This document shows positions 1 to 25,558 of a stretch of DNA of 25,558 nucleotides, piece after piece. Source of the stretch: a virus. Each line of letters begins with the position of its first letter. Positions within the stretch are counted from its first letter, which is position 1. The DNA lies in IMG/VR virus record IMGVR_UViG_3300027848_000088, positions 1 through 25,558 of that record; one strand, 5' to 3'. The position numbers were made by a program, and so were the translations under genes. The notes beneath the pieces were generated by a model, which was not told the origin of the DNA, did not search any database, and saw nothing but the letters and a program-made list of their open reading frames with translations.

Positions 1-15
1 GATTGGATTAGCCAT
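1..15 (-). CDS. start of a protein running off the left edge (partial)
   Basis: An ATG at 15-13 on the minus strand is preceded by AGGAG with a six-base spacer (AGGAGTTAAATATG). Only the first five codons (MANPI) lie in the window. It follows the small gene ending at 41 and continues the late structural cluster, so it is probably another virion protein, but nothing can be said about its function. Confidence 0.55.
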
Positions 16-40
16 ATTTAACTCCTAGTTATAAGAGTTA

Positions 41-250
41 TTAGCTAAGTGCGGCACCAACAGCGGTAACCCAAGCGGCGCCTGTGTTAATTACAAGACT
101 GAACTCATTATTACCAACGCCATTGTCTCTCACCATATAAACAGTACCTGCGGGCACCGAAGCAAAAGCTGGGAGGTTAGCTGTAGTGACGATTGGGGGG
201 ATAAAGCCGTTTGTTGATGCGACGGGACCTGAGAATCGAGTTTGTGCCAT
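41..250 (-). CDS. small hypothetical protein, possibly structural
   Basis: A 69-residue protein of unrecognised family, rich in Ala, Val, Gly and Asn, with no cysteine and no membrane segment. Its composition (beta-prone, small residues) resembles small virion-associated proteins, but that is only a guess from composition and position. The ATG at 250 has a good ribosome site (AAAGGAAAG). It overlaps the stop of the homing endonuclease as TAATG, so it could be translationally coupled to it. The endonuclease may have inserted upstream of this gene, leaving it behind the capsid terminator. Confidence 0.7.
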   Translation of the reverse strand: MAQTRFSGPVASTNGFIPPIVTTANLPAFASVPAGTVYMVRDNGVGNNEFSLVINTGAAWVTAVGAALS

Positions 251-840
251 TATATCTTTCCTTTAAGATGAGCATATTTTATAGCAAGACGGCGCACGGA
301 GCTAGTGTCCGCATTTAATTGTCTTGCACGTTCTGCATAAGACCTGTCTGAATTATCGAGGATATGCTTAAGCTTTGCAATAAATTTCGGGTCTTCTTGA
401 AAGCGAGCCATATGTGCTTTTGATAGGGTGGCGCGATATTCTTCACTGCGGTAATCAAAAGTTGTAGCTCTTCTACCCAAACGTATACGCTGACGAACCT
501 CTTCACTATGTCTTTTTCCACGCATAGGAGCATTGGCAAAATCTGCAATGTTATAAATTGTAGGCTCTTCAAACCAAGCATCATTGTTTAAAAACGCTTC
601 TTCTAATGCGTCTAACTGTTCAACGTTTTCACATTCAATTTCAATAGCACCGTAGAAATTGTCCGCACCGTATTTATTGTAAGCATGTTGTAAATGTTTA
701 TTTGGGTGCTTATCCAAGCGTAGCAATCGAAAATGTTCTTTTATTCTTTTTTGCGCTCTCTGAGATTGCCCGACATAACATTGATTGGTCATACGATTAA
801 CCAGTTTATATATCCCACAGATATCAATCTTGTATGGCAT
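250..840 (-). CDS. GIY-YIG homing endonuclease with NUMOD3 region
   Basis: A 196-residue protein. The N-terminus carries the GIY-YIG nuclease signature: GIY at residues 9-11 and YVG at 22-24, followed by basic residues and a conserved-looking glutamate in the LDALEEAF segment. Residues about 107-124 (GKRHSEEVRQRIRLGRR) match the NUMOD3 DNA-binding motif of homing endonucleases, and the C-terminus looks like a small helix-turn-helix. Such proteins nick or cut a cognate site and spread into it by repair. The gene is free-standing between the capsid gene and a small structural gene, behind the capsid terminator. Its RBS (AAGGAG) sits in an RNA hairpin, described separately. Family assignment is confident; the target site is unknown. 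Confidence 0.9.
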   Translation of the reverse strand: MPYKIDICGIYKLVNRMTNQCYVGQSQRAQKRIKEHFRLLRLDKHPNKHLQHAYNKYGADNFYGAIEIECENVEQLDALEEAFLNNDAWFEEPTIYNIADFANAPMRGKRHSEEVRQRIRLGRRATTFDYRSEEYRATLSKAHMARFQEDPKFIAKLKHILDNSDRSYAERARQLNADTSSVRRLAIKYAHLKGKI

Positions 841-865
841 ACACTACTCCTTTTTATGTAGTGTA
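840..865 (-). promoter_or_regulatory. RNA hairpin covering the RBS of the homing endonuclease
   Basis: On the minus strand TACACTAC (865-858) pairs perfectly with GTAGTGTA (847-840), leaving a ten-base loop ATAAAAAGGA. The SD AGGAG lies partly in the loop and partly in the stem, and the last paired base is the A of the start codon. The hairpin should limit ribosome access in long transcripts. Hairpins that hide the RBS of phage homing endonucleases are known for T4 I-TevI; extension to this gene is inference. Confidence 0.6.
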
Positions 866-915
866 CACCATGTTTAAGGAATAAAAAAACTGCTTGTATG
901 TGCAGTACTTCGTTC

Positions 916-944
916 AAAAGAAAAACCCCGCCTTGTGAGCGGGG
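916..944 (-). terminator. intrinsic terminator after the major capsid gene
   Basis: Read on the minus strand, CCCCGC, a seven-base loop and GCGGGG form a six-pair GC stem followed by TTTTTCTTTT. It lies about 30 bases past the capsid stop and before the homing endonuclease, so most late transcripts probably end here or continue only by read-through. Confidence 0.85.
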
Positions 945-973
945 TCTGTACAGCTAAGTACTTGCTTTAAAGC

Positions 974-1885
974 TTAAGCACCTGCTGAACCGTACATGCC
1001 GAGTGGATCGCTATAACCAAATGAATAACGTTCACGGGCTTTGTAGCGTACATTGCCTGTGTCGAAGTCCCCGTCCATTGAATTGCTCAATGGTGTACGG
1101 ATAAAATGCTTCATACCGTTAGGAACGTCAGTCTTTAAGAACCAAGCGTTTGTATCGGTGAAGTAGTTATTAACCGTATAGCCTTCTGGGATTGAACCGT
1201 TGTTTTCAATGGCATTAATGTCATTGTCAGCGGTGCCGACACGCAATTTTGTTTCCAACAAGCGGGTTGCAACGAATTGCAATGCAGGAGGAACAAAAAG
1301 CTTGACTGGCTTAGCGGCGATTAACAAGCCACGCTCGTCTGTCCAAGCGGCGATTTGAATAACTGCGTTTTCCAACGAAGTTTCATTCAAGTCAGCGGCA
1401 ACGGCAGGGATGTTGCTGTTAGTGCCACCAGCATCCAATGGGTGTGCGGCTGAGAACAAAGCAACACCATCGCCACCAGCATATGTGCCACCAGTGAAGC
1501 CGTTGTTCAATACTGAAGCGGCTTTAACTTGCTTGGTGTATGCCATAGCACGAGCTAATGCGGCGACGTAGCGGGCTGATAGTGAGTCATAGAGGTTGTC
1601 CTCGATGGCTTCTTCAGTCAAGCTAAAGCCTAATGCAATAGTTTCGTGGTTGTAGCGAGATGTCCAAGCTTCCTGTGCATTGTCATAAGAAAGAGCAGAG
1701 CCCTCGTCTTTAACAGGTGCGGCAGAAAAGCCTGAAAGCTTTGTTTCTTCTTCGAACGAACGGTCTGAGCTCTCTGTATCGTAGATCTCTTTGTGTTGTT
1801 CAGCATAGGTCTCGTACTTGAGGCCGAACAATGCGTTCAGACCCGGTAAGAGTTGCTTTAGTTGTTGTGCGCGTGAAATAGCCAT
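974..1885 (-). CDS. major capsid protein
   Basis: A 303-residue protein resembling the major head subunits of tailed phages annotated in the Mu gpT-like group, presumably of HK97 fold. The recognisable stretch is the mid-region with YNHETIALGFSLTEEAIEDN, then the alanine-rich helix around RYVAALARAMAYTK and the AHPLDAGG loop. Length fits the family. The context fits too: scaffold and a decoration-like protein are just upstream, portal and terminase further up, and a strong terminator follows. The ATG at 1885 is preceded by AAGGAG. No long N-terminal prohead protease or delta domain is seen, in keeping with a separate scaffold protein. Assignment rests on similarity by eye and on gene order. 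Confidence 0.8.
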   Translation of the reverse strand: MAISRAQQLKQLLPGLNALFGLKYETYAEQHKEIYDTESSDRSFEEETKLSGFSAAPVKDEGSALSYDNAQEAWTSRYNHETIALGFSLTEEAIEDNLYDSLSARYVAALARAMAYTKQVKAASVLNNGFTGGTYAGGDGVALFSAAHPLDAGGTNSNIPAVAADLNETSLENAVIQIAAWTDERGLLIAAKPVKLFVPPALQFVATRLLETKLRVGTADNDINAIENNGSIPEGYTVNNYFTDTNAWFLKTDVPNGMKHFIRTPLSNSMDGDFDTGNVRYKARERYSFGYSDPLGMYGSAGA

Positions 1886-1896
1886 GATTTAGCTCC

Positions 1897-2490
1897 TTAT
1901 ACACCAGTAGTGTTGTTGTACTGGTGGAGATTGATCTTAACGATCAACTCAACAAATGCGTCAGCACCAGTTGCGGTTTCAGGGACCACGTCAACTACAC
2001 GAACGGGCAATGCGGCGGTAGTGCCTTCTGATCCAGCAAGAACTGAAACAGCAGAATTACCTGTAGCAGTGCTACCAGTGCCCTGAATAATAGACATGTT
2101 TGACCCAACAGATGCCAAAGCGGCGCTAGACATAACGCTAGAACCGTTTGTCACTGCAACTTTGAACACTGCATTAGGATCGTCAACAACATAACCAGTC
2201 GCATCTGACGCCACTGTGCCAGTAGGCCAGTATTGTGCTTGCAAACGTTGCTTGGTTGTTGGGTTCGTGTATACGCAACCAACGAACACGCCAACTGGTG
2301 AACCAGTAGTTGTGCCTGTGAACTTCTCAATTACGCCACCTGTAACAACAATAACCAAATCGCCGTATAAAAGATTGGCGGCGTAGCCTGACGCAATGTT
2401 CAATTGGCGCGTAGCGCCTGCGTATGGCATGCCGTCAAGACGGTTGATTGGCTTGAAGCCGTAAGGGGCATTAACAGTAGGATAAGCCAT
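1897..2490 (-). CDS. capsid-associated structural protein, possibly head decoration
   Basis: A 197-residue protein rich in Gly, Ala, Thr and Val, with almost no lysine-rich segments and with many short beta-prone stretches. It opens with AYPTVNAPYGFKPINRLDG, a start seen in virion proteins next to capsid genes of uncultured phages (from memory, not searched). It lies just upstream of the major capsid gene with an 11-base gap and a good SD (GGAG) before the ATG at 2490, so it is probably made in large amounts with capsid. A role in stabilising or decorating the head is inferred from position and composition. Confidence 0.6.
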   Translation of the reverse strand: MAYPTVNAPYGFKPINRLDGMPYAGATRQLNIASGYAANLLYGDLVIVVTGGVIEKFTGTTTGSPVGVFVGCVYTNPTTKQRLQAQYWPTGTVASDATGYVVDDPNAVFKVAVTNGSSVMSSAALASVGSNMSIIQGTGSTATGNSAVSVLAGSEGTTAALPVRVVDVVPETATGADAFVELIVKINLHQYNNTTGV

Positions 2491-2510
2491 GTTAACTCCA
2501 ATAAATTAAA

Positions 2511-2966
2511 TTAAGAACCTTTACCAAAACCACGCGTACTGGTTGATTTCTTTTCTGAAAACAACGGCATACGGGCATCGCTTTGGCGCATAAAGTTATT
2601 ATCGACACCTTCCGTCTGAGCTTGGCTTTGCTTGGTATAATGCGCATTGCGTTGCTGGACAAACTCTTCTGGGGTCTTGCACAATAACAACCCACCAATC
2701 TCAATATTGCCGTTAAAGCGACTATTGGGATCGATTAGCAGTTTAAATCTTGGCTGTTCTTCAACAGTGACTGGCTCCCATCCTTCTCTGAGTTTGGCGG
2801 AGATGTTGCGGGGATCTGCCGAGTTCAATGTCGAAACACGAATCCAACGATATGCAAATCCCGGTTGTTTTTCCGGATCAGGGAGAAGCTCTGGTTGCGA
2901 CCACTGCTTTGGGCGCTCCGTTAAATCTCGTGTTTGCAAATCGCGATCAATTCTTTTTTCAGTCAT
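2511..2966 (-). CDS. conserved hypothetical protein of the head gene cluster
   Basis: A 151-residue charged protein without membrane segment or cysteine pairs (a single Cys). The middle (WIRVSTLNSADPRNISAKLR then GWEPVT) is well formed, and the C-terminal 40 residues look disordered and end in a Gly/Ser-rich tail. I recall similar short proteins between scaffold and capsid genes in podovirus-like genomes, but cannot name a family. The gene starts at an ATG with GGAG eight bases upstream, one base past the scaffold gene stop, and is surely co-translated with it. A head-assembly role is inferred from context only. Confidence 0.6.
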   Translation of the reverse strand: MTEKRIDRDLQTRDLTERPKQWSQPELLPDPEKQPGFAYRWIRVSTLNSADPRNISAKLREGWEPVTVEEQPRFKLLIDPNSRFNGNIEIGGLLLCKTPEEFVQQRNAHYTKQSQAQTEGVDNNFMRQSDARMPLFSEKKSTSTRGFGKGS

Positions 2967-2967
2967 T

Positions 2968-3858
2968 TTATTTCTCCAGTTTCAAAACTTCTCTAACGTA
3001 CTGTTCCGGGGTGATTCCTAATTTTTTGATTAGGCTCATTTCGTCCTGCCTTAACGTCACTTTTCGAGGTGATGTTGTTCGCTTGGCCGGTGCTACCACC
3101 GTGGTGGTTCGCTGACGTGATGGTTCTTCTGGCTCCGTAAAATGTTCTGAAAACCGCTTCCGCATTGTTTTGTCCAACGTGGAGTAATACTCTTCTGACC
3201 CTACAACAGTGCCACTGCGTTTGAGTTTTTCATGTAACCCTAATGCGCTGGCTGTCATTTCCTCATCCTGTCCAAACCAAGGGTTGCGTTCTTGCCACGC
3301 TACCGCTTTTGGGTCAGGTCGAGGGGCCTGATGTTGTGTTTGTACAACATTCTGCTCCTCTTGTAAAGGGGTTGGGCGATAATTATTTACACGCTCCAAC
3401 TCCATTGTGGCTTTGGTCATTGCCTCTTGAGCTGACATCAGCAAATCAGAGTCGCCATTTTCATAGGCTTCTTTGTATGCCCGTTTGGCCGAATCAAGCT
3501 TCATCTCGCTAGTCTGTTTAACGGCAGACACGTATTCTGTTTGACCAGAATTGATTATCTGTTTAAACCGCTTGTTCTCTTCCATAAGGCGTTTTGTAGC
3601 ATCTATGCTTGCCTGTCGCTCACGGTATGCCGTTTCTTTCTCTCGGCGCTCGTCATGCCAAACCTTCTTAAGCTGTTTCATCCTCTGCTTTACATCGTCA
3701 GAGTAATTCTCTAGCTCGTCTTGTTCGAGCTCCTCAACGATGTCTTTAGGCATGGGTTCACGGCCACGGTCAGATTCTGGCGTGGTGTCTTCAACTTCAA
3801 TTTCCAGATCATCCTGCTCGTCTGGGAACTTGTATTCTGTCTTATCTAAGTTAGCCAT
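2968..3858 (-). CDS. probable scaffolding protein
   Basis: A 296-residue, highly charged, largely helical protein. The first 60 residues are very acidic (EDLEQDELEN-type sequence). Residues about 60-165 are a long Lys/Glu/Arg helix likely to form coiled coil. The C-terminal 50 residues are basic (RTTTVVAPAKRTTSPRKVTLR) and end in a short helix. An acidic coiled-coil body with a basic helical end is the usual build of phage scaffolds, whose C-terminus binds capsid protein. Position between portal-side genes and the capsid gene supports this. SD AAGGAG precedes the ATG at 3858. No protease domain is visible. Confidence 0.75.
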   Translation of the reverse strand: MANLDKTEYKFPDEQDDLEIEVEDTTPESDRGREPMPKDIVEELEQDELENYSDDVKQRMKQLKKVWHDERREKETAYRERQASIDATKRLMEENKRFKQIINSGQTEYVSAVKQTSEMKLDSAKRAYKEAYENGDSDLLMSAQEAMTKATMELERVNNYRPTPLQEEQNVVQTQHQAPRPDPKAVAWQERNPWFGQDEEMTASALGLHEKLKRSGTVVGSEEYYSTLDKTMRKRFSEHFTEPEEPSRQRTTTVVAPAKRTTSPRKVTLRQDEMSLIKKLGITPEQYVREVLKLEK

Positions 3859-3869
3859 ACGTTTCTCCT

Positions 3870-4286
3870 TTATTTCCGTTTGATGCCGCGTGGATCTTGA
3901 ACTACAGCTTCCACAGAGTCATCATTAATAATTCTAAATTCACGCCCATGGATGATGAGCCGTGACCCAGAATTAGGCCTTACTAGAATAAAATCGCCTT
4001 CTTTGCACCAAGGCCCTGTGGGGAATTTGCCTGCGTCTTTGTAGCAGTCTTCTCCCAACTTAACTACAAACAAAACAGTGGTTAGAACTTCTTCGTAATG
4101 CACCGTCTCATCTGCCTTGATTAATCCGCTCTCGTATGTTTTGTCGATTTCAGGGATAGCGCATAGAATCCGATACCCAGAAGGGTCAGGGAGTTGTTTG
4201 GCTTTCTCTTCGTCAGAGTGATTAAAATTAATTGACCCTACGACTTGCGGGCTATTGGGGTTTGAACCAATTAGCAACTCAGTCAT
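3870..4286 (-). CDS. GroES-like co-chaperonin (Cpn10 fold)
   Basis: A 138-residue protein that reads as a divergent Cpn10. The PSGYRILCAIPEIDKTYESG segment corresponds to the first GroES strand and the mobile loop that contacts GroEL. The part KEGDFILVRPNSGSRLIIHG followed by REFRIINDD and EAVV corresponds to the conserved C-terminal barrel (vGDkVlf...eylilresdilavi). It has an extra N-terminal 30 residues and an insertion with two Cys. Phage co-chaperonins such as T4 gp31 replace GroES so that host GroEL can fold capsid protein; location between portal and scaffold fits. It overlaps the next upstream gene by eight bases. Assigned by eye from pattern, without alignment. Confidence 0.65.
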   Translation of the reverse strand: MTELLIGSNPNSPQVVGSINFNHSDEEKAKQLPDPSGYRILCAIPEIDKTYESGLIKADETVHYEEVLTTVLFVVKLGEDCYKDAGKFPTGPWCKEGDFILVRPNSGSRLIIHGREFRIINDDSVEAVVQDPRGIKRK

Positions 4287-4470
4287 CTTTTTGCTCCATT
4301 TCTTGTTTGAGGCCTAATACGTAACCCCTTGCGATGAGCAGGCCTCTAATCTCACCACAAGTTTTTTTGTACTCTTCAAAGTTCTCAAAGTTGCCCGTGG
4401 CGGTGGCCTCGGACAAATGATTAGCCTTCTCTAGAATCCTTGCTGACAGCACATCAAACACATCCATCAT
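4279..4470 (-). CDS. small helical hypothetical protein
   Basis: A 63-residue, all-helical, mildly acidic protein (LSARILEKANHLSEATATGN and YKKTCGEIRGLLIARGY). No family recognised; such short helical proteins often sit between portal and scaffold genes. The start overlaps the portal stop (ATGATGG over TGA) with GGGGGTGA just before it, and the end overlaps the co-chaperonin gene, so it is locked into the head operon by coupling. Confidence 0.6.
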   Translation of the reverse strand: MMDVFDVLSARILEKANHLSEATATGNFENFEEYKKTCGEIRGLLIARGYVLGLKQEMEQKDD

Positions 4471-6917
4471 TCACCCCCTTGTGAATCAAGCGTCTTGGCG
4501 ATATCCACAGCCATTCTGGCTTTCTCTTTATTAAGATCTATGCCGGCTTTAAATCCTTCAAGTTCTTTTTTAGCACTGATGCCGTCTTTGTTTTTAGAGA
4601 GTTGAACACCAGCCTGAAGGCCCGCAATTTCTTTCTGGCTTGATATGCGCTCACGCTCAATCTGAAGTTGGTCAGCCTTCGTTGCGGCATCAATCTTATC
4701 TTTCATTGCCTTGCGCTCAACTTCCATTTGCTTAATCTGAATTTCCATTTGCTGGAGTTTAAGCATTGGGTCTTCAGCTTGCTTCTGAGCCTGCTCTTGA
4801 GCGGCCTCTGCTTGGTTCTTCTGCAAGAGACGTTGTGCGGCTTGAGATAGGAGTGGAGTAAGGCGAGCTTCCATTTCTGGATCTAAGTGAATCTCTTCAC
4901 CAGCCTCATCCATCTGAGGTGGCATATTGATACCCATCTGCTGTTCGATCTGAACGCGGTACGCAAAGCCTAAGTGCTCAGCCAAGTGAGCCTGCATTGC
5001 CGCCCCAATTGCATTGGCGTTAGGATTTTGACCCACAAGCTTTTGTATCTTGGGGTCTTGTATGGCTGACATATGAACCTGAATGTGAGCTTCATGGTCT
5101 TGGTAAGCAAATGCTTTTAAGGGTTTGAGATTTAATGCATTCTGATTCTCTGTTACGGGGTCGGTTGGCTTTTGATCTTCAGCCAAAGGAACCAGCTTAC
5201 TGGCTTCTTTAATACCTAACGCCTCTAACATATCGCGGTGCAGGAGGGGCATGTTGTATAGGTTAGGCGCACTTTGAGCTAACTGAAGAACGGCTTGGTA
5301 TTGGACAATCTTTTGAGCCATTGTTGACGCATTTGGGTCTGAAACAGGGATAACTTCCACCATTTCATAGTCCGAACGTCGAGCCTTACGGCTTCCTTCT
5401 ACGGGCTCATAGCTGTATTCTTCAGGCGCATGCTCGGCAATAATGGCCTTTAAGAGTTTTAATTCCTGCTTTAAAGAGAAATGTACACGGGCTTGAACGG
5501 CTGACATGACCTTTAACGTGCGTTCTAAGATAGCTAATGTGGTGCCTACTGGAGCATTAGCGCTCATATCTGACACTTGCATGTCTGCGGTGTTGGCAAA
5601 GCGACGACCATTCTCGATAATCTGGTTTAACAGACTCATCAAGACCTGAGAAGGCTCTTTGTATGGCAATGGCATGATGTTGTCGCGCATTGCACCGCTA
5701 CCAACGTCCACATCTCGGAACTCACCCGGTGCGATTGGGGTATCGTCACCCTTAATACGTAAACCACGAGTTTTAAATCCGCCCGGAAGGTTAGATAAAG
5801 TGCCTGCATCTACCAATTGGCGAATAATTGACGTGCCAGACTTGGCATAAGCGCCAATCAGGTGAATTAAACCAAAATAATAGAACCCAAAGCCCGGGAT
5901 GTAGCCATAATGCACAAAATGCTGGCGGGGGCGGTAGTTTTCATCATCAGGCTTCCAGTTTCTGCGGATAGACAGGATAGTATTTGAGCCTTTTTCAATG
6001 GTCACGACATATGGCAGGGCAATACCTGTCATTTCGCCATCTTCTTCGTGCTCAAAGCCGGGCAAATCAAGCTCAACTTGCATCTCCAGAAGCTTATAGC
6101 GCTCATCAGAGACTGCTGTAAAGCCTGTTTTCTCGGCAATTTTTTTTTCTACTTCATCTAATGTATTATTTGGGGTGCCTAGATCAACATCTCGGTAAAA
6201 TCCACCTACTTGAAGCTTGCGAATATCGTTCTCGGTCTTACGCATAACGTGAGTTACACGCTCGGCGGACTCAAGATTCGTGGCGCCAAAAGGCACTACG
6301 ACGTCCTCAGCTGGCACAAACAACGAAACAGCTCTACCAATATTCGGGTCTTCATAAACCTTCTTAAAGGCGTTACCAGCTAAACCCAAGCCCCATAACA
6401 TACGCTCTGTTTCTGGGCGGAACTCAGGCATGGCTTCGGTTAACTCATAGTTCATGTCCTCTTGGACGCGAACAGCCGCTTCTTTTTTGTCTTGGGTCTC
6501 TTTGCCTAGTATCTTGGCCTTAACTGGGCCAGCGGCAGGGAATATCGACATGATGGTTTCAGCTTGGAACTTAACCAACGCCTCAGCTAACAAGGGGTGG
6601 TAGATACCACATGCGCCATCCCAAGGTTCGGTTCGGTCTTCAATCTTTAGACCTAGCAGTTCTAGGCCATCAACATAGGTTTGAATCCATTCTTTGCGAG
6701 ATACTTGATCGTTTTCAAAATCGGAGACCAGATCAGAGGCTAAAGAAGAGAGCTCTCGGTCATCCATGTCTTCAGCCAAGTTGGCATAAAAATCATCTGA
6801 CTCTTCCACTTCAATCTCTATTTCGAGATCTGGAAGTTCAACCTCAAACAGTTCAGGTTCTTGTATCTCAATATTGATACCGACAGGGGCTTGGTATAAG
6901 GATTTTTCTATGGACAT
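4467..6917 (-). CDS. portal protein
   Basis: An 816-residue protein, of the large portal type seen in P22-like and related podovirus groups. The N-terminus is acidic. A core from about residue 90 contains GACGIYHPLLAEALVKFQAE and the wing/stem region YVVTIEKGSNTILSIRRNW. Later comes a long Gln/Glu/Lys coiled coil (about 690-800) resembling the barrel of P22-type portals. It forms the dodecameric ring through which DNA is packaged. An upstream in-frame TTG at 6929 overlaps the terminase stop; I prefer the ATG at 6917, although neither has a strong SD. Gene order terminase then portal supports the call. Confidence 0.85.
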   Translation of the reverse strand: MSIEKSLYQAPVGINIEIQEPELFEVELPDLEIEIEVEESDDFYANLAEDMDDRELSSLASDLVSDFENDQVSRKEWIQTYVDGLELLGLKIEDRTEPWDGACGIYHPLLAEALVKFQAETIMSIFPAAGPVKAKILGKETQDKKEAAVRVQEDMNYELTEAMPEFRPETERMLWGLGLAGNAFKKVYEDPNIGRAVSLFVPAEDVVVPFGATNLESAERVTHVMRKTENDIRKLQVGGFYRDVDLGTPNNTLDEVEKKIAEKTGFTAVSDERYKLLEMQVELDLPGFEHEEDGEMTGIALPYVVTIEKGSNTILSIRRNWKPDDENYRPRQHFVHYGYIPGFGFYYFGLIHLIGAYAKSGTSIIRQLVDAGTLSNLPGGFKTRGLRIKGDDTPIAPGEFRDVDVGSGAMRDNIMPLPYKEPSQVLMSLLNQIIENGRRFANTADMQVSDMSANAPVGTTLAILERTLKVMSAVQARVHFSLKQELKLLKAIIAEHAPEEYSYEPVEGSRKARRSDYEMVEVIPVSDPNASTMAQKIVQYQAVLQLAQSAPNLYNMPLLHRDMLEALGIKEASKLVPLAEDQKPTDPVTENQNALNLKPLKAFAYQDHEAHIQVHMSAIQDPKIQKLVGQNPNANAIGAAMQAHLAEHLGFAYRVQIEQQMGINMPPQMDEAGEEIHLDPEMEARLTPLLSQAAQRLLQKNQAEAAQEQAQKQAEDPMLKLQQMEIQIKQMEVERKAMKDKIDAATKADQLQIERERISSQKEIAGLQAGVQLSKNKDGISAKKELEGFKAGIDLNKEKARMAVDIAKTLDSQGGE

Positions 6918-6925
6918 TTTGGTCT

Positions 6926-8428
6926 TCAATAATAAGTGAGTTTTTTGCGAACGGTGGGCTCATCTAGTTCATCTGTATCGAGCCTTAAAAACCCACCCTG
7001 TCTGAATCTGAGTAACGCTTGGGTCGTACTATCTACGATGTCATCATGTTCGCCGTTGGGAAACGATGCACACTCTTCCATCACCTCATCCGCCCATCTT
7101 GTTTCAGGGCACCAAACAAAGCCTGACGCAAATAAATCGGTCACGGCGTTTACACGGGCTATCTTATCAGAACCCTTGCTAGGTGTATATTCCATTAGCG
7201 GGATTCCTGTGCGACGAAGTTCTTGGATCAAGGAAGCTCCAGACGCCCTTTTCTCAATAATTAATGTATCGGGCTCCCATTCCAAATAGAGCTCATGAGC
7301 CTTGCGCTTGAGATCAGGGAACTCCATACGCTCTTTATAGCAATCAAGCAGGATGATATTGGGCGCTTGCATGCCATCTTCGGCTGTTTTATAAAAGATT
7401 CCCCAAGTCGTGCAGACAGAAAAATCCGCCCTGTTGTTTGTTTCAAAGGCGGTATCCCAGCTTTGAATGATGTAATCGCAAACAGGGGGCGTTTCCTTTT
7501 CCCAGATCCTCCAAGACTCCCGCTTAATCAGGGCGCCTGCTTCTGAGGTTGGGTTCTGTTGATACTGAGCATTCCATTTACCAACTGGAATCTCATCTCT
7601 GATAGCTTCTAATTCTTCTTGTGACCAGAACTCAGGCCATAACGGAGTACCTGAAGGCATCAAGGCAGGAAACTCAATCACTTCCCATTGATCTCCGCCT
7701 CGAGTGACGGAGCTCTTTACAATTTGTCCGGACAAGTCCCGCTTAGACCAGCGAGTCATCACGATCACAATAGCCCCGCCCGGCTGTAAACGCTGACGAG
7801 GACCCGATGAATACCATTCATAGACCCTGTCATAGACCTCTGGGCTACCTAGCATGGCTTCTTGTTCGCTATGTGGATCATCAATGATTAAGAGATCGGC
7901 TCCCTTACCCGTCACAGCACCGCCCACACCAATAGCGAAGTAATCACCGCCCTTGGATGTATTCCAGCGCCCTGCGGCCTTTGAGTCACTTGAGAGCTTA
8001 GTTTGAAAGACCTTCTGGTAATCAGGCGAATTTACAAGGTTACGGACCTTACGACCAAAGCCCACAGCTAGTTCAGCGGTGTGAGCTGTTTGAATAATCT
8101 TTTTCTCAGGATACTTACCCAGAAACCACGAAGGCAATAGAAAGGATGCAAACTCAGACTTAGTGTGACGAGGCGCCATATTAATAATGAGCCTCTTTAG
8201 CTCTCCACTGGCCACGCGCTCAAAAGCTTCTGCCATAATCTTATGATGCCGCCCAGCAATGAATGAAGGCCACATCTCTTGAACGAAAGGCATGAAGTTC
8301 TCGCGGCACCTTTCATTCTTATCCGCCATCAATAATTGGTGGATCTTGGCTATATCAGGAGAGTTAGGAGGCATCAACTCGATGACCCTCAAATACTTCT
8401 CTACCTCATCACGAGTCAGTAGACTCAT
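6926..8428 (-). CDS. terminase large subunit (packaging ATPase and nuclease)
   Basis: A 500-residue protein with both terminase domains. ATPase: a deviant Walker A at about 84-92 (MAPRHTKSE), Walker B with catalytic acid at about 178-185 (DLLIIDDP) and the coupling motif MTRW at about 224-227. RuvC/RNase H-like nuclease: first Asp in QSWDTAF (about 325) and the final acidic cluster in GEHDDIVDS (about 470). It pumps DNA into proheads through the portal and cuts concatemers. Its ATG at 8428 overlaps the stop of the winged-helix gene (ATGA). The small subunit is not adjacent but 1.1 kb upstream. Confidence 0.95.
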   Translation of the reverse strand: MSLLTRDEVEKYLRVIELMPPNSPDIAKIHQLLMADKNERCRENFMPFVQEMWPSFIAGRHHKIMAEAFERVASGELKRLIINMAPRHTKSEFASFLLPSWFLGKYPEKKIIQTAHTAELAVGFGRKVRNLVNSPDYQKVFQTKLSSDSKAAGRWNTSKGGDYFAIGVGGAVTGKGADLLIIDDPHSEQEAMLGSPEVYDRVYEWYSSGPRQRLQPGGAIVIVMTRWSKRDLSGQIVKSSVTRGGDQWEVIEFPALMPSGTPLWPEFWSQEELEAIRDEIPVGKWNAQYQQNPTSEAGALIKRESWRIWEKETPPVCDYIIQSWDTAFETNNRADFSVCTTWGIFYKTAEDGMQAPNIILLDCYKERMEFPDLKRKAHELYLEWEPDTLIIEKRASGASLIQELRRTGIPLMEYTPSKGSDKIARVNAVTDLFASGFVWCPETRWADEVMEECASFPNGEHDDIVDSTTQALLRFRQGGFLRLDTDELDEPTVRKKLTYY

Positions 8429-8655
8429 AAAGCAGAGACCTGTTGGATTGACCTGTCAACCATCTGGATTGATCTAATCTTATGTGGTTTGATCTCTATA
8501 AAGCCTTGCTCTCTTAACGCATGAATTAATCTGTGCACATTGGACTTACTCTTGATATCCAAGCCTTGAGCAATATTTCTATAGGAAGGTGCATAGCCTT
8601 TTACAGACATGTACGCCTTAATAAATTCCAACGCTAATTTTTGTTTAGGCGTCAC
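8425..8655 (-). CDS. winged-helix DNA-binding protein, LexA N-terminal type
   Basis: A 76-residue protein that is essentially one domain: TPKQKLALEFIKAYMSVKGY, then APSYRNIAQGLDIKSKSNVH and a wing with FIEIKPHKIRSIQ. This matches the DNA-binding half of LexA (PSyreIaealGlkSksaVhr), without the C-terminal protease part, so it cannot self-cleave. I chose the GTG at 8655, where homology begins; longer in-frame starts exist up to 8739, but would add residues that lie within the previous gene in another frame. It overlaps the terminase ATG. It may regulate the late genes or help DNA recognition in packaging (inference). Confidence 0.75.
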   Translation of the reverse strand: MTPKQKLALEFIKAYMSVKGYAPSYRNIAQGLDIKSKSNVHRLIHALREQGFIEIKPHKIRSIQMVDRSIQQVSAL

Positions 8656-8935
8656 TGTCTTGATCCATAAAAATGAATATAGGTGTCTTAGGACCCATAT
8701 AAGCTCCTTGGACATTGAACTCAAAGAACTCCATAGCATCTTTATAAGGCATGTCTTTCGATAGCTCCTTGACCACTAAGCTTGCATCGTACAGGGCTAC
8801 CCATTCCTCTTCTCGCAAGGTCATGCCCACTACACAGTGATCAAATCCCTTGGCTAACAATACCTCGTCATCTACAGCGCTAATGCGACTAAGTAAATTA
8901 TTTTTCAAAATATATACCCCCCCCTGTTTAAACAC
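8645..8935 (-). CDS. small hypothetical protein with GTG start
   Basis: A 96-residue acidic protein, not recognised. It contains ISAVDDEVLLAKGFDHCVVG and a C-terminal part ending MDQDSDA. The open frame extends to a TTG at 8983, but the GTG at 8935 has AGGA at a good six-base distance (ATAGGAACGTTCGTG), so I start there. The first codons GTG TTT AAA CAG contain a copy of the recurring GTTTAAAC palindrome, placing that site on the translation start. It overlaps the winged-helix gene by 11 bases. Confidence 0.6.
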   Translation of the reverse strand: MFKQGGVYILKNNLLSRISAVDDEVLLAKGFDHCVVGMTLREEEWVALYDASLVVKELSKDMPYKDAMEFFEFNVQGAYMGPKTPIFIFMDQDSDA

Positions 8936-9092
8936 GAACGTTCCTATAGGGGGTATTTTGCATGGAATGTGGTGGGGAGTCAAGGGGCGAGAACGATTGG
9001 GGGGAGGGGTGTGTGAATGAGAACGATTGGTTGGGGGAAATGTGATGGGATGTGGGAATTACCATGTATAGAGGTTGATGGACACACGGCTC

Positions 9093-9110
9093 AAAAAGGG
9101 GTGTGCCCCC
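9093..9110 (-). terminator. weak intrinsic terminator candidate
   Basis: On the minus strand GGGGGCACACCCC is followed by TTTTT. The stem is only four or five pairs, but all G-C. It would attenuate transcripts coming from the small terminase gene 400 bases upstream. Confidence 0.35.
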
Positions 9111-9239
9111 ACGGTGGGTCACCAGCCTAGCCAATCACCAAGCCGTACCCCTCAAGCGTAGGCATAGAGGCTCAGGCCACAGGCATAGCCTGATTAGTTA
9201 CAAGGTCATGGCTTGGTTGTGAGCTTAGTTTCGGTGAAG

Positions 9240-9278
9240 GTTTAAACAGGTTGTGTAAACAGGTCGTTTAAACATTGA
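9240..9278. repeat. three tandem 13-base units with GTTTAAAC
   Basis: GTTTAAACAGGTT, GTGTAAACAGGTC and GTTTAAACATTGA start at 9240, 9253 and 9266, exactly 13 bases apart. Units one and three carry the perfect octamer, and unit two has one changed base. The regular spacing points to cooperative protein binding. Confidence 0.7.
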
Positions 9279-9312
9279 ATTACTCAAGCCTGACACCCAA
9301 AAAATTTCAGCA

Positions 9313-9328
9313 CCTATGAGCTCATAGG
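9313..9328. promoter_or_regulatory. 16-base perfect palindrome
   Basis: CCTATGAGCTCATAGG reads identically on both strands. It lies in non-coding DNA near two further inverted repeats, so an operator role is plausible. No T-run follows, so it is not a terminator. Confidence 0.4.
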
Positions 9329-9380
9329 GGAAATGACAGGCTGTTTATACAGCTGACAGAGGTCACCTCATAGCCTCTAT

Positions 9381-9458
9381 ATAACCTGAAGTTATGTAAC
9401 CTAAGTGTTTTCCCGTGTTTATTGGCACTTTGACCTTATATCCATAACCTGTAGTTAT
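9381..9458. promoter_or_regulatory. pair of operator-like inverted repeats
   Basis: ATAACCTGAAGTTAT (9381-9395) and ATAACCTGTAGTTAT (9444-9458) share arms ATAAC/GTTAT around CTGWA and lie 63 bases apart, near six helical turns. This looks like two sites for one dimeric regulator. The binding protein is unknown. Confidence 0.45.
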
Positions 9459-9517
9459 ATAGCCTTACACACCTACAACAGGCACATGCACCTAAGTCAT
9501 TGATATGCAAGGGATTG

Positions 9518-10099
9518 TTAATGCTTGGTCACTGCATCAAGTAGAGCCAAGTGTTTGCTTAGTTCGTCTTTGAGTGTCTCGGCGGATATATTTTCCACTG
9601 TCTTCTCTACTCTGTCAGTGAACATACTCACCGCTTTGCCCATCAGCTCTAGAGCCTTTAGCTTATGACCATCATGATCCATCTCTCTACTATGCTTGAG
9701 TAACTCTTCCATAACATGGCGTCTCATCGCCTGCTCGTCATTAATCAAAGAGTTCTCACTCTTGCTCAGACTAGCATCTAGTAAGGCTCTTACTTTGGGG
9801 TCTGATGCAGTCCTGTGTGCATTACTAGCAATAGTTCCCTCGTTAGTCGTGTTTGGCTTATACGCTTGTTTGTATGCTTCCCTATTACTCATGCCTTGTA
9901 CTATGTAATGAACAAACATTCTTTGCTTTGCTGTGAGCTTACCTTTTTCTTTAGTTGTACCAGTAGGCTTGCTGTCTGTACGCCTTAGCGTGTCAGTTGT
10001 ACGCCCGACCATTGTTCGCATCTGCTCACTAGAGTAATCGGGCTTTATGTCATGAGAATGGTTCTCAATTGCATCTTCTGTGTTGACTACTTGTTTCAT
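9518..10099 (-). CDS. terminase small subunit
   Basis: A 193-residue protein. After a polar N-terminus, LTAKQRMFVHYIVQGMSNRE followed by AYKQAY is the typical opening of the small-terminase helix-turn-helix. Further on come NAHRTASDPKVRALLDA and a helical C-terminal part suited to oligomerisation. It recognises the packaging site and recruits the large subunit. The open frame reaches a GTG at 10162, but the ATG at 10099 with GAGG upstream starts a more natural protein. Unusually, about 1.1 kb, including two small genes and a 0.58 kb gap, separates it from the large subunit. Confidence 0.8.
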   Translation of the reverse strand: MKQVVNTEDAIENHSHDIKPDYSSEQMRTMVGRTTDTLRRTDSKPTGTTKEKGKLTAKQRMFVHYIVQGMSNREAYKQAYKPNTTNEGTIASNAHRTASDPKVRALLDASLSKSENSLINDEQAMRRHVMEELLKHSREMDHDGHKLKALELMGKAVSMFTDRVEKTVENISAETLKDELSKHLALLDAVTKH

Positions 10100-10242
10100 C
10101 TTGTTTGAACCTCTGTGTGGTTTATGTGCAACAGCCGTTCGTTCTGCTGTCGTTCTATGCACCTAGTTTAAACGACCGTCTTCCATTTTGCAAAACCCCG
10201 TCTTCCAAACATAGAAACACCATAACAGTGTAATTGTTCAAA

Positions 10243-10268
10243 TAGTGCTTGCACTACTGTTTAAACAG
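10243..10268. promoter_or_regulatory. two adjacent palindromes, likely operator
   Basis: TAGTGCTTGCACTA (10243-10256) is directly followed by CTGTTTAAACAG (10257-10268). Both are perfect inverted repeats. The second is an extended copy of the recurring octamer. The location between divergent operons favours a control site. Confidence 0.45.
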
Positions 10269-10580
10269 GCGCACAATTTAATCTCAGTATTCGTTCTTTA
10301 CTTACCCACTTCGGTGGCGCACCTGACAGCGATACGATCAGGTTGGACAGAGAGCCTAGTACCCTCAAGAGTCCACTCAGCACAGTAGCTAAGCGAGTCC
10401 GTAAAGCATCCTAGTATCTTCGAGAACGGGGGCGGTCGTAATCCAGTGTGCAAGTACCCAACAGCCAGACAGCAACCGACATACCGAATTGAGGCGATCA
10501 ACTGATTTATCAGGTTTCATACTAGGTGGGCATGCGCATAGGCATTTGATTGAGGGTGCTTTGTTATTCGATAAGTATTT

Positions 10581-10608
10581 AGTAGTGAGTTCGGGAGAGC
10601 TTACTACT
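10581..10608 (+). other. nine-pair hairpin in the early leader
   Basis: AGTAGTGAG pairs with CTTACTACT around a ten-base loop containing GGGAGAG, which resembles the early RBS. No T-run follows. It could be a leader RNA structure or decoy; function unknown. Confidence 0.45.
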
Positions 10609-10624
10609 GAGTGCAACATCAACC

Positions 10625-10649
10625 GCCCATCACCTTTCAGGTGGCGGGC
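10625..10649 (+). other. leader hairpin before first early gene
   Basis: CACCT-TTC-AGGTG with an outer GCCC/GGGC pairing ends seven bases before the SD GGAGAG of the gene at 10668. Comparable hairpins precede the genes at 11080 and 23169. They may stabilise the 5' end of messages. Confidence 0.45.
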
Positions 10650-10667
10650 TTCCAACGGAGAGTAAAC

Positions 10668-10934
10668 ATGAAAACAGCATTCAGTGAAGAGAGCGTCAAG
10701 TTCGTGCCACAACTTGCATCGAGCAACGGTGTGCCATCAGTCCTGTGGACAGCGTGGGAATGGCATGAAGGTGCTTGGGTACACAGCTCGAAGTTCTTTA
10801 TGTCCCTGACAGCAACGAAAGATCAGATTGTGCAAGCCTTCAACATTATGCAGTGGGAGTACGAGGCAGACGAGCAAGCCAACCAACAAATGAAAGATGC
10901 CGAGGGCGCTTGGGAAGACAACGGTTGTTATTAA
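10668..10934 (+). CDS. small early protein, unknown
   Basis: An 88-residue protein, first of the early operon. It is tryptophan-rich (VLWTAWEWHEGAW) with an acidic, Gln-rich helical end (EYEADEQANQQMKDAEGAWE). No family recognised and no membrane segment. The ATG at 10668 has CGGAGAG seven bases upstream; an upstream GTG-like extension to 10611 would run through the leader hairpin and is rejected. Promoter-proximal phage early genes often encode host takeover or anti-defence factors, but nothing here shows that directly. Confidence 0.65.
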   Translation: MKTAFSEESVKFVPQLASSNGVPSVLWTAWEWHEGAWVHSSKFFMSLTATKDQIVQAFNIMQWEYEADEQANQQMKDAEGAWEDNGCY

Positions 10935-10941
10935 CGAGGGC

Positions 10942-11006
10942 GATAGACGCCAATCAGGATAGACGCCCAACTGACGAGACCGATAGGTCGAAACCCCCTC
11001 GGGGGT
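10942..11006 (+). other. structured spacer with direct repeat and two hairpins
   Basis: GATAGACGCC is repeated at 10942-10951 and 10958-10967. It is followed by the perfect hairpin GACC-GATA-GGTC (10978-10989) and ACCCC-CTCG-GGGGT (10993-11006). No T-run follows, so this is not a standard terminator. It may be an RNA processing or stability element. Confidence 0.4.
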
Positions 11007-11079
11007 CTTGGGATTAGCTCTAAGGGGCAGTCCGTTATCCGCACCCTTTCAGGGTCAACGTGGTTTTTGGAGAGAGAAT

Positions 11080-11346
11080 ATGAGAAAAATATACACCGAG
11101 GAAGTTGGTAATCGTGAAGTTCGTGTTTATCGTGACACTGAGTGGCACGATCACATCGTAAAATACTTTGTAGATGGTCAGCACATTACAGAGGCAAACA
11201 GCCATCACTATGATGACAAACATGACGCCCTAGACACAGCCAAGCAATGGCTGTGGCAGGGGCAATCTCGGTGGGTTCAAACAACCGAGCAATACTTTAA
11301 AGCTTTAGCTAACAACAAAGAGAATGACATTAAAGAATATGTATAA
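11080..11346 (+). CDS. small early protein, unknown
   Basis: An 88-residue protein with a beta-rich start (RKIYTEEVGNREVRVYRD) and a charged His/Asp-rich middle (EANSHHYDDKHDALDTAKQW). No family recognised; no Cys and no membrane segment. It starts at the ATG at 11080, preceded by GGAGAGAG, the standard early RBS. A five-pair hairpin (ACCCT-TTC-AGGGT, 11043-11055) lies upstream. The open frame extends to 11008 but without an RBS. Confidence 0.65.
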   Translation: MRKIYTEEVGNREVRVYRDTEWHDHIVKYFVDGQHITEANSHHYDDKHDALDTAKQWLWQGQSRWVQTTEQYFKALANNKENDIKEYV

Positions 11347-11373
11347 AACTTAACATAATTAGCGGAGAGTGTG

Positions 11374-11601
11374 ATGAAAATACTAACACCTGCAGGACTG
11401 AATTATCTTGAACAGTTCTTAATCAGTGTCGTTGAGGACTATGACGAACACGACCCACAGGCGTGGGCAAGCCACGCCGAAGCAGTACAGATGACCACAC
11501 GAAAGGGTGATGACATCATCATCGAAGTGAGGCAATCTGAATCGATCTCAGGTCGACCTGAGACTTTGACTATCCCCGCAAAATACTTTGCAAACTTTTA
11601 A
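11374..11601 (+). CDS. small acidic early protein, unknown
   Basis: A 75-residue protein with a helical N-terminus (LTPAGLNYLEQFLISVVEDY), an acidic middle and a C-terminal strand (DDIIIEVRQSES, then RPETLTIPAKYFANF). The family is not recognised. I use the ATG at 11374 with GCGGAGAG at good distance, rather than the GTG three bases earlier, which is too close to the SD. It lies in a tight run of small genes, so it is co-transcribed with its neighbours. Confidence 0.6.
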   Translation: MKILTPAGLNYLEQFLISVVEDYDEHDPQAWASHAEAVQMTTRKGDDIIIEVRQSESISGRPETLTIPAKYFANF

Positions 11602-11610
11602 GAGAGCATT

Positions 11611-12039
11611 ATGAAAGCAATCAAAATTACACAGGAAAACTCGTCGCAGATCGAGCAAGCACTGCGCGAAGTCAACCTTGGGGCGAGGGCTCACACGTAC
11701 ACCTTAGCTAGCGACATCGCCGATTTGGCTAGCTTTGGTGAGGGCGCATGCGTGAATTTACTAAGCGCCAAGAAGCATTTTGCAGGAGGGGTAATAATTG
11801 CCACGAGCGGCAAGGCTGTGCCAAAGTCTTACAAATATCGGCGAGAAGCCACACGGGTCAAAATTGAAAGGCGGTCGGCTGACTGGTACCTGACGGAAGT
11901 GACCGCAACCTTTATATATACCGCTGGCGGTGGAAAAACCCTTGTCTTAACAGCCGAGCAGGATGCACGAGCAGTCGAAAAATTCCGCTCACAATATTTC
12001 ATTTCACAACTGGAAAAAAATGACGTTTATCGTGACTGA
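11611..12039 (+). CDS. hypothetical early protein
   Basis: A 142-residue soluble protein of mixed alpha/beta pattern. It has no Cys pair or membrane segment apart from one Cys near residue 47. Segments IEQALREVNLGARAHTYTLA and KIERRSADWYLTEVTATF are well formed but match no family I know. The C-terminus is helical and basic/acidic. It begins nine bases after the previous stop with AGAGAG as RBS. The last 20 bases overlap a possible tiny reading frame starting at 12020. Confidence 0.6.
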   Translation: MKAIKITQENSSQIEQALREVNLGARAHTYTLASDIADLASFGEGACVNLLSAKKHFAGGVIIATSGKAVPKSYKYRREATRVKIERRSADWYLTEVTATFIYTAGGGKTLVLTAEQDARAVEKFRSQYFISQLEKNDVYRD

Positions 12040-12106
12040 TGAAGATGACTACGGTCACCCGATCATAGAGCGGTGGCAGATCAAAGACTTGCGGACATTT
12101 AACTAA
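12020..12106 (+). CDS. possible 28-residue overlapping small protein
   Basis: An ATG at 12020 inside the end of the previous gene opens a 28-codon frame (MTFIVTDEDDYGHPIIERWQ onward) ending at TAA 12104-12106, just before the next RBS. The SD is weak (GGA, then six A). Its position exactly fills the gap between two genes and its sequence is protein-like, but chance is possible. Confidence 0.35.
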   Translation: MTFIVTDEDDYGHPIIERWQIKDLRTFN

Positions 12107-12126
12107 CACCATACAGGAGAGAGATC

Positions 12127-12357
12127 ATGGGTAAATATTCGGTTTTAATGACAATCAATCAGTACGTTGAAGTAGAGGCAGAGTCAGCGTTCCAAGCCGC
12201 AGACGTGGCGCATAAAGAGTTTAGAGAGGGCAAGCATGCTGTCAATAGTGAGTACCCACTTTTTGTATGTGATGAATGCGACTTAATTGACGAGGATGGA
12301 AATCTAGAGATTGACCTCGATGGTGGGCTTAGTTCTTACGGAGAATCACATGAGTGA
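12127..12357 (+). CDS. small acidic protein, DpnD/PcfM-like pattern
   Basis: A 76-residue protein, strongly acidic towards the C-terminus (DECDLIDEDGNLEIDLDGG). The first 40 residues (KYSVLMTINQYVEVEAESAF then QAADVAHKEF) follow the strand-strand-helix pattern of DpnD/PcfM-like and similar small phage proteins, in which a VEVEAES strand leads into a helix. That likeness is by eye. The biochemical role of the family is not established. RBS AGGAGAGAGATC precedes the ATG. The end overlaps the next gene by eight bases. Confidence 0.6.
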   Translation: MGKYSVLMTINQYVEVEAESAFQAADVAHKEFREGKHAVNSEYPLFVCDECDLIDEDGNLEIDLDGGLSSYGESHE

Positions 12358-12523
12358 CTATGACGCAGTGGGCATTTGCGAGGGCTTTGTTGAGGCTGAG
12401 TCAAGAGACCAAGTGTTGGAGGCTTGGCAACACTTAGCCAAGACTGGCTTGGCGTGGCGTTTACAAGGGTGGTTCGGTCGAACCGCTGATATATTAATCA
12501 ACGAGGGTTTAATTGAGGGGTAA
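12350..12523 (+). CDS. small early protein, unknown
   Basis: A 57-residue protein with AVGICEGFVEAESRDQVLEA as its clearest segment, a probable beta-alpha unit, then LAKTGLAWRLQGWFGRTAD. No family recognised. The ATG at 12350 has CGGAGAAT upstream inside the previous gene and overlaps its end, indicating coupling. A longer frame to 12311 lacks an RBS. Confidence 0.6.
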   Translation: MSDYDAVGICEGFVEAESRDQVLEAWQHLAKTGLAWRLQGWFGRTADILINEGLIEG

Positions 12524-12543
12524 CACCCCATTGGAGAGAGATC

Positions 12544-12759
12544 ATGGCACGATTAGCAACGAGAAAGAACGGTGAAAAGTACGTCAGTGATGACTGGGAC
12601 GGTGATGATGTCCTGTCGGTGGCTGACGACCTTGAGGTTAACCTGACACCTGAACAGGTCGAGGCAGTCTTAACCCTGATGGCGAAGAGCTTTGATGCCA
12701 CCATCGGCATCAACTGGGACGTGATTGAAATTTGTATACAAACAGTTTTAGGAGAATGA
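12544..12759 (+). CDS. small acidic early protein, unknown
   Basis: A 71-residue protein with VSDDWDGDDVLSVADDLEVN, then LTPEQVEAVLTLMAKSFD and INWDVIEICIQTVL. The pattern is an all-helical acidic domain that I recall in early regions of other phages as a hypothetical family, without known function. The RBS GGAGAGAGATC is identical to that of the gene at 12127. Net charge is clearly negative. Confidence 0.65.
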   Translation: MARLATRKNGEKYVSDDWDGDDVLSVADDLEVNLTPEQVEAVLTLMAKSFDATIGINWDVIEICIQTVLGE

Positions 12760-12761
12760 CC

Positions 12762-12947
12762 ATGCCTGTTTACACTATCACAGCAACACGGTCGCAAGAG
12801 GTTGTTGCCCGTGTCTTTGCGGTCGATGAAGACCATTTGGACGATGCAGTAGCAGACCTTGCGCCTGATGATTTTACTGTCATCACCACAGACGAGGTGG
12901 AGGATTTCAATTTTGAACAAGACTTCGAGGTGCCTGATGAATACTGA
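12762..12947 (+). CDS. very acidic small protein, unknown
   Basis: A 61-residue protein with about 18 Asp/Glu and only two Arg and no Lys. The start PVYTITATRSQEVVARVFAV, then DEDHLDDAVADL, gives a strand-strand-helix pattern like the gene at 12127, and the end is a run of acidic and aromatic residues (DEVEDFNFEQDFEVPDEY). Such charge is reminiscent of DNA-mimic proteins, but the family is not recognised. ATG at 12762 follows AGGAGAATGACC. The end overlaps the next gene by 11 bases. Confidence 0.65.
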   Translation: MPVYTITATRSQEVVARVFAVDEDHLDDAVADLAPDDFTVITTDEVEDFNFEQDFEVPDEY

Positions 12948-13194
12948 CAACAGAGAGCAGTTCGATATCACCGACCATTTCATCTCGCCCTACTATCTTG
13001 AGGGTTTGGTGAGCGGTGGTTGCCAAGACTTAAGCGAAGAGTCAACTAGACACCTGTCGGTGTGGTGGGATGCCACCAACATCCACGGGTGTGTGTTTAA
13101 ACACAGCCCCGAGTTACATGACGCCATCTGTGAAATAGATCGTGTCCCAACCCAATGTGTAAAACTTGAAAGACTAATTGAGAGAAAATCATGA
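12937..13194 (+). CDS. small early protein, unknown
   Basis: An 85-residue protein (NTDNREQFDITDHFISPYYL onward) with Cys at three places and a hydrophilic C-terminus. No family recognised. The ATG at 12937 has GAGG six bases upstream within the end of the previous gene, and the stop overlaps the next ATG (ATGA), so it is translationally linked on both sides. A GTTTAAAC copy, extended to GTGTTTAAACAC (13093-13104), lies within the coding sequence. Confidence 0.6.
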   Translation: MNTDNREQFDITDHFISPYYLEGLVSGGCQDLSEESTRHLSVWWDATNIHGCVFKHSPELHDAICEIDRVPTQCVKLERLIERKS

Positions 13195-13757
13195 ACAGAG
13201 AAGAATGGCTAGAATCAGCAGTGGCTGAAGTTCGCCCCCTATTCACCGTGTTTGGCTCACCCTTACCTAAGCAGATTCGGGTGACGTGCGGCTTTCCCAG
13301 TCGCAACGCTCGGTCACGCTTGCGCTCGGTCGGTGAGCACTGGAGCCCAAAGGCATCGTCTGATGGGACTCATGAGATTTTAATCTCACCAGTTCTTAGC
13401 GCAAGCTTGGACGTGCTCGGCACTTTGGTGCATGAGCTGTGCCACGCATCAACCGATGGGGATGGTCACGGGGCAAGGTTCACCCGACTGGCTCGTAAGA
13501 TGAGCCTTGAGGGCAAGCCCACAGAAACAACGGCAGGAGACAAGTTCAAGACTGCCTTTGCAGACTTGTTGGATGGGCTCGGCATGTACCCCCACGCAAA
13601 ATTAAACGTGGGCTTTGACAAAAAGACGCAATCAACACGCATGCACAAGGCATCGTGCCAACACTGTGGCTACACCATCCGCCTGTCTCAGAAATGGGCG
13701 AACGTGGGCATCCCACAATGCCCCGACACCGATCACGGTGCATTAACACTTGAATAA
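13191..13757 (+). CDS. SprT-like zinc metalloprotein
   Basis: A 188-residue protein with the SprT/Spartan-type active site: HELCH at residues 81-85 with a third His ligand at 93 (GDGHGARF), preceded by the hydrophobic helix LDVLGTLV. A C-terminal CQHCG knuckle and a later Cys resemble the zinc ribbon of SprT proteins, though one of the usual four cysteines is not evident. Eukaryotic relatives cut proteins crosslinked to DNA; the role in phage is unknown. It overlaps the upstream gene as ATGA and precedes the CobS/CobT-like genes, with which it may act. Confidence 0.85.
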   Translation: MNREEWLESAVAEVRPLFTVFGSPLPKQIRVTCGFPSRNARSRLRSVGEHWSPKASSDGTHEILISPVLSASLDVLGTLVHELCHASTDGDGHGARFTRLARKMSLEGKPTETTAGDKFKTAFADLLDGLGMYPHAKLNVGFDKKTQSTRMHKASCQHCGYTIRLSQKWANVGIPQCPDTDHGALTLE

Positions 13758-13774
13758 AATCTCAGGAGAGAGAA

Positions 13775-15166
13775 ATGATTGACCTTACAGAACAAGACCT
13801 CGCATTACTTCCGCTCAAGCGTTTAAACGGGGCGTTGAAAATTGCGATTGACGAAGTGGTAGCAACCAAAGAAGAGGCTGTCCTAAAATTAGGGCGACTC
13901 ATCGCTCAGGGCTTGATCACTTTGCAGGACGTGAAAAACGCCCCTGTGATAACTGCACCTGTGCCGTCCATGGACTCGCAGGACGCCATATGGGAGCGTC
14001 TCTCAGAGCTTGCGGGAGTCGTTAAAGACCTGAACCAAACGAGTGATGCTCACACGGACAGCATTGAAAGCGTGAACATATCAATGAGTCAAATCGCTCA
14101 GGCATCAAAAGAGCCCGTGGACATCAGCCGGCATGTTCAGGCGGAAGTCAGTAGGATGTTTGACAGCTTTAAAGAAGTGACCCCAGTCGAGCGCATGAAA
14201 GAGGTGGCGGCTGACTTACCAGTCTTCACCCTGATGACAGCAGGGAGCATCTTTCCTGACTGCGTCTACGTTGACGAAGACAAGACGGTGGACTTTTCTA
14301 GCATGGAAGTGGCGGTTTGGAATGACCCACAAGCTCCTCTGTTAGTCGAGGATTATGTCTTCAAGCCCGAGCACTTGCATCAAGCTTTGGTTGCCCTTGA
14401 TGACCCCGTGCCTGACAATGTTTGGTTGGCGGGTGAGCGGGGCACAGGCAAGACTGAGTTCGTAACGCAAATCGCTTCACGCCTTGGCCGCAGATTGTTT
14501 CGTGTCAACTTTGACGAAGCCCTTGAACGGGCTGACTTCATCGGGGCAAACACCATTGAGAACGGCTCAGTCGTGTGGAAAGCCGGTATCATTGCTCAAG
14601 CCATTCAGCATGCGGGTTCGATCGTTCTACTGGACGAGGTGGGGTTCGCCCGTGCCCAGTCAATTGCGGTGTTGCATTCGTTGACCGAACGATCAGCCAA
14701 CCGTGCTTTGGTTGTAAATGAAACTAGTGAGAAGATTCGGGTTGCTCAGTACGTCAGCTTTTTCGCTTGCGACAATTCAAACGGTCATGGCGATGAGTCA
14801 GGCAACTTTGCAGGGGTTCGAGATCAAAACACAGCGTTCTTAGATCGGTTCGGGTTTACCCTTGAGTTCCAGTATCTGCCTGTTGACGCTGAAGCCAAGC
14901 TCATTGCCAGTCGCACAGGTCTGAGCGCATTACGGTCTAAAGCATTGGTTAAGTTTGCCTCTGTGGCTCGTGAGGCGGCTCGTGGTGGCACGTTAACGCA
15001 ACCACCAAGCCTTAGACAACTGTTTGCCCTCGCAAGGGCTGTAAAGAAGGGCATTCCAATTCGGGTCGCATTTCAATCGACCATCGTTAACAAGTACCCA
15101 AGCGAATGCGCTCCCGAATTAATCGGGGCGTTTAACGCAACCATCGTGCCACAAAATTTTATCTAG
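13775..15166 (+). CDS. CobS/MoxR-like AAA+ ATPase
   Basis: A 463-residue protein. An N-terminal helical region (1-140) precedes an AAA+ core with Walker A GERGTGKT at 220-227 and Walker B IVLLDE at 283-288, followed by sensor and arginine-bearing segments such as QNTAFLDRFGFTLEF. That order is typical of the CobS/MoxR group, in which AAA+ rings work with VWA proteins. Cobalt chelatase is the namesake, but phage CobS homologues occur without a cobalamin pathway, and none is seen here. RBS CAGGAGAGAG precedes the ATG. The downstream HExxH and VWA genes are its likely partners. It contains GTTTAAAC at 13821. Confidence 0.85.
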   Translation: MIDLTEQDLALLPLKRLNGALKIAIDEVVATKEEAVLKLGRLIAQGLITLQDVKNAPVITAPVPSMDSQDAIWERLSELAGVVKDLNQTSDAHTDSIESVNISMSQIAQASKEPVDISRHVQAEVSRMFDSFKEVTPVERMKEVAADLPVFTLMTAGSIFPDCVYVDEDKTVDFSSMEVAVWNDPQAPLLVEDYVFKPEHLHQALVALDDPVPDNVWLAGERGTGKTEFVTQIASRLGRRLFRVNFDEALERADFIGANTIENGSVVWKAGIIAQAIQHAGSIVLLDEVGFARAQSIAVLHSLTERSANRALVVNETSEKIRVAQYVSFFACDNSNGHGDESGNFAGVRDQNTAFLDRFGFTLEFQYLPVDAEAKLIASRTGLSALRSKALVKFASVAREAARGGTLTQPPSLRQLFALARAVKKGIPIRVAFQSTIVNKYPSECAPELIGAFNATIVPQNFI

Positions 15167-15175
15167 GAGAGTGCC

Positions 15176-16036
15176 ATGTTAGCCATGCATGCAAAAGGAG
15201 GTCTTGAAGCCACCCTTGAGCGGGTCTTCAGAGCATCAGGTCAAGATATTCATTCGCTTCGATTTGAGTGGATATCTCAAACGGCAGGGATCAAGTACGA
15301 ATATGTGGACAGAAAACTGAAAGCCACCATCTTGATGCCCGCCATTGAAGACACTGCCGAGGTGAGTATGGGCGTCTACAATCATTGGCTCGGTTTCATG
15401 CTTCATGAACTTGGGCATGCGTGGTACACAAACCACAAGGCTTGGGACGATGCAGTAGAGCAGACAAAAGACAAGTTCTTGCACGGGCTGATCATCGGTC
15501 TTGAAGACCCACGCATTGAGCAAGCAGTGATCAATCAAGGCAACAACAATGCAAGCAACCTATTTCAAAACCTCATCAACTCAATGACAGACAAACAGCC
15601 TGTCGAGCCTGATGACTTTGATAACATCCCTTACATTCTGTGCATAGAGGGTAGGCGTTTAAACGGTTACCGTATCAGCCACCCGCCCTTGTTGCCGACA
15701 TCACCGTGGCGAGACCTATTAACTGACGCATTGAAGAAAGCCCATAGCGCCAAAGAAACCGTTCAGATCATAAATATTGCGACCGACCTGTACGACAAGC
15801 TTAAGGAAGCCAAGCAGTCAGGACAGCAAGCTCAGCAACAAGCAGAAGCAAAGCAGGGAAGCGGGCAAAGTGAGGAGGAAGGTGGGCAAGGTAAGAAGCA
15901 AAAGGCATTAGGCAAGCCTACGATTGAAGTTGAGCCGAATGCTTTCATTCAAGGGCAAGCCCAAAAGGTGGGGCTTCAAACCAAACAACGACCATTATTG
16001 GTCGAGCGCATCGTGCAAAAGATTGAATTTTATTAG
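15176..16036 (+). CDS. CobT-like N-terminal protein with HExxH motif
   Basis: A 286-residue protein. HELGHAW at residues 77-83 gives an HExxH site, and LEDPRIE at 109-115 supplies a plausible third acidic ligand, as in CobT-like VWA proteins. Residues 205-245 are a Gln/Glu/Lys-rich linker, like the acidic linker of CobT. The expected C-terminal VWA domain is missing: the frame ends with TAG at 16034-16036, and the VWA protein begins ten bases later in the same frame. It is probably one half of a two-part CobT-like partner for the AAA+ ATPase. Whether it is an active protease is unknown. RBS AGGAGAG. Confidence 0.8.
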   Translation: MLAMHAKGGLEATLERVFRASGQDIHSLRFEWISQTAGIKYEYVDRKLKATILMPAIEDTAEVSMGVYNHWLGFMLHELGHAWYTNHKAWDDAVEQTKDKFLHGLIIGLEDPRIEQAVINQGNNNASNLFQNLINSMTDKQPVEPDDFDNIPYILCIEGRRLNGYRISHPPLLPTSPWRDLLTDALKKAHSAKETVQIINIATDLYDKLKEAKQSGQQAQQQAEAKQGSGQSEEEGGQGKKQKALGKPTIEVEPNAFIQGQAQKVGLQTKQRPLLVERIVQKIEFY

Positions 16037-16045
16037 GGGATTGAC

Positions 16046-16822
16046 ATGCGGGTTCACAAATTGGCGGCAGAATTAAGCTTCAAAAATTCGTACACAACCG
16101 ACTTAAGTATTGGGGCAACCCAATCTATGCTTTCAAAAGTTCTGCGGTCGGCTGATCTTGTTGGTTGGTCACGCAGAGAAGAGTCGGGCAGATTAGATCG
16201 CAAAGGTCTCACACGCTATGCCACAGGCAGTACGGCAGTGTTCTCTAGACGTGAAATAAAAGAGGCTGAAAGAGCCTCGGTATATATTCTAGTAGACTGC
16301 TCGGGATCTATGTACAACATGATGGGTCGGGCTCAAACCTTAACCATTCAACTGGCTAAAATGTTGGAGAAAGCCAAGGTTAACTATGCGGTGCGAGGAT
16401 TCTACGGTCACACGGACGCGAGCATTGAGAGCAACGAAGTGATCTTTAGAGAAGAGGTGACGCAGATCCAATTTAAAAACTGGAACGAATCCCTTGCTAA
16501 AGCAAACTTGAAGATGGGATCAATACACAGTGCGGCATGCGGGTCTACGCCCGAGTACTCAGGTCTTTACTGTGCCATTGAAGAGTTGTCTAAAAGACCC
16601 GACCCCAAGAAAGTTCTGTTCTTTTTGACTGACGCAGATGGGTTTGATGTAGAGAACATTCAACACCTTGAAGACTTAGCCGAGAAGTTGGGCGTCAAAA
16701 TTGTGGCAGTAGGTATTGACTCGCCTGATGTAACCCGTGCATTTAAACAGGCAGTGAATGTTCGAGACGTATCCGATCTAGGTGGTGCATCGTTTAGAGC
16801 TTTATTAAAAACAGTGAGGTGA
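16046..16822 (+). CDS. VWA-domain protein, CobT C-terminal type
   Basis: A 258-residue protein with a complete metal-ion adhesion site: DCSGS at 84-88, Thr in GSTPE at about 168 and Asp in LTDADG at about 196. The first 75 residues are a linker like that before the VWA of CobT. VWA proteins of this type dock to MoxR/CobS AAA+ rings. The gene is in frame with the upstream CobT-like gene, separated by TAG GGG ATT GAC; AGGGGA also provides an RBS, so reinitiation is the simplest reading. A fused read-through product of about 549 residues is possible. Confidence 0.85.
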   Translation: MRVHKLAAELSFKNSYTTDLSIGATQSMLSKVLRSADLVGWSRREESGRLDRKGLTRYATGSTAVFSRREIKEAERASVYILVDCSGSMYNMMGRAQTLTIQLAKMLEKAKVNYAVRGFYGHTDASIESNEVIFREEVTQIQFKNWNESLAKANLKMGSIHSAACGSTPEYSGLYCAIEELSKRPDPKKVLFFLTDADGFDVENIQHLEDLAEKLGVKIVAVGIDSPDVTRAFKQAVNVRDVSDLGGASFRALLKTVR

Positions 16823-16824
16823 AT

Positions 16825-17025
16825 ATGGATTTTGAAGAACTGCACGATCTGATTGGCAATTATGTCGATGGGAAAAGGGTTGGCGAGGTGATTGGGGTTT
16901 TATTATCCTTGTGCATCTCTGCCGGCATGCAAGCTGAAATGTCGCAAGAAGAACTTGAGGAGTTTATGGCTCGAGCAGTAGACGAAGCTTACGGTGCGTT
17001 AACACCGAGCGGTTCAATACATTAG
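16825..17025 (+). CDS. small acidic helical protein, unknown
   Basis: A 66-residue protein with a helical, acidic sequence (DFEELHDLIGNYVDGKRVGE and MSQEELEEFMARAVDEAYG) and a moderately hydrophobic centre (VIGVLLSLCISAG). No family recognised. The ATG at 16825 has GAGG five bases upstream, overlapping the VWA stop region; the GTG at 16819 is too close to it. It is last but one in the early operon. Confidence 0.65.
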   Translation: MDFEELHDLIGNYVDGKRVGEVIGVLLSLCISAGMQAEMSQEELEEFMARAVDEAYGALTPSGSIH

Positions 17026-17035
17026 GAGAGATCAA

Positions 17036-17134
17036 TTGAAGACTTTATTAGAATACATTTGTTGGATGATTTTTATTGTGGTCAGCATGAAATTCATGGA
17101 CTGGGCATTAGACTTAGCGATTCTGTACCCTTAG
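17036..17134 (+). CDS. 32-residue single-span membrane protein, TTG start
   Basis: TTG at 17036 is preceded by AGGAGAG with a five-base spacer, as strong as the neighbouring sites. The product (MKTLLEYICWMIFIVVSMKF, then MDWALDLAILYP) is a single hydrophobic helix with little else. It ends at TAG 17132-17134, 12 bases before the operon terminator. Small hydrophobic phage proteins can alter the membrane or act as toxins, but no function can be assigned. It is easily missed because of its length and start codon. Confidence 0.6.
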   Translation: MKTLLEYICWMIFIVVSMKFMDWALDLAILYP

Positions 17135-17146
17135 CATTCTTCTACG

Positions 17147-17180
17147 CCCCTCAAGCCTCACGGTTTGGGGGGTTTTTTTT
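17147..17180 (+). terminator. strong intrinsic terminator of the early operon
   Basis: CCCCTCAAGCC pairs along its whole length (11 pairs with G-U wobbles) with GGTTTGGGGGG around a TCAC loop, followed by eight T. It ends the plus-strand operon that begins at 10668, facing the convergent primase gene. There is no T-run on the other strand. Confidence 0.9.
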
Positions 17181-17333
17181 CGCACAAATTTTTGCACTTC
17201 CGAACGGCTTTGATATCTTTCAATGTGGGACAGCATGGAGTCCATCCCACCTGAGCTATCTACAAGCCTAACCGCGCAGTTTAAACAGCCTCGTAAGTTA
17301 TAAACCGAGGCGTTTCTCTGGCAGAGATCACAA

Positions 17334-19028
17334 TCAGAATGCACTGGGTTCAGTATAGTTGCCCGCAATCTTGTTGTAGACGAGCGTGGTTTCACCTTGT
17401 GCCCCTACCCATCGGTAGCGGCACTTCCAAACAGCCACCTGAACTTCAGCACCCTCAGTACGATGAACGGTCAGACCGCAATCTGCTTTTGCCCACCAAG
17501 CCATAGAACCGCTGATAGACATGCCATCAGGACGTGGCAGATCCATCCCAGAGCGAGTAATTTTGGCAGGGTGAGCTACGAACCACACATGCACTCCAAA
17601 CGCCTTAGCGAAGGCTTGTACCCGTGTGAGCATGCTTGAAATGAATTCCGTCTCCGACACACCCGAGCGGTTTTCAATGTAGTTGTAGGGATCGATGACC
17701 AACCCCCTTATCCCAAGTCTAGCTACGGCAATAGACGCCCGTTCTAATATCGATTCGATGGTCGATGGCTCTACGGTCTCTGAGTCTAAAAATAAGAAGT
17801 GATCATCTACCCATTTGAGCGCATCCTTTTTCTCGACATCGCTCATGCGGTTCGAGCCCTCAAAGAATCTGCGACGAGTGTGAAGCTCCATCAGCCTTGA
17901 TATATGAATGTCGGGTTGGTTCTCAAACGAACAGATCGCAAACTTCCAATCCTCCCGACCGGCTAGGTTAACCATCAACTGGTCAACGAAGTTTGACTTA
18001 CCCGAACTGGGATAGCCCGTGACCACGGTCAGCTGACCCGCTCCCACTGTGTAAATTTCATCCACGTTGCTGTAACCCGTGGATGTGCCCTCACCAGTTC
18101 CTTTTGTCCATAGGTCGTTTAAACGGTCAAAGTATTTTGATGGCTGGGAAAGACCAGCGACTGGGTAAGGCTCAGCGCCATCGAGCACCGCCTTAACAGC
18201 ATCCGCCCCATCTTTTAAAAACAAGTCATTAATATCTTTTTCAACAAGTGTTGCCAATCTGCAACGTGCCTTGCCGATGCGCCTTGCAAGCTCTTCAGCT
18301 AAAGCTTGACCCGCAGTGTCGTTGTCTGTGGCAATGATGATGTATGGGACAAGCTTCAAAAGCTCGAATGAATTCCATACGAAACTAAATTTGGCGTCCT
18401 CTGATGCATCTATACGCCCATCCTTTACTTTCATGGGGGCGCCCGCAGGGACTGACACCACGTTGGCTATACCCGCTTCAAAAGCGGCAAGGGCATCCAT
18501 CTCGCCCTCAACAATGATCAGGGGCTGTGTCGGGTCAACCTTGTCGAGCCCAAAGAAGTCCTGAGCGCCACCTTGGTCTTGTGTGAATTCTTTTGATTCT
18601 AACGCCCTGTATTTAGCACTGGTTAACTTGCCGTCTTTGTAATACGGGAAACCAAGCGCAGGGGCTTTGGCATTCATCCGCCCAAAGTATTTATCGGTGG
18701 CAAATAGTTTGAAGGCTTCTGCTGTTGCCGCAGATATACCACGGTCTTCTAAGAACTTTAAATGTGGCTCTTCTAATGCTCCCATAGCCACTGGCGGCAT
18801 GGGTTGTTGTTTTTGTACAACAGTCATTTTTCTCTCCTGAAATTTTGACTCAAACCGCACAAATCCTGAGCTTGTGCAGTGGTGGCAATAATAAGCATAG
18901 CCATCTTTTTTGCGGTGAACCGCCAGATCCTTTTCGTTTCTTTTTGACCTGTCTTTAGAACAATCAGGGCAAGCTATCCTTGCCGACTGGTCTATGTGTA
19001 ACCCCTCGATTACATGTGCCACGTCCAT
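17334..19028 (-). CDS. DNA primase-helicase, T7 gp4-like
   Basis: A 564-residue protein with three parts. A zinc-binding domain has Cys at 20, 23, 48 and 51. A TOPRIM primase core has VEGEMDA at 173-179 and ATDNDTAG at 233-240. A RecA-like DnaB-type helicase has Walker A GYPSSGKS at 338-345 and Walker B around GLVIDPYN. This is the domain order of T7 gp4: it unwinds the fork and makes primers, making a separate host helicase loader unnecessary. RBS GGGAGAGAAG precedes the ATG. It is last in the minus-strand replication operon. GTTTAAAC occurs at 18117 within it and at 17279 just past it. Confidence 0.92.
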   Translation of the reverse strand: MDVAHVIEGLHIDQSARIACPDCSKDRSKRNEKDLAVHRKKDGYAYYCHHCTSSGFVRFESKFQERKMTVVQKQQPMPPVAMGALEEPHLKFLEDRGISAATAEAFKLFATDKYFGRMNAKAPALGFPYYKDGKLTSAKYRALESKEFTQDQGGAQDFFGLDKVDPTQPLIIVEGEMDALAAFEAGIANVVSVPAGAPMKVKDGRIDASEDAKFSFVWNSFELLKLVPYIIIATDNDTAGQALAEELARRIGKARCRLATLVEKDINDLFLKDGADAVKAVLDGAEPYPVAGLSQPSKYFDRLNDLWTKGTGEGTSTGYSNVDEIYTVGAGQLTVVTGYPSSGKSNFVDQLMVNLAGREDWKFAICSFENQPDIHISRLMELHTRRRFFEGSNRMSDVEKKDALKWVDDHFLFLDSETVEPSTIESILERASIAVARLGIRGLVIDPYNYIENRSGVSETEFISSMLTRVQAFAKAFGVHVWFVAHPAKITRSGMDLPRPDGMSISGSMAWWAKADCGLTVHRTEGAEVQVAVWKCRYRWVGAQGETTLVYNKIAGNYTEPSAF

Positions 19029-19037
19029 CTTCTCTCC

Positions 19038-19313
19038 CTACTTTTTTGGTTTGTTCTGCTTGACTGACTTATCTGAATTGCGTAAGAACGAACGATTCTC
19101 ACTGGGTTTTTTTAATCTTAGGTTGCTTGGCTTATTTGTCCCCCCTTTGGACAATGGAATGATGTGGTCTATGTCTTTCCCTGCTCTGTCTATCCCCTTT
19201 TTATCCATATCGTACCGAGCCCGCTCCCGTGTTGCCCGTGCAGGCTTTTCATTACGGGCTTTCTCTTTTTCCCATTCTTTTTTGTATGGGCGGGGCTTGT
19301 TGACGTATGGCAT
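19038..19313 (-). CDS. small HNH endonuclease
   Basis: A 91-residue, very basic protein (many Lys/Arg). The HNH core is DIDHIIPLSKGGTNKPSNLR followed by asparagine-rich LKKPSENRS, giving the paired His and Asn of the motif. It lacks the usual Cys pairs. Such small HNH proteins nick or cut DNA and often behave as free-standing homing enzymes; some phage HNH proteins assist packaging. It lies ten bases upstream of the primase start with RBS AAAGGA. A second HNH gene is directly upstream. Confidence 0.85.
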   Translation of the reverse strand: MPYVNKPRPYKKEWEKEKARNEKPARATRERARYDMDKKGIDRAGKDIDHIIPLSKGGTNKPSNLRLKKPSENRSFLRNSDKSVKQNKPKK

Positions 19314-19355
19314 GAATTGTCCTTTGTTTATTCTTTAGTGTATGTCAGTTTAGAT

Positions 19356-20012
19356 TCAATTGTCACGCCAATCTGTAGCGTCCCAGTTCCCCTTGCCATG
19401 GTTACATTCATGGCAAAGTATTTGTAAGTTACCTACATCTAACGCAAGCTCTGGGCGGGTCAATCTTGGCTTGATGTGGTCTACATTCATAACCGCACCA
19501 GACTGAGGAGTTGCCCCGCAACACTGGCACTTAGCGCCATATTTTTTTAAGGCAACCATACGGGTTTTACGCCATTCATAACTAAATAAAAAATCTTTTG
19601 ACGCAGGGCAAACATTGAGGGCGGAAGGGCTAACTGTTTTGGGCTTGTAAAAAACTTTTTTGTCTGGCGTTGTCACGTTAGCTCCAACTTTTTTTGACCC
19701 ACGCCCTTTAATTACTTCATGGTGAAGCAGTGCCCATGCACGGCTTTCAATGTTTGGCGGCTTTGGATAACCGTCAAGCTTTAATGCTTCACAGGCTAGA
19801 TCAAACATACTTTCATTGATTTTTGCTCCATATCCCAAGCGAATCTTTATGTATGCACAAACAATTTTTTGGCGTAAATGCACCTGCTTTCGATTGCGTT
19901 TTGCGCTCAAAAAAGATTCGGCAATTTCATCGCTAGACAGTTTTGACATTTTCGCCACAAGGTCTAGTTTTTTTTGTTTTCGTTTTAGGCTTTTGATTAA
20001 TATGTTAGTCAT
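19356..20012 (-). CDS. HNH endonuclease with zinc-binding cysteines
   Basis: A 218-residue protein. The C-terminal 80 residues are a zinc-type HNH domain: CQCCG, then VDHIKPR, then LQILCHECNHGKG, with two Cys pairs. The N-terminal 130 residues are basic and helical, probably for DNA recognition, and match nothing I know. The ATG at 20012 has no clear SD, and the repeat array begins only 16 bases upstream, which is odd for a cleanly integrated gene. It probably is a homing endonuclease inserted in the replication operon, possibly targeting the nearby initiator or primase. Confidence 0.85.
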   Translation of the reverse strand: MTNILIKSLKRKQKKLDLVAKMSKLSSDEIAESFLSAKRNRKQVHLRQKIVCAYIKIRLGYGAKINESMFDLACEALKLDGYPKPPNIESRAWALLHHEVIKGRGSKKVGANVTTPDKKVFYKPKTVSPSALNVCPASKDFLFSYEWRKTRMVALKKYGAKCQCCGATPQSGAVMNVDHIKPRLTRPELALDVGNLQILCHECNHGKGNWDATDWRDN

Positions 20013-20027
20013 AGGTAAACTGCTTTT

Positions 20028-20083
20028 TTTATGGTTCTTGTTTTATGGTTTATGTTTTGTGGTTTATGGTTTATGGTTTATGG
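20028..20083. repeat. AT-rich heptamer tandem array
   Basis: Eight 7-base units in unbroken register: TTTATGG at 20028, 20042, 20063, 20070 and 20077, with degenerate units at 20035, 20049 and 20056. It is mostly A/T and lies next to 11-base repeats by the initiator-like gene. It resembles the easily melted array of replication origins. Confidence 0.8.
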
Positions 20084-20086
20084 TTG

Positions 20087-20130
20087 GTTCAACGGTCGTT
20101 CAACGGTCGTTCAACGGTCGTTCAACATTA
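20087..20130. repeat. 11-base iterons, cluster 1
   Basis: GTTCAACGGTC occurs three times perfectly at 20087, 20098 and 20109, and a fourth unit (20120) keeps GTTCAAC. The period of 11 is not a multiple of three, so it is not driven by a protein repeat in one frame. It covers the stop codon of the DUF1376 gene. Confidence 0.85.
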
Positions 20131-20456
20131 GCGTCTTTATTGACTCTTCGAACCTCGCCACTTTTCTTGCCTGCGTCAGACGCTTGCTTTTTCTTACCTT
20201 TGTATGCCTGTATCTCAGCATCAACACGCTTGTTTACCCACCCTTTTTCTGTACGAACAAAGTATGCGTTCAACACCCGTTCAACGTCCGTTGAACACTC
20301 GTTCATCCCAATAAAGTCCTGTGGGTCATCTAAAGGAATTGGTTTTTCTTGCAGATAATACAGGTCTAATAAACGCCTGTACGCAAGGTCTTCTAGCATA
20401 CTAAGGTAACGAGTGTGGCTCGCATAGTCCCCAATATTAAATTGATAATAGTGCAT
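20100..20456 (-). CDS. DUF1376 protein, probable replication initiator
   Basis: A 118-residue protein. The start HYYQFNIGDYASHTRYLSML then EDLAYRRLLDLYYLQEKP is the DUF1376 signature. Such proteins lie in phage replication modules and are thought to act in initiation. Relatives are usually longer; here TGA (20102-20100) falls inside the 11-base repeats. Reading past it in frame gives TTVEPTINHKP and a second stop, a tail of the type I recall in longer relatives, so the stop may be a recent change. Two iteron clusters lie in or at the end of the gene. SD GAGG precedes the ATG, directly after a terminator-like T-run. Confidence 0.8.
   Translation of the reverse strand: MHYYQFNIGDYASHTRYLSMLEDLAYRRLLDLYYLQEKPIPLDDPQDFIGMNECSTDVERVLNAYFVRTEKGWVNKRVDAEIQAYKGKKKQASDAGKKSGEVRRVNKDANVERPLNDR
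20268..20311. repeat. 11-base iterons, cluster 2, inside DUF1376 gene
   Basis: GTTCAACACCC (20268), GTTCAACGTCC (20279), GTTGAACACTC (20290) and the weaker GTTCATCCCAA (20301) follow each other at an exact 11-base period. The shared core with cluster 1 is GTTCAAC. Iterons inside an initiator gene recall lambda O. Confidence 0.75.
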
Positions 20457-20468
20457 TGTTAAACCTCG

Positions 20469-20586
20469 AAAAAAAAGGCTTCACCTGAAAACTCAACACC
20501 TTTCGGGGTCTGGCAGGATAGGTCGTAACAACCTACTGAGTTTCCATGTGAAGCCTTGTTACTATTTCACGCCCCTGCCAAGGGTT
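20469..20586 (-). ncRNA. pseudoknotted three-way-junction RNA with terminator, 5' of DUF1376
   Basis: On the minus strand a long stem (20548-20557 with 20475-20484, then 20537-20543 with 20489-20495) encloses two hairpins: TAGGT/ACCTA (20519-20535) and a short one with GAAA loop (20498-20509). The linker CCTGCCA (20517-20511) pairs perfectly with TGGCAGG upstream (20580-20574), a seven-pair pseudoknot. Eight T follow the long stem, making it an intrinsic terminator, and the DUF1376 RBS comes next. A perfect TATAAT (20598-20593) lies just upstream. It is either an attenuating leader or a roughly 118-base small RNA. Confidence 0.65.
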
Positions 20587-20592
20587 AACGTA

Positions 20593-20598
20593 ATTATA
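20593..20598 (-). promoter_or_regulatory. -10 box TATAAT for the junction RNA
   Basis: A perfect TATAAT on the minus strand would start RNA near 20586, at the base of the structured element. The nearest -35-like hexamer, TTGATA (20618-20613), is only 14 bases away, which is short, so promoter strength is uncertain. Confidence 0.45.
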
Positions 20599-20843
20599 CA
20601 CAGGTTTAAAACTATCAACTCATAAAACTGAACTTTAGTTCTGCACCGTCTTGCTTCACCAATGGAGTCTAGAACACTTGTGATAGCCGAAGGTACGTCT
20701 ATTTTCGCGAAGAATTGACTGACTAAAGTCCAGATTTGTAAGTGCTGGTTACGGTTCCAGCGTCTGATAGGGAGAGAGAGGGGCTACCAGACCGTCAGGG
20801 TTATTTTCTCTTTTCAGCGACTCGTTGTCAACCGAGAGGTGTG

Positions 20844-20867
20844 CTAGAATAAAATTTGTTGTTTCAT
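20844..20867 (-). CDS. possible seven-residue leader peptide
   Basis: GAGGAG, a six-base spacer and ATG AAA CAA CAA ATT TTA TTC TAG encode MKQQILF. The ribosome site is among the best in the window for so short a frame. It lies between the RusA-like gene and the structured leader of DUF1376, where a translated leader could tune read-through. The opposite strand has a promoter-terminator pair over the same bases, so one of the two readings may be chance. Confidence 0.3.
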   Translation of the reverse strand: MKQQILF

Positions 20868-20895
20868 TTTTATCTCCTCGTTTTTCGCACCGTTT

Positions 20896-20923
20896 TAGCA
20901 CCTCATGCGGGTGCTATTTTTTT
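20896..20923 (+). terminator. plus-strand intrinsic terminator
   Basis: TAGCACC, seven-base loop, GGTGCTA and seven T. It overlaps the 3' end of the convergent RusA-like gene. The other strand has no T-run after the stem, so orientation is clear. Confidence 0.85.
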
Positions 20924-21265
20924 GACCTCAATTAGCGTCCTCGGGTTTTCTTTATCAAGACCCCAGTAGATATGCTTCTCTTTGACCTGTCGGTCATTTA
21001 AATACGCCACGTCCTGTAATAGATCAAGGATCAAGCTCTCATCTAAATCAGGGCGTCTAGATGCATAAAAGATTGTCATGGTCACACAGACATCACACTC
21101 GAACAACACATGATTAACTTTGTCTGATTGCTGTTTAAACGCCTTGCAATAGTCCAAGGCTTTCTGTGACTTGATGAACATACTGCGACCACCAATGCGC
21201 ACAGCCCGTCTGGAATTTGCCTTTGATGCGGGCTCACCTAAAATAATTAAAGAAAGTGTTTGCAT
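20903..21265 (-). CDS. RusA-like Holliday junction resolvase
   Basis: A 120-residue protein, the usual RusA length. It opens LSLIILGEPASKANSRRAVR, the family start with the small basic loop, and has the acidic catalytic set in RRPDLDESLILDLLQD (Asp-x-Asp then a further Asp) followed by LNDRQVKEKH. RusA dimers cut four-way junctions and would resolve branched replication DNA before packaging. The ATG at 21265 lacks an evident SD. It diverges from the nuclease gene at 21308 across 42 bases. First gene of the minus-strand replication operon. Confidence 0.88.
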   Translation of the reverse strand: MQTLSLIILGEPASKANSRRAVRIGGRSMFIKSQKALDYCKAFKQQSDKVNHVLFECDVCVTMTIFYASRRPDLDESLILDLLQDVAYLNDRQVKEKHIYWGLDKENPRTLIEVKKIAPA

Positions 21266-21307
21266 TTAATTTTTACTTGCGTTAGTATTATGTTTAAGGA
21301 GAGAGAA
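21266..21307. promoter_or_regulatory. short divergent promoter region
   Basis: Only 42 bases separate two divergent starts. TATTAT (21286-21291) could be a -10 for the plus strand, and CATAAT (21292-21287) for the minus strand; the two overlap, so use of one should hinder the other. No clear -35 elements are seen. The plus-strand RBS AAGGAGAGAG begins six bases downstream. Confidence 0.35.
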
Positions 21308-22183
21308 ATGAAAATCACAAACAACTTTAATATCCCTGCACCCCTGTACCAACATGCTTTGCGTGATGGTTACTCAAAAGGCGAAAGCGATTACTCAGTG
21401 ACAGAAATTATCGGTGCCCCAAGAGTTCAAGCCTTACGCAGAAAACACTGGGCGGACATGACTCAGGACGCATCAGAATCCCTTTGGTCTTTGCTTGGTA
21501 CCGCTTTACATAGTGTAGCAGAACGTTCTCAAGTTGAGAACCACACAACCGAAGAAAGACTGTTCATTGAGATTGATGGCATCACCTTGTCAGGCGCTAT
21601 TGATTTGCAACATGAGCAAGACGGTCAGGTTGAGATCACTGACTACAAATTTACATCGGTCTATTCACTTAAGGGCACCAAGCCTGAATGGGAACAGCAA
21701 CAAAATATTTACGCGTGGCTAGTTGAGAAAGTTAAGGGCAAGAAAGTTTCAAGCATTCGTATCTGTGCCATCTTGCGTGACTGGACTAAGCGAGAAGCTG
21801 AAGCCAGTGAGTCTTACCCACAGGCGCCTATTCAGATCGTTGATGTAGAAATGTGGGGCGCTGAGAAGACCGAGCAATATGTGCGTGAGCGCATCGAGAT
21901 GCATCGCCAAGCTAAGGTTTCATTTGACTGGGGCGAGGAGTTACAGCCTTGTTCAGATGAAGAGCGTTGGACTCGTCCAACAACATATGCAGTCAAGAAA
22001 GAGGGAGGCAAGAGAGCGTTAAGAGTTTTTGAAATTAAGGAGGAAGCACAGGAGTTATCAGATAACACACCGAAGTCATTTGTCGAGACAAGACCCGGTG
22101 TTTCAGTGAGGTGTGAAGGAAATTATTGCGGTGTTTCGCAATGGTGTACTCAATATCAAGGAGAGAAAAATGTCAGCGAATAA
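21308..22183 (+). CDS. PD-(D/E)XK nuclease, Cas4/RecB-like
   Basis: A 291-residue protein. Catalytic pattern: His in GTALHSVAE (residue 68), Asp in SGAIDL (99), and DYK (112-114), followed by the QQNIYAW motif (131-137) of the RecB nuclease family. Four cysteines (215, 269, 274, 280) are placed as in Cas4/AddB-type proteins that hold an iron-sulphur cluster. It is likely a single-strand exonuclease supplying substrate for the ERF annealing protein encoded next, with which it overlaps by 14 bases. ATG at 21308 with AAGGAGAGAGA is clearly the start. Confidence 0.88.
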   Translation: MKITNNFNIPAPLYQHALRDGYSKGESDYSVTEIIGAPRVQALRRKHWADMTQDASESLWSLLGTALHSVAERSQVENHTTEERLFIEIDGITLSGAIDLQHEQDGQVEITDYKFTSVYSLKGTKPEWEQQQNIYAWLVEKVKGKKVSSIRICAILRDWTKREAEASESYPQAPIQIVDVEMWGAEKTEQYVRERIEMHRQAKVSFDWGEELQPCSDEERWTRPTTYAVKKEGGKRALRVFEIKEEAQELSDNTPKSFVETRPGVSVRCEGNYCGVSQWCTQYQGEKNVSE

Positions 22184-22835
22184 CGTTTACAAAAAGCTTC
22201 AGGCAGTGCGTCACGAATTTGTGATGGCTAACGTGAAGAAGACAGGCAAGAATAAGTTTGCCGGTTACGAATATTTTGAACTGGGAGACTTCATCCCAAC
22301 CTTGCATCGTATGTTTGATGCGGTAGGCTTGATCGGTGTAGTTGGTTTCAACACAACAGAAGCCAAGCTCACCGTGTATAACTCTGAGGTTCCCGAGGAA
22401 TCAATTGTCTTTACCTCACCACTGGTGTTTGCCAGTAACCCCAAGGGTCAGGCAATACAAGACCTTGGTTCAACGCACACATACATGAGGCGTTATCTAT
22501 GGCTCTTGGCAATGGAGATCACTGAGCACGATTCTGTGGACTCTAGTGCCCCATCAAACAAGCCTGAGCCTAAAGCGGAAGTTAAGGCAGAACCGAAAGC
22601 AGAACCGAAGGCAGAACCGAAGGCAGAAGTTAAGACAGAGAAGCCAGAAGACCAAGCTATGTTTGTCACCAAGATGATTGAGCATGCGTTGATTGCTGAA
22701 GATCGGGCGGGGCTCACAGATCTGTGGAAGTCAAACCAAAAGCAGATCGATATCTTGAAGTCAGGCAATGTAGAGCAGTACACGAAATTACAACAGGCAT
22801 TTGCCGAAATTAAAACTAACCTTGGAGAAGCATAA
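22170..22835 (+). CDS. ERF-family single-strand annealing protein
   Basis: A 221-residue protein. The N-terminal 130 residues fit the ERF family: KLQAVRHEFVMANVKKTGKN, then FAGYEYFELGDFIP and the GSTHTYMRRYLWLLAMEI segment. It anneals complementary single strands in phage recombination. A linker of EPKAE repeats (about 130-155, encoded by 12-base tandem units at 22587-22634) leads to a helical C-terminus. RBS GGAGAGAAAA before the ATG lies in the nuclease gene. The stop overlaps the next ATG by one base. Confidence 0.88.
   Translation: MSANNVYKKLQAVRHEFVMANVKKTGKNKFAGYEYFELGDFIPTLHRMFDAVGLIGVVGFNTTEAKLTVYNSEVPEESIVFTSPLVFASNPKGQAIQDLGSTHTYMRRYLWLLAMEITEHDSVDSSAPSNKPEPKAEVKAEPKAEPKAEPKAEVKTEKPEDQAMFVTKMIEHALIAEDRAGLTDLWKSNQKQIDILKSGNVEQYTKLQQAFAEIKTNLGEA
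22587..22634 (+). repeat. 12-base tandem repeat encoding EPKA linker
   Basis: GCAGAACCGAAG-type units start at 22587, 22599 and 22611, with a related unit at 22623. The period is a multiple of three and translates to repeated AEPK, so it is a coding repeat that can expand or shrink by slippage. Confidence 0.8.
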
Positions 22836-23128
22836 TGGCTTACGAACAACGCCCAAACAATGGCACCCTATTCCCCAACAAGAGCAAGCCAAAGCCCGCA
22901 TCACCTGATTACTCAGGCTCGATCTTGATTGACCTGTCAGCGATGAAGGTTGAGGGCAACATGGTCACTATCCGCCTAGCAGGGTGGAAGAAGCAAGGCG
23001 GTAATGGCACGTTCTTGTCACTTGCGGCAAGTGCACCACGAGACCGTGTCGAGGGCAGTGGCGACACATTGGCACAGCCCGCTCAGGCTACTAACCTTGC
23101 TGACTTGGAAGATGACGTACCTTTTTGA
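22835..23128 (+). CDS. SSB-like or DUF736-type protein with acidic tail
   Basis: A 97-residue protein. The opening RPNNGTLFPNKSKPKPASPD, then YSGSILIDL and RLAGWKKQGG, resembles small phage proteins of an OB-like pattern (NGxLFxNKxK...PDYxG). The last residues LADLEDDVPF mimic the acidic DDDIPF tail by which bacterial SSB recruits repair and replication partners. Together with the neighbouring exonuclease and ERF protein this suggests single-strand DNA handling. DNA binding itself is inferred. Start overlaps the ERF stop (TAATG). Confidence 0.7.
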   Translation: MAYEQRPNNGTLFPNKSKPKPASPDYSGSILIDLSAMKVEGNMVTIRLAGWKKQGGNGTFLSLAASAPRDRVEGSGDTLAQPAQATNLADLEDDVPF

Positions 23129-23139
23129 TGTAATACATG

Positions 23140-23157
23140 GCACCACTTCGGTGGTGC
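23140..23157 (+). other. hairpin with UUCG tetraloop before RBS
   Basis: GCACCAC-TTCG-GTGGTGC, seven perfect pairs closing a C(UUCG)G loop of the extra-stable type, lies directly before GGGAGAGAG of the gene at 23169. There is no T-run. It may protect the message end or mark an RNA processing site. Confidence 0.65.
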
Positions 23158-23168
23158 GGGAGAGAGAA

Positions 23169-23582
23169 ATGGAAGCATTACAGTTCGAAGCAGTTAAGGT
23201 GTCCCTCAAGCAAGACCGCACAGGTTTTGTATTGACCCTCAATATTCACCCTGATGAGATACCAACAGAGTTGATGAGAGACTTTGTTGGCTCACGATAT
23301 GGTGTCGCATTAGTTCGTATCAATGATAACGAGACAGCGGTTAATTATGATAACCGAGTGAAAAAGGCAGGGATGCTATGTCGGCACCGTGAGTTTCAGT
23401 ACTGGCTTAACTCTACCGGCAAAACAGAGAGCATTACCGAAGAAGACGCCATCAGCTTTGTGTATGTCGCATGCGGCATCACATCAAGAAGCGAACTCAA
23501 CGGGAATGCCAAAGCCCAATCAAAATTTGACAACATGGTAGAAGAATATGACAACTGGAAACAAAATAGCGATCCATTCTAA
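23169..23582 (+). CDS. hypothetical protein of the recombination operon
   Basis: A 137-residue acidic protein of mixed structure: strands with LQFEAVKVSLKQDRTGFVL, a central GVALVRINDNE and helix-rich C-terminus ending in DNWKQNSDPF. The final SDPF is faintly like the SSB-type tail of the previous protein. No family recognised. ATG at 23169 has GGGAGAGAG upstream next to a UUCG hairpin. Its end overlaps the next gene by 35 bases. Context suggests replication or recombination. Confidence 0.65.
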   Translation: MEALQFEAVKVSLKQDRTGFVLTLNIHPDEIPTELMRDFVGSRYGVALVRINDNETAVNYDNRVKKAGMLCRHREFQYWLNSTGKTESITEEDAISFVYVACGITSRSELNGNAKAQSKFDNMVEEYDNWKQNSDPF

Positions 23583-23919
23583 ATTGCTTGCGGCTCAAAA
23601 CCCAGACAAGAAGAAGCGGTCGATAAGAACTACTCAGCCTGTGATGATTTATTTAGATCACGATTTAAACGCTCAGTGGGAAGAGTTTGCCCACAAAAAC
23701 CGCACGAGTAAATCACAGGTTGCAAGAGAAGCAATTCAGGCTAGGGTCAACACAAAAGGAGACCTATTCACAAGTGGATACAACACAGCACTTGAGGACG
23801 TATCAAAGGCTATAGCTCAAATAGAGGCATTTAAGATGACATTTCCGTCAGGCAGTACGTTCTCTATGTATGCAGACCAAGCCCTTGCGACCTTGCATCG
23901 GGAGAACTCTAGTGAATGA
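23548..23919 (+). CDS. ribbon-helix-helix DNA-binding protein
   Basis: A 123-residue protein. After a basic N-terminus, TTQPVMIYLDHDLNAQWEEF then RTSKSQVAREAIQARV fits a ribbon-helix-helix domain: one beta strand, helix, turn and second helix (about residues 28-70). The C-terminal half is helical, possibly for oligomers. Such proteins bind short palindromes as dimers of dimers, so it is one candidate for binding GTTTAAAC. The ATG at 23548 lies in the previous gene, with a weak AGAAG site; coupling is likely. Confidence 0.7.
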   Translation: MTTGNKIAIHSKLLAAQNPDKKKRSIRTTQPVMIYLDHDLNAQWEEFAHKNRTSKSQVAREAIQARVNTKGDLFTSGYNTALEDVSKAIAQIEAFKMTFPSGSTFSMYADQALATLHRENSSE

Positions 23920-24097
23920 TGAAGACCTCCGAGACTTATTTGCGTGTTGCGCTTTAGTAAGCATTGCAGGGACGAACTTCGGAGCAGATCAAATTGCTTA
24001 CAAAGCATACGCCCTTGCTGATGCGATGATGGTAGAAAGAAATAGTGAAGACGGTATTGTGGCGATCAAGCCTAATAAAAAACCAACAAGGAAATAA
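23912..24097 (+). CDS. small hypothetical protein, GTG start
   Basis: A 61-residue helical protein (NDEDLRDLFACCALVSIAGT, then YKAYALADAMM) with a basic end. No family is recognised, though similar short proteins of about this layout occur in phage early regions. The GTG at 23912 has GGGAG at eight bases and overlaps the end of the ribbon-helix-helix gene by eight bases. A longer frame from 23870 lacks a site. Confidence 0.6.
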   Translation: MNDEDLRDLFACCALVSIAGTNFGADQIAYKAYALADAMMVERNSEDGIVAIKPNKKPTRK

Positions 24098-24099
24098 TC

Positions 24100-24243
24100 A
24101 TGAAAACAGTATTAGCAATTATTGCGTTATCAATGGCGGGTGTTGCGTATGCATGCACCACAACCACTGTCGTGAACGATGGGCGACTTGTTGTCTGCAC
24201 AACATGTTGTTCGGGGAGCAACTGCACAACGACTTGCTTCTAA
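24100..24243 (+). CDS. secreted cysteine-rich peptide
   Basis: A 47-residue protein. Residues 1-18 (MKTVLAIIALSMAGVAYA) are a textbook signal peptide: Lys, hydrophobic core and AYA cleavage site. The mature 29 residues hold six cysteines (19, 33, 36, 37, 42, 46) and many Thr, suggesting a disulphide-bonded periplasmic or surface peptide. Cys at +1 could hint at a lipoprotein, but AYAC is a poor lipobox. RBS AAGGA lies seven bases upstream. The stop overlaps the next start (TAATG). Function is unknown; host envelope action or superinfection exclusion are possibilities. Confidence 0.75.
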   Translation: MKTVLAIIALSMAGVAYACTTTTVVNDGRLVVCTTCCSGSNCTTTCF

Positions 24244-24437
24244 TGGACAGGATGTTTTGTGCAACCTGCCAGTCGTTTAAATTGAAAGAAAAGATGGAGA
24301 AGAAGCACCGTGGGAAAACATTTAGATGGATCTGCCAAGATTGTCTCGACCGTAAGGATCAAGCCCGTGAACAAAAGAAATACAATATACAAGGCGAAGG
24401 TACTGCTTCTGCTGAAGCAGGGAATGAAGCCCGCTAA
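24243..24437 (+). CDS. small zinc-knuckle protein
   Basis: A 64-residue basic protein with two CxxC pairs, CATC and CQDC, 25 residues apart, forming a probable zinc ribbon (MFCATCQSFKLKEKMEKKH, then FRWICQDCLDRK). The tail is polar and probably disordered. Start overlaps the stop of the cysteine-rich peptide as TAATG, so it depends on coupling. It likely binds nucleic acid or a protein; no family is named. Confidence 0.65.
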   Translation: MDRMFCATCQSFKLKEKMEKKHRGKTFRWICQDCLDRKDQAREQKKYNIQGEGTASAEAGNEAR

Positions 24438-24633
24438 AGTTCAAGAGGAGGTTGGCGGGGATATCAAAACCATTTATTGGTATAACTACCAACGAAAAAA
24501 GATAGAAAAAAAAATTAATGCCGCACTGGATCAATTATTGCTTTGGGAAGAGGAGATTATTAAAAAAAACAAACAAACAAAGTGGCAAAAAACTTGGACA
24601 AGAATGAGCGGGTTTTTTAATAAAATTTTTTGA
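24367..24633 (+). CDS. small helix-turn-helix protein
   Basis: An 88-residue, highly basic protein. VLLLLKQGMKPAKVQEEVGG then DIKTIYWYNYQRKK is a helix-turn-helix like those of Trp-repressor/transposase type, followed by a Lys-rich helical tail. I chose the GTG at 24367, with AAGGA at eight bases, over the longer GTG at 24310. The gene overlaps the zinc-knuckle gene in another frame by 71 bases, which is long, but the helix-turn-helix pattern supports it being real. Confidence 0.6.
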   Translation: MNKRNTIYKAKVLLLLKQGMKPAKVQEEVGGDIKTIYWYNYQRKKIEKKINAALDQLLLWEEEIIKKNKQTKWQKTWTRMSGFFNKIF

Positions 24634-24657
24634 AGCACAACAATTTAGGAGAAAGAA

Positions 24658-24813
24658 ATGAAAACCATTGAAGAGACACAATATAAGCCATGGGTGCCGT
24701 CTTTCAGTACTGATGTAATGAAGACGTTTAAACGACTTGGATTTGTGCCACCATCTGAGCAAAAAGCGTACCAAAAGAAATGGGCGGAGCATAAAGCGAG
24801 GGGAGCCGCATGA
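24658..24813 (+). CDS. small basic protein, unknown
   Basis: A 51-residue protein (MKTIEETQYKPWVPSFSTD, then FKRLGFVPPSEQKAYQKKWA) with a clear RBS AGGAGAAAGAA. It ends in ATGA overlap with the winged-helix gene. No family recognised; basic and Trp-containing, it could bind DNA. GTTTAAAC lies inside at 24726-24733, coding TFKR. Confidence 0.6.
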   Translation: MKTIEETQYKPWVPSFSTDVMKTFKRLGFVPPSEQKAYQKKWAEHKARGAA

Positions 24814-25289
24814 CAAGAAGCACAATAACTAAGACAAAAAACACGGTAACTAAAGTGGTCACCAGTATAGAGTGTTTAAACAAATCAACCAATACAGCAG
24901 AGCAAGCTGTATATAGATCTTTTTTTGGGGCGGACGAAGGCATTAAGCCTAGAGATATTGCCGCTAAACGAGGCTTGCATCCGAAAACCGTTGCCGCAGT
25001 AATTAGACGGTTAAAACAAAGCAAATTGCTTTATATATCCGGTTGGAAAGAGTCGGCAAACAAAAGACAGCTTGCCGTTTACAAGCTTGGCAACCACCCA
25101 GATGTGCCAATGCCGGTCAAGAAAAGAGTAGCGGTTGCACTTAAAGCGGTTGATGTTTTGGTATTGCGACATAAGGCTCTTTGTGAACAATACGATGCGA
25201 TCAACCGAGCACTTGTACCTGCTAGAAACATGAAGCAACAACGTGTCGTTAATTTGCGATATTTGGAACATATACAGGGGATAAGATGA
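24810..25289 (+). CDS. winged-helix transcriptional regulator
   Basis: A 159-residue basic protein. After a polar N-terminus with Thr-rich start, EQAVYRSFFGADEGIKPRDI, then AAKRGLHPKTVAAVIRRLKQ and SKLLYISGWK form a winged helix (about residues 30-90) of the MarR-like type, with the wing at KRQLAVYKLG. The C-terminal 60 residues are helical. It could regulate phage genes from one of the palindromic sites. ATG overlaps the previous stop. GTTTAAAC at 24874 lies in its coding sequence, near the start. Confidence 0.7.
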   Translation: MTRSTITKTKNTVTKVVTSIECLNKSTNTAEQAVYRSFFGADEGIKPRDIAAKRGLHPKTVAAVIRRLKQSKLLYISGWKESANKRQLAVYKLGNHPDVPMPVKKRVAVALKAVDVLVLRHKALCEQYDAINRALVPARNMKQQRVVNLRYLEHIQGIR

Positions 25290-25447
25290 AAATCAATAAA
25301 TTTGCGCTAGGAATAGCGTCTATACCACTCGTTATGTTAATGGCAACTTATTCCGGGTACAGATTGTTTGGAGGCATGGGCGCAATCACTGGTGCTGTTT
25401 TAGTGTTGTCTGTGATTTTATATTTTTGTGCAAAGGATTCACTATGA
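25286..25447 (+). CDS. small membrane protein with two spans
   Basis: A 53-residue protein with two hydrophobic helices (about residues 8-24 and 33-48) joined by a short turn containing Arg, and a charged tail CAKDSL. Two-span hydrophobic proteins of this size include class II holins, but no lysin lies nearby in the window, so the call stays open. RBS AGGGGAT lies before the ATG, which overlaps the regulator stop; the stop overlaps the next ATG. Confidence 0.6.
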   Translation: MKINKFALGIASIPLVMLMATYSGYRLFGGMGAITGAVLVLSVILYFCAKDSL

Positions 25448-25558
25448 ACGAAATCATGCAAACCTTGCGCGAAAAGTTTACGTCAGGCAACAATGTATCT
25501 GTTGAGCGCACAACCGTTACGGCTCAAGAATACGCCGAGTTGCTTGCGTATATTAAAC
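25444..25558 (+). CDS. start of a protein running off the right edge (partial)
   Basis: ATG at 25444 overlaps the stop of the membrane protein as ATGA. The visible 38 residues (NEIMQTLREKFTSGNNVSVE, then RTTVTAQEYAELLAYIK) are helical and charged. No family can be assigned from this part. Confidence 0.6.
   Translation, partial: MNEIMQTLREKFTSGNNVSVERTTVTAQEYAELLAYIK

Follow-up and report, generated by a model that had tools for sequence, protein, structure and literature searches.

In the fluoride and ZTP riboswitches, both of the pseudoknot type, a pseudoknot formed early competes with a terminator hairpin formed late. In HDV-like ribozymes, a 5' strand is followed by the 5' half of a long stem, a hairpin, the partner of the 5' strand, a second hairpin and the 3' half of the long stem. 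Among phage RNAs, the int-alpA family (RF02996) lies just before the DUF1376 gene of related phages, directly after a -10 box, and the putL and putR RNAs of HK022 are structured nascent RNAs made directly after an early phage promoter (PMC9378689).

The locus described here shares the position of int-alpA. It was analysed in the viral record IMGVR_UViG_3300027848_000088, taken whole (25,558 bases, hereafter the window), where a leader RNA on the minus strand is found 12 nt upstream of a DUF1376 gene. This RNA is one member of a large family in environmental phages, here called class A, which is absent from Rfam 15; the family is new, its kind being already known. The structural evidence for the class A leader is strong, and its description as a new structured RNA, lying in cis to a replication gene and using a terminator as its closing stem, is supported by the results below.

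Genomic setting and elements of the leader

The genes downstream of the leader are those claimed when the locus was first noticed, that is, DUF1376, two HNH proteins and a primase/helicase, as matches to PF07120, PF01844 and phrog_239 attest (Table 1). A RusA gene is placed upstream on the same strand, and the opposite-strand genes nearby encode an exonuclease, an ERF-type annealing protein and other early functions.

Table 1. Coordinates of the replication operon and of the elements of its leader RNA in the window
Feature	Positions	Strand	Basis
DUF1376 gene, phage primosomal/replication-initiation type, first gene of the operon	20100..20456	-	PF07120, E 7e-22; PHROG primosomal protein families
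HNH endonuclease gene	19356..20012	-	PF01844
Small HNH gene	19038..19313	-	PF01844
DNA primase/helicase gene	17334..19028	-	phrog_239, E 6e-91
Whole leader RNA, family member of subtype A1	20469..20588	-	R1 cmsearch match, 43.6 bits, E 3e-8
TATAAT, -10 box of the leader promoter	20593..20598	-	Sequence
H1, 5' hairpin CCC-TTGGCA-GGG, its loop being one side of pseudoknot alpha	20573..20584	-	A2 covariation
Pseudoknot alpha, 5' side TGGCAGG	20574..20580	-	Compensatory changes at free positions
Pseudoknot alpha, 3' side CCTGCCA, between the two inner hairpins	20511..20517	-	Compensatory changes
Pseudoknot beta, 5' side GTAACAA (linker)	20556..20562	-	Partner-shuffle test; pairing with 6-nt loops
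Pseudoknot beta, 3' side TTGTTAC (P4 loop)	20525..20531	-	Partner-shuffle test; pairing with 6-nt loops
P3, 5' strand AAGGCTTCAC-A-TGGAAACTCA (closing stem, terminator)	20537..20557	-	A2 covariation
P3, 3' strand TGAGTTTTCA-G-GTGAAGCCTT	20475..20495	-	A2 covariation
P4 hairpin TAGGT..ACCTA	20519..20535	-	A2 covariation
P5 hairpin ACCCC-GAAA-GGTGT	20496..20509	-	A2 alignment
Eight-T tract of the intrinsic terminator	20469..20476	-	Sequence; T-rich in A2 RNAs
Shine-Dalgarno GAGG	20464..20467	-	Sequence

The original prediction, made from this one sequence, described a long closing stem and two inner hairpins on the minus strand, and all of them are present, both in the sequence and in an independent model match. 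The other elements that it named could likewise be located, with eight T at the end of the closing stem, the ribosome binding site next to it and TATAAT at the 5' edge. In the window, P3 consists of 10 bp, one A.G mismatch and a further 10 bp, the ATG of DUF1376 occupies 20456-20454, and transcription is predicted from the spacing of the -10 box to begin near 20585-20587, at the first hairpin. The seven-pair pseudoknot of the prediction (alpha) stands as a pairing, confirmed by compensatory changes; the strand that had been taken for a 5' flank is for the most part the loop of a short 5' hairpin, H1. Moreover, a second pseudoknot (beta), absent from that description, joins the linker immediately preceding the closing stem to the loop sequence of the first inner hairpin, and the last two A of its 5' side overlap the outermost closing-stem pairs in the window.

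Folded without pseudoknots, the leader strand has an energy of -56.2 kcal/mol, shuffled sequences giving -43.4 (z -2.7, with 3 of 200 shuffles as good), a result that is only suggestive, the real test being that of homology.

Some further features of the window may be recorded here. Close to where RusA ends, a strong terminator-like hairpin on the plus strand is followed by seven T (20896-20916); there is no evident plus-strand gene for it to end, and an antisense transcript is possible. At 10965-11013, also on the plus strand and between two short open reading frames, a near-canonical type I hammerhead ribozyme candidate (CUGACGAG ... CGAAAC ... GUC) reaches only 27.3 bits with RF00163, whose gathering score is 34 (E 5.7e-5 for a search of 201 nt). 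Finally, an AAA+ ATPase (AAA_5, CbbQ_C) adjoins two genes at 13775-16822 (+), the second of which carries a putative VWA metal-binding motif (DCSGS), so that, judged by sequence, the ATPase and this putative VWA gene read like a MoxR/CbbQ-like pair in a phage.

Class A as an RNA family

A search with the DUF1376 protein gave 80 viral loci, and the DNA 5' of their start codons holds at least two RNA types, class A and a type that in several loci matches int-alpA; by simple patterns, class A is present at 17 of the 80 loci and int-alpA-like leaders at 41. Many further class A loci came from scanning viral contigs with patterns, the first set comprising 99 distinct sequences at 154 places, and more than 120 distinct homologues are now at hand. 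Two subtypes can be distinguished, A1, to which the window and phage MW202520 belong, and the larger A2. A covariance model (R1) was built on 38 sequences of type A2; those of type A1, the window among them, were left out. It matches A1 members, the window included, with E values of about 5e-8 to 6e-11, so that A1 and A2 constitute one family; its boundaries in the window are exactly 20469-20588, in agreement with the element as first noticed. Chance folding is ruled out by this independent match together with the covariation described below.

As regards known families, Rfam 15 gave no family in the window at the curated gathering scores, and under relaxed thresholds no credible match, none with E below 1, at the leader site. 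No paper on the element was found in a literature search that covered only a minority of subscription journals.

Concerning distribution, the annotated phages that carry class A RNAs are only uncultured genomes, from Manatee Spring. Among 36 RNA-bearing phage records, 33 hold one copy, two hold two and one holds three, which rules out a mobile repeat. Plasmids searched for class A RNAs gave no match. Among bacteria, 399 genomes belonging to one order and 369 belonging to one class were scanned with the exact A2 pattern, without a match; R1, run on candidates from 301 genomes of one family, gave a single weak match (locus L354), an unrelated hairpin on inspection, and none of the 80 loci from a looser pattern scan of genome contigs matched R1. 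A host gene or prophage element was rejected, since no true member was found in bacterial genomes by the exact A2 pattern, with few candidates scored by R1.

Covariation of stems and pseudoknots

In the alignment of 38 A2 rows, with 41 pairs counted, 97.2% of cells are paired against 78.2% after shuffling, and 29 of the 41 pairs show changes on both sides. The covariation score is 0.523 against 0.157 for shuffled alignments; none of 500 shuffles reaches it and slid controls give at most 0.11. The signal is carried by P3 (16 of 18 pairs), P4 (4 of 4) and H1, where three of four pairs vary on both sides and 100% of cells are paired; the P5 stem of the family, CACC/GGTG, is nearly invariant, with one covarying pair. 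The joining segments are constant in length, in an alignment fitted to the model.

Both pseudoknots stand the same kind of examination. When loops are exchanged between RNAs, beta pairs with its own partner over a mean of 5.74 bp against 3.40 bp for shuffled partners, and in RNAs with 6-nt loops 100% of its cells are paired against 63% when shuffled. The invariance of alpha within A2 was built in by the search pattern, which fixed it, and an unbiased test was therefore performed in which the loop positions were left free in the scan and the members confirmed by the model. Of 29 distinct RNAs, 28 show compensation at both free positions (57 of 58 cells, where shuffling reaches 49 at most), and the 29th is a mis-parse whose true loop, TTGGTC, pairs with GACCAA. 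Furthermore, locus L017, found through its protein, has an alpha of TTGGAAG with CTTCCAA. Compensatory change in homologues, the check that the original prediction had asked for, is in this way established decisively for stems, hairpins, alpha and beta.

Promoter, terminator and gene spacing

A match to at least four of the six -10 positions is found in the 26 nt before the RNA in 64 of 70 distinct homologues, against 17 in a control window, and in 52 of the 70 the hexamer ends 3-4 nt before the first model position; because of this spacing, transcription is expected to start at H1. At the other end, P3 is conserved as a terminator with a U-tract, its sequence varying freely: each of the 86 A2 RNAs that were parsed has a P3 of 19 layers, the middle one being unpaired in 58, and 6-8 T are found in the eight-base tract window of these 86 RNAs. 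Of 102 cases, nearly all have the start codon 7-16 nt after the U-tract, and several that seem to deviate are ones in which the script chose an earlier in-frame start; no room is left for a promoter between terminator and gene.

As the terminator separates the leader promoter from the gene, expression from that promoter requires read-through, and this is the main reason for regarding the element as an attenuator and not as a simple terminator. All four parts are conserved together as a unit: promoter, structured leader, intrinsic terminator and gene.

The genes that follow class A RNAs are diverse and look early or replication-linked: DUF1376, HNH, NUMOD4-HNH, ParB-like, GIY-YIG-like (T5orf172/MUG113), the AntA antirepressor and unnamed proteins of replication type. 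This diversity bears on two other explanations. The first is a trans-acting phage small RNA with its own promoter and terminator, stable as a pseudoknotted RNA of about 115 nt, the operon living on leaky read-through. Promoter and terminator do frame the RNA exactly, one copy is present in most phages, and int-alpA, a family at a related position, is filed in Rfam as an sRNA gene; we nevertheless think this explanation unlikely, given that the start-codon distance is kept despite the differing genes, that most helix sequences are free to vary, leaving little for base pairing with a target, and that the parallel class C described below has a stem masking the Shine-Dalgarno in place of a terminator. 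The second is a replication-origin element, acting as primer RNA or as a DNA cruciform, a reading that agrees with its place, in the window and many relatives, at the start of the replication operon. An origin would need no fixed distance to a gene, and the RNA is found before endonuclease, ParB-like and antirepressor genes as well, so that we attach very little probability to this idea.

The leader bound by a protein in the autoregulation of T4 gene 32 provides the precedent for a third explanation, in which a phage or host protein would bind the class A leader for autoregulation or mRNA stability and the U-tract would be an unstructured landing site for ribosomes, no terminator being involved. 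A conserved core at alpha and P5 and a U-run directly 5' of the Shine-Dalgarno agree with it; a strong stem of 19-21 layers followed by 6-8 T is, on the other side, what an intrinsic terminator requires, and such a leader appears improbable to us.

Proposed attenuation mechanism

The attenuator-like interpretation is the best supported reading, and expression of the replication genes is probably decided by this RNA. In its full form, a cis-acting transcription attenuator of the replication operon with the pseudoknotted fold as antiterminator, we give it about an even chance. Transcription would begin at H1. While the 3' half of P3 is still to come, alpha would form between the H1 loop and the strand that follows P4, and beta between the P4 loop and the linker that follows H1. 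This fold can form first because H1, the linker, P4 and the alpha partner all precede the 3' half of P3 in transcription. Once interlocked, it would block the lower half of P3, the polymerase would pass the U-tract and the replication genes would be made; where the fold fails or is undone, P3 would close fully and transcription would stop before the first gene.

The original prediction had cast the pseudoknot that it saw, alpha, as the possible competitor of the closing stem, a role that does not fit, as alpha shares no base with P3. Beta is the better candidate for an antiterminator, because it abuts or overlaps the base of P3: its strand touches that base without a spacer in 51 of 56 RNAs, and in the window the overlap amounts to two bases. 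In a crude rigid-helix estimate with ideal A-form geometry, the strand ends of a 19-bp P3 lie 53 A apart, whereas the reach of beta with P4 and the connecting bonds is about 48 A at most. On this model we infer that beta and the full terminator stem would be mutually exclusive, the margin being no more than about 5 A when the geometry is at its most permissive; beta could be compatible with the upper half of P3. In the window, the lower half of P3 is worth -14.8 kcal/mol against -5.1 for beta, and as P3 outcompetes beta in stability, read-through must be kinetic or need a stabiliser.

We infer both the direction of control and the existence of a trigger. The near-invariant part of the RNA (alpha, the P5 stem and the junction CUG) would be the likely contact for such a putative trigger, and the conserved sequence of alpha and P5 could also serve structure alone.

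Were the attenuator reading true, the leader would constitute an RNA control point for the start of replication in environmental phages, mostly without cultured hosts. Its large family, absence from Rfam and strong covariation mean that structure work can begin at once, and it is conserved well enough for in-tube testing with a standard polymerase.

Class C and other leader types

Class C was traced from two DUF1376 loci having neither class A nor int-alpA (L011 and L065) and was analysed by simple helix searches, which gave 95 pattern matches, some of them chance or coding sequence. Its members (L011, L065 and L355-L434) have a 5' hairpin whose loop GTGGAAA pairs with TTTCCAC, a second pairing of the linker and a long closing stem, and they stand upstream of DUF1376 and other early genes. 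The linker pairing reaches 5.8 bp against 4.18 bp for shuffled partners (shuffled maximum 4.73). In most DUF1376-linked members the 3' strand of the closing stem holds the Shine-Dalgarno and reaches the start codon; in L355, L368 and L425 the closing stem ends in a U-tract. An Rfam scan of 20 class C loci gave no match.

The same order of elements thus leads to two different outputs in class A and class C, which supports the reading of the closed stem as the OFF state, as would be expected if a terminator and a stem masking the Shine-Dalgarno were interchangeable expression platforms. This parallel suggests a general design. A broader proposal, which we put forward tentatively and hold to be unlikely, is that of a new class of phage RNA switch in which reciprocal hairpin-loop pseudoknots would sense a signal of the host or of the infection state, class A acting on transcription and class C on translation, with class A, class C and int-alpA as alternative solutions to the same decision on replication-gene expression.

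Other leaders were observed at DUF1376 loci. The int-alpA-like RNAs 5' of this gene (L026, L029, L046, L062 and others) seem to contain a pseudoknot that is not drawn in the Rfam consensus, the loop of their second hairpin (e.g. AACCTCC) being complementary to a strand near the Shine-Dalgarno (GGAGGTT). At L019 (3560-3733), a further type with a terminator-like end precedes DUF1376 and is neither class A nor int-alpA.

Comparison with known systems

Although int-alpA and class A share their position, and phage MW202520 carries both, they differ in sequence and fold. At its gathering score, RF02996 matches neither the window nor other class A RNAs, its matches lying elsewhere, and R1 gave no match in four records with int-alpA-like leaders.

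The nested double-pseudoknot order of HDV-like ribozymes is found in class A (H1 loop, P3, P4, alpha, P5, P3). Class A differs from them in having no J4/2 with a catalytic C, with zero nucleotides between P5 and P3 in A2 (columns 97/98), in using a hairpin loop as the 5' strand and in possessing a second pseudoknot; moreover, with the transcript start predicted at H1 from the -10 spacing, there would be no 5' leader to cleave. An HDV-like ribozyme was therefore rejected, the strand order fitting and both the catalytic joining strand and the 5' leader being missing.

The put RNAs of HK022, which antiterminate through the zinc-binding domain of the RNA polymerase beta' subunit, invite the explanation that the nascent class A RNA binds the polymerase, which would then read through this terminator and those that follow. 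Both elements are found directly after an early phage promoter, class A has a compact pseudoknotted fold, and put acts on the very polymerase that made it (PMC9378689). The put RNAs are, in contrast, about 70 nt long, with two stem-loops, and act on remote terminators (PMC9378689), whereas class A has about 120 nt, four stems and two pseudoknots, and its closing stem is itself a terminator; a put-like mode of action is accordingly considered rather improbable.

As for the fluoride and ZTP riboswitches, the class A leader is at most a candidate riboswitch in the strict sense, in which a metabolite or ion binds directly and changes expression, and its downstream genes offer no metabolic clue to a ligand. 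Class A has no Rfam match, and its putative competing pseudoknot lies against the terminator strand instead of having most of that strand in common with it; the likeness to these riboswitches would lie in the setting of an early pseudoknot against a late terminator hairpin.
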